A stretch of DNA of 64,000 nucleotides from Halostella pelagica (GTDB taxonomy: Archaea; Halobacteriota; Halobacteria; Halobacteriales; Natronoarchaeaceae), in the NCBI GenBank assembly GCA_005954745.1, contig CP040678.1, positions 2,418,001 to 2,482,000 of the forward strand, read 5' to 3'. How positions within the stretch are numbered: the stretch's first letter is position 1; the number at the start of each line of letters is the position of its first letter. The notes under the pieces were generated by a model. It did not search any database. It was not told the DNA's origin and saw nothing but the letters and a program-made list of their open reading frames with translations. The translations under genes were made by a program, and so were the position numbers. Below are positions 1 through 64,000 of the stretch, one piece after another.

Positions 1-1340
1 CGGACGGGGAGCGACGCGACCCGACAGCGACGAACGCCGATCTCGGCGCGGCGCTTCGGCGCGTCGTCGCCGCCGAGGTGACGGGCGAACGGCCGAACGC
101 CGGCCCCGCCGCCGACGAGGGGCAGTCCGACGCCGAAACGCTGTCCCGGGCGGGACTCGCCGCGGATTCGGGGCCGGGCGCTGGGCGGACCTGGTTGCCG
201 CGAGGGGCGTTCGTCCGGGACCGTCTGACCGCGTACGCGGACGACCTCGTGCGGGAGTTCGGCGGCCTCCCCGTCGAAACTCCCCGGGCCTACGACCTCG
301 ACGCGGAGGCGGTACGCGCTCACGCGGCGGCGTTCGGCGGTCGCGGCGGCCGGGTCGATTCCGGGAAGCGTCACCTGTTCCTGCGGCCGGCACACTGTCT
401 CGGTCACTGCTCGCTCCTCGCGACGGCGGATCTCGATGCGTCGGACCTCCCGGTCCGGCTCTACGAGTCGGGCGACGCCTGGAACGCGCCGGGTTCGAGG
501 GACCACCACCGCAGTGTCGACGTCGTGCCCGAGATGCACACCGCCGTCGCGGACACGGGGGAGGCACGCGAGGCGTTCCGCCGGCAGGCGGCCCTCGTTC
601 GGGAAGCGAACGCCGCACTGGAGACGGCGGCGGTGCCGGTTCTCCGAGTGACCGAGGAGTTCCACGCGGGTCACGAGGAGTGGGTCGAGACGCTGGCCGC
701 GGACGGTGACGGCCCGACGCTCGTCGAGGTGGTACCGGACCGGCCGGGGTGCTGGTCCGCGAGGCTCGATCTCGTCGCGACGGACGCCGGCGGTCGGTCC
801 ATCGAAACCGGGACCGTCCGACTCGACAGGGAGACGGCGGCGAGGTTCGGCGTCGAGTTCTCCGATGGCTCTCGGACGCGGACGCCGACGCTGCTTCACT
901 GTTCGCCGACGGGCCCGCTTGACGACGCGCTCCGGGCGGTGCTGTCCGGCCCGGAACGCGAGGGGTCGGAACTGCCGACCTGGCTCGCTCCCACGCAGGT
1001 CCGGTTGATCCCCGTCGACGGCGACCACCTCGGAACCTGCGACGATGTCGTCGACAGACTGACCGACGCCGGGGTTCGGGCCGACGTGGACGACCGCGCC
1101 GCTCCGGTCGGCGACCGCCTCGCCCGGGCGGACGACGAGCGAGTACCACACGTCGCCGTCGTCGGCGACCGAGAGCGGAATGGGGAGACGTTACAGGTCA
1201 CTAACCGCGCGACGGGGAGAGAGCGTACGACGGATGTCGACGAACTCGCGAGGACCGTCCGCGAGGCGACCGCCGCGCATCCGGCGCGGGAGCGATACGG
1301 GCCGCGCCGCGTCAGCGAAACGCTCGCGTTCGGGGAGTAA
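1..1340 (+). CDS. Threonyl-tRNA synthetase-like protein, 3' part
   Basis: The reading frame is open to the left edge, so the gene is cut off upstream; the first in-frame GTG is at 78. The protein resembles the class II core plus anticodon-binding domain of archaeal threonyl-tRNA synthetase. A motif-2-like stretch beginning LRPAHCLGHC lies near 390-480, and a C-terminal HGTP anticodon-binding domain starts at WLAPTQVRLIP near 981 and includes DDRAAPVGDRL. The family normally has an arginine in motif 2 (R-x-E, often YRYE) that contacts ATP; here the equivalent reads ESGDAWN, with no arginine. Catalytic aminoacylation is therefore doubtful, and this may be a ThrRS paralogue or a ThrRS-like accessory protein. 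Family assignment is good; activity is inference. Confidence 0.75.
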   Translation, partial: DGERRDPTATNADLGAALRRVVAAEVTGERPNAGPAADEGQSDAETLSRAGLAADSGPGAGRTWLPRGAFVRDRLTAYADDLVREFGGLPVETPRAYDLDAEAVRAHAAAFGGRGGRVDSGKRHLFLRPAHCLGHCSLLATADLDASDLPVRLYESGDAWNAPGSRDHHRSVDVVPEMHTAVADTGEAREAFRRQAALVREANAALETAAVPVLRVTEEFHAGHEEWVETLAADGDGPTLVEVVPDRPGCWSARLDLVATDAGGRSIETGTVRLDRETAARFGVEFSDGSRTRTPTLLHCSPTGPLDDALRAVLSGPEREGSELPTWLAPTQVRLIPVDGDHLGTCDDVVDRLTDAGVRADVDDRAAPVGDRLARADDERVPHVAVVGDRERNGETLQVTNRATGRERTTDVDELARTVREATAAHPARERYGPRRVSETLAFGE

Positions 1341-1380
1341 CATCGTCGAGATGGGACGCGAGCCACCGGAACGTCTCTCG

Positions 1381-1450
1381 TAGCCAGTGAAACAGTTCAC
1401 GCAGTGATCGCCCGACAGCAGGCGGTCGAATGTGCGATGACTGTCTACCA
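1381..1450 (+). repeat. Diverged copy of palindromic intergenic element
   Basis: This 70-base stretch shares ordered blocks with the elements at 60913-60996 and 55703-55780: TAGC, GTGAAAC, TTCAC, TGATCGC and a terminal GTGCGATGACT-like block. The pairing potential of its outer arms is weaker than in the other two copies. It sits between the ThrRS-like gene and the tRNA-Gly promoter. Confidence 0.4.
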
Positions 1451-1498
1451 TATTTCGAGCGTTCGATTCCCGGGTGCTGCTCGGTCGAGTTGGCTACA

Positions 1499-1506
1499 TT
1501 TATAAG
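1499..1506 (+). promoter_or_regulatory. TATA box of tRNA-Gly
   Basis: TTTATAAG lies 28 bases before the first base of the mature tRNA, the usual distance for an archaeal TATA box serving a tRNA with a very short 5' leader. Confidence 0.7.
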
Positions 1507-1533
1507 CCCCCGACACATGATTCCGTATACAGG

Positions 1534-1604
1534 GCGCTGGTAGTGTAGTGGTATCACGTGACCTTGCCATGGTCACAACCGGGGTTCAAATCCCCGCCAG
1601 CGCA
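1534..1604 (+). tRNA. tRNA-Gly (anticodon GCC)
   Basis: A full cloverleaf can be drawn. The acceptor stem is GCGCTGG with CCAGCGC, followed by discriminator A at 1604. The anticodon stem TGACC/GGTCA encloses the loop TTGCCAT, giving anticodon GCC. The T arm is CGGGG TTCAAAT CCCCG. The gene encodes no CCA. It decodes GGC and GGU glycine codons. A TATA box lies 28 bases upstream. A degenerate copy of its 3' end lies about 120 bases downstream. Confidence 0.95.
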
Positions 1605-1724
1605 TTTTCGCTGCGAACTACTCCGCTGAGCACCGCGTAGCGTGGGTTCTCAGCCTCGTGAGCAGTAAACTCGCCGAGGGATTTGAACTAGACCAGACGC
1701 AGTCACGGCCGGAGAGGGGAACGT

Positions 1725-1753
1725 CCGGGGTGGTTTGAATCCCCGCTAACGCG
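1725..1753 (+). repeat. Degenerate tRNA-Gly 3'-end copy
   Basis: The bases CCGGGG, then TTTGAATCCCCGC, then CGC follow the T arm and acceptor strand of the upstream tRNA-Gly with a 3-base insertion and a few changes. The 1605-1835 stretch holds no gene. Partial duplication of a tRNA 3' end is the usual scar of tRNA-targeting integrases, but no integrase or second clean att site is visible here. Confidence 0.4.
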
Positions 1754-1835
1754 CTCATCTCGACATCACCGTCTCCGCTTCACTTTCACCGCGCATGGAT
1801 CAGGTGTTTACGATGGCCGCGAGTCAGTCACGTAC

Positions 1836-2927
1836 ATGGACGACCGTATTCGGAGACACGCGGAGATCCTCGTAGACCACTGTACGGACATCGAGGCCGG
1901 CGACAACGTTCTCGTCCGGGCACCGGCGGAGGCAGACGACCTCGTCGTGGCGCTCTACGAGCAACTCGGCGAGCGCGGCGCGCGGCCGGTGACATCGTGG
2001 AGCAACAGCCGCGCCGGTTCCGCGTACGCACGAGAAATGGACGTAGAAGACTTCGAGACCAAGGACCACCGACTCGCGGCGATGGAGGAGACGGACGTGG
2101 TGATCATGGTGACGGGCTCGGCGAACTCGGCGGAGTCGAGCGACATCGACCCGGAGAAGTCGGCCGCCGCGGGCCGAGCGCGACAGCCCATCCTGCAAGA
2201 GCGTCTCGACAAGCGGTGGGTCATTACGCAGTATCCGACGGCCGCCGACGCGCAGAAAGCCGAGATGAGCACCGCCGCGTGGACCGACTTCGTCTACGAG
2301 GCCGTCAACAGGGACTGGGAGGCCCAGCGTGAGTTTCAGGACCAGATGGTAGCGGTCCTCGACCCCGCGGATGAGGTGCGGATCGTAAGCGGTGACGGGA
2401 CGGATCTCCGGATGAGCGTCGACGGGATGCGGGCGAGCAACGATTACGCGAAGCGAAACCTCCCGGGCGGCGAGGCGTTCACCTCTCCGGTTCCGGATTC
2501 GGTCGAGGGCGAGGTGAGGTTCGATATGCCGCTGATCCGTAACGGTCGAGAGATACGGGACGCCCACCTTACCTTCGAAGGCGGCGAAGTTGTGTCTCAT
2601 TCCGCGGATCAGAACGAGGCCGTGCTGGCGAGCGTCCTCGAAACCGACGACGGCGCGCGTCGGGTTGGCGAACTCGGGATCGGGATGAACCGCGGCATCG
2701 ACGAGTTTACCTACAACATGCTGTTCGACGAGAAGATGGGCGACACCGTCCACATCGCGCTTGGGAACGCCTTGGAGGAGTGCGTTCCCGACGACCGCGA
2801 GTTCAACGAGAGCGCGATGCATGTGGACATGCTCGTCGACATGAGCGAGAACTCCCGGATCGAGGTCGACGGTGAAGTCGTCCAGCGAAACGGAACGTTC
2901 CGGTTCGAAGAGGGGTTCAAGGGTTGA
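1836..2927 (+). CDS. M29 family metallo-aminopeptidase
   Basis: The 363-residue protein has the architecture of thermophilic-type aminopeptidases (peptidase family M29, AmpS/AmpT/PepS), cytosolic enzymes with a two-metal site that remove N-terminal residues from peptides. The family's metal-ligand region is recognisable in the C-terminal third: a glutamate in RVGELGIGMN, a histidine in GDTVHIALG, and the H-x-D pair in NESAMHVDMLVDMS. The length is slightly under the usual 370-410. The start at ATG 1836 follows directly on an intergenic region. The C-terminal motif GTFRFEEG is echoed in non-coding DNA about 90 bases further on, suggesting a past local duplication. Substrate range cannot be inferred. 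Confidence 0.88.
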   Translation: MDDRIRRHAEILVDHCTDIEAGDNVLVRAPAEADDLVVALYEQLGERGARPVTSWSNSRAGSAYAREMDVEDFETKDHRLAAMEETDVVIMVTGSANSAESSDIDPEKSAAAGRARQPILQERLDKRWVITQYPTAADAQKAEMSTAAWTDFVYEAVNRDWEAQREFQDQMVAVLDPADEVRIVSGDGTDLRMSVDGMRASNDYAKRNLPGGEAFTSPVPDSVEGEVRFDMPLIRNGREIRDAHLTFEGGEVVSHSADQNEAVLASVLETDDGARRVGELGIGMNRGIDEFTYNMLFDEKMGDTVHIALGNALEECVPDDREFNESAMHVDMLVDMSENSRIEVDGEVVQRNGTFRFEEGFKG

Positions 2928-3075
2928 GGTAGCGGCTTCTGGTCCAGCGTTTGCGAGCGAGACAAAAGCTGATACTGGCACGTTCCGGTTCGAGGACGGG
3001 ATGGGAAGAACACCGAACCACGCCCGAACGGTAACAGCCGCCAGTGTATTTCTCGCTGCGCGTAGTTTCGCCACT

Positions 3076-3732
3076 ATGAGCAGCATCGCGGAGTTGGCTA
3101 TCCCTCCGGAGGAGTTCATCCTGGCGCACACGCTCGCCGCGGTGCCGGACGCGACAGTTGAGATCGAACGCGTCGCGGCAGCGACCGAGAACCGCGTGAC
3201 CCCCTACTTCTGGGTACACAGCGACGACCTCGACGCCTTCGACGCCGCCCTCCGCGAGGACGATACCGCGCGGAACCCTGAACAGTTGGAGTCAGACGGG
3301 AGCGACCGACTCTACCGGGTCGACTGGCATGCCGAGGACCACGGGATAGTCGAGGTACTCGCTCAGTCCGAGGCGACCGTGCTGAAAGCTGTGGCGAACG
3401 ACACGTGGCAGGTCCGGATACTGTTCCCGGACGAGGACAGCCTCTCGACGTTTCACGACGGGTGCCGGACCGCTGGGCTGTCGTTCACCGTCGAACGCCT
3501 CTACCACCCCGACGACCTCGGAGACACCCACGAACACGGGGTAACGGAGGAGCAGCGAACCGCTCTGGTGGCCGCCTACCGGGCCGGCTACTTTGCCGTA
3601 CCCCGGAACGCGACACTCGCCGAAGTAGCGGACGACCTAGACATCTCCTCGAACGCGCTGTCGTCGCGGTTGCGACGAGGGAACGCGAACCTCATCGAAC
3701 GCGTTCTCGTCGACGATCCGCGGTCGACTTAA
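3076..3732 (+). CDS. HTH_10 (Bat-type) transcriptional regulator
   Basis: From ATG 3076 (MSSIAELAIPP) this gives 218 residues. The frame stays open further upstream, but that part lacks family similarity and contains a duplicated fragment of the preceding gene, so 3076 is preferred. Residues 1 to about 155 match the BAT-like sensing region of haloarchaeal bacterio-opsin activator relatives. The C-terminal 55 residues, starting LTEEQRTALVAAYRAGYF, form the HTH_10 DNA-binding domain. It is a single-domain cytosolic regulator with no REC, PAS or GAF module. Target genes are unknown; the HalOD1 gene follows on the same strand. Confidence 0.85.
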   Translation: MSSIAELAIPPEEFILAHTLAAVPDATVEIERVAAATENRVTPYFWVHSDDLDAFDAALREDDTARNPEQLESDGSDRLYRVDWHAEDHGIVEVLAQSEATVLKAVANDTWQVRILFPDEDSLSTFHDGCRTAGLSFTVERLYHPDDLGDTHEHGVTEEQRTALVAAYRAGYFAVPRNATLAEVADDLDISSNALSSRLRRGNANLIERVLVDDPRST

Positions 3733-3794
3733 AAAGGTCGTGAATACTCACAGGCAGTCACTACCTGCACTCCGTGGATAGATACGGTGGCACG

Positions 3795-4106
3795 ATGTCC
3801 GACGGACCATACGAAAACGGTGACGCGAGCGACGCCTCACTTCGGCTAAACGAGAGCACTGAGACGCTACATACACGCGACCCCGCGGACTACGAGTCGA
3901 CGTCCACCGCCGTCGTCTCTGCCGTGAAGACGGCCGTCGGCTGTGAGATGACGGATCTGCCCCCGCTGTACGACACCGTCGAACCGGAAGCGCTCGACCG
4001 GCTCGCGGCGGCCGGGACAGTCCGCGTCCGATTTCGGTTCGCCGGATGTGAGGTCGAACTGTCGGAGGACGAGGTTCGCGTCCGCGGACCGTCGGAGAAG
4101 TCGTAG
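3795..4106 (+). CDS. HalOD1 output domain protein
   Basis: About 103 residues from ATG 3795 (MSDGPYENGD); a GTG at 3774 would add seven. The central segment LPPLYDTVEPEALDRL followed by a strand-rich end (RFRFAGCEVELSEDEV) is characteristic of halobacterial output domain 1, a small domain common in haloarchaeal signalling proteins and of unknown biochemical role. A related stand-alone protein is encoded at 20918-21238. A possible TATA box, TTAAAAA, lies near 3729-3735. Confidence 0.75.
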   Translation: MSDGPYENGDASDASLRLNESTETLHTRDPADYESTSTAVVSAVKTAVGCEMTDLPPLYDTVEPEALDRLAAAGTVRVRFRFAGCEVELSEDEVRVRGPSEKS

Positions 4107-4121
4107 GTCTTGGGAGAGAGT

Positions 4122-5162
4122 TCAGGTCCGTCGGGCACCGGTCCCCGGCCGTTCGAGCGCCGACAGATCTATCCTACCGTCGGGCATCGACACCCCGTCG
4201 TACGGATCGCGGCCGAGCAAGAGCGACCCATCGAGGTCCGCGTAGTCGAGTAGCGGCGCGAGGTGAGCACCCGCAGCGATGGACGCGTTACTCTCGATCA
4301 TACAGCCGAGCATCACCTCCAGCCCGTGGGCGCGAGCCGTGTGTATCATCCGTCGCGCTTCGCGCAGTCCGCCGCATTTCATGAGTTTGATCGTGACGAT
4401 GTCGGTCCGGTCGGCGACCCGCGGCACGTCGGCGAGCGTCACGCAGGACTCGTCGGCGGCGATCGGCAGCGACGACCGCTCGTAGACGAAGCGCAGTCCC
4501 TCAGTGTTCTCCGCGGGAACGGGCTGCTCGACGAACTCCACACCGTACTCGGCCAGGAGTTCCGTCTTTCGGACCGCCTCGCGGGGCGTCCACGCCTCGT
4601 TCGCGTCGACCCGTATCCGGGCCTCGGGTGCCGCCGACCGGACGGCGTCGATGACGGCCTCGTCCCGGTCGGTGCCGAGTTTGACCTTCAGGACGCCGTA
4701 TCCGCGGTCGACCGCGTCCGCGGTCTTCTCGCGCATTCGGTCGACCTCGTCCAGACCGATAGTGAACGACGTTTCGACCGTCCTCTCGGGGTCGAGCCCC
4801 CAGTAGCGGTAGAGCGGTTGGTCGGCGCGCTTCGCCGCGAGGTCGTGGAGTGCGATGCTCACCGCACACCGGGCCGCGGGATTGTCCCGGACCGCCTCGC
4901 GCATCCGGCGTTCGATCCGCTCTCGCTGGGTCGGGTCCCCGACGTCCTCCACGACGGCCAGCAGGTCCGGAAGGACGGCCGCGACTGTGTCGGCCGTCTC
5001 GCCGTAATGTGTCGAGGGTGCCGCACCGCCGACGCCGACCGCGCCCGCGTCGTCCTCGATTCGGACGACCACGTTCTCGGAGGTGGTCTGAGTGCCCCGA
5101 GCGATGGTAAACGGGGTTTCGAGCGGCAGCTCCAGTCGCTCGAACGACGCGGAGAGGGTCAC
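4122..5162 (-). CDS. dgcA: N-acetyl-D-glutamate racemase / dipeptide epimerase family (DgcA-like)
   Basis: Enolase-superfamily protein of 346 residues starting at GTG 5162. It has an N-terminal capping domain, then a TIM barrel with the K-x-K pair in GVLKVKLG, metal ligands in RVDANEAW, VEFVEQPVP and AADESC, and a distal lysine in IVTIKLMKCGG. This is the L-Ala-D/L-Glu epimerase (YcjG/YkfB) type. Because it overlaps the DUF1611 gene by four bases (GTGA), the likelier role is the DgcA step of the reported DgcN-DgcA D-glutamate pathway in marine bacteria and haloarchaea: racemising N-acetyl-D-glutamate to the L form. The alternative is muropeptide-type dipeptide epimerase, less likely in a cell without murein. 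Confidence 0.82.
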   Translation of the reverse strand: MTLSASFERLELPLETPFTIARGTQTTSENVVVRIEDDAGAVGVGGAAPSTHYGETADTVAAVLPDLLAVVEDVGDPTQRERIERRMREAVRDNPAARCAVSIALHDLAAKRADQPLYRYWGLDPERTVETSFTIGLDEVDRMREKTADAVDRGYGVLKVKLGTDRDEAVIDAVRSAAPEARIRVDANEAWTPREAVRKTELLAEYGVEFVEQPVPAENTEGLRFVYERSSLPIAADESCVTLADVPRVADRTDIVTIKLMKCGGLREARRMIHTARAHGLEVMLGCMIESNASIAAGAHLAPLLDYADLDGSLLLGRDPYDGVSMPDGRIDLSALERPGTGARRT

Positions 5163-6172
5163 AGTACCGCCTCCAGCAGATCGTCGCGGTCGAACCGCAC
5201 CAGATCCGTCGCCGGAAGCCCGAGGGCGGTCGAGAACTCGTCGATTGCGGCGCGGGCGGCGTCGTCGCTTTCGACGTCCATCGTGTTCACCGCGCCGGCG
5301 ACCACCTCGGACTCGTGAACGGGCGCAGCCAGTTCTTCGTAGAGGTCGACGTACGACTGAAACGGCGGCAGGGGGAACGACTCGTAGCCGTGGATCGCGT
5401 CGCGGCCGGCGCGGTGACACAGCACCATGCGGTCGGGCATCGACCCGTGGAGTATCCCGCAAGTGACTGCCGAATACGCGGGGTGAACGATGCTCCCCTG
5501 GCCTTCGACGAAGAGGTAGTCGTGCTCGTTGCCTTTCTCGACTATCATCTCCTCGACGGCACCGGCCGTGAAGTCGCTTACCACGCGGTCTATCGGATTC
5601 CCCCATCCCTCGATCATGATACCGGTCTGGCCCGTCGGGATCACCGCGGCGTCGTGGCCCGCCTCCCGCGCGGCCTCGACCAGTTCCATCGTCGCCGTCA
5701 TCTTCCCCACCGAGCAGTCGGTACCGACGGTGAGGACGATCTCCGCGTCCACGTCGGCGGCGACGCCGTCGGCGACGGTCAGGTCGTCCGGCGGTTTGCG
5801 GACATCCCGGAGGTCGCACCCGTTCTCCGCGGCGAGCCGTGCGAACTCCTCGTCCTCCGAGAGGAAGTAGTGGAGGCCGGAGATGACGTCGCACCCGCGC
5901 TCTAGCGCCGCCCGGACGTCGGGCCGCCAGGACGCCTCGAACTCGCCGCCTATCGGCGCGATACCGATGAGAAGGGCATCTACCTCGCCGACGTCGTCCA
6001 TCGACGCGACGATCGGAGCGTCCTGTACGTCCCCCACGTGGTCGCTCACGCGCTGACCGGCCCGGTCCCGGTCTATCACCGCTCGAACGTCGTCGTCACC
6101 GTACCGCAGGACGCCCAGCCCCGTCTTGGCGCGGTCGGGAAACCGCTCGTGTGCAAGAATGGCGATTCGCAT
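5159..6172 (-). CDS. dgcN: DUF1611 family, D-glutamate N-acetyltransferase (DgcN-like)
   Basis: The 337-residue protein belongs to DUF1611, with an N-terminal Rossmann-like half and a C-terminal P-loop half containing GTDCSVGKMT near residue 150 and FVEGQGSIVHPAY downstream. DUF1611 members paired with a DgcA-type enolase have been reported as D-glutamate N-acetyltransferases, the first step of a D-glutamate catabolic route. The gene is first in a two-gene minus-strand operon and overlaps dgcA by four bases. A TATA-like AATTTATACT and a 14-bp palindrome lie 23-50 bases upstream of the ATG at 6172. Assignment rests on family and context. Confidence 0.82.
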   Translation of the reverse strand: MRIAILAHERFPDRAKTGLGVLRYGDDDVRAVIDRDRAGQRVSDHVGDVQDAPIVASMDDVGEVDALLIGIAPIGGEFEASWRPDVRAALERGCDVISGLHYFLSEDEEFARLAAENGCDLRDVRKPPDDLTVADGVAADVDAEIVLTVGTDCSVGKMTATMELVEAAREAGHDAAVIPTGQTGIMIEGWGNPIDRVVSDFTAGAVEEMIVEKGNEHDYLFVEGQGSIVHPAYSAVTCGILHGSMPDRMVLCHRAGRDAIHGYESFPLPPFQSYVDLYEELAAPVHESEVVAGAVNTMDVESDDAARAAIDEFSTALGLPATDLVRFDRDDLLEAVL

Positions 6173-6194
6173 AGGGGAACATTGCTCGGGGGGG

Positions 6195-6221
6195 AATTTA
6201 TACTGACCGTTGGCGCCAACG
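6195..6221 (-). promoter_or_regulatory. dgcNA promoter with 14-bp palindrome
   Basis: Read on the minus strand, AGTATAAATT (6195-6204) is a TATA box about 25 bases from the dgcN ATG. Directly upstream, CGTTGGCGCCAACG (6208-6221) is a perfect 14-bp palindrome covering the position of the BRE, where a bound regulator would block or assist TFB/TBP. Confidence 0.6.
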
Positions 6222-6479
6222 AACGTACTCGGCGGGACGGCGGACCGGTCCCGACAGCACGTCGTCCCTGGAGTTCTCGTCGGCGACGGACAGACAGCGC
6301 TCTCCCTGCTCTAACCCCTGGCGGATAAACGGATAACGTTCGCAAACCGCTCTTCAGGGCTCTCGTACGAGTCATTGGCCGTATTACTTCGGGGATGGAT
6401 AGACTTGGCCACTCTCTCGGAGTCGATACGGCGTCCGGCACGAACAGCGAAAACGCCGCCCGTCGCCGCTGTTCAGCGT
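6222..6479. other. Intergenic region, no gene seen
   Basis: Reading frames here are basic or low-quality shadows. Apart from the dgcNA promoter at its left side, I see no gene, RNA or repeat. It lies between the dgcN start and the 3' end of the Vms1-like gene. Confidence 0.6.
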
Positions 6480-7370
6480 TTAAACCCGGTACAGCGTTGT
6501 CGTCCAGAAGTCGTAGAACGCCTCGTCCAGCGCGTCCTCGGGGTCGCCCGTCGCGTCGACGGCGGCGGTCGCCGTCGCGTCCACGTCCACGTCGTCGAAC
6601 ACGGTGTGTTCGCCGACGAGGATCAGTCGGTCAGACTCGCGGTCGGCGATAGCCTCCCGGCACCGCTCGACGTGGTCCGCTATCTGCCCGTCGCGCACGC
6701 GCTCGAACCGCCCCTGCGAGAAGCCCCCTTTCGAGTGTTTCGCCTTCACATCGCTCTCGAACGTCGTCGTCGCGACGCGTTCGCGGCCCTCGTACTCGCC
6801 GAGTGCGAACAGGTCGGCCCGGACAACTGCGAGCGCGAACGATCCGGTCGGCAGAAACCATCGCCGGTCGACCCGAAACCCGTCGTCCCAGGTGACGAAG
6901 GGATCTGGTGCGACCGGCGGGACGAGCGCGGCCTCGACGAGGCCGGCGTCGTCAGCGACGACGAGACAGGGTCTCGCCCGGTCGAGCAGCGCGGCGCGGT
7001 CGCCGAACGCGTCGCGGACAGCCTCCGGCACTCCGTCGTCGACCATCGCGGTCAGCGCTCCTTCGGGGCCGGTCTCGACGCTCTCTAGCCTGTCGATCAC
7101 GGCGGCCAGACGGTCGCCACGAAGTTCGCTGACGCCGCGAAAGTCGAGCGACCCACCGTCGTCGTCGCCCGCGCGGTCGACCCGGTCTTCGAGTTCCGCG
7201 ATCCGGTCTTCGAGGCGATTGACGCGCTCTTCGGCGTTCTGACGGGCGGTCACGGCGTCAGCCTTGCGGTCGGACTCCGCTTCGAGTCGCCGTTCGAGAT
7301 GCGTCTTTTCCTCCTCTAACTCGTCGATGCGGTCTTTCAGTTCCGCCCGGCCCAGCAACTCGTCGAGCAT
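6480..7370 (-). CDS. Vms1/ANKZF1-type peptidyl-tRNA hydrolase
   Basis: From ATG 7370 (MLDELLGRAE) the protein has 296 residues; a longer frame upstream is unlikely because a TATA-like CCTAAAAGT sits just before 7370. Residues 5-90 are a predicted coiled coil rich in Glu, Arg and Leu. The rest is an eRF1-domain-2-like fold with the signature KGGFSQGRFERVR, the glutamine loop of Vms1/ANKZF1 enzymes that release nascent chains from stalled ribosomes by cleaving peptidyl-tRNA. It probably acts in the cytosol in ribosome rescue. The archaeal members lack the ankyrin and zinc-finger parts of eukaryotic ANKZF1, as here. Confidence 0.8.
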   Translation of the reverse strand: MLDELLGRAELKDRIDELEEEKTHLERRLEAESDRKADAVTARQNAEERVNRLEDRIAELEDRVDRAGDDDGGSLDFRGVSELRGDRLAAVIDRLESVETGPEGALTAMVDDGVPEAVRDAFGDRAALLDRARPCLVVADDAGLVEAALVPPVAPDPFVTWDDGFRVDRRWFLPTGSFALAVVRADLFALGEYEGRERVATTTFESDVKAKHSKGGFSQGRFERVRDGQIADHVERCREAIADRESDRLILVGEHTVFDDVDVDATATAAVDATGDPEDALDEAFYDFWTTTLYRV

Positions 7371-7447
7371 CAAGAGTGTGGCCGCGGCGCGGCCACTTTT
7401 AGGTTCCGCCCCTCGTCCGCGTTCACCGCCGCTCGCCACGCGGCCTC

Positions 7448-7514
7448 ATACTGTCGGCTGTAATCCCTGACCCCTAGAGTCCGATTCTCTGTCCGAAGTG
7501 ACAGCCGACAGTAT
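7448..7514. repeat. 14-bp perfect inverted repeat, 39-bp spacer
   Basis: ATACTGTCGGCTGT (7448-7461) is the exact reverse complement of ACAGCCGACAGTAT (7501-7514). The right arm ends on the first base of the stop codon of the gene at 7514-7870. It could form a long hairpin at the 3' end of that minus-strand transcript, or be the terminal repeats of a 67-bp miniature element. Confidence 0.7.
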
Positions 7515-7870
7515 CAGGTCCCGGCGGGCGGATCAGTGCTCCCGGAGAGGCGGAGTAGTTGCGATGCGCGGTCGGCCTTCGCGAGCAGCACCTCGCGGAG
7601 CGACGGCGGGTTTCGAACACCGTCGTCGAGGAGGTCCTCGGGCACGGCGAGCGTGTCGGACGGGACGCCTTCCTCGCCGTGTACCGGGAAGTGTCGGTTG
7701 TCGAGTTTCATCACGAGCGGTGTGTCGAGGCGCTCGACGCCCTCGCCAGTCGCGTACAGTTGCTCGTTGACGTGTTCGTGCTGTGCCCGCTGCATGAGCG
7801 CACGGTCCCCGTCGACCGGCTCGACGTAGAGCCGTCCGAAGTAGTAGCCGCTGGAGAACTCCTCGAACAT
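7514..7870 (-). CDS. Conserved haloarchaeal protein, DUF5802-like
   Basis: An acidic 118-residue protein beginning MFEEFSSGYYFGRLYVEP. I recognise the N-terminal pattern as that of a small haloarchaeal family catalogued, I believe, as DUF5802, with no known function. No membrane segment, signal peptide or metal motif is visible. A TATA-like AGGCTTATC lies on the minus strand about 25-35 bases upstream. The stop codon abuts a 14-bp inverted repeat that could terminate the transcript. It is transcribed toward the Vms1-like gene, with a gap of about 140 bases. Confidence 0.7.
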   Translation of the reverse strand: MFEEFSSGYYFGRLYVEPVDGDRALMQRAQHEHVNEQLYATGEGVERLDTPLVMKLDNRHFPVHGEEGVPSDTLAVPEDLLDDGVRNPPSLREVLLAKADRASQLLRLSGSTDPPAGT

Positions 7871-8229
7871 GCTATGCTATTACATATCATCCCTCGCCGG
7901 AGATAAGCCTTCGCCACAGCGTTTATGCGGACGTGCAATCAGTCACGTCGTCGCGTTTGAGTTCGCAGTCGCGCAGTTCGAAGGCAGTCGGTGACCGGTC
8001 GTGCCAGCAAGCAGCCCCGCGTTTCCGACGCTATCCGGATCCGGTTACCCGTCGGATCCGGCGACACCCGAATCCGTCCGGCCAAGAGACACGTGTCGTC
8101 CGAAACGTCGAATACGGCTTTAGAAGCGTTTTTGAACGCTAAATAGCTGTCCTGAATAGTCTTTACCGGCCATTGAACGGATCAAACGAAAGTTCGGGTT
8201 TTTAACCTGTGACCTATAGTTTCGTAGTA
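7871..8229. other. Divergent intergenic region with promoters
   Basis: Holds the promoter of the minus-strand gene at its left end and a TATA box GTTTTTAACC (8198-8207) 23 bases before the plus-strand ATG at 8230. Two BamHI-type palindromes (CCGGATCCGG at 8035, CGGATCCG near 8053) occur 18 bases apart. No convincing gene. Confidence 0.6.
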
Positions 8230-9375
8230 ATGAACGAGTTCCGTTCGTCGGCGGTCGCTCTCCTCTGTGTCGCCGGACTGCTCGCACTCGCAGGGCCAGT
8301 AGCCGGGGCCGCAGTGAATACGGCGGCCGCCGGCCCCGGGGCGGCAGTTGCGGATAACGCGACAAACAGTTCGATGGGCGCGGAGATATCCGCGTTCATG
8401 CAGTCGAGCGCGTCAGATACCGACGGCGCGGTCAAGGACGGGATGTTCGATGCCGCGTACGAGAACGGAACGGCCGACGAACGGGAACTGCTGGTCCGAA
8501 ACCGAACCGACGACCTCCAGGCCGAAATGGCCGACCTCCGGGAGCGCAAACAGCGCCTGCAGGAAAACAGAGAGAACATGAGCCGGGTCGAATATCAGGC
8601 GCAATTGAGCCGTATCGTCAGTGACATTCGGTCGCTCGAACGGGCGGCGAACCGGACCGAACCGTTGGCAGAGGAGACCGGAGTAAACGCGACAGCCCTC
8701 GAAGAGATCCGGACGAACGCTTCGAACCTCAGCGGCGAGGAGGTTTCCGCGCTGGCCGGACAGTTAGCTGTCGTCCCCGACCACGTCGAGAGAGGACCGC
8801 CAGAGGACCGCGGCGCGGACAGCGGAAACGACACTGCGGATTCGTCGGATGACCGGAGCGAGAGAAACGGAAGCGACAGCGCGGGTCCGCCGGAGGACCG
8901 CGGCGCGGACAATGAGAACGGGAGTGCAGGTCCGCCGGCTGACCGCGGCGCGGACGGCGGAAACGGCAGTGCGGATCCACCGGGTGACCGTAACGGGGGT
9001 ACTGGAAGCGACAGCGCGGGTCCGCCGGAGGACCGCGGCAACGGTCAAGACTCGTCCGACGACACGAACGCCGACGACGAAGACAGCGATGACGCGAGCG
9101 CTGAGGACGGGACCGACGACGACAGCGAGGCCGACGAGGAAACTGACAACCCCGGAGAGGCCGATGATTCCAGAAACGACGAGGGAAACGATACGGCCGG
9201 CAATGCAGGGGAAAACGACAGTGACGAAAGCGATAACTCCGGCAGTTCAGGGAAAAACGACAACGGCGGAGCCGATAAGGGAAACGATAATTCCGGAAAC
9301 GAAGGCGAAAACGACAATAGCGGAAACGCCGGTGAAAGCGACAACGCCGGAAACGGCGGCCGACTGGCGGTGTGA
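8230..9375 (+). CDS. Secreted acidic protein with repeat-rich C-terminus
   Basis: The 381-residue protein starts at ATG 8230, just downstream of a TATA box. Residues 1-27 are a Sec signal peptide ending GPVAGA. Residues 60-180 contain a charged helical, probably coiled-coil region (EMADLRERKQRLQENREN). After residue 190 come imperfect repeats of SAGPPEDRGAD, then a long Asp/Asn/Glu/Ser/Gly tail with units such as GENDNSGN. No membrane anchor or CTERM signal is seen, so it is probably released or cell-wall associated. The globular part resembles a haloarchaeal DUF usually found beside an ArsR-like regulator (I think DUF7096), as here. Function unknown. Confidence 0.8.
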   Translation: MNEFRSSAVALLCVAGLLALAGPVAGAAVNTAAAGPGAAVADNATNSSMGAEISAFMQSSASDTDGAVKDGMFDAAYENGTADERELLVRNRTDDLQAEMADLRERKQRLQENRENMSRVEYQAQLSRIVSDIRSLERAANRTEPLAEETGVNATALEEIRTNASNLSGEEVSALAGQLAVVPDHVERGPPEDRGADSGNDTADSSDDRSERNGSDSAGPPEDRGADNENGSAGPPADRGADGGNGSADPPGDRNGGTGSDSAGPPEDRGNGQDSSDDTNADDEDSDDASAEDGTDDDSEADEETDNPGEADDSRNDEGNDTAGNAGENDSDESDNSGSSGKNDNGGADKGNDNSGNEGENDNSGNAGESDNAGNGGRLAV

Positions 9376-9416
9376 GCAGTCATCCTTTTGAACGCTCGTC
9401 GCCAACGTTTCACTGA

Positions 9417-10097
9417 ATGGATTCTGCCGCACTGCTCGACCTGCTCGGAAACGAAAACCGCAGGCGTATCCTTCGATTGCTGTCGCGCAAGCCCTGCTAC
9501 GTGACCGAGATAAGCGAGTATCTCGCCGTCAGTCCCAAGGCGGTCATCGAACACTTGCGGAAACTGGAGGAGGCGGGCCTTGTCGAGAGCCACACCGACG
9601 ACCAGCGGCGGAAGTACTTTCACATCGCCCGGAACCTCCGTCTCGAGGTGAACGTCTCGCCGTACGGGTTCGGAACGAAAAGCGCCTACCCTGCGAGCAA
9701 GAGCCTCGATATCACCACCTGCCGGTATCTCTCTATTGACGCGCGATCGGAGTCGGCGAGCGACGATGCGGACGACGGCGACGATGTCGATGACCCGGAA
9801 GACCTCGCGGCGGAGCTATCACGCCTCGAAGACCTGGAGAACGAACTCTCGCTGGCCCAGCGGTGGGTGCAGGGCCGGATGACCGACCTTCTGGACCGCA
9901 TCGCTGAGGTCACCGACGACGAGGTGAACAGTCGACTCTCGGCGGATATCCTGCGCTGTCTCGGCAACGGACCGCTGACCGTCACCGAAATCGGCGAGGA
10001 GGTCGACGCGCCGCCGGAACTCGTCGAGGAGACGCTCGCGGCGATGGCCGAGAGCGGCCTGGTGCGACGGACGAACGACGGGTGGACGCTGGCTTAG
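9417..10097 (+). CDS. ArsR-like winged-helix transcriptional regulator
   Basis: A 226-residue protein. Residues 1-75 form a winged helix: LLGNENRRRILRLLSRKPCYVTEISEYL, then the recognition region SPKAVIEHLRKLEEAGL. An acidic linker (DDADDGDDVDD) follows, then a helix, and the C-terminal 60 residues look like a second HTH (LGNGPLTVTEIGEEVDAPPE). It lies 41 bases downstream of the secreted acidic protein on the same strand, so the two are probably co-transcribed and it may regulate that operon. It overlaps the convergent membrane-protein gene by four bases. No metal-binding cysteine pair typical of metal-sensing ArsR is obvious. Confidence 0.85.
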   Translation: MDSAALLDLLGNENRRRILRLLSRKPCYVTEISEYLAVSPKAVIEHLRKLEEAGLVESHTDDQRRKYFHIARNLRLEVNVSPYGFGTKSAYPASKSLDITTCRYLSIDARSESASDDADDGDDVDDPEDLAAELSRLEDLENELSLAQRWVQGRMTDLLDRIAEVTDDEVNSRLSADILRCLGNGPLTVTEIGEEVDAPPELVEETLAAMAESGLVRRTNDGWTLA

Positions 10098-10567
10098 ATG
10101 TCGCGAGTCAGGCCGTCGCGGAGGTCGCGGCCGAAATAGAGCCCCACCACCGCCGCCAGGCCGCCGACGACGGCGCTGACGGCGACGAGCGGGAGACCGA
10201 CCCCCGCGATGGTCAGAACCGCGTTCCGGAGCAGGGACGCCAGGCCGCCGACTACGACGCCCGCCAGGCCGACCTCTCCGTACCGCCGCTCGCCGCTCGC
10301 AAGGCCGAACGCGAAGGCGACCAGAAGCATCCCGGCCGGCCTGCCGAACAGGGGTATCGCCGTTCCGCCGCCGACGAGACCGATGGTAAGCAGTATCGCG
10401 GAGAGAAGAAACGCCTGCGGCGAGAACCACTGTTCTAGGCCCCCTTCTTCCTCGTCCGAACCAGTCGCCCCCGTACGGAGTCCGTCGGATTCGAAGGTGT
10501 CGCCGAGCGATTCGTCGACGCTGACTTCCTCGCTCGACCGGGATATCTGGTCCGTGCGTTCGCTCAT
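10094..10567 (-). CDS. Small membrane protein, unknown function
   Basis: The 157-residue protein starts at ATG 10567 (MSERTDQISR). Residues 1-50 are acidic and probably cytosolic; the rest holds four hydrophobic segments (around AFLLSAILLTIGLV, GMLLVAFAFGLAS, GLAGVVVGGLASLL and LPLVAVSAVVGGLAAVVGLY). I do not recognise a characterised family. It is downstream of another minus-strand membrane protein with a gap of 65 bases and may share its transcript. Confidence 0.7.
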   Translation of the reverse strand: MSERTDQISRSSEEVSVDESLGDTFESDGLRTGATGSDEEEGGLEQWFSPQAFLLSAILLTIGLVGGGTAIPLFGRPAGMLLVAFAFGLASGERRYGEVGLAGVVVGGLASLLRNAVLTIAGVGLPLVAVSAVVGGLAAVVGLYFGRDLRDGLTRDI

Positions 10568-10632
10568 GGGATTACGTTGTGTCCCGACCGGCAAGGAATT
10601 TTCCCTCGGGCCGGATCGGAAAACGAACGCCG

Positions 10633-11160
10633 CTACACCGGCAAGAGAACGTACAGGGCGGGGACGAGCGCCGAGACGGCCGCGGCGTAGACGAGCGCTG
10701 AAACTGACCAGTCTCGACGGATCCCCCCCTCTCGCCGGTCGTACTCGCTCAGCAGGTCCGGACCGACCTGCGGTAACGCCAGGGTGACGAACAGAACCCA
10801 GATAGCAGCGGCGGCGAGAAACGCCACCGCGAGTCGGGAGACCGCAACCCAACCGAGGAAGAGAACGTGCGTCGTTCGGACGCCGTCGATGGCGACCAGA
10901 ACCAGTTCGATCCCGACCGCAGCTGCGATCCCGCCGAGGTACTGGACGGTATGGGTCGCGGCGGGGACGGCGTTCCGGGGGACGCCCGGCCAGAGAGCAA
11001 TGAGGGTCACCCGCGGCGGAACCTCCCCCTCAGGGAGCACGCTCATCAACATGTTCGCGATCGCGGCCGCGCCGAACCCGGCCAACACCGCGACTGCGAT
11101 GCGGACTGACACCGGCCGGAACTCGGCTCCCGTCGCGTGAGCGACCGCGTCGAAGCTCAT
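10633..11160 (-). CDS. Membrane protein, unknown function
   Basis: 175 residues from ATG 11160. About five hydrophobic segments are visible: IAVAVLAGFGAAAIANML, THTVQYLGGIAAAVGIELVL, LAVAFLAAAAIWVLFVTL and SALVYAAAVSALVPALYVLL are the clearest. There is no signature motif for a transporter or enzyme. It heads a two-gene minus-strand group with the protein at 10094-10567 and is divergent from gatD with a 140-base gap. Confidence 0.7.
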   Translation of the reverse strand: MSFDAVAHATGAEFRPVSVRIAVAVLAGFGAAAIANMLMSVLPEGEVPPRVTLIALWPGVPRNAVPAATHTVQYLGGIAAAVGIELVLVAIDGVRTTHVLFLGWVAVSRLAVAFLAAAAIWVLFVTLALPQVGPDLLSEYDRREGGIRRDWSVSALVYAAAVSALVPALYVLLPV

Positions 11161-11300
11161 GTCCGGTAGAAAGCGCCGCCCGGGGCTTAAACGCTCCGAG
11201 AACGCAATCGATCACTCGGCCGAGATCAGTCCCCCGCTCCCAACCGCGTCGCCGACCAGAACGCAACGCTTGAAGTGCCGCGGAACGAACCACAGGCAAG

Positions 11301-12542
11301 ATGAACGCAGGCGACCGCGTCCGCGTCGAACGCGCGGACCAGACCCACGAGGGCGTGTTGCTCCCGTCCACGACGGCGGACCACCTCGTCGTCAAACTCG
11401 ACGGCGGATACAACGTCGGCGTCGACCGCGAGGGCGCGGAAGTTGAGGTTCTCGAATCCGACGTGTACGACATCGAGGACGAGGACGCGGCGGAGTCCTC
11501 CGGCGTCGAATTCGACGAGGACCTGCCTACGATCTCGCTTATCAGCACCGGCGGCACCATCGCGTCGACAGTCGACTACCGCACTGGAGCCGTGACGGCG
11601 CAGTTCGACGCCGAGGACGTTCTCCGGGCGGTGCCGGACCTGGCCGGCATGGCGAACTACCGCGGCCGGGTCGTCGCCAACATCCTCTCGGAGAACATGA
11701 CGCCGGACGTGTGGCGGGAACTCGCCGAGGCAGTCCACGAGGAGATAGAGGCGGGCGCGGACGGCGTCGTGGTCATGCACGGGACCGACACGATGCAGTT
11801 CACCGCGTCGGCGCTCTCGTTCATGCTCGACACACCCGTTCCGGTCGTCTTCACGGGCAGTCAGCGCTCGGCGGACCGGCCGTCCAGCGACAACGTAATG
11901 AACGCCGTCTGTGCCGTCGAGGCCGCGAAAGGCGACGCCGCGGAGGTGTTGGTCTGCATGCACGAGAGCGAGAGCGACGACGCCTGCGCGCTCCACCGCG
12001 GCACTCGCGTCCGGAAGAACCACACCTCGCGCCGCGACGCCTTCGAGACGGTCGGCGCGAAATCGCTGGGCCGCGTCGACTACGAGTCCCGAGAGGTGTC
12101 GTTCCGGCGCGAGTACCGCGAACGCGGGTCGGCCGACCTCTCGCTCGCACCGGACCTCGACCCCGACGTCGAACACCTCAAGTTCACGCCCGGAATGGAC
12201 CCCGCGTACCTCGACGTCGCCGAGGGGAAGTCCGGCCTCGTGATCGAGGGGACCGGCCTCGGCCACGTCCACACTGACCTCGTCCCGCGGATCGAGAAAC
12301 TGGTCGACGGTGGGACGACGGTCGTCATGACCAGCCAGTGTCTCGAAGGGCGGGTGTGCGACCGCGTGTACGACACCGGGCGCGACCTGCTGGAGGCGGG
12401 CGTCGTCGAGGCCGGTGACACCTTGCCGGGTACCGCGAAGGTGAAACTGATGTGGGCGCTCGCGAACACGTCCGACCCGGAGACGACGATGCGAGAACCG
12501 CTCGAAGGCGAACTCACGGAGCGATCGGTTCCATGGGAGTGA
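11301..12542 (+). CDS. gatD: Glutamyl-tRNA(Gln) amidotransferase subunit D
   Basis: The 413-residue protein has the GatD layout: a small N-terminal barrel (residues 1-65) and an L-asparaginase-type domain. The two threonine active-site motifs are visible as STGGTIAST near residue 80 and MHGTDTMQFTASAL near residue 155. GatD releases ammonia from glutamine or asparagine, which GatE uses to convert Glu-tRNA(Gln) to Gln-tRNA(Gln) in archaea that lack GlnRS. The gatE partner is not in this window. The downstream acetyltransferase gene overlaps its end by 10 bases. Confidence 0.93.
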   Translation: MNAGDRVRVERADQTHEGVLLPSTTADHLVVKLDGGYNVGVDREGAEVEVLESDVYDIEDEDAAESSGVEFDEDLPTISLISTGGTIASTVDYRTGAVTAQFDAEDVLRAVPDLAGMANYRGRVVANILSENMTPDVWRELAEAVHEEIEAGADGVVVMHGTDTMQFTASALSFMLDTPVPVVFTGSQRSADRPSSDNVMNAVCAVEAAKGDAAEVLVCMHESESDDACALHRGTRVRKNHTSRRDAFETVGAKSLGRVDYESREVSFRREYRERGSADLSLAPDLDPDVEHLKFTPGMDPAYLDVAEGKSGLVIEGTGLGHVHTDLVPRIEKLVDGGTTVVMTSQCLEGRVCDRVYDTGRDLLEAGVVEAGDTLPGTAKVKLMWALANTSDPETTMREPLEGELTERSVPWE

Positions 12543-13513
12543 ACGACGCGAACGCGTCGTCGGAGGGAATCCGTCTCCGCCCGGCGACCGCCGAGGACTA
12601 CGACGACGTGGTTTCGTTCACCCGGGACACCTGGAGCGACCGCGACGGGAGCGATTACATCCCCGACATCTACCACGACTGGATCGAGGGACCAGACGGC
12701 GGCGGCCGACAGCGCACGTTCGTCGCCGAAGTCGACGGCACCGTCGTCGGCATCGCACAGGCCGTCCGCCTGTCGGACCACGAGATCTGGTGTCAGGGCA
12801 TGCGGATCGCGCCCGACCACCGGGGCGAGGGAATCGCCGATGCCGTCACCTGGGAACTGTTCGACTGGGGCCGCGAAGGGGGAGCCGTCGTCGCGCGTAA
12901 CATGGTGTTCTCGTGGAACGTCGCCGGCCTCGGCCACTCCCGCGCCGCCGGGTTCTCGCCGGCGACGGAGTTTCGGTGGGCGCTCCCCGAGCCGGACGGG
13001 AACGCGGACCCCGAGGCGACTGCTACCGGCGACTCAGATGTTTCCGTAACGGCCAGCCCCGACGCCGCCTGGTCGTACTGGGCCGACAGCGACGCCCGCG
13101 AACACCTGCGAGGACTGGTACTCTCGCCAGAGGAAACGTGGGCGACGCAGGAACTCACCCGCGAGGTTCTCCAGCGCGCCGCGGAAGAGAATGCGGTGTT
13201 CGCCGTACAGAACGACGGAACTCGAGCGATGGCCTTCCGCGTCCGCGACTACGAACGGGAGAACGAGCAGGGCGAAACCGAACGCTGGGCCGAATACGGC
13301 GTCGGTGCGTGGGACGACGTTCCCGCCGCCCGCGCGCTGTTCGCCGCGATACGGCGCGACGCGGGGGAACTCGGCGTCGACCGGACGCGCGTCCTGATCC
13401 CCGAAACCGCCCGGTACGTCAGCGACGTCGCCGCGACCCGGACCGCGGTGTCTGACGACCCGGACTTCGTGATGGCCGCGGACCTGACCGCGGACTACGG
13501 TGGCGGTGACTGA
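12533..13513 (+). CDS. GNAT family N-acetyltransferase
   Basis: A 326-residue protein from ATG 12533, overlapping gatD by 10 bases and so probably translationally coupled. Residues 10-140 are a GNAT domain; the acetyl-CoA pyrophosphate loop is seen in MRIAPDHRGEGIADAVTWEL. The C-terminal half (from about residue 175) is shaped like a second, weaker GNAT-like domain without a clear Q/RxxGxG/A loop. The substrate is unknown. The coupling to gatD may be only positional. Confidence 0.82.
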   Translation: MGVNDANASSEGIRLRPATAEDYDDVVSFTRDTWSDRDGSDYIPDIYHDWIEGPDGGGRQRTFVAEVDGTVVGIAQAVRLSDHEIWCQGMRIAPDHRGEGIADAVTWELFDWGREGGAVVARNMVFSWNVAGLGHSRAAGFSPATEFRWALPEPDGNADPEATATGDSDVSVTASPDAAWSYWADSDAREHLRGLVLSPEETWATQELTREVLQRAAEENAVFAVQNDGTRAMAFRVRDYERENEQGETERWAEYGVGAWDDVPAARALFAAIRRDAGELGVDRTRVLIPETARYVSDVAATRTAVSDDPDFVMAADLTADYGGGD

Positions 13514-13572
13514 CCGCTGACGACGGTGGCAGCACTGGACGCGGCGAGGCCTTCGAGCGATCTCCGTCGTCG

Positions 13573-13848
13573 TTACCCGCCGCTGACCGGGGGGAACAGC
13601 GCGAGTTCGTCGCCCGCTTCCAGTTTCTCGTCGAGGCCATCGCCCTCGACAAGCACGTTAGTGCCGTTCCGGAGCACGTTGATGTGGTCGCGCAGGTCGC
13701 CGTCGTCGGCGAGCACGCGCTCTTCTAACGCCGGGTTCTCCGCGAGAAGCGCGTCGAGCGCCTCGCCCACAGTGTCGGCGTCGTCTTCGACGGGGACGTG
13801 TTTCCCCCCGGCACGCTCCGCGAGATCGGCGAAGAGCTTCCACTCCAT
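13573..13848 (-). CDS. samp1: Ubiquitin-like small archaeal modifier protein SAMP1 (MoaD family)
   Basis: A 91-residue beta-grasp protein beginning MEWKLFADLAERAGG and ending ELALFPPVSGG, with the C-terminal diglycine needed for adenylation by the E1-like UbaA. Its ends closely match Haloferax volcanii SAMP1. Members act both as protein modifiers (sampylation of lysines) and as sulfur carriers for molybdopterin synthesis. The middle holds the SAMP1 segment DHINVLRNGTNVL. It is divergent from the TrkA-C pair, ending close to the GNAT gene. The E1 gene is not in the window. Confidence 0.93.
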   Translation of the reverse strand: MEWKLFADLAERAGGKHVPVEDDADTVGEALDALLAENPALEERVLADDGDLRDHINVLRNGTNVLVEGDGLDEKLEAGDELALFPPVSGG

Positions 13849-13868
13849 ACCCGTGGTTGACCGGCGCG

Positions 13869-15017
13869 TTAGGAAGTAATTTCCGCATCCGGCGATCCGG
13901 CGGCGGCCTCGAACCGGCGGAGGTCTCCCGGGTGTGCGACCGTGTACACCGCGTCACCGGCGGCGAGGAGCCGGGTGCGATCGGGGACGACGACGACCTC
14001 GCCGTTAGCCGGTTTCACCGCGACGATGCTGACGGAGAGCGCCCCGATCGGCTGTCCCACGAGAGCGCTCCCCTCGCGCACCGACACTACGCCCATCGTC
14101 TCGTCCGCGGCCCGCAACAGCGACGCGAACTCGCGGCCCTCCGACGTCGACGCCGGGAGCGTGACGAGCCGGTAGGCCTCGTCCGCATCGAACTTCGTCG
14201 CCTCAGCTTCGCCGACGGCGAGCGTCGCGATGTCGCCGACAGCGGCCCGGAGTTCGGCGGTCGCCACGCGAGCGGGCGTCTCGCCGTCGCGATACACCTG
14301 CACGGCGTCCCCGGGCGAGGCGCTGAACGCGGGATCGGCGCGGACGGCGACGGCGGCGGTTCCCGGCGTGAGCGTCGGCCCGAGCCCGGCGGCGCGACTG
14401 CCGAGCGCGAGGTAGTCGACTGTGCCGTCGGCGGTGACGGCCAGGTCGACGTGACCGACGCCGTAGTCGTCGGTCAGGCGGGTTCGGATGCGGTCCTGCA
14501 ACTCCGCGACCGTCAGCCGCCTGGGGAACAGGAACGTCGATCCGGCGATGTCGATTTTCGTCTCGTCGGGAACCGGATCGTACCCGTCGATGTCCGCTAC
14601 GTCCTCCGGAAGTTCGACGCGGACGACGCGGCCGGCGGTCCTGACGAGTTGGCCCACCTCTGCGTCTATGTTCCGCGCCCCGGAGACCGACAGCGAGTCC
14701 GTCGCCAGTCGGTCGCCCCCTCGCCTACCGAGGTCGGACGCGACGCCGCCGGCGACGAACGCTGCGATGGTGAACACGGCCACCTCCGGGTCGAGCAGGT
14801 CAGACCGGCCGACTATCGCCTCCTGGAGCGCGGCGTCGGTGTTGAGCCACCCCCCGACGACCGAGAGGCCGAGCAGTACGGCCAGGCCCTCGGGGACCTG
14901 TTGGTGGCCGTACCAGCGGTAGGCGAACGCCGTCGTCGCGGCTACGCTACCGGCTAGCACCGAGAACACGAGAATGCGAGTGCCCGCCGAAACCAGCGTC
15001 TCGACCGGCGGGATCAT
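13869..15017 (-). CDS. Membrane-anchored TrkA-C domain protein (second of pair)
   Basis: 382 residues from ATG 15017, overlapping the upstream paralogue by four bases (ATGA). Three hydrophobic segments occupy the first 120 residues, including ILVFSVLAGSVAATTAFAY, LAVLLGLSVVGGW and VAVFTIAAFVAGGVASDL. A central domain resembling that of the neighbour follows, and the C-terminal 80 residues (VSVREGSALVGQPIGALS... DAVYTVAHPGDLRRF) are a TrkA-C regulatory domain. No pore motif is present, so it is probably a regulator or accessory subunit of ion transport, perhaps with the channel at 16382-17539. Function inferred from domains only. Confidence 0.78.
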   Translation of the reverse strand: MIPPVETLVSAGTRILVFSVLAGSVAATTAFAYRWYGHQQVPEGLAVLLGLSVVGGWLNTDAALQEAIVGRSDLLDPEVAVFTIAAFVAGGVASDLGRRGGDRLATDSLSVSGARNIDAEVGQLVRTAGRVVRVELPEDVADIDGYDPVPDETKIDIAGSTFLFPRRLTVAELQDRIRTRLTDDYGVGHVDLAVTADGTVDYLALGSRAAGLGPTLTPGTAAVAVRADPAFSASPGDAVQVYRDGETPARVATAELRAAVGDIATLAVGEAEATKFDADEAYRLVTLPASTSEGREFASLLRAADETMGVVSVREGSALVGQPIGALSVSIVAVKPANGEVVVVPDRTRLLAAGDAVYTVAHPGDLRRFEAAAGSPDAEITS

Positions 15018-16252
15018 CGAGGGGTCCCTCCCAACCGGTCCAGCGCTTCGCTCGTCCCGACGGCGAACAGTTCGTCGCCCGCGGCGAGCGACACCGTCGC
15101 GTCGGGCGAGAACTGCCACCGTTCGGACGCGTCGGCCGCCTGGTCCGTCCCGCGTTTGACGGCCAGCACGGCGACGCCGTCCGTTTCCCGGACGTCGGCT
15201 TCGCCGAGCGTCCGTCCCACGAGATCGCTGTCCGAAGCGACCGTCAGCCGACGGATACGCGCACCGGCCCCGCGGAGTAGGGAAACGAGTTCGTACTCGC
15301 CGCGGACGCCCCGAGCGAGGACGACGACATCTCCCCGGGACGCCTGAAGCAAGGTCGAAGCCGCCTCTCTACGGACCGCGACTGTCACCCTGCCCTCGCC
15401 GCCGGTGGTCGTCGGGGCGACGGGACGCGCCGCGACCGCGGCCGCTTCGGCACCGCCGTCCGTCGTAACCATCGGCTCCGGCGACTCGGCGTCCGGGGTC
15501 GACCTCGCGCTGAGTACCGTCCCCTCGACGGCACCGTTCTCGGTGACGACGCGGACGCGGTCACCGCGGGCGATACCGGTCGGGACGAGCGCGCTCACCG
15601 AGACGGCGCGGTGGCCGGCGGGGACCCGGGCTGAGAGGCCGCCCGACGGCGGCGCGGCGCTGATCGTCGCTCGACCCCGACTGTTGATCGAGACGACGGC
15701 GTCGGCCAGGTCGTGTTCGGACTGGAGGCGCTCCGTCAGCCGACGCTCCAGTTCCGCAAGCGGAACGTCCGCGGGGAACTGCCAGGACCCCTCGCGGATC
15801 GCCGCGCGAACGTCCGCCTGAAGCGGGGGGTACCCCTCCATGTCGTCGACCTGCCCGGTCGGAGTGATCGTCACCTGTCCGATCCCGCCGACGAACTCGA
15901 CCACGTCCGTCGAGAGCGTGTTGGGCCGGAACGACCGCAGCGAGAACCGCTTCGGGAGCGTCGTGCCGAGTTTGTCACCCTGGCTGTGGGCGTACAGCGA
16001 CAGCATCATCACGACCGTGACGGCGACGAGTAACCGCGGCGACTGCTTTATCGTCGGGTCGATGAGACCGAGAAGCCCCCCGTTGACGCCCGCCACCGCG
16101 ACGGCGAGGACGACGACCCCGAGGCCGGGGAGCGTAACCCCGGTGAAGTACTTGAAGACGAAGCCGAGGCCGCCGGAGACGAGAGCGGGGAAGATCCCCG
16201 TGAGCAACCCCAGATAGATGCCGAGAAGAACCTCGACCGGCAACGTTGGCAT
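15014..16252 (-). CDS. Membrane-anchored TrkA-C domain protein (first of pair)
   Basis: 412 residues from ATG 16252. N-terminal hydrophobic helices (EVLLGIYLGLLTGIFPALVSG, GLGVVVLAVAVAGVNGGLLGL, LLVAVTVVMMLSLYAH) are followed by a soluble region and a C-terminal TrkA-C domain (SDSDLVGRTLGEADV... DELFAVGTSEALDRL). The overall plan is shared with the downstream gene, indicating tandem duplication and probably a heteromeric complex. It is divergent from a potassium-channel gene with a 129-base gap. Transport substrate, if any, is not readable from the sequence. Confidence 0.78.
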   Translation of the reverse strand: MPTLPVEVLLGIYLGLLTGIFPALVSGGLGFVFKYFTGVTLPGLGVVVLAVAVAGVNGGLLGLIDPTIKQSPRLLVAVTVVMMLSLYAHSQGDKLGTTLPKRFSLRSFRPNTLSTDVVEFVGGIGQVTITPTGQVDDMEGYPPLQADVRAAIREGSWQFPADVPLAELERRLTERLQSEHDLADAVVSINSRGRATISAAPPSGGLSARVPAGHRAVSVSALVPTGIARGDRVRVVTENGAVEGTVLSARSTPDAESPEPMVTTDGGAEAAAVAARPVAPTTTGGEGRVTVAVRREAASTLLQASRGDVVVLARGVRGEYELVSLLRGAGARIRRLTVASDSDLVGRTLGEADVRETDGVAVLAVKRGTDQAADASERWQFSPDATVSLAAGDELFAVGTSEALDRLGGTPR

Positions 16253-16381
16253 GAGACGTGCATGGGAAGCGACTATTAAATCGGTGTCGACTGGCTCCCG
16301 GAATACCGGAGGCCGTCACTGGGGCCAGAGGCGGGTACTAACACGGATACCGACGGCATTTATGCGCGGCCGGCGTGAGTA

Positions 16382-17539
16382 ATGGGTATGGTCGAAGGTA
16401 GGGGCCGTCTCGGAGTGCGGATGACGGTGTTGCTGGTGATGGCGGTGGCCGTTCTCTCGGTCGTCACCGGTGTCGCCAACATCACGTCGACGACGGTGTT
16501 CGGCCCTATCGGCGAGTACGTTCCGCCGTCCGTCCAGCGACTCGCCGGATTCACCGGCGCGCTCACTGGGTTTCTCATGCTTGCGAGCGCGCTCGGTCTG
16601 CGGCGGGGACTGCGCGCCGCCTGGTACTCCACCGTCGTCTTGCTCCCCGTGACTGCCGGCCAGGGACTCGTCCAGTCGAACGAACTGTCGTTTCCGCTGA
16701 TCATTCTCTCGATAGCAGCGCTACCGGTCGTTCTCGTCAACTACCGCCGGTTCGACAGGGGGCTAACGCTGTCGACCTCGCAGCTCGCGGCGGGTATCGC
16801 GCTCGCCAGCGTGATGGTGTACGGGACGACCGGAACGTACGCGCTCCGCGAGGATTTCAACGGCGTCTCGACGGCGCTCGACGCGTTCTACTACACCATC
16901 GTCACCGCGAGCACCGTGGGGTACGGTGACGTGACTGCGGCCTCACAGACCGCGAAGCTGTTTTCGATATCCGTCGTCACGCTCGGAACGGCGACGTTCG
17001 CAATCGCGCTCGGCGCGTTGCTCGGCCCCGCCATCGAAGCCCGGCTTACAAGCGCACTCGGAAAGATGACAGAATCACAGCTAGAACTCCTCGAAGGCCA
17101 CGTTCTCGTCCTGGGGTACGGCGAACTGACTGAACCGCTTCTCAACGAACTCGACGCGAGCGACACGGATTTCGTCGTTATCGCCCCGCGGTCGGAGCGC
17201 CTGGAAGCGCTCCGCGAACGCGGCTTCCTCGTCGTCACGGGGGACCCGAGCGACGAGGAGACGCTCGAACGCACGCGGCTGTCGGACGCCCGCGCCGTCG
17301 TCGCCGCGACGAACAACGACGCCGAGGACGCGCTGAGCGTGCTAACAGCCCGACAGCTTCATCCCGACGTGCGGATCGTCGCCGCGGCCACGGACGACGA
17401 GAACGTCGAGAAGCTCCGCCGTGCGGGTGCCGACAGCGTGATCAGCCCGGCGGCCATCGGGAGCCACCTGCTCGCTCAGTCGGCGCTCGGCCAGGACGAC
17501 ACGGAAGCCATCGCGAGCCAGTTACTCGACGAGCACTGA
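16382..17539 (+). CDS. Potassium channel with TrkA-N domain
   Basis: 385 residues. Four N-terminal helices are followed by a two-helix pore unit with the selectivity filter TASTVGYGD near residue 183. A cytosolic RCK/TrkA-N domain begins at HVLVLGYGELTEPLL near residue 240. The dinucleotide loop reads G-Y-G-E-L-T, lacking the third glycine of the usual G-x-G-x-x-G, so nucleotide binding may be weak. There is no charged voltage-sensor helix. Expected role: gated K+ flux across the cytoplasmic membrane, important in cells that balance external salt with internal KCl. ATG 16382 is used; ATG 16388 is equally possible. Confidence 0.88.
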   Translation: MGMVEGRGRLGVRMTVLLVMAVAVLSVVTGVANITSTTVFGPIGEYVPPSVQRLAGFTGALTGFLMLASALGLRRGLRAAWYSTVVLLPVTAGQGLVQSNELSFPLIILSIAALPVVLVNYRRFDRGLTLSTSQLAAGIALASVMVYGTTGTYALREDFNGVSTALDAFYYTIVTASTVGYGDVTAASQTAKLFSISVVTLGTATFAIALGALLGPAIEARLTSALGKMTESQLELLEGHVLVLGYGELTEPLLNELDASDTDFVVIAPRSERLEALRERGFLVVTGDPSDEETLERTRLSDARAVVAATNNDAEDALSVLTARQLHPDVRIVAAATDDENVEKLRRAGADSVISPAAIGSHLLAQSALGQDDTEAIASQLLDEH

Positions 17540-17574
17540 CCGCGCGATTACGGCGTCCGCCCGCGAACCGGGAG

Positions 17575-18963
17575 TCAGGCCAGATGAACGACCGCGACGG
17601 CGGCGTCCACGTCGTCGATCCGTTCGAACGTCGGCGGGGAGACGAACCGGGAGGCGGTCGAGCGGTCGGTGCTGGCCCCGATTATCGTCAGGTCGTACCG
17701 CGGCGCGTTCGCCGCGAGAAACGACTCTATGCTGGCGCTTGCGACCCGCGTCTCGAACGGCCCGTCGAACGCCTCGACGACGTTCGCGAGCATCGCCTCC
17801 GCGGCGCGTCGCTCGCGTTCGTCGTCGATGCAGGTCGCGACTGCGACCGTTCCGGACGGCCCCGCGAGCCGTCGAGCGAACTCGACTTTCACGTGGGCCG
17901 CCCCGCCGGCTTTTCGAACGGGGACGAGAACCCGCCGCCAGCGTCGCTGGTCGGCGTCCACGCGAGCGGCTATCACGTCGATGTCACCGCCGAACAGCGA
18001 TCTGACGTACCCCGAGAGGTGACCGTACTCCTTCTCGTACGGCGAGACGATGAGGTCGCAGTTCGCTTCCCGAGCAGTCCGGAGCGTCGCCGACGCACGG
18101 GCCTCCGTCGCGGCGACAACCACCTCGCAGGGGACGCCGACCGTCGTCCGGACGTTCGCCGCGTGGGATTCGAGGCGGTGCGCCAGTTCGTCGCCCTCGT
18201 CCTCTGTTGGCGTTTGACCCTCGCCGTCGTCGGTCGTCCGGTCGGCGAACCCCAGCAGGACCACTTTCCCGGCCTCGTGTGCGGCGGCGAGTTCCGCGCC
18301 GAGACGGGCCGTCGCTGCGGCGGAGTCGCCGTGCATCGGAACGAGAACGTGGTCGTCACCGCGGGTCGAGCGGTAGAGGTAGCGGGCGCGGTTCTCGTAG
18401 AATTCGTGCCGCCAGACGACGAACACCAGAGCGACGAGCGCCGACGAGGTTGCGACGCTGACAACGTACGCGAACGGCGAGGCGTCGATGAGCAAGACGA
18501 GGAGGCCGCAGGCGTACGCCGACGGTTCCTCGACGTCGAGCAGCCACGTGACGAGACCGGTGAGGAAGATAGCCAGCGCCGCGGCCGGCGCGCTGACCCG
18601 GAACTGACCGGCAGGTTCCGACAGAACGAACCTGGCGAGTTCGAGCGCCACCCACCCGCTCGCCGCGCCGGTCGTCAGGCCGACGACGAACCGACCGGGA
18701 GACGCGTACTCCCCTTCCGGGTCTGAAAACAGCGTGTACGTTCCCGACGCCAGCGGCGGAAAGAGGAGAAAGGAGAGTTGCTGAACGGCGTTCGAGACGG
18801 CCGTCACCAGCGCGATGAGCAGGGGAACGACGAAGATCGCAGTGACGTGAACGAAGTTTTCAGTGTGTTCTATCCAGCGTCTGAACTCCCGTATCTCCCT
18901 ACGCTCGACCCGACGTAGCCGTCGTTTAGCGGCGCGAAGCCGGGACCAGAGCGCGTCTCGCAT
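17575..18963 (-). CDS. HPP-type membrane domain fused to tandem UspA domains
   Basis: 462 residues from ATG 18963 (MRDALWSRLRAAKRR), placed after a longer, less likely upstream start. Residues about 40-200 contain five to six hydrophobic helices resembling the HPP family, including VIFVVP-like and LFPPLASGTYTLF segments. The C-terminal half has two consecutive universal-stress-protein domains (DDHVLVPMHGDSAAA... and RRWRRVLVPVRKAGG...). The Walker-like G-2x-G-9x-G of ATP-binding Usp proteins is not obvious. It is probably a membrane stress sensor or transporter with cytosolic Usp modules. It converges on the K+ channel gene. Confidence 0.75.
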   Translation of the reverse strand: MRDALWSRLRAAKRRLRRVERREIREFRRWIEHTENFVHVTAIFVVPLLIALVTAVSNAVQQLSFLLFPPLASGTYTLFSDPEGEYASPGRFVVGLTTGAASGWVALELARFVLSEPAGQFRVSAPAAALAIFLTGLVTWLLDVEEPSAYACGLLVLLIDASPFAYVVSVATSSALVALVFVVWRHEFYENRARYLYRSTRGDDHVLVPMHGDSAAATARLGAELAAAHEAGKVVLLGFADRTTDDGEGQTPTEDEGDELAHRLESHAANVRTTVGVPCEVVVAATEARASATLRTAREANCDLIVSPYEKEYGHLSGYVRSLFGGDIDVIAARVDADQRRWRRVLVPVRKAGGAAHVKVEFARRLAGPSGTVAVATCIDDERERRAAEAMLANVVEAFDGPFETRVASASIESFLAANAPRYDLTIIGASTDRSTASRFVSPPTFERIDDVDAAVAVVHLA

Positions 18964-19053
18964 GCCGGCAACTGTGACGGCCCCCGGGTAAAGGCGTTCC
19001 GTCAGAGACACGTCCTCGGCGGGTCAGAGTCGCCACGGTCCGTAGCTGATCCG

Positions 19054-20055
19054 TCAGAACCGGTTGTACTGCTCGTCGAAAACGTCTATCGTGGCCTTCA
19101 GGGCACCAAGGAGAACCGGTCCGAAGAAGATCCCCATCGCCCCGATCACGTAGACGCCGCCTACGATCCCGAACAGGATGACCGCCGGGTTCAGGTTGGC
19201 CTGCCGGTCGACGACGACGGGACGGAGGTAATCGTCAGTGATCCCGACGACGATCGTTCCGTACACCGTCAGACCGACGGCGGCGGCGGCGTCACCGTTG
19301 CTGAGCAGAAAGACCGCGGCGGGACCCCAGACGAGGAACGCGCCGACGACCGGCAGCAACGCCAGCACCATCATTACGACGGTCCAGAACAGGGCGTTCG
19401 GAATGCCGGTGACGAACAGCCCTATCCCCGCGATCCCGCCCTGAACGGCGGCGACGAACACGTGTCCGGCGAGGACCGCCCACATGACGTTATCTATCTC
19501 CTCGAACAGTTCGTCCTGCACGTCCGGCGGCAGCGGGACGACGTCTTTCAGCCACGCGACGAACTCGGCCCCGTCTTTCAGGAGATAGTAGAGGAGAAAC
19601 ACGGTGATCCCGAACCCGATCACGACGTGGGTCACCAGGTCGAACAGGCCGAGCGCTTCGCTGAACGCCGTCGAGCCGAGTTCCTGCGGGGCGTTACCGA
19701 AGATCGATTCGAGGTCTAGCCGTACCCCCACCGCGTTCTCCACCGTGTCCTCTACAAGCGCCACAGTCACGTCGCCGTCACGAATGGCCCGGTACAGCGC
19801 CTGCGCCTGCCCGAAGACGGACTGGAAAAGGAAAAACAGCGGCAGGAGAACGAGCAGCGACGTCAGCGTGATGAGCGTGAACGCGCTTTTCGTTTCGCCG
19901 ATCCAGGGGGCGAGATACCGCCGGTGAACGGGGTTGAGAATGTAGACGAGCAGGATAGCCAGCAGTAGAAACTGCAGGAAGGGGAGAACGAGTAGCGCCG
20001 CAAACGCACCGAGTACAGCGATGAGGCCGAGCAGAAAGCCGCGGTTCGCGTTCAT
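19054..20055 (-). CDS. AI-2E family transporter (PerM/UPF0118)
   Basis: A 333-residue integral membrane protein with the family's arrangement: paired N-terminal helices (FLLGLIAVLGAFAALLVLPF), a soluble central region after about residue 75, and a C-terminal group of helices with PNALFWTVVMMVLALLPVVGAFLVW and DDYLRPVVVDRQ, the latter a well-conserved family motif. Bacterial members export autoinducer-2 or act in Na+(Li+)/H+ antiport; the archaeal role is not known. It is a single gene, ATG at 20055, not coupled to its neighbours. Confidence 0.85.
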   Translation of the reverse strand: MNANRGFLLGLIAVLGAFAALLVLPFLQFLLLAILLVYILNPVHRRYLAPWIGETKSAFTLITLTSLLVLLPLFFLFQSVFGQAQALYRAIRDGDVTVALVEDTVENAVGVRLDLESIFGNAPQELGSTAFSEALGLFDLVTHVVIGFGITVFLLYYLLKDGAEFVAWLKDVVPLPPDVQDELFEEIDNVMWAVLAGHVFVAAVQGGIAGIGLFVTGIPNALFWTVVMMVLALLPVVGAFLVWGPAAVFLLSNGDAAAAVGLTVYGTIVVGITDDYLRPVVVDRQANLNPAVILFGIVGGVYVIGAMGIFFGPVLLGALKATIDVFDEQYNRF

Positions 20056-20138
20056 ACTGATCGCTGGCCACGGCGAGCGGCAAAAGCGGGAGGTCGAAGT
20101 GACCGGAAACGCCGTCCTTACGCGCGTGGGGCCGCCGC

Positions 20139-20864
20139 TCAGAGCGTCGTCGTGGCGTCGAGCGCGATATCGATCGCCCGTTCGACGTTGTTTTTCGCCT
20201 TCGACGGGAGTTCGTCCTCGTCCGTCTCGCCCTTCTGAGTCCCTTCGACGAGGTTCCCGTCGACGGTACAGATAGCGCCGGCGCGCATCCCCTTGCGGCG
20301 AGCGAGGGTAAAGAGGGCCGCGGCCTCCATCTCGACGGCGAGAACGCCGGCGGCCTCCCAGTTCTCGACGTACTGGTCGGTCTCCGCGTAGAACGCGTCG
20401 TCGGTGGCGACGGGACCGACGTGGACGTCTTCGCCGTTCGCCTCCGCGCCGTCGACGAGCGCGGTCAACACGTCGTAGTCCGGGACGGCGGGAAGCGTGG
20501 CGTCCTCGTAGCGCTTCGTCGTCCCCTCGTCTTTCGCCGCGCCGGTCGCGACGACCATGTCGCCGATGTCGATGCCCCGCTGGAGCGCGCCGGTCGTCCC
20601 GACGCGGATGAGCGTCTCGACGCCGACCGCGTCCAGTTCCTCGGCAGCGATGGCGGCGGACGGGCTCCCGATCCCGGTCGAACAGATCGTCAGCTCCCGG
20701 CCTTCGTAGTCCGCGTTGACCACCTTGTACTCGCGGTTCTCCGCGACGACAGTGTGGTCGTCGCAGTGCCCGGCGATCCGGTCTACGCGCCCCGGGTCAC
20801 CCGGGAGGAGCGCAACGTCGGTCAGATCGCCCGGTTCCACCAGTAGATGCGGCTGTTTCGCCAT
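20139..20864 (-). CDS. udp: Nucleoside phosphorylase (uridine phosphorylase type)
   Basis: 241 residues from ATG 20864 (MAKQPHLLVEPGD). The PNP/UDP family I features are the phosphate-binding LLPGDPGRVDRI, the STGIGSPSAAI loop, the RVGTTGAL motif, and the substrate segment VLAVEMEAAALFTLAR. It cleaves nucleosides with phosphate to base plus ribose-1-phosphate. A TATA-like GCTTTTTC (minus strand, about 20889-20896) lies 25 bases upstream, implying a leaderless mRNA. With deoC 1.4 kb away it suggests nucleoside salvage; purine versus pyrimidine preference is uncertain. Confidence 0.88.
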   Translation of the reverse strand: MAKQPHLLVEPGDLTDVALLPGDPGRVDRIAGHCDDHTVVAENREYKVVNADYEGRELTICSTGIGSPSAAIAAEELDAVGVETLIRVGTTGALQRGIDIGDMVVATGAAKDEGTTKRYEDATLPAVPDYDVLTALVDGAEANGEDVHVGPVATDDAFYAETDQYVENWEAAGVLAVEMEAAALFTLARRKGMRAGAICTVDGNLVEGTQKGETDEDELPSKAKNNVERAIDIALDATTTL

Positions 20865-20917
20865 ACGTCGACTTCGGCGGACGCCGAGAAAAAGCGTGTG
20901 CTTCGCCCCCGACAGCG

Positions 20918-21238
20918 TCAGGGCCCAGTGACCCGGACGACCACCTCGCCCCGGCCGCGTACGACGACGGTGTATCGACCGATCTCCATGTCGACTGTCG
21001 TCGCCGAGTCGGCCGACCCCCACTCGACGAACAGGGAGTCCAGCGCGTCCGGATCGACGTATTCGTACAACTGCGGCGTCGACGAACACGGAGATTCCCC
21101 GCGCGCTCCGGCGAGCGCGCGCGAGACGGCGACGCTCGGCGGTTCCGCCTCGTCGGCGTCGTATCGGTGGGTCGTACCGACCCCACCACGCTTCCGGTCT
21201 GTACTATCGCTCGGTATATTCGATAAGTTTCCGCTCAT
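20918..21238 (-). CDS. HalOD1 output domain protein
   Basis: A 106-residue protein with an N-terminal disordered region and a C-terminal HalOD1 segment (PQLYEYVDPDALDSLF, then strands ending VVVRGRGEVVVRVTG). It is the second stand-alone HalOD1 gene of the window (compare 3795-4106). Such proteins are abundant in haloarchaea and may act as partners of two-component systems, but no biochemical function is known. It precedes the nucleoside phosphorylase on the same strand with a 53-base gap; that gene has its own TATA box. Confidence 0.75.
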   Translation of the reverse strand: MSGNLSNIPSDSTDRKRGGVGTTHRYDADEAEPPSVAVSRALAGARGESPCSSTPQLYEYVDPDALDSLFVEWGSADSATTVDMEIGRYTVVVRGRGEVVVRVTGP

Positions 21239-21346
21239 TGGTAATCCATCCCCCTGTGAGGTGCTCCTTCATTCACTGAGGCTACGTTGATGAACAAATA
21301 ACTTTGTCAGACGAGTATATATTAATTGACATTTACGCATCCTGGA

Positions 21347-22171
21347 TCAGGCCCCGATGGTAAACAGCAGAAGATTGTGTATGCCGGGGCCGATACCGAC
21401 GGCGGCGACGATGCCGAGGAGAACTCTCGCCTGACGCGGTTGCTCGCGGACGTACTCCTCGAACAGCGAGACGATGAGCAGCGCGAGCGTTATCTTCACG
21501 AGGACGAACAGCCAGCCGACGCCGATGCTGTCTGCAACCGGTAGCCGGGCCGCGAGGTCGAGTATGGCCTGCGAGGCGGGGGTTTTCTCGCCGGCATCCA
21601 GAACGTCTACGCCGATGGCGGTCGAAACCCCGTCCAGCGAGTGCGAGAACACGACTAGCGCTCCGCTCATCCCGGTCACTGCGGCCGCTTCCGTGACGGT
21701 GAAACTCAGGAGCAACCAGGCCAGTGCGGCGATGACGCCGGCCAGTACGCCGCCGATAACCGGCCAGAACGGCTCTAACGATCCTGTCTGCGTTCCCTTG
21801 TACAACGAGAACATCACGAAGGTGACGGCGACGCCGGTACCGACTGTCCCGATGTACCGTGCGACCGACGCGTTCCGGCGGGCCGCCGTCAACAGCGTCG
21901 CTACGATCCAGACGAGTCCGGCGACGATGGCAGTCGTGACGTACACCGCTCCTGCGCTGAACAGCGGTCTGACCGCATCGGGGAAGGTTTCCTGTAGATA
22001 GAGGACGTGCAGCGTCGCTCCCGTCGCCATCCACGGCGCGAACGAGACGACCGTCCAGTCGGTGACTGGCGGTGAAATGGCGTACAGAAGCGCTACGACA
22101 GCGACAATCCCGATCCCCAACCCCACGAGATACGGCAACGGCGGTACCACAACCCCTTCCGGTAAGACCAT
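21347..22171 (-). CDS. DUF63 family membrane protein
   Basis: 274 residues from ATG 22171 ([15 protein letters not shown]) with seven to eight hydrophobic helices. The pattern of buried charged and aromatic residues ([55 protein letters not shown]) is that of DUF63, an archaea-specific polytopic family without an established function. It is divergent from deoC; a TATA-like TCATTTATT near 22223-22235 on the minus strand is its likely promoter. Confidence 0.8.
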
Positions 22172-22222
22172 GTAGGACGACCGGCGCGACATCACCGAAA
22201 AACTTCCGGTAACCGACACCGT

Positions 22223-22280
22223 CGAATAAATGATACTTCGATAACAGCTTCCGTCCGATTCGGTCCCCGGACTTATTGTG
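22223..22280. promoter_or_regulatory. Divergent promoters of DUF63 gene and deoC
   Basis: ACTTATTGTG (22271-22280) is 20-30 bases before the deoC ATG on the plus strand. On the minus strand a TATCATTTATTC-like stretch (22223-22235) serves the DUF63 gene at a longer distance of about 50 bases. Confidence 0.45.
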
Positions 22281-22300
22281 TGAGCGGGCGAGGGCCCGGT

Positions 22301-22939
22301 ATGGACCGCGCGACGCTCGCAGAGCGGATCGACCACACGGTGCTGGGACCTGAGACGACGCCGGCGGACGTCCGACAGGTACTGGACGAGGCCGCCGAGT
22401 ACGGGATGAACGCCTGCATCCCGCCCTGTTACGTCGGCACGGCGGCCGAGCGCACACCCGACGTGACGCTCGCGACGGTCGTCGGATTTCCCCACGGCCA
22501 GCACGAACCGAGCATCAAGCGAGAGGAGGCAGTGACCGCTTACGAGGACGGGGCCGACGAACTCGACGTCGTGCTGAACGTCGGTCGACTGAAGTCAGGC
22601 GAGACCCACGCAGTCAGCAGCGAGCTCGCCGGGATAGTCGACGCCGTTCCGGTTCCGGTGAAGGTGATCGTCGAGGCGACGCTGCTCTCCGAGGCCGAAC
22701 TCCGCCGCGCCTGCGAGGCGGCTGTCGACGCCGATGCCGACTTCGTGAAAACGTCGACAGGGTTCGCCGACGGCGGCGCACGAATCGAAGACGTCGAAAC
22801 GATGAGCGAGTACCTTCCGGTCAAGGCCTCGGGCGGTATCGGCGACTACGAGCGGGCGGCCGCGATGTTCGAGGCGGGCGCGGACCGGATCGGCGCGAGC
22901 AGCGGCATCGCTATCGTCGAAGGCTTCGAGAAGGAATAG
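22301..22939 (+). CDS. deoC: Deoxyribose-phosphate aldolase
   Basis: A TIM-barrel aldolase of 212 residues, typical of archaeal DeoC. The conserved catalytic elements are [25 protein letters not shown], the Schiff-base lysine in DFVKTSTGF, and [13 protein letters not shown]. It interconverts 2-deoxyribose-5-phosphate with acetaldehyde and glyceraldehyde-3-phosphate, or a related reaction in pentose metabolism. ATG 22301 is chosen for the match to the family N-terminus ([15 protein letters not shown]) and its distance from the TATA box. Together with udp it points to nucleoside catabolism. Confidence 0.93.
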
Positions 22940-22977
22940 CGGCCGTTACAGCGGTCGCAAGGTGAAAGCCGGCCCGG

Positions 22978-24936
22978 TCACGCGGAACGGCGTCCGGCAA
23001 AGAGCGCGAACGCGACGAGAGCGACCAGCGCGACGGCCGGGCCGAAGCCGGGCAGCGACGAGGACGAGGCGTCGTCGTCCTCGCTGTCGTCGTCCCCGCC
23101 ATCATCGTCGAGACCGAGGAAGGTGTTCGCTTCCGTGGTGTTCATCTCGGGGAACGTCCGTTCGGACTGGTCCCAGTCGTCGGGCATGTGAACCTCGGTG
23201 TCGTCGCCGACCGGCGAGAGCGCCCGCACGTCGGACTCGTTGGCGTCGGAGTCGACCGCGTTGGCGACCCGGAGGTACGTGACGGTTTCACCGTCCTGGG
23301 ACTCGCCGAAGGCGCTTGTAACTGCGAGGTCGTCGCCGTACGCCTCGTTCATCACGTCGCGGAACGCGGAGACGTTATCGAAGCTAGTCGCGGCCTCGAC
23401 GGTGACGGTGTTTTCGGTCGCGGAGACGTCCATCTTGGCCCGCTCGAACTCGGACCGCTGGAACGACTGGAGGAACGCCCGGGCCTGCTCGTTGTCCTCA
23501 CCCGGACCGCTCGTCGTGTCCGCTTCCTGCAGCATGCCGTCGATAGCGTTCTCCACGAGGCCCTCCTGACTGAACGTCGCCGAGGCAGTCGCGGTCAGTT
23601 CGTCGTCCTCTGTTTCCACGTGGGTTTCGAACGTGGTGTCGCCGGGCCACTCGACGTCGCGGTCCTCGAGTTCACTGACGTACGCTTGCCAGTTCTCGGT
23701 CGCGTACTCCGCGTCGAACTGCATCGTTACCGTGTCGTCGGACTGCACGGAGAGCGACCCGTTCCAGTTCATCGTCTGCTGGAGGTCCGCGGCCTGCATA
23801 GCTTCGAACTGACTGCGGGACTCCTCTAGATCCGCCTGAGAGGCGTTCATCTCGGTCGCTTCGAGGATGTCGAACGTCGCCGCGGCGGCCTCGTCGTAGT
23901 TGTCGATCTGAACGTTCCAGTTCGTACTCGCCTGTCGTGCCTGTACGTCGACCGACCCCGAGAGTTCGGTCAGTTCGACGGACTGGATACGGTCGGCGAG
24001 GTCGCGCGCCTCGCTCTCTGAGAGGTCCAGGTCCTGAGACGAGGCAAGCGAGGCCGTAAGCTGCTCTGAGACGGCTTCGTCGACGCCGGTGAACTCGACG
24101 GTGTACTCTATGTCGAGGCGGTTCGTCTCGGCGTCGAACGAGTAGGAGTCGACGGTGACTGAAGCGTCTCCGTCGAGCCCGCGGGCGGTCGTCTCGAACT
24201 CGGATTCGAGGGTCCGGGTCGCGTTCGCTCGGGTCGACCAGTTGTCCACGTCCCGGATACCGACGGCGTAGTCCTGGGCGGCGGTGAGAACGTACGCTTC
24301 GTCGGTCTCTTGCAGCGTGAACTCGTGGTTCATCTGGGAGCTACTCGGTAGAGACTGCTCCTCGGATAACGTCGCGGTCGCCGACCCCTCGGTCGAGAAC
24401 TGCGAACTGGTCGTGGTCATCGACCCCTCGGTCGAGACCGATTCGAACGACGAACTACTCTGGCCGGATTCGTCGAGGACTGTGGCGTCGAGTGCCACGG
24501 ACCCCGAGGACTCCTCGCGGGTCTGGGTCACGGACGCGTCGACCGTCAGGTCTTCGAGCGTCTCGGGCTTGGTCATCGAGAACGCGCCGTCGCCCGACAT
24601 CGATTCCGGTCCGAGTACGAACGAGGCGTTGCCCGTGAAGTCGTTCTCGGGTTGGTCCTCGATCGTATCGTTGAGAAACACGTGGAACAGCCCTTCCGAG
24701 AGGTCCGCACCGAAGTGGCCGTTGGCCGTAGAGTCGCTCTCATTGTTCCGATACACCAGGACGGCGTCGCCGTCGTCCTCGACGTACACGTCGTCAGCCG
24801 AACCGCTCGAATCGTCCTCCTGCATGCCGTTCGAGGCAATGCCGGGGGACTGTCCCGTCGCGACTGCACCCACGGGCCCCGTCACGAGAAGGACGACGAG
24901 GCCGATGGTGAGAGCCGCACGGCTATATGCAACCAT
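22978..24936 (-). CDS. Secreted surface protein with PGF-CTERM anchor
   Basis: 652 residues from ATG 24936. Residues 1-29 are a signal peptide (LTIGLVVLLVTGPVGAVATG). The mature part is very acidic and rich in Ser/Thr/Asp/Gln with many N-x-S/T sequons. The C-terminus has the PGF-CTERM layout: a Ser/Asp-rich stretch, then PGFGPAVALVALVAFALF, then the basic end AGRRSA. PGF-CTERM proteins are processed by archaeosortase A and lipid-anchored to the outer face of the membrane. No enzymatic domain is recognised; the body looks like repeated beta or helical extracellular modules. It converges on deoC. Confidence 0.85.
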   Translation of the reverse strand: MVAYSRAALTIGLVVLLVTGPVGAVATGQSPGIASNGMQEDDSSGSADDVYVEDDGDAVLVYRNNESDSTANGHFGADLSEGLFHVFLNDTIEDQPENDFTGNASFVLGPESMSGDGAFSMTKPETLEDLTVDASVTQTREESSGSVALDATVLDESGQSSSSFESVSTEGSMTTTSSQFSTEGSATATLSEEQSLPSSSQMNHEFTLQETDEAYVLTAAQDYAVGIRDVDNWSTRANATRTLESEFETTARGLDGDASVTVDSYSFDAETNRLDIEYTVEFTGVDEAVSEQLTASLASSQDLDLSESEARDLADRIQSVELTELSGSVDVQARQASTNWNVQIDNYDEAAAATFDILEATEMNASQADLEESRSQFEAMQAADLQQTMNWNGSLSVQSDDTVTMQFDAEYATENWQAYVSELEDRDVEWPGDTTFETHVETEDDELTATASATFSQEGLVENAIDGMLQEADTTSGPGEDNEQARAFLQSFQRSEFERAKMDVSATENTVTVEAATSFDNVSAFRDVMNEAYGDDLAVTSAFGESQDGETVTYLRVANAVDSDANESDVRALSPVGDDTEVHMPDDWDQSERTFPEMNTTEANTFLGLDDDGGDDDSEDDDASSSSLPGFGPAVALVALVAFALFAGRRSA

Positions 24937-25300
24937 ATGTATTCATACCTGAGACCTCTCGAATGATAACTCCACCGACTTGGTTTCGGCGGTGCCGTGC
25001 CGTAACAACCGCCATTGAGGGGCCGTATCACGGGATCCGTTCACTCTCTGGCGACCAGGCACTGCGGGCCGTCCGCCGGCATCGCGACAGCATACACCGC
25101 GTCGCCGGCGGGGAGTGCGGACGAGAACGGGAGGTCGGTCGCACATCCCGCGAGCGTGCCGGTCGTCAGGGGCCCCGCTACGAGAAACTGGCGACGGGTG
25201 CAGGAAATCGAGAGTACACCGGAGACTGACAGTCCGATAATAGTCAGTGCCCGGAATCCGTCGCGCTTTTGACCGCTGGACCGTAAGTCGGTACAAGCGA
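24937..25300. other. Intergenic region with MiaB promoter and lipoprotein remnant
   Basis: GCGCTTTTGACC (25264-25271 core) is a TATA-like promoter about 30 bases before the ATG at 25301. On the minus strand a start-less Tat-lipoprotein frame lies at 25041-25202. Nothing else is seen. Confidence 0.5.
25041..25202 (-). pseudogene. Tat-lipoprotein-like fragment lacking a start codon
   Basis: The minus-strand frame ending in TGA at 25041 reads TRRQFLVAGPLTTGTLAGCA, then about 32 further residues. This combines a Tat twin-arginine motif (RRQFL) with a lipobox (LAGC), a typical haloarchaeal lipoprotein signal. No ATG, GTG or TTG precedes the arginines in this frame, and the mature part would be only about 30 residues. 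It is either a small lipoprotein with an unusual start or, more likely, the remains of a gene that lost its start. Confidence 0.4.
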
Positions 25301-26551
25301 ATGGCCCGCTACCACATCGAGACGTACGGGTGTACGTCGAACCGCGGAGAGAGCCGTCAGATAGAGCGAAAGCTCCGCGACGCGGGCCACAAACCGGTCG
25401 ACGGACCCGACGAGGCGGACGTCGCCATCATGAACACCTGTACGGTCGTCGAGAAGACCGAACACAACATGCTCCGGCGGGCGCAGGAACTGGAAGACGA
25501 AACAGCCGACCTCATCGTCACCGGGTGTATGGCCCTCGCGCAGGGCGAGGAGTTCGAGCAAGCGGGCGTCGACGCACAGGTACTACACTGGGACGACGTC
25601 CCGACGGCGATCCGCAACGGCGAGTGCCCGACGCCCGAGAGCGGCACGGACCCCGTCATCGACGGCGTCGTCGGCATCCTCCCCATCGCTCGCGGCTGCA
25701 TGAGCGACTGCTCGTACTGCATTACGAAGCAGGCGACCGGAAAGATCGACTCGCCGCCCGTCTCCGAGAACGTCGAGAAGGCCCGCGCGCTGGTCCACGC
25801 CGGCGCGAAAGAGATCCGTATCACGGGACAGGACACCGGCGTCTACGGCTGGGACGATGGCGAGCGTAAGCTTCACGTCCTACTCGACCGCATCTGCGAC
25901 ATCGAGGGCGACTTCCGGGTGCGCGTCGGCATGGCGAACCCGAAGGGGGTCCACGGCATCCGCGAGGAACTCGCCGAGGTGTTCGCCGAGAACGAGAAGC
26001 TGTACAACTTCATCCACGCGCCCGTCCAGAGTGGCTCCAACGACGTTCTCGGCGACATGCGCCGTCAACACCAGGTGTCGGAGTTCGTCGAGGTCGTGGA
26101 GACGTTCGACGACCGGCTCGACCACTGGACGCTGTCGACGGACTTCATCGTCGGGTTCCCCAGCGAAACGGCCCGCGACCACGAGCAGAGCATGGCGCTG
26201 TTCCGTGAGATCCGCCCCGAGAAGGTAAACGTTACCCGCTTCTCGAAGCGGCCGGGCACCGACGCCGACGACATGAAGGGCCTGGGCGGTCAGACGAAGA
26301 AGGACCGCTCGAAGGAGATGTCCGAACTCAAACGAGACATCGTCGCCGAGGCGTACGACGAACTCGTCGGTACGACACGCGAGGTGCTGGTCGTCGAGGA
26401 CGGCACCGGCGACTCCGTGAAGTGCCGCGACGGCGCGTACCGCCAGATAATCGTTCAGGAGGCCTCCGAGTACGACTTCGAGGTCGGCGACTTCATCGAC
26501 GTCGAAGTGACAGGCCACAATACGGTGTACGCGCTGGCCGACCCGGTTTAA
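25301..26551 (+). CDS. tRNA methylthiotransferase (MiaB/CDKAL1-like, e-MtaB)
   Basis: A 416-residue radical-SAM enzyme. The N-terminal UPF0004 domain carries ETYGCTSNRGES and further cysteines (NTCTVV, VTGCMA) for one Fe-S cluster. The radical-SAM motif C-x3-C-x2-C is in ARGCMSDCSYCITK near residue 145. A C-terminal TRAM domain ends the protein. The archaeal/eukaryotic branch (CDKAL1-like) adds a methylthio group to t6A37 of tRNAs reading ANN codons. ATG 25301 is chosen over a longer frame for its exact family N-terminus (MARYHIETYGC). It ends four bases into the convergent mscS gene. Confidence 0.9.
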   Translation: MARYHIETYGCTSNRGESRQIERKLRDAGHKPVDGPDEADVAIMNTCTVVEKTEHNMLRRAQELEDETADLIVTGCMALAQGEEFEQAGVDAQVLHWDDVPTAIRNGECPTPESGTDPVIDGVVGILPIARGCMSDCSYCITKQATGKIDSPPVSENVEKARALVHAGAKEIRITGQDTGVYGWDDGERKLHVLLDRICDIEGDFRVRVGMANPKGVHGIREELAEVFAENEKLYNFIHAPVQSGSNDVLGDMRRQHQVSEFVEVVETFDDRLDHWTLSTDFIVGFPSETARDHEQSMALFREIRPEKVNVTRFSKRPGTDADDMKGLGGQTKKDRSKEMSELKRDIVAEAYDELVGTTREVLVVEDGTGDSVKCRDGAYRQIIVQEASEYDFEVGDFIDVEVTGHNTVYALADPV

Positions 26552-27450
26552 TTCTCTTTGTCACCGTACTGTCCGCCGTCCTCACCGCGGTCCAGCCCGA
26601 CAGTTCCGGACAGTTCGTGCTCCGACGGCGGGCTGAGCTGTGCGTCGTGGTCGTCTAACCGGTCGATTACCCGCCGAGCGAACTCAGACCGGACGCGAAC
26701 GTAGTCGGACCGTGCCGGGTCGGCGATCCACACCCGCACCGAAAGCACCGCGCCGTTGTCCGCGAACTCCGTCAGGCGGACCGAGGGAGCGGGCTGTTCG
26801 AGGATCTCCGGATGAGCCGCCGCTTCCTCCGTGAGCAGCGCCGAGACGGCCTCAAGGTCGTCATCGTAGCTCACCTCCACCGGTAACTGGAGCCTGAGAC
26901 GGTCGGTGAGGACCGGGTTCGTCACCGCGGTCGTCGTGAGCTCCGAGTTCGGCACCGTGAGTATCTCGTTGTCGAACGTGCGGACGCGAGTCGCGCGAAA
27001 GGAGATATCGTCGATGACGCCCTCGCGCTCGTTCCATCGGATCCAGTCGCCGATGTTGAATTTCGGGTCGGTGACGATGAACGCGCCGCTGACGAGATTT
27101 CCGATGACGTCCTGTGCCGCAAATCCGAGTGCCACAGTGAGTGCGGCGACGATAACCGCCGACCCCCCGATCACCCTGCTGAACCCCGCGAACGTCGCTG
27201 CGAGCATCACGGCGACGGCGAGGACGGCGACCCGGACGACCCGCTGGAGCGCCGAGGCGTACGTCGGATCGGCGTTCCGGGCGTCTAACAGCCCCGCGAC
27301 AGCGGGTTCGATCACGTACCGTCCGAGGACATACACCGCCAGAAACCAGACGGTGAACTCCGCGATACCCGAGATCAGGGTCCCGTATCGTCGCCAGAAG
27401 CGGTCGAGTAGCCGTATCTGAAGCGGTAGGGCAAGTCCCACGTGATCCAT
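26548..27450 (-). CDS. mscS: Mechanosensitive ion channel, MscS family
   Basis: 300 residues with three transmembrane helices in the N-terminal half; the pore-lining third helix contains SAVIVAALTVALGFAAQDV. The MscS beta domain follows (IGDWIRWNEREGVIDDISF, RVRTFDNEILTVPNSEL), then the alpha/beta C-terminal domain. These channels open under membrane tension and release solutes on hypo-osmotic shock, apt for a halophile. It is a single gene convergent with the MiaB-like gene. Confidence 0.92.
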   Translation of the reverse strand: MDHVGLALPLQIRLLDRFWRRYGTLISGIAEFTVWFLAVYVLGRYVIEPAVAGLLDARNADPTYASALQRVVRVAVLAVAVMLAATFAGFSRVIGGSAVIVAALTVALGFAAQDVIGNLVSGAFIVTDPKFNIGDWIRWNEREGVIDDISFRATRVRTFDNEILTVPNSELTTTAVTNPVLTDRLRLQLPVEVSYDDDLEAVSALLTEEAAAHPEILEQPAPSVRLTEFADNGAVLSVRVWIADPARSDYVRVRSEFARRVIDRLDDHDAQLSPPSEHELSGTVGLDRGEDGGQYGDKEN

Positions 27451-27598
27451 CCGAACGGGCTACAACGCGACGGAAGTCAAACGCTTGGGGAATCGGAAGA
27501 AAGCAGACGGAGGTTTATTCTCGATCCGACGGGAGCGCGTGTGCCGATAGACAGCGCTGACCGCGGCACGGACGTCACGACGACGGGGAGGCGTCAGT

Positions 27599-28525
27599 TC
27601 ACTCTTTCCCGTTAACGTACTGCAGCAGGTCCTCTGCGGCCTCGTCGTCCTTCCACTCGCCGAGTTCTTTCGGGTCGACGTGGACGTACACGTCGTCGAC
27701 CGACGGTAGCTCCTCGATAGACTGGATGACGGCGCTTTCGATGGCGTGTGCCTCGCGTAGCGTTCGGTCGCCCTCGACCTCGATGTGGAGGCTGACGTCT
27801 ATCTCGGGACCGACGTAGTGGGCGATGACGTCGTGGACGCCCTGAACGTCGGGGTGGTCCATCGCCCGGCGGACTATCTCCGCGCGGAGGTCCTCGGACG
27901 GCGCTGCCCCCACGAGATAGTTGACGTTGTCCCGGACGATCTCGACGCCCGTATAGAGGATACCGAACGAGACGACGGTGGCCGCGGCAGGGTCGAGGAG
28001 CGGGTAGCCGGCCTGTGCGCCCGCCACGCCGATCAGCGCCGCGGTCGCGGTGAGGATGTCGTTGCGGTTGTCGAGGGCCGCCGCCCTGACGGCGGGCGAG
28101 TTGTTCTCGTCGGCGACCCGCAGGCAGTAGCGGTAGAGGACGAACTTCGTCGCCGCCGCGCCGGCGAGGACCGCGCCGGCGCTCCAGCCTCTCGTGACGA
28201 CGACGCTGCCGGAGAGTACCTCCGAAACGGCGTTGTAGAGGACGAGTCCGCCGACGACGAAGATGGCGGCGGCGATGAACAGAGAGACGAACGGTTCGAT
28301 CCGCTCGTGGCCGTGCGGGTGTTCGAAGTCCGGCGGTTGTGTGGTGAGATAGAGGCCGGCGAGCACGACCAGGCTGTACGCCGAGTCTGCGAGGCTGTTG
28401 ACGGCCTCGGATCCGACGGCGAGACTCCCGGTCGAGTACCAGACGACCCCCTTGAGAAGCGCGAGCCCCAGGTTGGCGACGAGGACAACGATCCCGACTT
28501 TGCGAAGCGCCGCGCCGCGGTTCAT
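27599..28525 (-). CDS. Cation diffusion facilitator (CDF) transporter
   Basis: 308 residues with the CDF plan: six hydrophobic helices to about residue 210 and a C-terminal cytosolic ferredoxin-like domain (HPDVQGVHDVIAHYVGPEID). Transport-site residues appear in SEAVNSLADSAYS (N-x3-D type) and AALDNRNDILT (D-x3-D). CDF proteins export Zn, Mn, Co or Fe in exchange for protons; the N-x3-D start site makes metal preference uncertain. ATG at 28525. The HIT gene just upstream on the same strand is 24 bases away and may share the transcript. Confidence 0.88.
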   Translation of the reverse strand: MNRGAALRKVGIVVLVANLGLALLKGVVWYSTGSLAVGSEAVNSLADSAYSLVVLAGLYLTTQPPDFEHPHGHERIEPFVSLFIAAAIFVVGGLVLYNAVSEVLSGSVVVTRGWSAGAVLAGAAATKFVLYRYCLRVADENNSPAVRAAALDNRNDILTATAALIGVAGAQAGYPLLDPAAATVVSFGILYTGVEIVRDNVNYLVGAAPSEDLRAEIVRRAMDHPDVQGVHDVIAHYVGPEIDVSLHIEVEGDRTLREAHAIESAVIQSIEELPSVDDVYVHVDPKELGEWKDDEAAEDLLQYVNGKE

Positions 28526-28549
28526 CGGGTTTGGCTACGGAGGAATCAC

Positions 28550-29098
28550 TTAAGGACGTACCGGCTGATCGATCCGGACCGCTCCCTCGTCGGGGACGGT
28601 CGTCCCCTCCTGGTCGGCGAACGCGGCGTGCAGACGGTCGTAGGTTTCCGAGAGCGCCTCGACAATCACTTTCGTGTCAGAAATGACCGGCATGAAATTG
28701 GTGTCTTCCTCCCATCTCGGTACGACGTGGGTGTGAAGGTGGTCATCGACGGATCCCCCTGCGCCGTCCCCGAGGTTCAAGCCTGCATTGAAGCCGTCCG
28801 GATCGAACGATTCCGTCAACGCGTCGAACGTTCGCTGTTTCAACCCGGCGTGGTCCAGTAGCGTCTCCTCCGACAGATCACCGTACGCACCCGTGTGGTG
28901 ATGCGGAATGACCATCACGTGGCCGGGGTTGTACGGATAGTTGTTCAACAGGACGTACGCGCGCTCGCTCCGTGCAACGAGCAGGTTTTCTTCGTCGTCC
29001 CACTCCGGAAGTTCGCAGAAGACGCAGTCCTCGACCGCAGTGTCGTTCGCGTTTCGTTCGACCCACTCGATCCGCCACGGTGCGAACACCTGATCCAT
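28550..29098 (-). CDS. HIT family nucleotide hydrolase
   Basis: 182 residues with the histidine triad HLHTHVVPRW near residue 125 and a two-cysteine zinc motif CVFC near residue 25. The second conserved block PGHVMVIPHHHTG is also clear. The closest class is the Ap4A-phosphorylase-like/HIT hydrolases that cleave nucleotide phosphoramidates or dinucleoside polyphosphates. It lies directly upstream of the CDF gene on the same strand. Confidence 0.9.
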   Translation of the reverse strand: MDQVFAPWRIEWVERNANDTAVEDCVFCELPEWDDEENLLVARSERAYVLLNNYPYNPGHVMVIPHHHTGAYGDLSEETLLDHAGLKQRTFDALTESFDPDGFNAGLNLGDGAGGSVDDHLHTHVVPRWEEDTNFMPVISDTKVIVEALSETYDRLHAAFADQEGTTVPDEGAVRIDQPVRP

Positions 29099-29566
29099 GC
29101 CTTGCTCTGAGAACGCCGGTCAGTTATATCATCGGCTGTAGTCGTACTGGTAGATTCCTCCGGTTCAGCTAGCTGGCGGGCCGGTCCTGACGGAATCCGT
29201 CGTTGACGTGCCCCTATCAGTATCAGTGAAGAGGGCTCTGTATCGACACAGCGGTTCACACACAGGTATAGCCGGCGGGTATAGTAGCGCTTGAAACCCA
29301 TCACACACTCGCTCGTACGACTGCGTGCGATCGGATGTAACAGTTCCAAGTGTGATATGTCCTTCACGTTCTGGTTCGAAGTTCGTACCTACAGGTCGAG
29401 TGTCACTTTTCGAGTCCAAAGCGCTTCGAAGCTACCGGCGCACGGTATAAGAGAATCTCCGGGTATTACTGCATGAAACTACCATATATAGAGAGTTGAA
29501 CAGTTCAAACAGCGTCGAACGAAGTAAGGCTTTTATGTTAGCCTCGGCTCTCAGGAATAAGTACCG
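29099..29566. other. Long intergenic region with two promoter-like sites
   Basis: Lower in GC than its surroundings. It contains CCATATATAG (near 29482-29491) followed by the palindrome TTGAACAGTTCAA (29496-29508), and a second TATA box at 29528-29537. A minus-strand frame of 84 residues at 29165-29419 has no acidic bias or family similarity and I do not call it. Confidence 0.5.
29528..29537 (+). promoter_or_regulatory. TATA box of zinc-ribbon gene
   Basis: GGCTTTTATG-type TATA about 30-38 bases before the ATG at 29567, giving a transcript with almost no leader. Confidence 0.55.
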
Positions 29567-29767
29567 ATGGCAACGACTGACGACTCATTTGACGGAATAA
29601 CCGAACACTGCGACGATTGCGAAACCGACACGCTCCATGAGGTTTCAGTTCAGATCAAGACCGAAAGCCTCAAAGAGGAAAACTCCGAGTTCTCCCGAGA
29701 ACCGTACCGCGTCGCCGAATGTCAGCGGTGCGGCGAGCGCTCCAGCCAGCGGATGAACAACGCTTAA
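29567..29767 (+). CDS. Small zinc-ribbon protein, DUF7835-like
   Basis: A 66-residue acidic protein with two C-x2-C pairs, CDDC near residue 15 and CQRC near residue 53, forming a single zinc beta-ribbon. It resembles a small haloarchaeal family that I believe is catalogued as DUF7835. A TATA box lies about 35 bases upstream. Its stop codon overlaps that of the convergent methionine aminopeptidase gene. The function is unknown; nucleic-acid or protein contacts are plausible for such ribbons. Confidence 0.8.
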   Translation: MATTDDSFDGITEHCDDCETDTLHEVSVQIKTESLKEENSEFSREPYRVAECQRCGERSSQRMNNA

Positions 29768-30660
29768 CGCGTCGTAACCTCGCAGCCGGACGGCGTCACG
29801 ATGACAGTATGCTCTTTCTGGCTCACTAACGCTCCGTCGTCTTCTTTCAGGACCGGATAGCCGTGGACGATATCCTGTGCCTTCAGTCGGCGTAGAGCCA
29901 TCCCCGCGCGTCCCGTGTCCAGCCATCGGGTCGCAAACGGCAGCGTCTTGAACTCCTCATTGATCTGCTCCAGCGCCTGTCGTGCCTGCCGATTCCGGAT
30001 CGAGCCGTCTCGTTCCAGCGCGAAGATCTCCTCGTCGGCCCCCTCGTTGACCTTCCCGGATCCGTCGGTCGCGAACGGTTCGATCGCGACGACCTGACCG
30101 ACAGACAGCGTCGCACCCTGTGACACCGCGCGGTTCGGGATGTTCGGGGAGGTGTGTTGCTCCCAGTGACCGAGGCCGTGACCGGTCAGGTTGACGACGG
30201 GGTTGAACCCGTACCCGTCGATGACTTCCTCTATCGCTGCGCCGATATCCCCGGTTTCGACGCCCGGTTCGACCAGATCCAGCGCAGCGTCCAATGCCTC
30301 GGCGCTCGCCGCGGCGAGTTCGTCGTGTCCCGAGAGGTCGACGGTTACGGCGGTGTCGGCGAGCCATCCGTCGACGTGAACGCCGATGTCCAGGTTGATC
30401 ATCTCCTCCCCGAACGTAGTGTCGTCGTCGACGCTGGGGGTGGCGTGTGCCGCCTCCTCGTCGACGCTGATGTTGACGGGGAACGCGGGTTCGCCGCCGA
30501 GTTCTCGGATCCGCTCCTCCGCGAATTCCGCGACCTCTAAATGGGACGCACCGACCTCGACGCGTTCGGCAGTTTCCGCTCGGACCTGGGCGAGTATCTC
30601 GCCGGCCTCGCGATGTTTCTCGTACTTCTCGGCGTCGAGGTCCACGTCGTTCTCTGCCAT
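29764..30660 (-). CDS. map: Methionine aminopeptidase, type II
   Basis: 298 residues from ATG 30660 (MAENDVDLDAE); an ATG six bases upstream is possible. The pita-bread fold metal ligands are recognisable: an aspartate in INLDIGVHVDGWLADTAVTV, the histidine in LTGHGLGHWEQH, and glutamates in VAIEPFATDG and the C-terminal VSQKEHTVIV. The insertion in the C-terminal half marks the type II enzymes of archaea and eukaryotes. It removes the initiator methionine from nascent proteins. Confidence 0.93.
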   Translation of the reverse strand: MAENDVDLDAEKYEKHREAGEILAQVRAETAERVEVGASHLEVAEFAEERIRELGGEPAFPVNISVDEEAAHATPSVDDDTTFGEEMINLDIGVHVDGWLADTAVTVDLSGHDELAAASAEALDAALDLVEPGVETGDIGAAIEEVIDGYGFNPVVNLTGHGLGHWEQHTSPNIPNRAVSQGATLSVGQVVAIEPFATDGSGKVNEGADEEIFALERDGSIRNRQARQALEQINEEFKTLPFATRWLDTGRAGMALRRLKAQDIVHGYPVLKEDDGALVSQKEHTVIVTPSGCEVTTR

Positions 30661-31101
30661 GGCCACATGTAGACCGGACCGGCAGAAAGAGGTTGCGTCT
30701 CGTTACGTGCGGTCGCCGGCTCTCACCGGCTCGAACCCGTGTAACGCACGCCTCTAGTCGAGCTCACACGAAGGGTCTAACAGCGCCTTTGTACGGGAGG
30801 TGAGCGTATTTGAAGGAGATCACCACAGGGAATATCGTCGCAGAGGCGGGCGCTAACGTGCAACACGACCGCAGGAAACGACGGCGAGCCAACGAACTCG
30901 CCGTGAACGTTTTGCGCCATTTTACGTATCGCAGTACGGCGGTTCGTCAGATTACAAAGCACTGTATACCGCTCGCCGTGAAAACGACGAAAACCGCGTA
31001 TAGAGCTTCAAACACCGTTAAGACGCGTTGGAGAACGAAAACAGAGCGGAACGGCCTCGCTCGTTTATTTGGGGCGTTGTCGAAGTCTCTGAGGCCAGAG
31101 T
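30661..31101. other. Intergenic region with promoter of repeat protein
   Basis: A divergent spacer of 440 bases. CTCGTTTATTTGG (TATA 31064-31070) lies about 32-38 bases before the ATG at 31102. Frames on both strands are short and basic, unlike local proteins, and no RNA gene is seen. Confidence 0.5.
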
Positions 31102-33255
31102 ATGAAAAAGCAAACGACACTGGCTGTGATTCTCGCAGTCATGGTTTCGCTCTCCGCCGCGCCGGTGGGAGCGATCGGTACACCCACAACAGACGGCGAC
31201 GCGACGGAGAACGTGCAGGACGATGGAGTCGTTCTCCAGGACGTCACCGTCGAGGAGCTCCAGCTCCAGAACGTGACGGTCCACAACGCGACGATAGAGG
31301 AGTTGCACGTCGAACAGTTGCGCACTAGCGACCGCGCGTTCACGGACGCCACGTTCGAGAACGTGACCTTCGAACGGCTGTCGCTCGAAAACGTCACTCT
31401 CGAACAGGTGAGCGGCGAAGAGGAAACCTTGCGTGAGGTATTCGGCGATCAGGTCGAGACCAGCGCCGCGAACGACACAGCGGCGAACGAGTCCGCCGAC
31501 AACGAAACCATGGACAACGAGTCCGATGGCGAAGCGTTACTCGGCGACAACGAGTCCGAGATGGACAACGAGTCGAACGCCACGAACGCGTCGGCCGCGT
31601 TCAACGTCCAGGAGGACAACGAAACTGCTGACAACGAAACGATGGACAACGAGTCCGACACCGGTATGCAGGACAACGAGACGGCTGACAACGAGACCAT
31701 GGACGACAACGAGACCATGGATAACGAGTCCGACACCGGTATGCAGGACAACGAGACAGCCGACAACGAAACCGGCATGCAGGACAACGAAACTGACGAC
31801 GGTGCGGCCGCCGATGGCCAGCAACTGGTCGTCCAGGACCTGACCATCGAAGAGCTCACGGTTGAGACGCTGACCATCGAGGAGCTGTCCGTCGAGGACG
31901 ACCAGACGGGCATCTTCGGTCAGCCGGCAGACGACGAAACGGCCGACAACGAGACCGCTGACAACGAGACGATGGACAACGAGTCCGACACCGGAATGGA
32001 GGACAACGAGACCATGGACGACAACGAGTCCGAAATGGACAACGAGTCTGACACCGGTATGGAGGACAACGAGACGGCCGACAACGAGACCATGGGCGAC
32101 AACGAAACCATGGGCGACAACGAGTCGAACACCACCAACGCGTCGGCCGCGTTCAACGTCCAGGAGGACAACGCGAGCCAGCAGTCAGACGACGCTCGCG
32201 TCATCGGTGAACTCGTCATCGAGGAGATGTCGGTTACGGAGATGACGATACAGTCCATGTCCGTCGAGACGATCACGTCGCCCCAGCTCGAAGCCGCCGG
32301 CGGCGGCGAGGCGGCCACAGATGTCGAGATCAACGTGTCTGATACGGCCGACAACGAGACGGCCGACAATGAGACCATGGACAACGAGACCATGGACAAC
32401 GAGACGGCCGACAACGAAACCATGGATAACGAGACCATGGACAACGAGACGGCCGACAACGAAACCATGGACAACGAGACCATGGGCGACAACGAGTCGA
32501 ACACCACTAACGTGTCGGCCGCGTTCAACGCGCAGGAGGACAACGAGTCCGACAACGAGACGGACGGCGGCATGCAGGATAACGCGACCGACGAGGGTGT
32601 CCAGATGCAGGAGCCCGACGTCGAGCAGGTGACTATCAGTAACATGACGGTCGAAACCGTGTCCGTCGAGCAGGCGACTGCCGCAAATCAGACGGTCAAC
32701 TTCGGTGATAACTTCGACAGTCTAGTGATCATCGATGCGAACCTGCCGGACAGCGTCAGTATCGGTGACAGTTACAACGTGACCGTCACCGTACTCAATC
32801 CGACTGACGAGCGCATCGGTAACTTCGTCCAGTACCAGCTCGGCGGGAGCACCTACGACAGCAAACTCAGCTCCGTCGAGGCGGGGAACACCACGAACGT
32901 CACCATCCAGATAGAAGAACTCGACTTCCTGTCCGGCGAGTGGGTCCAGTCGGTGAACACGAGTAACCACTCGGTGTTCAACAACGTCGGGATAGCCGAC
33001 ATCCAGAACGGCGAAGAGGAAGAGACGCCGAATCAGGGTCCACAGCAGGACAACGAGACTGAAGACACGTTAGCCGACGATAACGAGACGGCCGACAACG
33101 AGACCATGGACAACGAGACCATGGGAGACAACGAAACGATGGACAACGAGTCCACGGCCGGCAACGAGACGAGCGACGACAACGAGACGGCCGACAACGA
33201 GACGGACGGGAGCGCCTTCGCGGTGACTGAGCGAACCGCCGCGTTCGTCGCCTGA
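31102..33255 (+). CDS. Secreted repeat protein with dense N-glycosylation sequons
   Basis: 717 residues with a Sec signal peptide (AVILAVMVSLSAAPVGAIG). Four short beta-helix-like modules of 30-40 residues with a pattern such as LTIEELTVETLTIEEL occur near residues 45-105, 245-275, 370-400 and 515-545. Between them run linkers made of DNETADNETMDNE-type units. Almost every N-E-T or N-E-S is a glycosylation sequon; I count about sixty N-x-S/T sites. Residues about 545-640 form an Ig/CARDB-like beta domain (DSVSIGDSYNVTVTVLNPTDE), followed by a last repeat tail. No CTERM or membrane anchor is present. Probably a heavily glycosylated extracellular or envelope protein. Repeat number may vary between strains. 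Confidence 0.82.
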   Translation: MKKQTTLAVILAVMVSLSAAPVGAIGTPTTDGDATENVQDDGVVLQDVTVEELQLQNVTVHNATIEELHVEQLRTSDRAFTDATFENVTFERLSLENVTLEQVSGEEETLREVFGDQVETSAANDTAANESADNETMDNESDGEALLGDNESEMDNESNATNASAAFNVQEDNETADNETMDNESDTGMQDNETADNETMDDNETMDNESDTGMQDNETADNETGMQDNETDDGAAADGQQLVVQDLTIEELTVETLTIEELSVEDDQTGIFGQPADDETADNETADNETMDNESDTGMEDNETMDDNESEMDNESDTGMEDNETADNETMGDNETMGDNESNTTNASAAFNVQEDNASQQSDDARVIGELVIEEMSVTEMTIQSMSVETITSPQLEAAGGGEAATDVEINVSDTADNETADNETMDNETMDNETADNETMDNETMDNETADNETMDNETMGDNESNTTNVSAAFNAQEDNESDNETDGGMQDNATDEGVQMQEPDVEQVTISNMTVETVSVEQATAANQTVNFGDNFDSLVIIDANLPDSVSIGDSYNVTVTVLNPTDERIGNFVQYQLGGSTYDSKLSSVEAGNTTNVTIQIEELDFLSGEWVQSVNTSNHSVFNNVGIADIQNGEEEETPNQGPQQDNETEDTLADDNETADNETMDNETMGDNETMDNESTAGNETSDDNETADNETDGSAFAVTERTAAFVA

Positions 33256-33267
33256 CCGGTCCGTCGT

Positions 33268-33278
33268 AGCTTTTTTTA
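33268..33278 (+). terminator. Oligo-T terminator
   Basis: GC then seven T residues (33271-33277) directly follows the stop of the repeat protein, typical of archaeal intrinsic termination. It overlaps the 3' end of the convergent asparaginase-type gene. Confidence 0.5.
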
Positions 33279-34190
33279 TCGGCGTGCAGTCGCGGTCTGC
33301 ATCGCGTCGCTGTTGAACGCGGAGCCGAGGCTCCCGTCGCGGCCGAGAACGATGATGCCAGCGTCGGAGCCCGTGAGTTCCCCGAAGGCCTCGATCGCAC
33401 GGTCCGCGGCAGTCGCCGCATCGTCGCCGCGTTCGAGGCGGTCGACGGCGCGCCGCGCGAGCGTGACGCGGGCGATGTCTTCACCCGCACCGGTCGCGCT
33501 GGCCCCGCCGGCGGGTGCACAGTAGAACCCGCTTCCGACCTGCGGAACGTCGCCGACGCGGCCCGCGAGCGCCAGCCAGCGACCGCCCGTCGACGTTGCG
33601 GCGGCGAGCCGGTTCCCTTGACGCGCGACGGCCCCGACCGTATCGTGGTCCTGTGGTGTGTCGGCGACGTTCGACGCCGCGGAGTCCGACTCTCGACCGT
33701 CGGCGTCGGTCCGGCCGAAACGGTCGGCGAGCCACGAGAGATGCTCTGCCGGGCCGCCCGAGGGCGGAGCGAGTTCGGCCCAGCGGTCGCGCGTCCGGTC
33801 GGTCCAGAGGTCACAGTCGGTCTCAACGCCGTAGTCCGCAGCGAGTCGAACCCCTTCGTCACCGCTGACCAGCACGTGCGGCGTCTCGTCGAGAACGACG
33901 CGCGCCGCGTCGACGGCGTGTTCGACGCCGGGGAGCGACGACACCGCCCCGACCGCTCGGTCGCTGGTCATGAGTCCCGCGTCGGTTCGAACGACGCCGT
34001 CCGACTGGACAGCGCCACCGACGCCGGCGTTGAACCGCGGGTTCGATTCGAGCACTCGAACCGCCGCCGTGACCGCGTCGAGCGGGGACGTGGCGTCGGC
34101 ACCGGTCGCGGCTGCCTCGTCGAGAACGTTCTGTCGCGCCTGCGGGTCGTCGGGACTCGCGCCCGCACCTCCGTGGACGATGACCTGCAT
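33276..34190 (-). CDS. Isoaspartyl peptidase / L-asparaginase (Ntn hydrolase, T2 family)
   Basis: 304 residues from ATG 34190 (MQVIVHGGAGASPDD). The family's N-terminal HGGAG motif is present. The autocleavage site is expected before the threonine of DHDTVGAVARQGN near residue 180, giving an alpha and a beta chain with Thr as the nucleophile. Downstream STGG and GDVPQVGSGFYC match the glycine-rich substrate loop. It hydrolyses isoaspartyl dipeptides or asparagine. It is divergent from icd across a structured 274-base region. Confidence 0.9.
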   Translation of the reverse strand: MQVIVHGGAGASPDDPQARQNVLDEAAATGADATSPLDAVTAAVRVLESNPRFNAGVGGAVQSDGVVRTDAGLMTSDRAVGAVSSLPGVEHAVDAARVVLDETPHVLVSGDEGVRLAADYGVETDCDLWTDRTRDRWAELAPPSGGPAEHLSWLADRFGRTDADGRESDSAASNVADTPQDHDTVGAVARQGNRLAAATSTGGRWLALAGRVGDVPQVGSGFYCAPAGGASATGAGEDIARVTLARRAVDRLERGDDAATAADRAIEAFGELTGSDAGIIVLGRDGSLGSAFNSDAMQTATARR

Positions 34191-34331
34191 ACCGTCTTCT
34201 CGTCAGGGCGACCCTATAGATGCGGTGCTTCGTTCGGCGGCGGTCCGGGGGCGGGCCCGACTGAGACGTCGGAGCCCGCCCGAAACGGGTGGACCGAACT
34301 CCGGGCGATACTCGGAACGCGGGAGAGATGA

Positions 34332-34411
34332 CCCACGAGATGTGGGGGCGTCAAGGATCGTTACGCAGAGAGTAACGAGTCGCAGTCCCCCGATACGCCG
34401 GGGATCCTGAC
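34332..34411 (+). other. Predicted multi-stem structure upstream of icd
   Basis: Hairpin CCCAC/GTGGG at 34332-34346. Next, GTCAAGGATC (34350-34359) can pair with GATCCTGAC (34403-34411), leaving one bulged base, and encloses GTTAC/GTAAC (34360-34376) and a CCCG/CGGG hairpin (34389-34402). This would make a three-way junction. It lies before the likely icd TATA (near 34432-34440), so it is not part of the icd leader. It could be a separate small RNA or a DNA-level regulatory site. Confidence 0.4.
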
Positions 34412-34464
34412 CGACGCGCGAAATGGCAGGTCTTTTGTTGGCGTCAATGCTCCCTTGAAACGCT

Positions 34465-35726
<1,262 letters not shown>

Positions 35727-35742
<16 letters not shown>

Positions 35743-35777
35743 CGAGTCGCTCTGACTTTCGCGGCGAAGCCGCGAAA
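35727..35777 (+). terminator. Tandem hairpins at the icd 3' end
   Basis: AGAGCGACTCG (35727-35737) pairs perfectly with CGAGTCGCTCT (35743-35753) around the loop CATAA, which contains the TAA stop. Four bases on, TTTCGCGGC/GCCGCGAAA forms a 9-bp stem with a GAA loop (35757-35777). No long T run follows, so mRNA 3' processing or stabilisation is as likely as termination. Confidence 0.6.
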
Positions 35778-35971
35778 ACATCGAGAAGCTCTCCTAGAGG
35801 GGTTCTCGTCCGCTGGCGGCTCGACCGCTGGAACACCGAGAAGCTGTCGGGGACGCCGTTTCGGGTAGTCAGACGCCCGCGGCGTCCGTCGGCGTCGAGA
35901 CGCTTTCGAACGCTTCTCGGTCCGTCTGTCGTCCGCAACGCTCTCAACGGCAGAGTGTCAACGCCGGACCG

Positions 35972-36427
35972 ATGCACGAGGATGCGGACGCACACGACGG
36001 GTTCGACGTGCGAGTCGTCCGGACGGACAGGCAGTACGAGGACGCCCTCGACGTACGGTACGACGTGTTCGTCGAGGAACAGGACGTCCCCGAAGCTCTG
36101 GAAGTCGACGAGTACGAGGACGAGTCGGTCCACTTCGTCGCGTACCTCGACGGCGACCCGGTGGGGGCCGCTCGGCTTCGCGAGACGGACGACGACACGG
36201 CCAAGGTCGAGCGGGTGGCGGTACTGGACCGAGAGCGCGGCGAGGGGTACGGCAGTGAGATCATGCAGGTGATCGAGCGGGTCGCGGAGCAACGGGACTA
36301 CGACCGCGTTTCGCTCCACGCACAGACGCACGCGGCCCCGTTCTACGACCGTCTCGACTACGAGCGCGTCGGCGAGGAGTTCGAGGAGGCCGGCATCCCG
36401 CACGTGAAGATGGTCAAGTCGCTGTGA
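35972..36427 (+). CDS. GNAT family N-acetyltransferase
   Basis: 151 residues. The single GNAT domain resembles the ElaA/YjcF type: VVRTDRQYEDALDVRYDVFVEEQDVPE, and the acetyl-CoA loop VERVAVLDRERGEGYGSEIM with the RxxGxG-like spacing. A C-terminal aromatic region, APFYDRLDYERVGEEFEEAG, is typical. The substrate is unknown. It stands alone between icd and a convergent cupin gene. Confidence 0.85.
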   Translation: MHEDADAHDGFDVRVVRTDRQYEDALDVRYDVFVEEQDVPEALEVDEYEDESVHFVAYLDGDPVGAARLRETDDDTAKVERVAVLDRERGEGYGSEIMQVIERVAEQRDYDRVSLHAQTHAAPFYDRLDYERVGEEFEEAGIPHVKMVKSL

Positions 36428-36481
36428 CGGCCACACGGCCGGACTGTCGAACGGGAAAACAGCGTCCGTCGGTACGAGCGG

Positions 36482-36823
36482 TTAGTCCTGCCAGTCGGGG
36501 TTCTCCCGCGGCGGACTGAAGATGTCGACTCCGCGTACGGGGATGTCCCCGCGGTTCTCCGCCGCGTGGGTCTCTCCGCCCGGGATGGCGTAGGAGTCGT
36601 CCGGACCGACTTCTATCTCCTCGCCGTCTTCCAGGACGAAGACGAGCGTCCCGTCCACGATGTAGCCGGTCTGCTCGTGGGGGTGGCTGTGTGCCGGCAC
36701 CGTCGCGCCGGGTTCGATGTCGAAGTGCTGTACGTTCATGTTCTCGCCGCCGGCGAGCAGCGACAGATGAACGCCGTCGACTGCCTCCGTCGAGTCGCGG
36801 TCCGCCAAGGCAACACGTTCCAT
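36482..36823 (-). CDS. Single-domain cupin protein
   Basis: 113 residues from ATG 36823. The two cupin motifs are visible: motif 1 in VPAHSHPHEQTGYIVDGTL (metal ligands His, His, Glu equivalents) and motif 2 in SYAIPGGETHAAEN (His). Such small cupins bind a metal and serve as isomerases, dioxygenases or sensors; the reaction cannot be told here. It converges on the acetyltransferase gene. Confidence 0.88.
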   Translation of the reverse strand: MERVALADRDSTEAVDGVHLSLLAGGENMNVQHFDIEPGATVPAHSHPHEQTGYIVDGTLVFVLEDGEEIEVGPDDSYAIPGGETHAAENRGDIPVRGVDIFSPPRENPDWQD

Positions 36824-37023
36824 GACCCGTCGTACGGAGGAACCCCACCTAAGCTTTCGCCCGATACGCCCTCGGAACGCCGTTCGAGCGGGACGGAGAG
36901 GATGTGACTGAGAGACGGCAGAGTATGAAATCCGGAGTCGATGTAGTGCGAAACCCGAGTATCACCGTTGTGCAAAAACCGGGTGTCGGTGCGTTCAACA
37001 CGCGGGGAGACGTAGACCCTGGC

Positions 37024-37551
37024 ATGTACGCCGTCGTCGGGTGTAGCGACTGTAGCGCCCTCTGGATCGTCGAAGGGCGACCGGACACGTCGCAGTGTCC
37101 CCGCTGTGGAACGCGCCACAGGTTTCCCGCGCTACGGGAGTTCGTCAGCACGGAGGACGAGGACCACGCCCGCGAGGTTCGCGCGTCGATGCTGGCGAAC
37201 CGGCAGGACGAGGGCGAGGCGTTCGCGAACGTGGACTCCTTCGCCGAACTCGACGACCGGGTAGACGACGCCGGGATGGACGACGACGAGTATCTGGAGC
37301 GCGCCGGCATCGACACGGACGAGGTAGCCGGCGCGGCCGAACGCGCCGAGAGTGGGCGCGCCGGCGGGAGCCAGAGCCGCAAGGAGACAGTGCTGTCGGC
37401 GCTGCGAGACCTGGATCGACCGACAGCCGACGAAGTCGTCGAGTACGCGGGAGAGCGCGGCGTTCCCGAGACGTACGTCCGCGACGCGTTGGAGAAACTC
37501 GCCCGGCGCGGCAAGGTGAGCGAGTCGCGGGGAGAGTACCGACTACTGTAG
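37024..37551 (+). CDS. DUF5817-like protein with zinc ribbon and winged helix
   Basis: 175 residues from ATG 37024 (MYAVVGCSDCSALWIVEG); the frame opens further upstream but family members begin at this methionine. The N-terminus has C-x2-C (CSDC) and C-x2-C (CPRC) pairs forming a zinc ribbon, then a helical acidic linker, and a C-terminal winged helix (KETVLSALRDLDRPTADEVVEYAGERG). I recognise it as a haloarchaeal family labelled DUF5817. A role in transcription or nucleic-acid handling is an inference from the two domains. Confidence 0.8.
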   Translation: MYAVVGCSDCSALWIVEGRPDTSQCPRCGTRHRFPALREFVSTEDEDHAREVRASMLANRQDEGEAFANVDSFAELDDRVDDAGMDDDEYLERAGIDTDEVAGAAERAESGRAGGSQSRKETVLSALRDLDRPTADEVVEYAGERGVPETYVRDALEKLARRGKVSESRGEYRLL

Positions 37552-37699
37552 CGGCCGAACGGGACCGGGCCGCCCCGGAACCGCCAGCGGAGCGGTCACC
37601 GGGAGTCGGGAACCGCTCTCGTCGGCGCTAGGCCTCAACTGCAAGACGCCGGTTCTCGCGACGGCGGCGGCACGGACGCGGAGACGAATCCGGTTGCGG

Positions 37700-37831
37700 T
37701 CACAGCAACCCCAGCGATTCGAGGATACCGATGAGCAGTACGATCACGGTCAGCAGTAGCTTCGCGACTCTGAGCCACCGCCTGGCGAAAGAGACCGGGC
37801 GCTGGTCGTCGCTGTGAGAGTTCTCTGTCAT
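37700..37831 (-). CDS. Very small membrane protein
   Basis: 43 residues from ATG 37831 (MTENSHSDDQRPVSF). A cytosolic acidic/basic head is followed by one hydrophobic helix, LLLTVIVLLIGILESLGLL, that reaches the C-terminus. It looks like a single-span microprotein; no family recognised. A longer frame upstream of the ATG is basic and unlikely. Conservation in related genomes would decide. Confidence 0.45.
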   Translation of the reverse strand: MTENSHSDDQRPVSFARRWLRVAKLLLTVIVLLIGILESLGLL

Positions 37832-37915
37832 AGTGATGGGGACGCCCGCCGGTGTGGCGGTCGGACGCCATCCGGGCCTACACGGACGGCGAGAATAAGC
37901 GCCCGCCAGGGGTGC

Positions 37916-38030
37916 GTAGTGAAAGTGAAAGTAGTCGTCTGTGAGACTGAACAGGCACGAGACAGGTCGATGCCCGCGGCTGATGGAATTCGTAGTGAAA
38001 GCACGCATCGCGTCGCCGGTGAAAGTGGTC
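37916..38030. repeat. Short direct repeats GTAGTGAAAG
   Basis: GTAGTGAAAG occurs at 37916-37925 and 37992-38001, with a related GGTGAAAGTGGT at 38019-38030. They lie in the gap between the small membrane protein and the 3' end of hmgA. Meaning unknown. Confidence 0.35.
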
Positions 38031-38031
38031 G

Positions 38032-39285
38032 CTACCGGCCCAGGTCCTCGTGGGCGCTAGAGAGGTGACGCGACGCGAGAGCGGCGAGCAGCGATAGCTC
38101 GCCGGCGAGCGCGCCGGCGGCGATGACCTCCGCGAGTGCGTCGGCGTTCGCCCCGGCGGGGTCGCCGCTGCCGCGGAGGCCGAGCACGTCCAGAGCCTCA
38201 GCCTGGGTCGGTAGTTTCGTCCCGCCGCCGACGGTCCCGACTTCGAGACTGGCGAGGCTGACGCTGGCGTACAACCCACCGTCAGAGCTCCGCTCTGACG
38301 AGTCTCCGCTCGCGGAAACCTCTCCCCGCACGTCGACGGTCGTGATGGCGTTGGCCCCTTCGACGACCTGCGCGGCGTCCTGGCCCGTCGCGAGGAAGAC
38401 GGCGGCGACGGTGTTTGCGGCGTGGGCGTTAAATCCCAGGCTACCGGCCTTGGCGCTGCCGACGAGGTTCTTTCGAGTGTTGGCCTCCTCGATAGCCTCG
38501 GGCGTGGTGTTGAGGCGGTCGGCCACCGTGTCGCGGGGGATCAGGACGTCCGCCGTTACGGTGCGGCCGCGCCCCTCGACGGCGTTGACGGCGGCGGGTT
38601 TCTTGTCGGAACAGAGGTTCCCCGACAGGGCAACGAGGTCGGCGGGCGTCTCCGCCTCGACGACGCCCGCGGCCTCGCGCGTCGCGATGGTGGCCATGTT
38701 CATCCCCATCGCGTCCTTGGTGTCGTAAACGAACCGGAGGTAAACGGAGTCGCCGACGACGTACGGGTCCACGGCCTCAAGTTCGCCGTGACTGGTGGTG
38801 GATTCCGCCGCCTCGCGGAGCGCGTCGTCGTTGTCGGCGACCCACTCGACGACCTCGCTCGCCTCGGCGACGCCGTTGACGCGGAACACGGGCGCGCGAG
38901 TCATCCCCGATTTGGTGACGCGGGCCGTCGCGCCGCCGGATTCGCTGATCACAGAGAGTCCCCGGTTGACGCTCGCGACCAGCGCACCCTCGGTAGTCGC
39001 CATCGGAAGGTAGTACTCGCCGTCGGCGGCACTCCCGTCGACCGGGACCGGGCCGGCGACTCCCATCGGGATCTGTGCACCCCCGACCATGTTCTCGATG
39101 GCGGATTCGGCCTCGGCCGCCTCGAAGCCGTAGTCGCCGACTGACTCCAGGTCGACGCCGGTCTCGGCGGCGACTATCTCGCGCCGGACGGCGGCGGCCG
39201 TCTCGGGGTCGGCGTGGTCGTCGAGTTCGTGCAGACGGAGGTCGCCCTCGCGGACGCGGTCGGCGAGCGTGTCGGGGTCGTCCAT
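38032..39285 (-). CDS. hmgA: Hydroxymethylglutaryl-CoA reductase (NADPH)
   Basis: 417 residues from ATG 39285 (MDDPDTLADRVREGDLRLHELD), matching the Haloferax enzyme throughout. Family motifs: ENMVGGAQIPMGVAGP, GMTRAPVFRV, the catalytic region DTKDAMGMNMATIATR, LCSDKKPAAVNAVEGRG, and GTVGGGTKLPTQAEAL near the C-terminus. It makes mevalonate for archaeal isoprenoid lipids and is the target of mevinolin/simvastatin. The MarR/GbsR-like regulator gene is 59 bases upstream on the same strand. Confidence 0.96.
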   Translation of the reverse strand: MDDPDTLADRVREGDLRLHELDDHADPETAAAVRREIVAAETGVDLESVGDYGFEAAEAESAIENMVGGAQIPMGVAGPVPVDGSAADGEYYLPMATTEGALVASVNRGLSVISESGGATARVTKSGMTRAPVFRVNGVAEASEVVEWVADNDDALREAAESTTSHGELEAVDPYVVGDSVYLRFVYDTKDAMGMNMATIATREAAGVVEAETPADLVALSGNLCSDKKPAAVNAVEGRGRTVTADVLIPRDTVADRLNTTPEAIEEANTRKNLVGSAKAGSLGFNAHAANTVAAVFLATGQDAAQVVEGANAITTVDVRGEVSASGDSSERSSDGGLYASVSLASLEVGTVGGGTKLPTQAEALDVLGLRGSGDPAGANADALAEVIAAGALAGELSLLAALASRHLSSAHEDLGR

Positions 39286-39344
39286 GTCCGCCGTTCGTCG
39301 CGGGGCCGGCCTAACGTTTTCTACTTCACGCCGGCCGGAGTGAC

Positions 39345-39872
39345 TCATTCGCGGCCCAGGCGCCCAACGAGGTCGGCGAGTCGGTCGATCGAGTTGCTCG
39401 TCAGCGCGTCGACCAGCGTCTCGCTCTTGTCATACACCGACTGCAACCGGCGGACCTTCTCCAGGTCGCGCTTGGCCTTCTCCGTGTCGGCGGCTTCGAG
39501 TTCGGTTTCGGCCTCCGCCAGCGCACGGCTCATGATCGTCACTTCGTGCATCACCTGATTGCGGAGGAACTCCTGGAATACGCGCCAGAAGTCCGTCTCG
39601 CCCTCGAAGTACGCCCGCTTGCCCTCCCCGGGCATCGACCGGCGGTGGACCAGGTGGTACCGCTCTAGCGCACTCATCGCGGTGCTGACCGTCGATTTCG
39701 CGTAGCCGCTCTCCTCCGTGAGGTCGTCGAGCGACCGCGGTTCATCCGCGAAAAAGAGCAGTCCGTACAGTCGGCCGTAGCTCCGCTGAAGCCCGTACAG
39801 CTCCGCACTCCGCTCCATCGCCTGTACGACTGTCTCCCGTCCCTTCGCCGGGTCCCCTTCGGGTTCGGTCAT
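39345..39872 (-). CDS. GbsR/MarR-like transcriptional regulator
   Basis: 175 residues from ATG 39872 (MTEPEGDPAKGRETV). A winged helix occupies residues 25-95 (YGRLYGLLFFADEPRSLDDL, YAKSTVSTAMSALERYHL), followed by a long dimerisation helix region in the C-terminal half (AEAETELEAADTEKAKRDLE). This is the GbsR plan. It is divergent from the ABC transporter operon with only 55 bases between starts. The perfect inverted repeat in that gap makes it the likely repressor of the operon and perhaps of itself. Its ligand is unknown. Confidence 0.85.
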   Translation of the reverse strand: MTEPEGDPAKGRETVVQAMERSAELYGLQRSYGRLYGLLFFADEPRSLDDLTEESGYAKSTVSTAMSALERYHLVHRRSMPGEGKRAYFEGETDFWRVFQEFLRNQVMHEVTIMSRALAEAETELEAADTEKAKRDLEKVRRLQSVYDKSETLVDALTSNSIDRLADLVGRLGRE

Positions 39873-39896
39873 CGTGATCTGATCGCGGTCGTAAGG

Positions 39897-39938
39897 ACTA
39901 ATACGTTTCCTTCGAAATATTCGGTAAATGCCGAATAT
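39897..39938 (+). promoter_or_regulatory. Promoter and palindromic operator over ABC start codon
   Basis: A CTAATAC TATA-like box (39897-39903) lies 25 bases before the ATG at 39928. The inverted repeat ATATTCGG (39917-39924), six bases, CCGAATAT (39931-39938) has the ATG inside its spacer. A dimeric MarR/GbsR protein bound here would cover the transcription start and start codon. Confidence 0.6.
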
Positions 39939-40650
39939 AGAAGGTGCCGCCGCGAGGCCGAACGGCGAATCGGGCGAAACCAGTGTCGAGGGCGACGCCG
40001 CGACGGACGCTGACGTGCCGCTTCGGGCCGAAGGGATCGAGAAGTCGTACGGGTCGCGGCTCCCCTTTACGGACCGGGTCGAGGTCCTGACGGGCGCGGA
40101 CATCGAGGTCCCGGCGGGCGAGATCGTCGGCATCGTCGGGGAGAACGGGAGCGGGAAGTCGACGCTGATGAAGGTGCTCGTCGGGACGCTGAACGCCGAT
40201 GACGGTGTCGTCGAGCGCGCAGGAACCGTCGGCTGGTGCCCGCAGGAGAGCCTGCTGTACGACCGGCTCACCGTGCGGGAAACGTTCGACCTGTTCGGCG
40301 AGGCCTACGGGATGGACGGCGACGCCGTCGCTGACGCGCGCGAGCGCCTCGCGTCGCGGCTGGACTTCGAGCGGTTCCTCGACTATCAGGTGCGGAACCT
40401 CTCCGGCGGCAACCGTCAGAAGGTGAACCTCAGCGTCGCGCTGATGCACGACCCGGACGTGCTGTTGCTCGACGAGCCTTACACCGGCTTCGACTGGGAC
40501 ACGTACCTCGCGTTCTGGGAGCTTAGCGAGACTCTCGTCGAGCGGGACACGGCCATCGCGGTCATCTCGCACCTGATCAACGAGCGCGAGCGGTTCGACC
40601 GGATCTACGAACTGCGCGACGGTCGGCTCCACCGGGAGGAGGAACAGTGA
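39928..40650 (+). CDS. ABC transporter ATP-binding protein
   Basis: 240 residues. Walker A GENGSGKST, Q-loop near WCPQESLLYDRL, signature LSGGNRQKVNLS, Walker B VLLLDEPYTGFDWD and the switch histidine in VISHL are all present, so it should be an active ATPase. It is of the CcmA/NatA type used by ABC-2 exporters. The start ATG lies within a palindrome. It is first of three overlapping genes (next starts with a GTGA overlap). Substrate unknown; drug, lipid or ion export are options. Confidence 0.92.
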   Translation: MPNIEGAAARPNGESGETSVEGDAATDADVPLRAEGIEKSYGSRLPFTDRVEVLTGADIEVPAGEIVGIVGENGSGKSTLMKVLVGTLNADDGVVERAGTVGWCPQESLLYDRLTVRETFDLFGEAYGMDGDAVADARERLASRLDFERFLDYQVRNLSGGNRQKVNLSVALMHDPDVLLLDEPYTGFDWDTYLAFWELSETLVERDTAIAVISHLINERERFDRIYELRDGRLHREEEQ

Positions 40651-41369
40651 GCGCGTTCGGCACCGGGGCGCGGTTGCGCCTGTTGGAGTTCGTCCGGGAG
40701 CCGACGACGGCCGCGCTCTTGCTCGTCCTCCCGCCGGTCGTCGTCGAGGTGTACGGGGAGGCGATGGCGTCGTTCCCGGCGCTTCCGGGGACGACGGGCG
40801 ACCCCGGAACTACGGGGCGGATAATCGGTGCGCTGTTCGCCGCGGCCTTCCTCGCGGGACTCGTCGGGCTGTTTCAGGCGGTGTCCGCGCGCGGGACCGA
40901 CGAACGGCTCCACCGCTGCGGGGCCGGGCGCGCGAGCCTGCTCGGCGCGCGCGTGGTCACGATGGCAACTGTCGCTGCTGTCGCCGCGGCCGTCTCGCTC
41001 GCCGCGCTCGCCCGGACCGTCGACGTCGCCGCGCCGCTCGCCGCGTTCGGTGCGCTGGCGCTCGGAGCGCTCGTGTACGGGCTGTTTGGCGTCCTCGTCG
41101 GCGCGCTTTTGCCCCGGCAACTGGAGGGGTCGCTCGTCCTCGTGTTCCTCGTGGACTTCGACAACGTGCTCGCCAGCGGCGTTCTCGACGTGGGCGGGAC
41201 CGTCGCGCAGGTCGCGCCGCTGTATCACCCGCACGCCTTGTTCGAGGCCGCCGTGACCGACGGGACGGTTCCGGTCGACCACGCGCTCGGCGGCGTCGCC
41301 TACGCCGCCGTCCTGCTCGCGCTCGCTTTCGTCGCCTACGTCCGCGTCGCGGGGGGTGAGCCAGCGTGA
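40647..41369 (+). CDS. ABC transporter permease, ABC-2 type
   Basis: 240 residues starting with GTG 40647, overlapping the ATPase gene by four bases. About six hydrophobic helices can be drawn, including TTAALLLVLPPVVVEVYG, IIGALFAAAFLAGLVGLF, VTMATVAAVAAAVSLAAL and AALLALAFVAYV-like segments. No substrate-binding protein is encoded nearby, supporting export rather than import. It probably pairs with the next permease as a heterodimer. Confidence 0.82.
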   Translation: MSAFGTGARLRLLEFVREPTTAALLLVLPPVVVEVYGEAMASFPALPGTTGDPGTTGRIIGALFAAAFLAGLVGLFQAVSARGTDERLHRCGAGRASLLGARVVTMATVAAVAAAVSLAALARTVDVAAPLAAFGALALGALVYGLFGVLVGALLPRQLEGSLVLVFLVDFDNVLASGVLDVGGTVAQVAPLYHPHALFEAAVTDGTVPVDHALGGVAYAAVLLALAFVAYVRVAGGEPA

Positions 41370-42094
41370 CCCGCGTTGTCGCCGCCGCTCGGGCCGGCCT
41401 GCGGGAGTACCGTCGGACGCCCGTGCTGCTGGCGCTGTTTCTCGCGCTCCCGGCCTACTCCGTCGGGCTGTTCGCCCGCCTCGCACCGGACGAACCGGCG
41501 GCGCTCTACCTCGGGGACGGCGCGGTCCGGGCCGGCATGCCCGAGACGTTCGCGGCGCTGATGACGCCGATGGCCGCCGCCCTCGCGGCGGGCGTCGCCG
41601 GCCTGTTCCTGCTGTCGTCGAGCGCCGACGCTGACGCCCGCCTCGTCACCGCGGGCTACCGGCCGACGGAGGTCGTCCTCGCTCGCCTCGGGCAGCTATC
41701 GGTCGTCGCGACCGCGGTCAGCGCCGTCGCGGTCGCCGTCGCGCTCACGACGTTCACCCCGGACCACCTCGGGTGGTTCGCCGCGGCCACCCTGCTCGCG
41801 GCGCTCGTCTACGGCGCGCTCGGCACGCTCGCCGGGGCCGTGCTGAGCCGAATGGCGGGCGTCTACCTCGTGCTGTTCGGCACCCTCGCCGACCTCTTCC
41901 TGTTCCAGAATCCGCTCGCACGGGACGCCCCGGACGGCGCGGCCGCGCTCCCCGGGAACGTCCCGGTCGCGGTCGCGATGGACGCCGCGTTCGCCGGGGG
42001 CGCTGACCTCGGCGAGTTCGCCGTCGGCGTGGCGTACCTCCTCGCGGTCGTCGCCGCAGCGGCGGTCGCGTTCTACCGGTCGGCGCGGGGCTGA
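41366..42094 (+). CDS. ABC transporter permease, second subunit
   Basis: 242 residues from GTG 41366, again with a four-base overlap (GTGA). Hydrophobic segments include VLLALFLALPAYSVGLF, LMTPMAAALAAGVAGLFLL, ATAVSAVAVAVALTTF and VAYLLAVVAAAAVAFY. It has the size and helix spacing of the first permease, and the two likely form the channel. The operon ends here; the amidohydrolase gene begins 50 bases on. Confidence 0.82.
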   Translation: MTRVVAAARAGLREYRRTPVLLALFLALPAYSVGLFARLAPDEPAALYLGDGAVRAGMPETFAALMTPMAAALAAGVAGLFLLSSSADADARLVTAGYRPTEVVLARLGQLSVVATAVSAVAVAVALTTFTPDHLGWFAAATLLAALVYGALGTLAGAVLSRMAGVYLVLFGTLADLFLFQNPLARDAPDGAAALPGNVPVAVAMDAAFAGGADLGEFAVGVAYLLAVVAAAAVAFYRSARG

Positions 42095-42144
42095 CCGCGC
42101 CCACTACCCCAACCGTTTTGCTCTCGCCGTGCGCTCTGGCTCGT

Positions 42145-43674
42145 ATGACGGAGGCCGCGGACCTGATACTCACGAACGCGGAGGTACACACACTGACCGA
42201 CCCGGACCGGACCGCGGGGGCGGTCGCGGTTCGGGACGGAGAGATCGTCAGAGTCGACAGCGAGTACGAGGTCGAGTTCATGGAAGGGGTCGAGACGACC
42301 GTCGTCGACCTCGACGGCGCGGTCGTTCTCCCCGGGTTCGTCGACGCCCACACCCACATGGAACAGGTCGGGAAGTACGCGGTCCACGCGGACCTCGCGG
42401 GGACCGAAAGCAAGGACGACGCCGTCGAACGACTGGCCGACGGGGCTCGCGACGACCGCGAGTGGATACTCGGGTTCGGTTACGACGAGAGCGATTGGGC
42501 CGACGAGGGTTATCTCACACGCGAGGATCTCGACGCAGTCAGCGAGGACCGCCCCGTCGCGGCCGTCCGGGTGGACATGCACACGGCGTCACTGAACTCG
42601 GCTGCGCTCGACCGACTCTCCGGGGCGATGCCCGACGACGACGTGGTGACTAACGGAGAACGACCGACCGGCGTCGTCGTCGAGGACGCCGTCGAGGCGG
42701 TCCGCGACGCGTTCGCGCCGGGACCCGCGGCGACGCGAGAACTGATCGCCGCGGCGCGCGACCGTGCCCACGAACTCGGCGTGACCGGCGTTCACGACAT
42801 GGTTCGGGACTCGCATGCGCCGCGGGCATACCGCGAACTCGACAGCACCGGCGACCTGAACCTCCGGGTTCGGATCAACTACTGGAGCGACCACCTCGAC
42901 GCGGTCCGGGAGGTCGGTCTACGGACGAACCACGGGAGCGAGATGGTTCGAACCGGCGGCATCAAATCGTTCACCGATGGCAGTATCGGCGGCCGAACGG
43001 CGAAACTGTTCGAACCGTACGCGGACGGCGAAGGGACGGGCAAGTGGGTCGTCGACCCCGACGAACTCCGCGAATTCGTCGACGAGGTGTCCGACGCCGG
43101 GATGCAGGCGACGATCCACGCCATCGGTGACGCCGCCATCGAGGAAACCCTGTCTGCGCTGGAGGGGACCGGCGATCCGGCGGAAGCGCGCCACCGGATC
43201 GAACACCTCGAACTCGCGACGGACGAGCAGATCGAACGGATCGAAGCGGCGGGGATCGTCGCGTCGGTCCAACCGAACTTCCACCGCTGGGCGGACGACG
43301 GCGGACTGTACGACCAGCGCCTCGGCCGTGAGCGACGGGACCGGTCGAACCGTCTCGGTCGCCTCGTCGAGTCCGATATTCCCGTCGCCTTCGGAAGCGA
43401 TGTGATGCCGTTCGGCCCGCTGGAAGGAGTCCATCACGCCGTCAACGCATCGAACGCCGAGCAGCGCGTGTCCGTGACTGACGCGCTCTGTGCGTACACG
43501 AGCGGTGCGGCCTACGCCGGATTCGACGAGGACGGTCTGGGAACGATCGAGGTCGGCACGGCGGCCGACTTCACGGTTCTCGACCGGTCGCCGTGGGAGC
43601 ACGAGGACGCCCTACGCGAGATCGACGTGGTCGCAACGGTCGTCGACGGGGAAGTCGTGTACGACGCCCGTTGA
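42145..43674 (+). CDS. Amidohydrolase family 3 protein (YtcJ-like)
   Basis: 509 residues from ATG 42145. The metal-dependent hydrolase barrel shows the H-x-H pair in FVDAHTHMEQVG near residue 68, histidines in IHAIGDAAIEE and RIEHLELATD, and the terminal aspartate in PVAFGSDVMPFGPL. N- and C-terminal strands make the small beta sandwich of the YtcJ/exoenzyme-regulatory type. Substrates of this group are mostly uncharacterised amides or ureas. ATG 42145 fits the usual start (MTEAADLILTNAEVHTL). Confidence 0.88.
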   Translation: MTEAADLILTNAEVHTLTDPDRTAGAVAVRDGEIVRVDSEYEVEFMEGVETTVVDLDGAVVLPGFVDAHTHMEQVGKYAVHADLAGTESKDDAVERLADGARDDREWILGFGYDESDWADEGYLTREDLDAVSEDRPVAAVRVDMHTASLNSAALDRLSGAMPDDDVVTNGERPTGVVVEDAVEAVRDAFAPGPAATRELIAAARDRAHELGVTGVHDMVRDSHAPRAYRELDSTGDLNLRVRINYWSDHLDAVREVGLRTNHGSEMVRTGGIKSFTDGSIGGRTAKLFEPYADGEGTGKWVVDPDELREFVDEVSDAGMQATIHAIGDAAIEETLSALEGTGDPAEARHRIEHLELATDEQIERIEAAGIVASVQPNFHRWADDGGLYDQRLGRERRDRSNRLGRLVESDIPVAFGSDVMPFGPLEGVHHAVNASNAEQRVSVTDALCAYTSGAAYAGFDEDGLGTIEVGTAADFTVLDRSPWEHEDALREIDVVATVVDGEVVYDAR

Positions 43675-43715
43675 CTCCACAAGGATTATTTTCTGCCCCT
43701 CCATCATCGGAACGC

Positions 43716-44105
43716 ATGTCCCCCCGCGCCCTCCGTCCCGTCCGCGACAGTCGCGCCCTCGCTCTCGGCATCGCGACGCTCACCGGCCTTGCGGCCGACT
43801 ACGGTGCGCTCCACGTCAGGGTTCGCGACCTGACGTTGCTCGTGACGCTGTTCGTCGGCGTCGCAGGAACGACGTACTACTCGTTGCATTACGGCTATCC
43901 GGACGCGCACTGGACGTTCTCCCGTGGGTTCGTCCGGGCGTTCGGACTCATGTTGCTCATGGGCCTGGTCGCCGCAGACACGCCCGCGCTCCACGACGCC
44001 GTCGTCCGGATGGCAACCGTCGTCGCGGTCGGCCTCCTCGTGATGCTCTCGACCTCCGCCGAGGCGATGGCTTCCCCCGCAGACGATCCCCAGACCGGGC
44101 AGTAG
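43716..44105 (+). CDS. Small membrane protein, paralogue of next gene
   Basis: 129 residues with about four hydrophobic helices: LALGIATLTGLAADYGAL, LTLLVTLFVGVAGTTYY, FGLMLLMGLVAADT and VVAVGLLVMLSTSAEAM. The second helix ends in a VGVAGTTYYSLHYG motif repeated, as LGVAGSAYCALHHG, in the gene 170 bases downstream, so the two arose by tandem duplication. No characterised family recognised. Confidence 0.75.
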   Translation: MSPRALRPVRDSRALALGIATLTGLAADYGALHVRVRDLTLLVTLFVGVAGTTYYSLHYGYPDAHWTFSRGFVRAFGLMLLMGLVAADTPALHDAVVRMATVVAVGLLVMLSTSAEAMASPADDPQTGQ

Positions 44106-44275
44106 CCCACGGGGACGCCGCGAGTGTCGTGGTTCCAGATAGTGACCGGCCGCCGTGAGATCGTGAGAACGCCGTCCGCGGGATCGGCTGGACGTGCCGG
44201 ATATCGAGTGAGACAGCGTACAGCGCGTGCAAATATTTCCGAACGAATTACTGTCGGAAGATTCTACGCAGGTAT

Positions 44276-44692
44276 ATGTTCGAACGCGCCCTCCGGCCAA
44301 TCCGCCGATCGTACCGACGTGCTCGCCGACCGTTCCGGGAGAGTCAGTTCCTCTCGCTTTCGATATCAGTCGTCCTCGCCGCAGCGGCGGTTAGCCTTTC
44401 GCTCCGTGTCGATGTCAACGTCGCGTATCAAATCGCACTCTTTCTCGGCGTCGCAGGAAGCGCGTACTGCGCGCTCCATCACGGCGGCGCGGTACCGTCG
44501 CGGGATCGTTCGCACAGCAGGAGGTTCTTCGAATCCTTTAGCGTGAGCCTCATCATGATAGCGGCGGCAAACAGCGTCGACGGGTACTATGCCGGCCTCG
44601 TGATACTCAGCGCCGTCGTGTCCGTATACACGTTCGTCGAGGTGTCGTCCGCCGTCGACACTGCAGTTTCGATGACGCACGACAACAAATAG
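44276..44692 (+). CDS. Small membrane protein, paralogue of previous gene
   Basis: 138 residues with the same four-helix plan as the preceding gene: SISVVLAAAAVSLSL, IALFLGVAGSAYCALHHG, VSLIMIAAANSVDGYY and LVILSAVVSVYTFVEVS. It has a basic N-terminal head (RRSYRRARRPFRE), unusual among the acidic local proteins. A lower-GC stretch before the ATG (AAATATTTCC near 44231) may hold its promoter. Function unknown. Confidence 0.72.
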   Translation: MFERALRPIRRSYRRARRPFRESQFLSLSISVVLAAAAVSLSLRVDVNVAYQIALFLGVAGSAYCALHHGGAVPSRDRSHSRRFFESFSVSLIMIAAANSVDGYYAGLVILSAVVSVYTFVEVSSAVDTAVSMTHDNK

Positions 44693-44769
44693 CATGCTTC
44701 GAAACGGCAGTATCACCGATCAAATCCACTCGGAGTTAGGTTCACCTACTACGGTATGTCATACCCGCC

Positions 44770-44828
44770 GTGTTTGAACACAAAATTTTTTCAATACGCG
44801 CTACCGACATAGGATCACCCATAGGATC
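44770..44828 (+). promoter_or_regulatory. nadABC promoter region with palindrome and direct repeat
   Basis: GTGTT-TG-AACAC (44770-44781) is a short palindrome directly before an A/T-rich TATA-like stretch (AAAATTTTTTCAATA, 44782-44796). Between there and the ATG at 44835, CATAGGATC occurs twice with a 12-base period (44808-44816 and 44820-44828). The palindrome is a candidate operator for NAD-dependent control; no regulator gene is adjacent. Confidence 0.45.
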
Positions 44829-44834
44829 CAACCA

Positions 44835-45971
44835 ATGCCGGAAATGGAAACTGCGGACATCGAAACCGACCTCAGTCTGTTCAAGTACGACAATCTCGAA
44901 CAGCTACCGCCGGAGTACCGGGAACTCGAATCAGACGAACGAACGGAGCGTATCGAGGCGGCGCTTTCGACGCTCGGCGACGACGTGGTCATCCTCGGTC
45001 ACAACTACCAGCGCCGGGAGATAGTCGAGCACGCCGACTTCGTCGGCGACTCCTATCAGCTATCGGTTGAGGCGGCCAATGCTGACGCCGAATACGTCGT
45101 CTTCGGCGGCGTGACGTTCATGGCTGAGAGCGCGGACATCATCACCGACGACGACCAGACCGTGATCCTCCCGTCGATGGAGGCGTCGTGTCCGATGGCC
45201 GGCATGGCCGAGGCCCTCCAGGTCGATTCGGCGTGGGCGGAGATAACCGCAGCGGCACCAGACGACGACATCGTCCCGATCACGTACATGAACTCCTACG
45301 CCGACCTGAAGGCCTTCTGTGCCGAGCAGGGCGGCGCGGTGTGCACGTCGTCGAACGCCCCTGACGTGTTCGAGTGGGCGCTGGAGAAAGGCGACACCGT
45401 GCTCTTTCTCCCGGACAAGCACCTCGGCGAGAACACCGCCCACGAACTCGGGATGGAAGACAGCATCGCGGAGTGGGACCCCTGGGACCCCGACGGCAAG
45501 GACGCGGCGACGGTCGCCGACAGCGACATCGTGCTCTGGGACGGCTACTGTCAGGTCCACGAGCGGTTCCGCGTCGAACACATCGAGGCGGTTCGCGAGG
45601 AGTACAACGGCGCGAAAGCCATCGTCCATCCCGAGTGCCGCCGCGAAGTCGTCGAAGCGGCAGACAAGGCCGGGAGTACGGCGACTATCTGCGAGACCGT
45701 CGCCGACGCCGACCCCGGCGAGACGTGGGCCATCGGGACGGAGATCCACCTGACGAACCACCTGCAGCGGTGGCACCCCGAAGTGAACGTCGTCCCCCTC
45801 TGCGGGGACGCCTGCATGGACTGTAACGCCATGCGCCAGATCGACCCCAACTACCTGACGTGGGTGCTGGAGGAACTGGTCGCGGGCCGGGAGCGAAACG
45901 TCATCGAGGTCGCGCCGGCCGAGAAAGAACTGGCCGAACTGGCCATGGACCGGATGCTCGACATCGCATGA
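44835..45971 (+). CDS. nadA: Quinolinate synthase A
   Basis: 378 residues. It condenses iminoaspartate with dihydroxyacetone phosphate to quinolinate using a [4Fe-4S] cluster. Recognisable motifs are GHNYQRREIVEHADFVGDS, EASCPMAGM with a cluster cysteine, TYMNSYADLKAFCAEQGG, VHPECRREV and the C-terminal CGDACMDCNAMR. It is first of three genes and overlaps nadB by four bases (ATGA), implying translational coupling and substrate hand-over of the unstable iminoaspartate. Confidence 0.95.
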   Translation: MPEMETADIETDLSLFKYDNLEQLPPEYRELESDERTERIEAALSTLGDDVVILGHNYQRREIVEHADFVGDSYQLSVEAANADAEYVVFGGVTFMAESADIITDDDQTVILPSMEASCPMAGMAEALQVDSAWAEITAAAPDDDIVPITYMNSYADLKAFCAEQGGAVCTSSNAPDVFEWALEKGDTVLFLPDKHLGENTAHELGMEDSIAEWDPWDPDGKDAATVADSDIVLWDGYCQVHERFRVEHIEAVREEYNGAKAIVHPECRREVVEAADKAGSTATICETVADADPGETWAIGTEIHLTNHLQRWHPEVNVVPLCGDACMDCNAMRQIDPNYLTWVLEELVAGRERNVIEVAPAEKELAELAMDRMLDIA

Positions 45972-47494
45972 CTGACCCGACCACCGCGGACGTACTCGTC
46001 GTCGGAAGCGGGATAGCGGGCTGTAGCGCGGCGCTCGCCGCGGCCCGTGAGGGGGCCGATGTCCTCGTCGTCACGAAAGCCGAGCGACCGGACGGTGCCA
46101 GCACGGACTGGGCCCAGGGCGGTATCGCCACCACCCGGGGCGACCCCGAATCGTTCACGGAAGATATCCTCGCCGCGAGCGCGGACACGGCAGACGCAGA
46201 CGCCGTCGACGTGCTGGTCGAGAACGCGCCCGCGGCCGTCAGCGATGTCCTGGTCGACACGCTCGGTGTCGAGTTCGACACGTCCGGTGCGGGCTATGAC
46301 TTCGCCCGCGAGGCGGGCCACTCGGCGTCCCGGATCCTCCACATCGACGCGAGTACCGGCGAACACCTTCTCAGACCGTTTCTCCACTACCTCGACGAGC
46401 ACGACGGGATCCGGATCCGCGAGGACACCGCCGCGCTCGATCTGATCATGCACGAAGGCCGCGTTCACGGCGCGCTACTGGACAGCGAACCGGGCGGAGA
46501 ACCGGCGTTCGCGGGAGCGACGGTGCTGGCGACGGGTGGGATCGGCGCGTGTTACCGGCGGTCGACGAACCCGCCCGGCGCGACCGGTGACGGCCTCGCC
46601 ATGGCGGCGCTCGCCGGGGCCGACGTGGCTGACATGGAGTACGTGCAGTTCCACCCGACGGCGTACGCTGGTCGCGAGGCACAAAGCGAGAGAACGGGAA
46701 GCGACGGCACGTTCCTCGTCAGCGAGGCCGTCCGCGGCGAGGGTGCGCACCTCCGCAACGGGGACGGCGAGCGGTTCATGCCCGACTACCACGAGGATGC
46801 CGAACTCGCCCCCCGCGACGTCGTCGCTCGCGCCGTCGACGCCGAGCGCACGGAAACGGGGGAAGTAGTCCTTGACGTGTCCCCTCTCGACTTCGCCGGG
46901 GAGTTCCCGGATCTAGCCGAGAAGTGCGAGGAACGCGGAGTCGACTGGACCGACGGGATTCCCGTCGCCCCCTGCGAACACTTCCTCTGCGGCGGCATCG
47001 ACGTGGACGACCGGGGCCGAACCAGCCTCGACCGCCTCTTCGCCGTCGGGGAGTGCGCGCGGACGGGCGTCCACGGCGCGAACCGCCTTGCAAGCACCAG
47101 CCTCCTCGAAGGGCTGGTGTGGGGCCTCCGCGCCGGCGAGGCGGCAGTCGGAAACGAGATAATCGAGAGCGAACCGCCCGAACTGCTCGACAGCGACCCG
47201 GACCTCCCGGAACGGTTCGCCGACGAGAAGTTCACTCGCCTCCGTCGCGTGATGGAAGAGCAGGTCGGTATCCGCCGGACGCCGGACGGCCTCCGCCGCG
47301 CGTCGGCCGTCCTCCGGCGGCTGAAAGGAGAGGTCGACGCCTACGTCCGCACCCGAACCGCTCGGGATCTGTACGAACTACGCAACGCCAGTGTCACGGC
47401 CTTGCTCGTTGCCCGCGCCGCCGCGGAGAACGAGGAGTCCGTCGGCTGTCACTACCTCGAACCGCCGGACGCGACCGCGCCGGTGGACGACTGA
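45968..47494 (+). CDS. nadB: L-aspartate oxidase
   Basis: 508 residues from ATG 45968. It is an FAD enzyme of the succinate-dehydrogenase flavoprotein family: dinucleotide fold VLVVGSGIAGCSAALAAA, the STDWAQGGIA loop, the substrate region FHPTAYAG, the active-site segment PCEHFLCGGIDVD, and the FAD-contacting GVHGANRLASTSLLEGL. The C-terminal helical domain is complete. It oxidises aspartate to iminoaspartate for NadA. The nadC start follows three bases after its stop. Confidence 0.95.
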   Translation: MTDPTTADVLVVGSGIAGCSAALAAAREGADVLVVTKAERPDGASTDWAQGGIATTRGDPESFTEDILAASADTADADAVDVLVENAPAAVSDVLVDTLGVEFDTSGAGYDFAREAGHSASRILHIDASTGEHLLRPFLHYLDEHDGIRIREDTAALDLIMHEGRVHGALLDSEPGGEPAFAGATVLATGGIGACYRRSTNPPGATGDGLAMAALAGADVADMEYVQFHPTAYAGREAQSERTGSDGTFLVSEAVRGEGAHLRNGDGERFMPDYHEDAELAPRDVVARAVDAERTETGEVVLDVSPLDFAGEFPDLAEKCEERGVDWTDGIPVAPCEHFLCGGIDVDDRGRTSLDRLFAVGECARTGVHGANRLASTSLLEGLVWGLRAGEAAVGNEIIESEPPELLDSDPDLPERFADEKFTRLRRVMEEQVGIRRTPDGLRRASAVLRRLKGEVDAYVRTRTARDLYELRNASVTALLVARAAAENEESVGCHYLEPPDATAPVDD

Positions 47495-47496
47495 CC

Positions 47497-48315
47497 ATGC
47501 CGGTAACCGACCGGCAGGTCGACCGCTGGCTTCGGGAAGACCTAGGCCATCACGACGTGACGAACGACGTGCCCGGCGAGACGACGGGACGCCTCGTCGC
47601 CACGGAAGCGGGCGTCGCGGCCGGTCTCGACGCGGCGACAGCGGTGTTCGAGTATCTCGGCGTCGACGCCGAGCGGCGGGTCGAGAACGGCGACCGGGTC
47701 GACCCGGGCGAAACCGTCCTCGTCTCCGAGGGCGACGCCCGGTCCGTCCTCCGCGGGGAGCGCGTCGCGGTCAACGTCGCCGGGCACGCCTCCGGCGTGG
47801 CGACGAAGACGCGAGCGGCCGTCGACGCGGCGCGAACGGTAGACGACGAGGTGGCTGTCGCCGGGACCCGCAAAACGACGCCCGGCCTCCGCGGCGTCGA
47901 GAAACGCGCGGTCGCCGCGGGCGGCGGTGACACCCACCGACTCGACCTCTCGCACATGGTGATGGTGAAGGAGAACCACGCGGCGGAGATGGGGTTAGCG
48001 GACGCTATCGCGCACTTCCGTGAAGAAGCCTCGTTCGCGACGAAGATAGAAGCGGAGGTGGAGACGCCGGCCGACGCGCCTCGCGCCGCCGAAGCGGGTG
48101 CCGACATCGTGCTGATGGACAACATGACGCCGGAAGAGACGGCCGATGCGGTCGAACTGCTTCGCGAGGCGGACCCGGACGCTCTCGCCGAGGCGTCCGG
48201 CGGCATCACCGTCGAGGACGTGCCCGCGTACGCTGGGACCGGCGTCGACGTCATCTCGATGGGGTCGTTGACCCACTCCGCGCCGAGTCTCGATTACTCG
48301 TTCCGGACGGGGTAG
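47497..48315 (+). CDS. nadC: Nicotinate-nucleotide pyrophosphorylase (carboxylating)
   Basis: 272 residues. It transfers quinolinate to PRPP with loss of CO2, giving nicotinate mononucleotide. Signature parts are GTRKTTPGLRGVEKRAV, GGGDTHRLDLSHMVMVKENH and the phosphate-binding ASGGITVEDVPAYAGTGVD. It completes the de novo operon nadABC. Its last 22 bases overlap the 3' end of the convergent HTH-acetyltransferase gene. The further step, NAD kinase, is encoded at 60073. Confidence 0.95.
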   Translation: MPVTDRQVDRWLREDLGHHDVTNDVPGETTGRLVATEAGVAAGLDAATAVFEYLGVDAERRVENGDRVDPGETVLVSEGDARSVLRGERVAVNVAGHASGVATKTRAAVDAARTVDDEVAVAGTRKTTPGLRGVEKRAVAAGGGDTHRLDLSHMVMVKENHAAEMGLADAIAHFREEASFATKIEAEVETPADAPRAAEAGADIVLMDNMTPEETADAVELLREADPDALAEASGGITVEDVPAYAGTGVDVISMGSLTHSAPSLDYSFRTG

Positions 48316-49043
48316 AGCCGTTTCGCCAGCATGATCTCGTCGACGTACGCTTCGCCGACCTTGTAGTGGTCCGTGCGGACGGCTTCGGTTTCCCAGCCCA
48401 ACGAGTGGAGGAACTCAACGCCGACCTCGTTCGTCGCCGGAAGACTGCTGTACACCTTCTCGTAGTCGTTCGACGCCGCCCACTCCAACGCGCGCTGAAG
48501 GAGGTGACTCCCCATACCGTGCCGGCGATACCCGTCGAGGACGCCCAGAGTTACCTCCGCGGTGTGGGCGAGTTTGTCGAACTGGGGCGCTTCGACGTGT
48601 GCCCATCCCACCACCTCGTCGTCCACCGTTCCGACGAAGAACACGCGGGTCTGGACGGCGTTGTGCCGGAGCAGCGCGTCCTCGTAGTCGAGTTGTTCCG
48701 CGACCGTCTCGGCGACGATATCCGTCCGCTGGCCGGCCACCGTTCGAATCGCGCCGACCAGTCCAGTCAGGTCGTCCTCTCGGGCCGGACGGATGGTGTA
48801 GACAACGCCCGCCTCACGGTGTTCCTCGGCCTCACCGGGGTCGCGAGCGACCCGCAGTTTCCCGTCCGCGTCCTCCAGATAGCCGTCGCGCTTGAGCACG
48901 GTGACGTGATGGTGGAAGCTCTCCGGATCGATGCCGACGGCCGACGCGACCGCGGACGGGTCTGTTTCGCCGTGGCGTTCCACGTATGCGAAGACCCGCT
49001 TGCGAGCCTCGGTGTCGAACGCCGGGCGGTCGAACGTCCACAT
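48294..49043 (-). CDS. HTH-GNAT fusion acetyltransferase
   Basis: 249 residues from ATG 49043. Residues 1-70 form an HTH/winged-helix module (RKRVFAYVERHGETDPSAVA, DPESFHHHVTVLKRDGYLED). Residues 85-240 are a GNAT domain with the acetyl-CoA loop VTLGVLDGYRRHGMGSHLLQRAL. The fusion suggests an acetyltransferase whose DNA binding or dimerisation is coupled to catalysis, or a regulator sensing acetyl-CoA; neither is proven. It overlaps nadC tail-to-tail by 22 bases. Confidence 0.82.
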   Translation of the reverse strand: MWTFDRPAFDTEARKRVFAYVERHGETDPSAVASAVGIDPESFHHHVTVLKRDGYLEDADGKLRVARDPGEAEEHREAGVVYTIRPAREDDLTGLVGAIRTVAGQRTDIVAETVAEQLDYEDALLRHNAVQTRVFFVGTVDDEVVGWAHVEAPQFDKLAHTAEVTLGVLDGYRRHGMGSHLLQRALEWAASNDYEKVYSSLPATNEVGVEFLHSLGWETEAVRTDHYKVGEAYVDEIMLAKRLYPVRNE

Positions 49044-49144
49044 GGACGGGCGATTCGGACCGAGAGAGTATAGAGGTACCCCCGCCGCAACCGCTGCGAT
49101 ACAGTCCGAAACTGATTAAGTTCAGAAAAAGCGAACGGGAAATC

Positions 49145-49540
49145 ATGAGTGCTGATGTGAACGACGGGCAGGCTGAGCTGGTAGCGAAAGCGTTCGGCGC
49201 GTTCGGCGGGGTCCCGTTCGCCTTCGTCGCGTACTTCCTGTTCGAGGACTTCCTGCTCGCGGGAGTACTCCTCCTCGCGGAGGGGATCGCCTCGTATCAC
49301 ATCCTCGCGTACGTTATGTCGCGAGGGGAGGAAGCGGCGAACATCCCGTCTCTTGGCGGCGTTCACGCGGGAGCACTCGGGTTCGGCCTCTCCGTGGGGA
49401 CGGTCGCGATGTTCGTGGGGCGCTTCACCGAGATCAACAGCCCGGTCGCCATCGCCGGTGGCCTGCTCGTCGCGACCGTCGCGTACGTCATACTCGCCCA
49501 GGCACTCCCGCCCGCGGGACGGGATCGGCCGGCGCTGTAG
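49145..49540 (+). CDS. Small membrane protein, unknown function
   Basis: 131 residues from ATG 49145. Four hydrophobic helices are seen: AFGGVPFAFVAYFLFEDFLLAG region, LLLAEGIASYHILAYVM, AGALGFGLSVGTVAMFVG and VAIAGGLLVATVAYVILA. No family recognised. TGATTAAG (about 49110) may be its TATA. The stop abuts the stop of convergent gpmI. Confidence 0.7.
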   Translation: MSADVNDGQAELVAKAFGAFGGVPFAFVAYFLFEDFLLAGVLLLAEGIASYHILAYVMSRGEEAANIPSLGGVHAGALGFGLSVGTVAMFVGRFTEINSPVAIAGGLLVATVAYVILAQALPPAGRDRPAL

Positions 49541-51055
49541 TCACTTCAGGAGGTTCTCGCCGGTCATCGCGGTCGGCTGCTCGACACCCAGTAGCGACAG
49601 CACCGTCGGCGCGATGTCGCACAGCGACCCGCCACCGCGGATCGCGCGTCCGGCGTCCGTCCCGTCCGGCGAGAGGTAGACGATCGGAACGGCGTTGTAG
49701 GTGTGTGCGGTGTGGGGTTCGTCCTCCGTCCCCATGTCGTCCGCGTTGCCGTGGTCCGCGGTGATCAGGACGTTCGCCCCGCGGCCGGTCAGATGTTCGA
49801 CCAGCCGTCCCAACTGCTCGTCGACGGCCTCGACGGCCGTGATGGCGGCCTCGTAGTTGCCGGTGTGACCGACCATGTCCGGGTTTGCGTAGTTGAGCAC
49901 GAGCACGTCGGGGTCGTCCGCGTCAACGATGCGGATGGCCTCGTCCGTGACGCCTTCGGCGCTCATTTCGGGCTGCATGTCGTAGGTGGCCACTGGCGGG
50001 CTCTCGACTATGCTCCGCTTCTCGCCGTCGAACTCCACCTCGTGGCCGCCGTTGAGGAAGTAGGTGACGTGGGGGTACTTCTCGGACTCGGCGATGCGCA
50101 GTTGCGTGCGGCCGTGGTCTGCAAGCACCTCGCCGAGCGTGTCCTCGGGCCGGTGGGGCGGGTAGGCGACCGGTAGGTCGAACGTCTCGTCGTACTGGGT
50201 CATCGTCACAACCTCGACATCGGGCGGCGAGGTCTCGAACTCCCAGACGGGGTCGATGTCGGCCAGCATCCGCGTTAGCTGCCGGGCACGGTCCGAGCGG
50301 TAGTTGAAGAAGACGACCGCGTCCCCGTCCTCCAGCGCCGGTTCGCCCTGGATGAGCGTCGGTTCGACGAACTCGTCGGTATCGCCGCGGTCGTACGACT
50401 CCTCGACGGCGGCGATGGCGGAGGCCGACTCGTGGTCGGCTTCACGGTTCACGATGGCGTCGTACGCACGCTTCGTCCGGTTCCAGTTCTGGTCGCGGTC
50501 CATCGCGTAGTACCGTCCGGAGACGGTTGCGACGTCGCCGGTGCCGTGTTCCTCGATGACTTCTTCGAGGTCGCGGAGATAGCCCGCGCCCGCCGTGGGG
50601 TCCGTGTCGCGGCCGTCCATGAACGCGTGGGTGACGGCCTCGATGTCCCGCTTTGCCGCCATCTCGATCAGCGCGAACAGGTGTTCGTAATCCGAGTGGA
50701 CCCCGCCGTCGCTGACCAGTCCCATGAAGTGAACACGTCCGTCGTGTTCCTCGGCGTACGTCGACGCCGACTGGAGCGCGTCGTTCGTGTAGAACGACCC
50801 GTCCTCGATAGAGTCCGTGATACGCGTGTACTCCTGTCTGACGACGCGTCCGGCACCGATGTTCAGATGGCCGACCTCGCTGTTACCCATCTGTCCCTCC
50901 GGGAGGCCGACCCGCCGCCCCGTGACGTTCAGCGTCCCGTATGCTCCCGCCTCGGCGTAGCCGTCGAAGTTGGGCGTGTCCGCCGCCTTCACGGCGTCTC
51001 TCCTCGCGTGATCGCCGAGGCCCCACCCGTCGAGAACGATGACTGCAGCGTCCAT
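49541..51055 (-). CDS. gpmI: 2,3-bisphosphoglycerate-independent phosphoglycerate mutase
   Basis: 504 residues of the alkaline-phosphatase superfamily. Metal and phosphoserine motifs: AAVIVLDGWGLGDH at the N-terminus, the nucleophile serine in QMGNSEVGHLNIGAGR, and the C-terminal DxxxH/DH ligands in LNYANPDMVGHTGN and LITADHGNADDM. It interconverts 3- and 2-phosphoglycerate in glycolysis and gluconeogenesis. The length fits the bacterial-type iPGM rather than the shorter archaeal ApgM. Single gene. Confidence 0.95.
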   Translation of the reverse strand: MDAAVIVLDGWGLGDHARRDAVKAADTPNFDGYAEAGAYGTLNVTGRRVGLPEGQMGNSEVGHLNIGAGRVVRQEYTRITDSIEDGSFYTNDALQSASTYAEEHDGRVHFMGLVSDGGVHSDYEHLFALIEMAAKRDIEAVTHAFMDGRDTDPTAGAGYLRDLEEVIEEHGTGDVATVSGRYYAMDRDQNWNRTKRAYDAIVNREADHESASAIAAVEESYDRGDTDEFVEPTLIQGEPALEDGDAVVFFNYRSDRARQLTRMLADIDPVWEFETSPPDVEVVTMTQYDETFDLPVAYPPHRPEDTLGEVLADHGRTQLRIAESEKYPHVTYFLNGGHEVEFDGEKRSIVESPPVATYDMQPEMSAEGVTDEAIRIVDADDPDVLVLNYANPDMVGHTGNYEAAITAVEAVDEQLGRLVEHLTGRGANVLITADHGNADDMGTEDEPHTAHTYNAVPIVYLSPDGTDAGRAIRGGGSLCDIAPTVLSLLGVEQPTAMTGENLLK

Positions 51056-51184
51056 ACGCGACAGGTCAGTGCGGTGCGGTAACTACTCTTCGCTTGCGGC
51101 CGATCCGTCTCCGGCCGAAAACGTACAGTATACCACAGGTATCTCCGCTGGCTTTTTCGTAGTGGGGGCGAATCGGGGTGACGA

Positions 51185-52477
51185 ATGACGCTCGACCCGG
51201 TGCACTTCGAGGGCATTGCGAAACTCGCCCGCAAGATAAGCCAGGACGTCGACGACGGCGACCACCGGGAACTCGCGGAGCGAGTGTGGACGGACTTCCT
51301 CGACCCCCTCGTCGACGACGCGGGTCGGCGGGTGGTGGAACCGATCGGAGAGCGACGCCGCCGCTGTATCGACGTGGAAGCGGCCGCCCTGCAGGACCCG
51401 CCGTTCCCGTCGACGCACGGACTCGACTCGGGGACGATCAACCCGACGACGTTCAAGAACGGGCTGGTCCTAGACGTCGCGCAGGCCGCGATGAGCGGGT
51501 GCCCCTCGGACCTGGACCTGCACCGCTCGCGGAGTCTCGTGGCGACGGTCCACGCCAGCGATATAACCGTTCAGTTGCCCGAGAACTGGGTGCAGTACGA
51601 CGACGGGTACAGTCGCCGGCGCGTCCTCCAGGCGCCGCGGGTGAGTCGGTTCACCGAGGGCGTCGTCCACGCGCTCGCGCTGTATCTCGCGGAGAGCGAG
51701 CACGCGCTGGAACACGCCGACCGCGTCTCGGATCTGCTGGTGCTCGATGGCCCGCTGTATCCGAAAGAGCTGCTGAACTGGCAGGACCGGGACGCCGAAC
51801 TCCGCGAGTTGGCTCACGACGCCAAACCGAACGCCATCGTCGAGAACTACGTTCGACTGGTCGAGCAGTTCGTCGACGAGAACACGCCGCTGGTCGGGTT
51901 CGTGAAAAACCCCTCCGCCAAGCTGATCACGCGGACGGTCGGTGAGAAAGGTGTCGCCGCGCCCTGGGTCGACGACACCGCCTTCTTCACCCGCTTGCTG
52001 GAGCGACGCGACGAACCCGGCGGGACGCGCGACGCGTCGAACCGCGAGTCGTTGGACGAGGCCCCCGGATCCAACCGCCGTACCGACCAGTTGACGTTCA
52101 CCAACTGGTTCGTCTCCCGCGGCGGGTCCGACCGCACGCTCGCCGCGGACGGCGACGCGCTCGGCATCGAGCGCGAACTCGACCCCGAGGCGTACGAGGT
52201 GACGTTTTTCGTCGTCTACGACCCTCGTGAGGATGTCCTGTACAAGATCGAAGCGCCGTACGAGTTCACCCGCGACGCCGAGACCCGCGGCCGCCTCGAA
52301 CGCCAGATACTCGCGGAGGTGGCAGCCGAGCGCGGGCCGCCGGCCGCGGTTCACAAGGCCGACGCGCTGGCGCGGATCAGCCGTGAGGGGAAACAGTCGC
52401 TCCGTCGGGCGTTCGAGCGGTCGTTAGGGTCCGAGGAACTCCGGAGGTACGACGACCTGCGGTGGAACGAGGAGTGA
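51185..52477 (+). CDS. nurA: NurA 5'-3' nuclease
   Basis: 430 residues. The NurA domain contains an acidic residue in VATVHASDI near residue 120, VLDGPLYPKELL with Asp near residue 185, and the conserved basic/aspartate region VGFVKNPSAKLITR downstream. NurA works with the HerA translocase in archaeal double-strand-break end resection with Mre11-Rad50. The herA gene lies 3.4 kb downstream on the same strand, separated by regulators and a small protein gene on the other strand. ATG 51185 fits family members (MTLDPVHFEGIAKLA). Confidence 0.88.
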   Translation: MTLDPVHFEGIAKLARKISQDVDDGDHRELAERVWTDFLDPLVDDAGRRVVEPIGERRRRCIDVEAAALQDPPFPSTHGLDSGTINPTTFKNGLVLDVAQAAMSGCPSDLDLHRSRSLVATVHASDITVQLPENWVQYDDGYSRRRVLQAPRVSRFTEGVVHALALYLAESEHALEHADRVSDLLVLDGPLYPKELLNWQDRDAELRELAHDAKPNAIVENYVRLVEQFVDENTPLVGFVKNPSAKLITRTVGEKGVAAPWVDDTAFFTRLLERRDEPGGTRDASNRESLDEAPGSNRRTDQLTFTNWFVSRGGSDRTLAADGDALGIERELDPEAYEVTFFVVYDPREDVLYKIEAPYEFTRDAETRGRLERQILAEVAAERGPPAAVHKADALARISREGKQSLRRAFERSLGSEELRRYDDLRWNEE

Positions 52478-53023
52478 CCGATCCCTCCTTGCCCGTCTCG
52501 AGATCGGGATCCGACCTGCGAAACTGATCAGAGCGCCGACGTGATGGCGATACACAGTGCCGGTGACAGGACAGAGCCTCTGTGTGCGAGCGATTCACCG
52601 TGTCTCCGACCCGTCCCTGACGGTCGCAGATCTTTCTATGCCAGATTTATACACATATCCGCAGAGAATACTGTACGAATCCAGTTCGATACGGCGATCT
52701 ACTTTGCTACCTTAAGTTTTATTTCGCCTGGCGGCTTTGCAACGGAGGATGAGCGACGGACTTCGAGCGAGGGGCCCGGACGACGCCACCGCGCCCGGTC
52801 TGGCGACACGGAACGCCACCGGGGGCCACATCGCACGTCGTCCTCTCGACACCGACGGCAACGCCCGAAGGGTGAGAGACATCCCCCGTCAACCGGACGT
52901 GTCGAAGGAACTGACTCGCGCCCGGCCAGCGTCCGTCGGACAGCGAGAGGGCGACAGTCGAGTCGCGTCCGGACTGTGGACGTGGGCGACACGCTCGTTC
53001 GCGTTTCCGGGAGGGCGGTCACG
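52478..53023. other. Intergenic region with promoter; weak small ORF
   Basis: TTTTATTT (52717-52724) is a TATA box 25 bases before an ATG at 52749 preceded by GGAGG. That frame (92 residues, to 53027) ends in a GTGA overlap with the response-regulator start, as coupled genes do. However, it is arginine-rich and unlike haloarchaeal proteins, so I leave it uncalled. A second TATA-like ATTTATAC lies near 52645. Confidence 0.4.
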
Positions 53024-53482
53024 GTGAGTGAACGGGCCTTTTCGCACGACTCGGCGGACATTCTGCTCGTCGAGGACAATCCGGGCGATATCCGACTCAC
53101 GAAGGAGGCGTTCAAGGAGGGACAGATATCCAACACGCTCCACGTCGCGACCGATGGGATCGAAGCGCTGGATTATCTGTACCGTCGTGACGGGTACGAG
53201 GACGTTCCCATGCCGGATATCGTGCTTCTCGACCTCAATCTCCCGCGCAAGAACGGTGACGAGGTGCTCGAAGAAATCAACGGGGACTCCTCTCTCTCGT
53301 CGATTCCCGTGATCATCCTGACGAGTTCGGACGCCGAAGAGGACGTCATCAGGTCCTACGAACTACAGGTGAACGCGTATCTCACGAAACCGGTCGACCC
53401 GGACGAATTCATCCGAACCGTACGGTCGTTCAAAGCGTTCTGGCTCTCGGTCGTCCGGCTACCGGCACACGAGGAGGCATAA
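53024..53482 (+). CDS. Rcp1-type single-domain response regulator
   Basis: 152 residues from GTG 53024. It is a full receiver domain and no output domain: acidic pocket VEDNPGDIR, phospho-acceptor aspartate in VLLDLNLPRKNG, switch residues in ILTSS and lysine in YLTKPVDPDEF. Rcp1-type regulators pass phosphate from histidine kinases, often phytochrome-like, to other partners. Its stop overlaps the start of the next gene (TAATG), so the two are co-translated. Confidence 0.88.
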   Translation: MSERAFSHDSADILLVEDNPGDIRLTKEAFKEGQISNTLHVATDGIEALDYLYRRDGYEDVPMPDIVLLDLNLPRKNGDEVLEEINGDSSLSSIPVIILTSSDAEEDVIRSYELQVNAYLTKPVDPDEFIRTVRSFKAFWLSVVRLPAHEEA

Positions 53483-55155
53483 TGCAGGAAAGTGAACTCA
53501 CAGTCCTCCTGATCGAGGACAACCCCGGCGACGCACGGTTGTTCGAGGAAATGCTTCAGGACTCGGAAGAACTCCTCCAGCGCGTCGACCCTGACGAGGC
53601 GGATCCAGTCGTTCCGAACGTCCGACACGAAAAGCGCCTCTCCGACGGCCTGGAGTTTCTATCCGAAAACGCTGCCGACGTCGTCCTCCTCGACCTGAAC
53701 CTACCGGACAGCACCGGACTCGACACCCTGTCCGAGATGGTCGAATCAGCGGAGATGACGCCGGTGATCGTTCTCACGGGGTTAAACGACCGGAGCGTCG
53801 GCGTACAGTCGATCCAACACGGCGCGCAGGATTATCTCGTGAAAGACGACGTGACGAGCGACGCGCTGGTTCGCTCGATCCATTACGCTGTCGAACGATC
53901 CCGTCAAGCGCGAGAGCGCAGGCGTCGGAACAAGCAACTGGAGTCTCTCAATCGCCTCAATAGGATCAGCCAGGACATCACTCACAGCGTCATCACGACG
54001 TCGTCGCGCGACGAACTCGAAGCGGCGGTCTGTGAGCGACTGGTCGAATCGGACGCCTATCATTTCGCGTGGATCGGGTACATCGACCGCGGAACCAACC
54101 AGGTCACGCCCCAGGTGGCGGCGGGAGTCGAAGATGGGTATCTCGACGATATCACCATCACGGTCGATGACAATACTACCGCCCAAGGACCGACGGGAAG
54201 GGCCGTCGAGATACACGAGGTACAGGTAATGCAGAACGCACAGACGGACCCCGAGTTCGAACCGTGGCGCGAGCAGGCGAAAGAGCGCGGCTATCGCTCG
54301 TCGGCGGCGATCCCGATCGGTCACGAGGACCTGCTCTATGGCGTCCTCAACGTGTACGCCGAATCCGCGAACGCCTTCTCCGAACCGGAGACGCAGATCC
54401 TCGGGCGACTTGGCGACATCGTCGGGCACGCGATCACCGCCATCGAGCGAAAGGACGCCCTGATGAGCGACACCGTCTTCCAACTGGAGTTTCAGGCCGA
54501 CGGGTTCGCCGAGGAACTGGTTCGTCTCTCTACCGAGCAGTCGTGTCAGATAAGTATCAGGAACCTGCTGCACAGCAACGAGATTCTCACCGCGTACGGA
54601 ACGGCGAGCAACGTCTCCCCGGATCAGTTCGGAGACGCGATAGAGCGGTCAGAGACGGTCGACAACTACCGGCTCCTGGCGGAGCGAGCCGACGAGATCG
54701 AGTTCGAACTGTCGACTTCCGCAGGTCGCTCACTGTACGAGGCGGTCGCCACCCACGGCGGTCGCCTCCACTCTATCACGATCAGCGACGGGGAGTTCAG
54801 GTTCCTCGTCGAGTTCCCCCCGGGCCGGGACACGCGCAAACTGACCGACCTAGTGGTGGAACACTGTCCCGGAGCGACGCTTCTCGCGAAACGAACAGCC
54901 CAGCAACACGACGAGGAGGTGACTGACCCTCGTTCGATACTCGAAACCCGACTCACGGAGAAGCAACGAACTGCGCTCGAAACAGCGTATTTCGCCGGAC
55001 ACTTCGACTGGCCGCGAGCCAGTACCGGTGAGGAGGTAGCTGAAAAGCTCGACATCTCGCCGTCGACGCTCGCCCAGCACCTTCGGACAGCCGAACGGAA
55101 GTTCTTCGACGCCGTGTTCGAAGACGGGGCGGACGAAACAGACTCCGGACGATGA
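53482..55155 (+). CDS. REC-GAF-Bat (HTH_10) response regulator
   Basis: 557 residues. Receiver domain 1-130 (LIEDNPGDARL, phospho-aspartate in VVLLDLNLPDSTG, lysine in YLVKDDV). Coiled linker around 140-160, GAF domain about 165-315, BAT sensing domain 320-480, and a C-terminal HTH_10 (LTEKQRTALETAYFAGHFDW) at 485-545. It is a haloarchaeal Bat relative combining phosphorylation and ligand sensing with DNA binding. Paired with the Rcp1-type protein; no kinase gene is adjacent. The last codons run into an IS605-like end sequence. Confidence 0.9.
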   Translation: MQESELTVLLIEDNPGDARLFEEMLQDSEELLQRVDPDEADPVVPNVRHEKRLSDGLEFLSENAADVVLLDLNLPDSTGLDTLSEMVESAEMTPVIVLTGLNDRSVGVQSIQHGAQDYLVKDDVTSDALVRSIHYAVERSRQARERRRRNKQLESLNRLNRISQDITHSVITTSSRDELEAAVCERLVESDAYHFAWIGYIDRGTNQVTPQVAAGVEDGYLDDITITVDDNTTAQGPTGRAVEIHEVQVMQNAQTDPEFEPWREQAKERGYRSSAAIPIGHEDLLYGVLNVYAESANAFSEPETQILGRLGDIVGHAITAIERKDALMSDTVFQLEFQADGFAEELVRLSTEQSCQISIRNLLHSNEILTAYGTASNVSPDQFGDAIERSETVDNYRLLAERADEIEFELSTSAGRSLYEAVATHGGRLHSITISDGEFRFLVEFPPGRDTRKLTDLVVEHCPGATLLAKRTAQQHDEEVTDPRSILETRLTEKQRTALETAYFAGHFDWPRASTGEEVAEKLDISPSTLAQHLRTAERKFFDAVFEDGADETDSGR

Positions 55156-55180
55156 CATCCTCCCCGGCGTTCACGCCGGG
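55153..55180. repeat. IS200/IS605-like end sequence with hairpin
   Basis: TGACATCCTCCCCGGCGT and ACGCCGGG form an 8-bp stem (55163-55170 with 55173-55180) preceded by GACATCCTC. This is the pattern I associate with ends of haloarchaeal IS200/IS605 (tnpB) elements. No transposase remains, so it may be a solo end or a MITE. It includes the stop codon of the upstream gene. Confidence 0.45.
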
Positions 55181-55206
55181 ACTCTCTCGCCGTAGGAGGT
55201 CGGTCG

Positions 55207-55551
55207 TTACACTTCCGCTCCGGGTTCTTCTTTCTCGACTGTGACCTCGACGTCGTCACGGCTGACGCCGATGCGGGCGAACTGCGTGCGGATGTACTCT
55301 TTCGCCGCGTCGAGCCCTTGCTCGCGCGTGTCGAACCCGCGCGGCATCGGCGACTCGAAAGCGATCTGGAGTTCGCGCCCGTTTATCTCCTGTGTCGTGC
55401 CGCCGCTTTCGACTTCGTAGAACTCGTCGCAAACCCACACGTACGGGGCGTCTTCGTCGGGCGCACCCTTGAACGAGGGTGCGCACTCGCCGCGCTCGTA
55501 CAGCGTGCCGGTCAACTCGGTGCCGCCGGCCTGGCCGCGGACCAGTAACAT
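55207..55551 (-). CDS. Conserved haloarchaeal protein, DUF7113-like
   Basis: 114 residues from ATG 55551 (MLLVRGQAGGTELTG). A compact beta-rich protein with the segment FKGAPDEDAPYVWVCDEFYEVESGG and a C-terminal helical part. I recognise it as a haloarchaeal family without known function (I think DUF7113). It is divergent from herA, with a copy of the palindromic element in the gap. Confidence 0.7.
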   Translation of the reverse strand: MLLVRGQAGGTELTGTLYERGECAPSFKGAPDEDAPYVWVCDEFYEVESGGTTQEINGRELQIAFESPMPRGFDTREQGLDAAKEYIRTQFARIGVSRDDVEVTVEKEEPGAEV

Positions 55552-55702
55552 AGCCCGGCGTATGTCAGGGCGAGGAATAAGGCTATGGATGCTCCCGATG
55601 CGGTGGCGGTCTCCCCGCTCGAATACCGAGTAACACAGCGCCTGCGGCCCGGGCTGGCGCAACGACGATACACCCCGCACAGCTGATAGGGTCGTGCGTA
55701 CC

Positions 55703-55780
55703 TATCGGAGACACTGACAGTCACTGCACCCTGATCGCACGACACCGATGTGATCTGCGTGTAAACCGTTGCAGTGACTA
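55703..55780 (-). repeat. Palindromic intergenic element, copy 1 (minus orientation)
   Basis: Its reverse complement starts AGTCACTGCAACGGTTTACA and aligns along about 65 bases with the element at 60913-60996, sharing AGTCACTG, TTCAC/TTACAC, GATC, TGTCGTGCGA and GTGCAGTGACT blocks. The inner arms GATCGCAC and GTGATC-type segments can pair. Confidence 0.7.
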
Positions 55781-55890
55781 CTGTCCTTACGACCCATTCC
55801 CACCCGGTGGGCCGCTTGTGTGTCGGATCACGAGTGATCTGACAGCGTGGCCGGAAGAAACACGCAGACCCTATCGCGACGTGAGAAAGG

Positions 55891-55898
55891 TTTTAACA
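55891..55898 (+). promoter_or_regulatory. TATA box of herA
   Basis: TTTTAACA preceded by GAAAGG, 22 bases before the ATG at 55920, implying a leaderless transcript. Confidence 0.6.
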
Positions 55899-55919
55899 GA
55901 ACGTTCGCATGTCAGGGGT

Positions 55920-57758
55920 ATGCCCGACCTGGGAGATTACACGGAGTACGACTCCGCGGAGGACGCGGAGGAAGCGTCTGCGGACGACACTGCCGACGCC
56001 GCGGCGGCCGCGGGCGACGAGACGGACGCGTTCGAGGAGGTCGACGCGAGCGTCGCGGGCGAGGACCGCGGCGTCGGAACGGTCGCCGTCTCCGAGGGCC
56101 TCTGTATCGGCGAGGAAGCGGACGAAACGACGCTCCGGGCGTACGTGACGGCCGCCAACCGCCCCAACGTTCGCATCGGGAAGTACCTGCTCGTCCCCTA
56201 CCCCGACGAAGGCGGCGGAGGTCGAGGGACAGCCGGCGAGAAGTTGTTCTGCCGGATCACCGCCCTGGAGTACGTCCAAGAGTACCGGAGCGACGACGCC
56301 ACGGAGATCCACGCCCGGCGGGCGATGCGTAGCGACGGCATCGACGAGGCGGACTACAAGTTCCTGGCGACGCTGGAACCGGTCGCGATCCTGTACGAAG
56401 ACGGTGACGAACTGAAGCGCCGGATGACCGACCGCGTGCCGAAACCCGAGACGCCCGTCCGCGAAGCGACCGACGCCTCCGAGATCAAAACAGGTCTGAA
56501 GATGCCAGACGACGGCGTGTTTCTCGGCCACCTCTCCGTCGGCGGCGAGAAGGTCCGGACTGCCGCCGAACCGCCGACCATCGACTACCGCCTGAAAGAC
56601 GATTACGAGGACGGCGACCCCCTCGTCTTCCGGCACACGCTCGTCGCCGGTGGGACGGGGTCCGGGAAGACACACGCATCGAAGAACGCGCTCCGACAGT
56701 TCCTGTCCGAGGAGCGCACGTACGAGATGGACGACGGCCGGCAGGCCCGCGCCGCGGTCGTGCAGTTCGACCCGCAGGACGAGTACGCCCAGATGCACGA
56801 CGACAACCCGGCCATCGAGGACGCCGACCGCCGCCGCTTCGAACGCGAGGGGATCGCTCACGGCGGTCACGACGACACGAAGGCGCTGGTTCCGGTGGTC
56901 GACGGGACGAGTTACGGCGCGGACCACCACCGCGCCGAGCAGGTCGAGTTCACCATCCCGTTCTCGATGGTGAAGGCGAACCGCTGGCTCATCGCGGGCG
57001 GACAGTTGAACGACAACCAGTTCAACGCGCTCGACGTGCTGGTCGACCGCTTCTTCCGACAGTACGGTGACGGCGGCACCTACGAGCAGTTCCGCTCGTT
57101 CCTCGACGACCCGGCGCTACGCGAGGAACTCCACGAGAGCGGGTCCGTCCACGAAGCGACGTTCGACGCAGTCAAGCGCCGGGTCCGTGGGTTCGGCGAC
57201 GTGTTCGACGGCGACGCCCGCCCGATCACCGAGCAGATATCGGAACTGGTCCGTCCCGGCGGCCTCACCGTCGTTCCGACGTACCACGTCAACGATACGC
57301 GGGCAACCGAGGTCATCGTCCTCGCCGTCTCCAGCCTACTCATCGACCAGAAACTGTCGAACGCGCCGACGTACGACCGGATCAAGGAGACGCCGCTCGT
57401 CGTCGGGATGGACGAGGCCCACAACTTCCTCACGGACGCCGAGAGCGTTCAGGCCCGGAAGGTCATCGGGAAGTTCACCGAAGCGGCGAAGCAGGGCCGC
57501 AAGGAACGACTGGGACTCTTTCTCATCACTCAGGACCCACAGGATATCGCGGACTCCGTGTTCAAGCAGATAAACACGACCGTCGTCCTCAATCTCGGCG
57601 ACGAGGACGCCATCTCGTCGGTTAACATCCCGTCGAACTTAGAGGGGAAGGTTCCGTACATGGAGAAGGGCCAGATGGTCGTCTACTCGCCTGACAACTC
57701 CGAACCCGTCGAACTCATCGGCCTCCCGAAGTGCCTGACCAAACACGGGCGGGAGTAG
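55920..57758 (+). CDS. herA: HerA DNA translocase ATPase
   Basis: 612 residues from ATG 55920 (MPDLGDYTEY). Acidic N-terminal tail to about residue 45, then a HAS-type barrel, and a RecA/FtsK-like ATPase core with Walker A AGGTGSGKTHASKN near residue 245, Walker B VVGMDEAHNFL near residue 500, and ITQDPQDIADSVFKQINT at the subunit interface. HerA forms a hexameric translocase that drives DNA into NurA during end resection. The TATA box is 22 bases upstream. Confidence 0.9.
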   Translation: MPDLGDYTEYDSAEDAEEASADDTADAAAAAGDETDAFEEVDASVAGEDRGVGTVAVSEGLCIGEEADETTLRAYVTAANRPNVRIGKYLLVPYPDEGGGGRGTAGEKLFCRITALEYVQEYRSDDATEIHARRAMRSDGIDEADYKFLATLEPVAILYEDGDELKRRMTDRVPKPETPVREATDASEIKTGLKMPDDGVFLGHLSVGGEKVRTAAEPPTIDYRLKDDYEDGDPLVFRHTLVAGGTGSGKTHASKNALRQFLSEERTYEMDDGRQARAAVVQFDPQDEYAQMHDDNPAIEDADRRRFEREGIAHGGHDDTKALVPVVDGTSYGADHHRAEQVEFTIPFSMVKANRWLIAGGQLNDNQFNALDVLVDRFFRQYGDGGTYEQFRSFLDDPALREELHESGSVHEATFDAVKRRVRGFGDVFDGDARPITEQISELVRPGGLTVVPTYHVNDTRATEVIVLAVSSLLIDQKLSNAPTYDRIKETPLVVGMDEAHNFLTDAESVQARKVIGKFTEAAKQGRKERLGLFLITQDPQDIADSVFKQINTTVVLNLGDEDAISSVNIPSNLEGKVPYMEKGQMVVYSPDNSEPVELIGLPKCLTKHGRE

Positions 57759-57791
57759 GGCTTTTACTTCTCGGAGAGCGTATACGAGTAC

Positions 57792-58220
57792 ATGACGAAA
57801 AAGATACTCGTAGCATACGACGGGTCGCCGCAGTCGGAGAGCGCCCTCGAATACGCGCTTGACGAGCATCGGGACGCGACCCTGGTCATACTGAACGCTA
57901 TCGACCCGGGAGAGGCGGGGTACGGTTCGCAGGCCGCGGTGCCGAGTTACCCTGAGGAGTGGTACGAACAGGCACGAGAATCGGCCGAAGAGACGCTCTC
58001 AGAGGCCGAAAAGCGGGCGAACCGCGCCGGCGTGGACGTCGAGACGACAGTCGAAATCGGCGGTCCGGCAAACACCGTCGTCGAGTACGCGGAGGAAAAC
58101 GACATCGACCACATTATCACGGGGAGCCACGGTCGGACCGGCGTTTCCCGTATCCTCCTCGGAAGCGTCGCTGAAACGGTGATCCGGCGCTCACCGGTTC
58201 CGGTGACTGTCGTGCGCTAG
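57792..58220 (+). CDS. Universal stress protein, UspA family
   Basis: 142 residues, one Usp domain. It starts KKILVAYDGSPQSESALEYAL and has the ATP-binding-type signature GSHGRTGVSRILLGSVAETVIRRS near the C-terminus (G-x2-G-x9-G-S/T pattern). It lies 33 bases after herA and may be read from the same transcript. Its stop overlaps that of the convergent amphi-Trp gene. Confidence 0.93.
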   Translation: MTKKILVAYDGSPQSESALEYALDEHRDATLVILNAIDPGEAGYGSQAAVPSYPEEWYEQARESAEETLSEAEKRANRAGVDVETTVEIGGPANTVVEYAEENDIDHIITGSHGRTGVSRILLGSVAETVIRRSPVPVTVVR

Positions 58221-58459
58221 CCCTGCGGTTTCCAGCTTATCTCCAGCGATATCGTCTCGCGGTCGCCCCGCAACAGCGTCGACCGCTCGACCACCTCGAT
58301 GTCGCAACTGATGGCCTCCGCGGGGTGAAGTTGGACTCGTCGGTTAGCGACCGGGACGCTTATCGGTCCCTCGTCGGCCATCTGTTCGCCGAGGCGCTGC
58401 AGGTACTCCCCCATCTCCTTCCGGTTCATCCGCTGAGTTGCATCCGTCCGCTGGACCAT
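58217..58459 (-). CDS. Amphi-Trp domain protein
   Basis: 80 residues from ATG 58459 (MVQRTDATQRMNRKEMGEYL). The final strand SLEISWKP has the tryptophan that names the amphi-Trp domain, a short domain frequent in haloarchaea, of unknown function. The longer upstream frame is basic and unlikely. It overlaps the UspA stop by three to four bases. Confidence 0.82.
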   Translation of the reverse strand: MVQRTDATQRMNRKEMGEYLQRLGEQMADEGPISVPVANRRVQLHPAEAISCDIEVVERSTLLRGDRETISLEISWKPQG

Positions 58460-58591
58460 GTCGTGGGCTACGACGAAGACCCGGAAAAGAATGGACCCGT
58501 TACACGTTGGCTCCGAGGGCTGGCGGGGGTGAACACGGAACGTTGCGGCCGGGAGCGCGGCGCGAGGCAGAGCGCCGAGCGTCGCGCGACT

Positions 58592-58725
58592 CGGGGGAGG
58601 GCAGGCCTGCGAACGAGTCAAGCAATAGATCTGCGAACGAGCGAAGCGAGTGAACGGCCTTTTTTGATCGATGTTTTTTGGCCGAGTGGTGTGCTCGCTG
58701 AGCGAGCACGCCCGAGGCGAAAAAA
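58592..58725. terminator. T-tract terminators and GC-motif spacer
   Basis: GGCC-T6-GATCGATG-T6-GGCC spans 58656-58683, giving two T6 tracts on the plus strand. A6 at 58720-58725 gives a T6 seven bases past the KaiC-like stop on the minus strand. GTGCTCG/CGAGCAC forms a hairpin at 58691-58709. The 14-mer CGGGGGAGGGCAGG at 58592-58605 recurs exactly at 62166-62179. Confidence 0.5.
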
Positions 58726-58731
58726 GTCGTC

Positions 58732-59871
58732 TTAAAAGATATTCGCCTGCCGATACACGCTCAGCCCCTCGCCGGTGATCTCGTAGGGCTTCGTCTCCCG
58801 GGAGTGGTTGGCGTCCCGGATCTTCTGTATCTCGATGGCGAGGCGGGTTTCGCGGAAGTCCGAGGGGCGAACGTACTGGAGGACGAAGACGGCGTCGGTG
58901 AGGTATTCGACGATGCCGTGACGGGAAGCGTAGTCGTTGTCCTCGCTGGCCTCGCTCGTCATCAGCGTCGTGATTCCGGCGCGTTTCAGGCTCTTAGTGA
59001 AGTCGTATATCTCGTTGCGGCGGGTGGCGCGGTCGTCGTACATCATCTCCAGCAGGGAGACTGAGTCGAGGACGAGGCGAGTCGCCTCGAACTCCTCGAT
59101 GAGTCGCGGCAGTTCGCTCCGGATGGAGGCGAGGCTGTTTGCCATCTCGATAGGGTCGATAGCGACGACCGCTAGCTGTCCGTTCTCGACGTACTCGTCG
59201 AATTTGAACCCCTTCTCGGTCGCGCTGTTGACGACGCGTTCGCTGCTCTCTTCGAGCGTGATGTAGACGGCGCGTTCGTCCTGTTCGAGCGCCTGGTGGA
59301 GGAACTGTAGCCCGAACGTGGTCTTTCCCGTCCCGGCGCTCCCGATGGTCACCATCAGCGAGCGCTCCGGGACGCCGCCCTGGATCATCTCGTCTAACCC
59401 GTCGATTCCGAGGTCGATCCGGTCGAGTTCAGACTCGAACTCCTCGTCGTCGAACTCGTCGCCGAACCCGCCGCCGCTACCGAAGTCGGTACCGCCGAAC
59501 CCGCCGCCGAGGTCATCGTCCCCGAACTCACCGCCCATACCGAGATCCTGGTCGACCGCTGGGTCGTCATCCACGGCCAGAGATTCGCCGAACCCGGCGG
59601 CGTCGTCCGTTTCGCTTTCGCCGGTTACCCCATCCGATTCGGAACCGGTGAGCGCGGACGCGAAGTCCTCCTCGAACAGCGGGTCGTCCGTCTCGTCGTC
59701 GTCCGTCTCTTCGTCGTCCGAACCTGTCGACGGAGCGTCGGGCGAATCATCGTCCTCGACCGTCGTCGAACTGTCGTCCATCGTGGGTTCGTCGCTGCTC
59801 TCCTCGGACTCCCGTTCGTCCGCGTCTGACCCGATGGCTTGCTCGAACCAGTCGTCGGCGTTCTCGGTCAC
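58732..59871 (-). CDS. KaiC-like RecA-superfamily ATPase
   Basis: 379 residues from GTG 59871 (TENADDWFEQAIGSDADE). The first 150 residues are an acidic, glycine-rich low-complexity tail (DDDLGGGFGGTDFGSGGGF). The single KaiC domain follows: Walker A TIGSAGTGKTT, catalytic glutamates in ITLEESSER, and Walker B TRLVLDSVSLLEMM. Haloarchaeal KaiC-like proteins are signalling ATPases rather than clock proteins. It is divergent from NAD kinase. A T6 tract lies just past its stop. Confidence 0.85.
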   Translation of the reverse strand: MTENADDWFEQAIGSDADERESEESSDEPTMDDSSTTVEDDDSPDAPSTGSDDEETDDDETDDPLFEEDFASALTGSESDGVTGESETDDAAGFGESLAVDDDPAVDQDLGMGGEFGDDDLGGGFGGTDFGSGGGFGDEFDDEEFESELDRIDLGIDGLDEMIQGGVPERSLMVTIGSAGTGKTTFGLQFLHQALEQDERAVYITLEESSERVVNSATEKGFKFDEYVENGQLAVVAIDPIEMANSLASIRSELPRLIEEFEATRLVLDSVSLLEMMYDDRATRRNEIYDFTKSLKRAGITTLMTSEASEDNDYASRHGIVEYLTDAVFVLQYVRPSDFRETRLAIEIQKIRDANHSRETKPYEITGEGLSVYRQANIF

Positions 59872-60072
59872 GGCGTCCACCCCGACAGACCGACAAATCC
59901 GCAGATGCGGGCACGGTCGTCCGGTCGGACGCGTGAGGTTTCTCTCAGCATGACGGTTCGGGGGACACGAGCGGTTTGGACGTGTCCGTACTACGTAAGC
60001 GTAGACTTCTGTAACTAAATAACCCTTGTTGCCAGCGGGGAGTTTTTCACCCAGCGCCGGCAACGGCGATAC

Positions 60073-60897
60073 ATGCACGTCGGTTTCGTCGGGCAGAAAG
60101 GCAACGATAGCGCCGCGGAACTCGTCGGTGAGATCCGGGACCGGCTGGTCGACGAGGGCGTCGAGTGCTTGATAGACGACGCGACCGCCCAGCGTCTCCG
60201 GGTCGAGGGCGTCCCCGCCGAGCGCATGCGCGACTGCGACCTCGTCGTCAGCATCGGCGGCGACGGGACCTTCCTGTTCGCGGCCCGCGGCGCGGGGTCG
60301 ACGCCTATCATGGGCGTGAACCTCGGCGAAGTCGGGTTCCTCAACGCCGTCTCGCCCGGTGACGCCGTCGACGCCGTCGCGGAGGAGGTGCGGCGGCTCC
60401 GGGAGACGGGGACGGTGAGACACCGCGAGGTACCTCGGCTGCAGGCCGAGAGCGAGAACTGGTCGCTCGACCCCGCGATCAACGAGGTCGTCGTTCAGGG
60501 GGAGCAACGCGGGCCGGGACAGGGGGCCGATATCACCGTCGAGGTCGACGGGGCGACGTACACGAGCGGTCACGCGGACGGCGTTTTGATCGCCACACAG
60601 ACCGGGAGTACGGCGTACAACCTGAGCGAGGGCGGGCCGCTCGTCAGGCCCGGCCTGGGCGCGCTCGTCGTCACGGAGATGTGTGCAGCGGACGGGATGC
60701 CGCCGCTGGTCACCGGCGACGACAGCGAGGTAACGGTACACGTCGACGACGCGCCAGCGGGATACGCGATAAGCGACGGCCGAACCCAGCGGGAACTGTC
60801 GCTGCCCGCGACAGTCCGTGTGTCGAGAGCCGACCGGCCAGTTCGGATCGCCGGGCCCGAAGTCGACTTCTTCCAGGCGCTCGACAAACTCGACTGA
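60073..60897 (+). CDS. nadK: NAD kinase
   Basis: 274 residues. The diagnostic [13 protein letters not shown] motif with the catalytic aspartate is near residue 62. Further on are [14 protein letters not shown], the NE/D region AINEVVVQ, and [25 protein letters not shown]. It phosphorylates NAD to NADP. AGTTTTTCAC near 60041-60050 may be its TATA. It complements nadABC, 12 kb upstream. Confidence 0.93.
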
Positions 60898-60912
60898 CCT
60901 CGCGCCGCTCGA

Positions 60913-60996
60913 TATAGCAGTCACTGAAACGATTCACACGCTGATCGCATCGCTGTCGTGCGAGCAGGTGTGCAGTGACTTTCAGTGACGGCTATA
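60913..60996 (+). repeat. Palindromic intergenic element, copy 2 (84 bp)
   Basis: The outer arms TATAGCAGTCACTGAAA (60913-60929) and TTTCAGTGACGGCTATA (60980-60996) are inverted repeats with one mismatch in 17. Inside, CACACGCTGATCGCA (60935-60949) pairs imperfectly with TGCGAGCAGGTGTG (60959-60972). The whole can fold into one long hairpin. It lies between nadK and mptA. Confidence 0.75.
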
Positions 60997-61062
60997 GCAG
61001 GGGACTCGACAGAACTCCCGGTTTCGAAAGGCCTAATCGGATACTTTCCTTAGGCGTATTCA

Positions 61063-61998
61063 ATGAGTGAGCAACTGCCGGACGTGCAGGCGTCGCGGCC
61101 CGACGTCACTGTCGGCCTGAGTCAGGTCGGCGTCACCGGCGTCGACAAACTCGTGAAGATCGCGCGAAACGGTAAGCGGCCTATCGTTCTGATGGCGGAG
61201 TTCGAAGTGTTCGTCGACCTTCCGAGTTGGCGGAAAGGTGCGGACATGTCCCGTAACATGGAAGTCATCGACGAGGTGCTGGAAGAGGCCGTCAGCGAGG
61301 AGACGTACCGCACCGAGGACGTCTGCGGCGACGCCGCCGAGCGACTACTGGAGAAACACGACTACACGAGCAAGGCCGAGGTGTCGATGGAGGCCGAGTT
61401 CGTCGTCAAGGACGAGACGCCCGAGAGCGAGAAACCCACGCAGGGGACCGTAGACATCATCGCCAGCGCCACGGCGACCGAGGACGGCACGACTGAGGAG
61501 ATCGGCGCTCGGGTCACGGGCATGACCGTCTGTCCCTGTTCGCAACGCATGATGAGCGAGCGCGCTCGGGAGAAACTGGAAGACCTCGGCGTCGAAGAGA
61601 GCGAGGTCAAGGAGTTCCTGCAAGCAGTCCCGCAGGCCGGCCACGCCCAGCGCGGCCACGCCACGCTGACCGTCGAGAGCGAGGGCGCACCCGAAGTCGA
61701 CCTCATCGACCTCATCGAGGTCGCCCGCGACTCCATGAGCGCCCGCATCTACAACCTCGCGAAACGGCCCGACGAGGACCACATGACCTACGAGGCCCAC
61801 GCGAACGCGAAGTTCGTCGAGGACTGCGTCCGCTCGATGGCCGAGGGGGTCGTGACCGAGTTCCCCGACCTGCCCGACGACGCCGTCCTCACGATGAAAC
61901 AGTCCAACGACGAATCGATCCACCAGCACAACGCCCACGCCGAGCGACAGGTCGAGATGGGTACCGTCCGCCGCGAGATCGAAGCGATGCAGGAGTAA
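61063..61998 (+). CDS. mptA: GTP cyclohydrolase MptA (FolE2-like)
   Basis: 311 residues of the COG1469 family. Key parts: [23 protein letters not shown], the metal-binding cysteine in [10 protein letters not shown] near residue 162, and histidines in [11 protein letters not shown] and QHNAHAERQ. It opens the GTP ring to 7,8-dihydroneopterin 2',3'-cyclic phosphate; in Haloferax it feeds folate and pterin synthesis. ATG 61063; CCTTAGGCGTATTC upstream contains no clear TATA. Confidence 0.94.
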
Positions 61999-62417
61999 TT
62001 CGGTTCTTCTCTCTACCTATCACTGCGGTCGTGTAACGTCGCCCAGCGACAGTCGAACCGTTTTCCAGTTTGATCTTTACCGTATTGGTCACCAGATCGG
62101 TCGCCAATCCATCAGAAGGCGCGGCCACGCTGTCCTGCGCGAACGGAGTGAGCGCGGTCAGAAGACGGGGGAGGGCAGGTACTCAGAGCGTGCGCCAGCA
62201 ACCGCTGGCGTCTTCGCGAGCGGAGCGAGTGACGGTTCGGGAGAGCAACGCTCTCCCGGAGACTCGCGCAAACTGGCGGCCCGTAGCGAGAATCGCGAAG
62301 CGATTCTGGCGGCGTCCTCGTGAGACGGAGTCGAACGAGGGCTTGGAGCGACGAAGTCGCTCCGCCGGACATTGAAAGGGCGCAGCGAGGCCTTCCAAGG
62401 CCGAGCAAGGGCTTTCT
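61999..62417. repeat. Hairpin array between convergent genes
   Basis: Perfect hairpins: CGCCAGC/GCTGGCG (62193-62210), CGGGAGAGC/GCTCTCCCG with loop AAC (62238-62258), AGAATCGC/GCGATTCT with loop GAA (62289-62307), GGAGCGAC/GTCGCTCC with loop GAA (62345-62363) and GGCCTT/AAGGCC near 62390. GAGCGGAGCGAG-like words lie between. CGGGGGAGGGCAGG (62166-62179) recurs from 58592. No coding frame is credible. Confidence 0.65.
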
Positions 62418-63221
62418 TTAGAACGAGAGAGGTTCCGCCTCCTCCCACCGCGGCAGGAACTTCTCGTGGATGTCGGCGGCGAACTCGGGGTCTTTCAGGT
62501 CGATCATCGCGAACGGTTCGTCGGTATCGAGGGGGTTGGGAACCTGAATACAGACCTCGACGCCGTCGAGGAGGTTGAACGTGCCGCTGATGTCGGAGTT
62601 AGTCCGAACGCTGAAGTCGGGATGAGTCGACAGCGTCCGGCGGTATCGCTTGCCGACTGTTTCGGGGAGCGAGTCGACGAGGCCTGGCGTCATCAGGAGG
62701 TCTATCTCGACGCCGCGGTCGAGCGCCTCTTCGAGTTGGTCCGTGATGAGGACGCCCACGTCGCTGATGTCGAACTGAGGCGAGCGGTGGGTGGCGACCA
62801 TCACCAGCCGTCGGTCGGCCGCCGTGAGCCGTTCGAGCAGCAGGTCGGTCGTCTCCTCGGGGCCGACGGCGGCGGTCCAGAACTGCTCTTCGACGGGGTC
62901 GGCAGCGTCGAGTTCGTCGCTCAGGTCGTCGACGATAGACTCGTACTGTTCGGCCTGTTCGTCCAGTTCGCGCTTCTTGTCCTCCAGCAAGCGGTCGAGC
63001 GCCGTCGACGGCTCGACGGCGACGTACTTCTTCGGGCGACTCGCGGTCTGACTCCGGACAAGGTTGTACTGTTCGATCGTGTTGAGAACGTCGTAGATAC
63101 GTCCCATTGGCACGTCGCTGGCGCGTGACAACTCTTTTGCCGTTGTCGGACCGGTGTTGAGCAAGGCTCGATACGCGCGCGCTTCGTACTCAGATAGCCC
63201 GAGATCCCTCAAACTCGACAT
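62418..63221 (-). CDS. TrmB family transcriptional regulator
   Basis: 267 residues from ATG 63221 (MSSLRDLGLSEYEARAYRAL). Residues 1-70 form the TrmB winged helix (GPTTAKELSRASDVPMGRIYDVL). A coiled helix follows at 85-115 (LEDKKRELDEQAEQYESI), then an effector region with a PLD-like core ending in FAMIDLKDPEFAADIHEKF. TrmB-type proteins usually sense sugars; its target genes are not adjacent. Frames further upstream are not used. Confidence 0.88.
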   Translation of the reverse strand: MSSLRDLGLSEYEARAYRALLNTGPTTAKELSRASDVPMGRIYDVLNTIEQYNLVRSQTASRPKKYVAVEPSTALDRLLEDKKRELDEQAEQYESIVDDLSDELDAADPVEEQFWTAAVGPEETTDLLLERLTAADRRLVMVATHRSPQFDISDVGVLITDQLEEALDRGVEIDLLMTPGLVDSLPETVGKRYRRTLSTHPDFSVRTNSDISGTFNLLDGVEVCIQVPNPLDTDEPFAMIDLKDPEFAADIHEKFLPRWEEAEPLSF

Positions 63222-63282
63222 ATTGGAGGAACGGGGCCGGAGAAACATAAACGCACCGGAGGTTTGTATTCGGGATTATGTT

Positions 63283-64000
63283 TCAGTCGACGCGCTCGGC
63301 GACGAGGGCGGCGAGTTCCTCGGGCAACGCCGCGGGGTCGGAGACGCCGTCGTCTGTCACTACGTAGGCGTTACCGCGGTCGTACGCGTCGCCGCTCGCG
63401 TCCGGGATCACGACCTTCTCGTGGTCGGCCATCCGAAGGGCAGCACGGTGCAGGTCCGACCCCGCGTCGTCCGCGACGGCGATGGTGAGGTCGGGACGCT
63501 GCAGGCGGGTCGCGACCGCCGCGTAGTGGGCGGCCTGGGGCCCGAAACGGTCGCTCGCGCCGGCGAAGGCCTCGACGGCGTCGCGGGCGGCGTCACGGTA
63601 GCGCTCCGTGCCGGTGAGCGCGTGCAGGTCGAGCAGCGCGTCGGCGAACTCGACGTTCGCGTCGAGCGGCCGAAGCGGTCGGTCGAGGAGCGCAGGTCCG
63701 CTCGCGGGACCGTCCGTGAACGACCCCGCTGAACGCAACTCGTCGAGCGCGTAGTCGGCGAGACGCTCGGCCGCGTCGAGGGTGTCCGCGCCGAGAACCT
63801 GCCGGGCCGTCGTGAGAGCCGAAACGACGCGGGCGTGGTCCGAGAGAAGGCCGCGTTCGCCCGTCTCGTCGCCGTTGCGGTAGTGGATCACGCGGTCGTC
63901 CGCGATCAGTTCCGTCTGGACGTACTCCAGGGTTCGCTCCGCGTACTGTCGGGCCCGGTCGTCGTCGGTGTAGGCGTAGTACGTCAGGAAAGCGTCGACA
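63283..64000 (-). CDS. DUF255/YyaL-type protein, 3' part
   Basis: The frame is open through the right edge, so only the C-terminal ~239 residues are present. It is an alpha-helical (alpha/alpha-toroid) region with VIHYRNGDETGERGLLSDHARVV and paired helices, ending in a Rossmann-like tail (LTIAVADDAGSDLHRAAL). This matches the C-terminal part of thioredoxin-like DUF255 proteins (YyaL/SSP411). The N-terminal thioredoxin domain would lie beyond the window. The function is not established. Confidence 0.8.
   Translation of the reverse strand, partial: VDAFLTYYAYTDDDRARQYAERTLEYVQTELIADDRVIHYRNGDETGERGLLSDHARVVSALTTARQVLGADTLDAAERLADYALDELRSAGSFTDGPASGPALLDRPLRPLDANVEFADALLDLHALTGTERYRDAARDAVEAFAGASDRFGPQAAHYAAVATRLQRPDLTIAVADDAGSDLHRAALRMADHEKVVIPDASGDAYDRGNAYVVTDDGVSDPAALPEELAALVAERVD

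Follow-up and report, generated by a model that had tools for sequence, protein, structure and literature searches.

Among the short mobile repeats described so far, RUP, the repeat unit of pneumococcus, a MITE with IS630-Spn1-like ends (PMC3049150), is one of those closest to the element reported here. Both are short, non-coding and tightly folded, with mutually paired ends of the IS630 type, and RUP is present in about 100 intergenic copies; the two differ in sequence and in length (107 bp for RUP versus 84 bp). RUP has been reported from pneumococcus and its close relatives, whereas the haloarchaeal family spans an archaeal order and includes genomes without a detectable partner IS. On this comparison, the haloarchaeal MITE is analogous to the pneumococcal RUP. 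The enterobacterial palindromic repeat ERIC is 127 bp long. It is likewise palindromic over its entire length and intergenic and has been listed as a MITE (PMC10969869), while its sequence, length and host domain set it apart.

Members of the IS630 family, such as IS630 of Shigella and ISY100, duplicate a TA target, and IS630 of Shigella prefers TA within 5'-CTAG-3' (Tenzen and Ohtsubo 1991, as cited in PMC2170065). The haloarchaeal MITE shares both features, and its outer ends match those of a haloarchaeal IS630 lineage, but it has no transposase gene and its interior is unrelated to that of the IS. Transposase-free mobile repeats are also known from haloarchaea themselves, namely the MITEs, PATEs and SMRs of Haloquadratum walsbyi, and activity of the MITEs without an intact partner has been noted (PMC3119063). 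Unlike the family described here, SMRs make no target duplication and use other mobile elements as targets, and PATEs are devoid of terminal inverted repeats (PMC3119063). We found no published description of the present family in the open-access literature; it is probably undescribed, although a MITE as such is an ordinary kind of element.

The window analysed here is a stretch of 64,000 nucleotides of the Halostella pelagica genome (contig CP040678.1, positions 2,418,001 to 2,482,000). A sequence-only reading had reported an 84-bp element with 17-bp outer arms carrying one mismatch and with an inner stem, all of which are present in the sequence (Table 1). As we set out below, this element is very probably a non-coding, 80-bp fold-back MITE that is moved in trans by a transposase of the IS630/Tc1-mariner type.

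Table 1 Coordinates of the two element copies and of neighbouring genes, counted from the first letter of the window
Feature	Position	Strand	Basis or remark
84-bp MITE copy	60913..60996	+	Element proper 60915-60994 (80 bp), flanked by the TA duplication; bounds from empty sites of other copies
Left TA, target duplication	60913..60914	.	Sequence; TA duplication demonstrated at other loci
Right TA, target duplication	60995..60996	.	Sequence; TA duplication demonstrated at other loci
Left terminal inverted repeat arm TATAGCAGTCACTGAAA	60913..60929	+	
Right terminal inverted repeat arm TTTCAGTGACGGCTATA	60980..60996	-	One mismatch with the left arm
Inner stem, 5' side	60935..60949	+	Element positions 23-37
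Inner stem, 3' side	60959..60972	+	Element positions 47-60
nadK (NAD kinase), upstream neighbour	60073..60897	+	PF01513, PF20143
GTP cyclohydrolase, folE2/mptA type, downstream neighbour	61063..61998	+	PF02649
Second copy, older, degenerate, inverted orientation	55703..55785	-	G000:C1:2473703-2473785; covariance model score 69 bits
DUF7113 gene, flanks second copy	55207..55551	-	PF23425
herA-like helicase gene, flanks second copy	55920..57758	+	PF01935

Copies in the window and across the Halobacteriales

The 84-bp copy begins 16 bp behind the nadK stop codon and ends 67 bp ahead of the mptA start, and as RNA it folds with -39.9 kcal/mol (z -4.7). Its reverse-complemented relative also exists and reaches a little beyond position 55780, where the sequence-only reading had let it end; both copies are intergenic, as had been stated, the second residing in the interval between the DUF7113 gene and herA. 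The idea that the inverted pair frames a herA-nadK block did not hold: the two copies are coincidental neighbours among about 50 that are dispersed in both orientations over all four contigs, and this genome-wide occurrence rules out a special tie of the element to herA or nadK. The nadK-mptA locus is without the element in all four congeners, with intergenic divergence blocking a base-level reading of this site. Between the two copies, at 58545-58735, the window contains another dispersed repeat made of 60-100-bp pieces including gaacgagcgaagcgagtg-like words, which has many copies in the H. pelagica genome and in all four congeners.

When the 60913 copy served as query against its own genome (3.94 Mb, four contigs), 31 places were found with E-values to 4e-31, the self-match excluded, and R1, a covariance model made from element copies, identified the approximately 50 distinct places mentioned above. 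Two chance similarities are thereby excluded. Among 293 sampled Halobacteriales genomes from 87 genera, R1 matched 83-84-bp copies in 103 genomes and 35 genera (E up to 1e-5), so that the earlier impression of similar hairpins in other haloarchaea is borne out. The MITE family is real and widespread, most likely of the IS630 type and not specific to the herA-nadK region. Genomes carry up to dozens of copies, many of them at least 15 scored places, and within a single genome many places tie at equal score; the copies read from genomes G257, G183 and G102 are identical within each genome. Plasmids of many haloarchaea bear the element as well, in 45 records where it almost always avoids annotated genes, while viral carriage was not indicated by any phage match in INPHARED or by any exact match in IMG/VR to the MITE or the IS ends. 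The congeners hold between zero and about ten copies each, and most copies in H. pelagica must thus postdate the split from them; they have nevertheless diverged from one another. Apparent tandem copies in two genomes (G051 and G176) adjoin N positions and probably arose as artefacts of assembly gaps. At loci L131, L132 and L133 on draft scaffolds, head-to-tail copies are separated by N positions, and the repeat seems to break assemblies.

Insertion sites and gene context

The mobility of the element is documented by filled and empty alleles. In G257, a filled site reads ...gtcagctc TATAGTAG...CTACTATA gtggttcg, while the empty allele in its sister genome G030 reads ...gtcgactc TA gtgggtcg, with flanks that are 94-96% identical. 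The filled site has gained exactly 82 bp, i.e., the 80-bp element and a duplicated TA. For other G257 copies, the two flanks were joined via one TA; these joined sequences could be aligned through the junction with empty alleles in G030, and also with an uninterrupted paralogue within G257, and the two best alignments are gap-free at the junction. The empty sites thus define an element of 80 bp that duplicates TA; its inverted ends measure 15 bp (17 with the TA), the end sequence being TATAGTARNNRYTGAAA. A duplication of four base pairs (TATA) was considered and rejected, because a single TA is present at the empty sites and the insertion adds 82 bp. Selection on structure or on a mobile-element end had been suggested from the sequence: mobility stood up, whereas the end of a larger element did not, since the 80-bp unit is complete and has its own target duplication. 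At four loci, the outermost positions, the TA included, change in concert at the two ends, and they do so in the manner of inverted rather than direct repeats: L111 and L103 carry TATCGTAG...CTACGATA, and L016 and L025 carry GATAG...CTATC. Target duplication does not account for these joint changes.

Insertion follows a C^TA^G rule. Among 68 copies bordered by TA on each side, the full CTAG context was found for 35, compared with 2.2% of the TA sites in the flanks, and a preceding C is present in 50 and a following G in 47. CTAG is rare in haloarchaea (about one per 4 kb), where it is under-represented and where a conserved orphan methylase acts on it (PMC6471742).

None of 52 copies in the H. 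pelagica genome is located within an ORF of coding composition; there are 36 intergenic copies, and the remaining 16 touch an ORF edge, these counts being approximate because ORFs were called by a simple rule of length and GC3. Orientation relative to genes is mixed. Eight ORFs run 15 nt into the element and end at its TGA, which occurs in frame 13-15 nt from each end. Such read-ins are expected where the target CTAG was a TAG stop codon. Some genes end in CTAG (C-TAG stop), and a gene struck at its TAG gains four codons and then stops again. Insertions of this kind are probably harmless, because the TGA of the element ends the extended gene.

Hairpin fold and covariation

The family consensus, TATAGTAGTCACTGAAACGATTTACACGCTGATCGCATCGCTGTCGTGCGATCAGGTGTGCATTGACTTTCAGTGACTACTATA, has perfect inverted repeats over its outer 17 bp, TA included, and its middle is occupied by an inner stem, ACAC.CTGATCGCA / TGCGATCAGGTGT. 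As RNA it folds into a single hairpin with -47.5 kcal/mol and a z-score of -9.1. Length is almost constant, with 84 bp in 90 and 83 bp in ten of the 109 collected copies. Sub-families swap arm sequence on both sides, e.g., TATAGTAG-TCACTGAAA versus TATAGTAG-CGCTTGCAA. Covariation analysis, which the sequence-only reading had proposed as a check, detected covariation in the outer arms and in the inner stem. In a first alignment, pair covariation exceeded that in shuffles and slid controls. The inner stem alone also covaries (score 0.196 versus 0.146 when shuffled), and when all column pairs were ranked by APC-corrected mutual information for 76 distinct 84-bp copies, the top three were the hairpin pairs 30-54, 12-73 and 9-76. 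Note that the copies are related and the events behind these counts are hence not independent. Within one sub-family of the H. pelagica genome, 13 compensated double changes stood against 5.3 in a permutation control (p 0.0005), a weak signal given that six of the 13 concern one pair that differs between sub-lineages.

Recognition of the ends by a transposase does not by itself account for covariation in the inner stem. If the element is an IS630-type MITE, its interior covariation would mean that mobile lineages keep the palindrome intact, not that it has a function for the host, and the palindrome may be kept through hairpin-templated copying or correction during replication or through selection for folding back. 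A possible, if rather unlikely, alternative takes the covarying interior and the constant length at face value: the hairpin would be the functional, recognised unit of an order-wide 80-bp fold-back family, its interior structure and length under selection, for example for hairpin extrusion or transcript protection, and it would be moved by a transposase other than those found in the genomes with fresh copies.

The candidate partner and competing explanations

A search for DDE_3 transposases revealed an IS630 element of 1046-1059 bp in G153 and G183, with ends cTATAGTA[GA]NC..TAGAA. Its relatives, which are at least 72% identical to it in the catalytic ORF, have the same ends in many genera, and an IS of about 1059 bp with ends cTATAGTA[GA]NCGTTAGAA, a TA target and CTAG preference is present in more than 20 genomes. 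The two IS ORFs encode 174 and 163 aa and are presumably fused by frameshifting. Both score over the cut-off for NCBIfam transpos_IS630 (NF033545) and also match PF13358 and winged-helix domains. The outer 8 bp of the ends are identical between MITE and IS while the inner match is partial; the similarity is limited to the outer 8-10 bp and GAA, with an offset of one base (TTAGAA versus YTGAAA). The MITE occurs in 30 of 54 IS-bearing genomes versus 73 of 239 others, an association (odds ratio 2.8, p 8e-4) that takes no account of phylogeny. Thus, the element is multicopy, dispersed and short, has terminal inverted repeats, duplicates TA at its empty sites, and its ends are related to those of an autonomous IS630 lineage.

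From these features we infer mobilisation in trans by an IS630 transposase, supplied by the matching lineage or a sister of it. The enzyme would bind ends beginning (TA)TAGTA[G/A]NC..T.GAA and, by cut-and-paste, would join them to a TA within CTAG, thereby duplicating the TA.

The matching IS lineage was detected in 30 of the 103 MITE-bearing genomes and is absent from the other 73, that of H. pelagica among them. There, no intact IS630 was found: the best match is a weak 23.5-bit fragment, and a search for the IS ends made none evident. G030, G251, G014 and G062 yielded no IS630 match over the cut-off. All that G257 has of IS630 is a fragment sharing 44% identity with the matching lineage, and the IS630 remnant of G102, considered as a partner, is broken and has other ends. 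The end pattern gave 51 forward matches in G102, and in G030, which is assembled as one contig, no IS lies between two matching ends. G030 does contain a 112-bp relative of the MITE with IS-like ends TATAGTAGTCGTTGAAC (L243 778-890; G030:C1:1130277-1130390), which may stand midway between the IS type and the MITE type of end. In the same genome, a stretch of about 2.1 kb with three ORFs lies between two near-identical, directly oriented copies (L150 1501-3731). This unit is possibly a composite; its ORFs were dismissed as a partner, having no match in Pfam or NCBIfam.

Where the partner is missing, it may have disappeared following a burst, may have been transient on plasmids, or another enzyme may have acted. 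An element of the same kind with a mobiliser outside IS630, e.g., an IS5/IS427-group enzyme or a plasmid-borne one not contained in the assembly, appears clearly improbable. It would explain why many identical copies occur in G102 and G257 without an intact IS630 of the matching lineage. Some IS5/IS427-group enzymes use CTAG, and IS870 belongs to the IS5 family. IS870 also requires CTAG, as cited in PMC6471742. However, the only IS found that combines TATAGTA[GA] ends, TA duplication and a CTAG context is IS630, and loss of the partner after a burst has been noted for the Haloquadratum MITEs (PMC3119063).

Very improbable is a structured non-coding RNA or a cis-regulatory RNA hairpin kept for a host function: the highly stable fold, the covariation of both stems, the nearly constant length and the intergenic sites would suit it, but the sites are lineage-specific with empty alleles and TA duplications, many copies are decayed, gene-relative orientation is mixed, and no Rfam family matches the element at E-values up to 1. 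The analysis gave no evidence that the element acts as a promoter or a small RNA. A REP-like element moved by a Y1 transposase (RAYT or IS200/IS605), or a repeat of the Haloquadratum PATE/SMR type, is hardly conceivable despite the palindrome, the presence of GTAG and the 80-bp length of SMR-B HqIRS41, which we set apart by its published description, because the TA duplication is contrary to Y1 chemistry and is not made by IS605-type elements, PATEs or SMRs (PMC3119063), and because the ends are true inverted repeats and not subterminal hairpins.

With the IS630-type MITE, a common and apparently unnamed haloarchaeal repeat is accounted for, one that breaks assemblies, inserts hairpins between genes and lengthens ORFs at stop codons. 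The 84-bp consensus, the covariance model, the TA duplication and the CTAG rule enable annotators to mark it. Two questions become testable: why length is nearly constant and the interior covaries across an order, and what moves the element where the partner transposase is missing. Through the link to CTAG, methylation might affect transposition.
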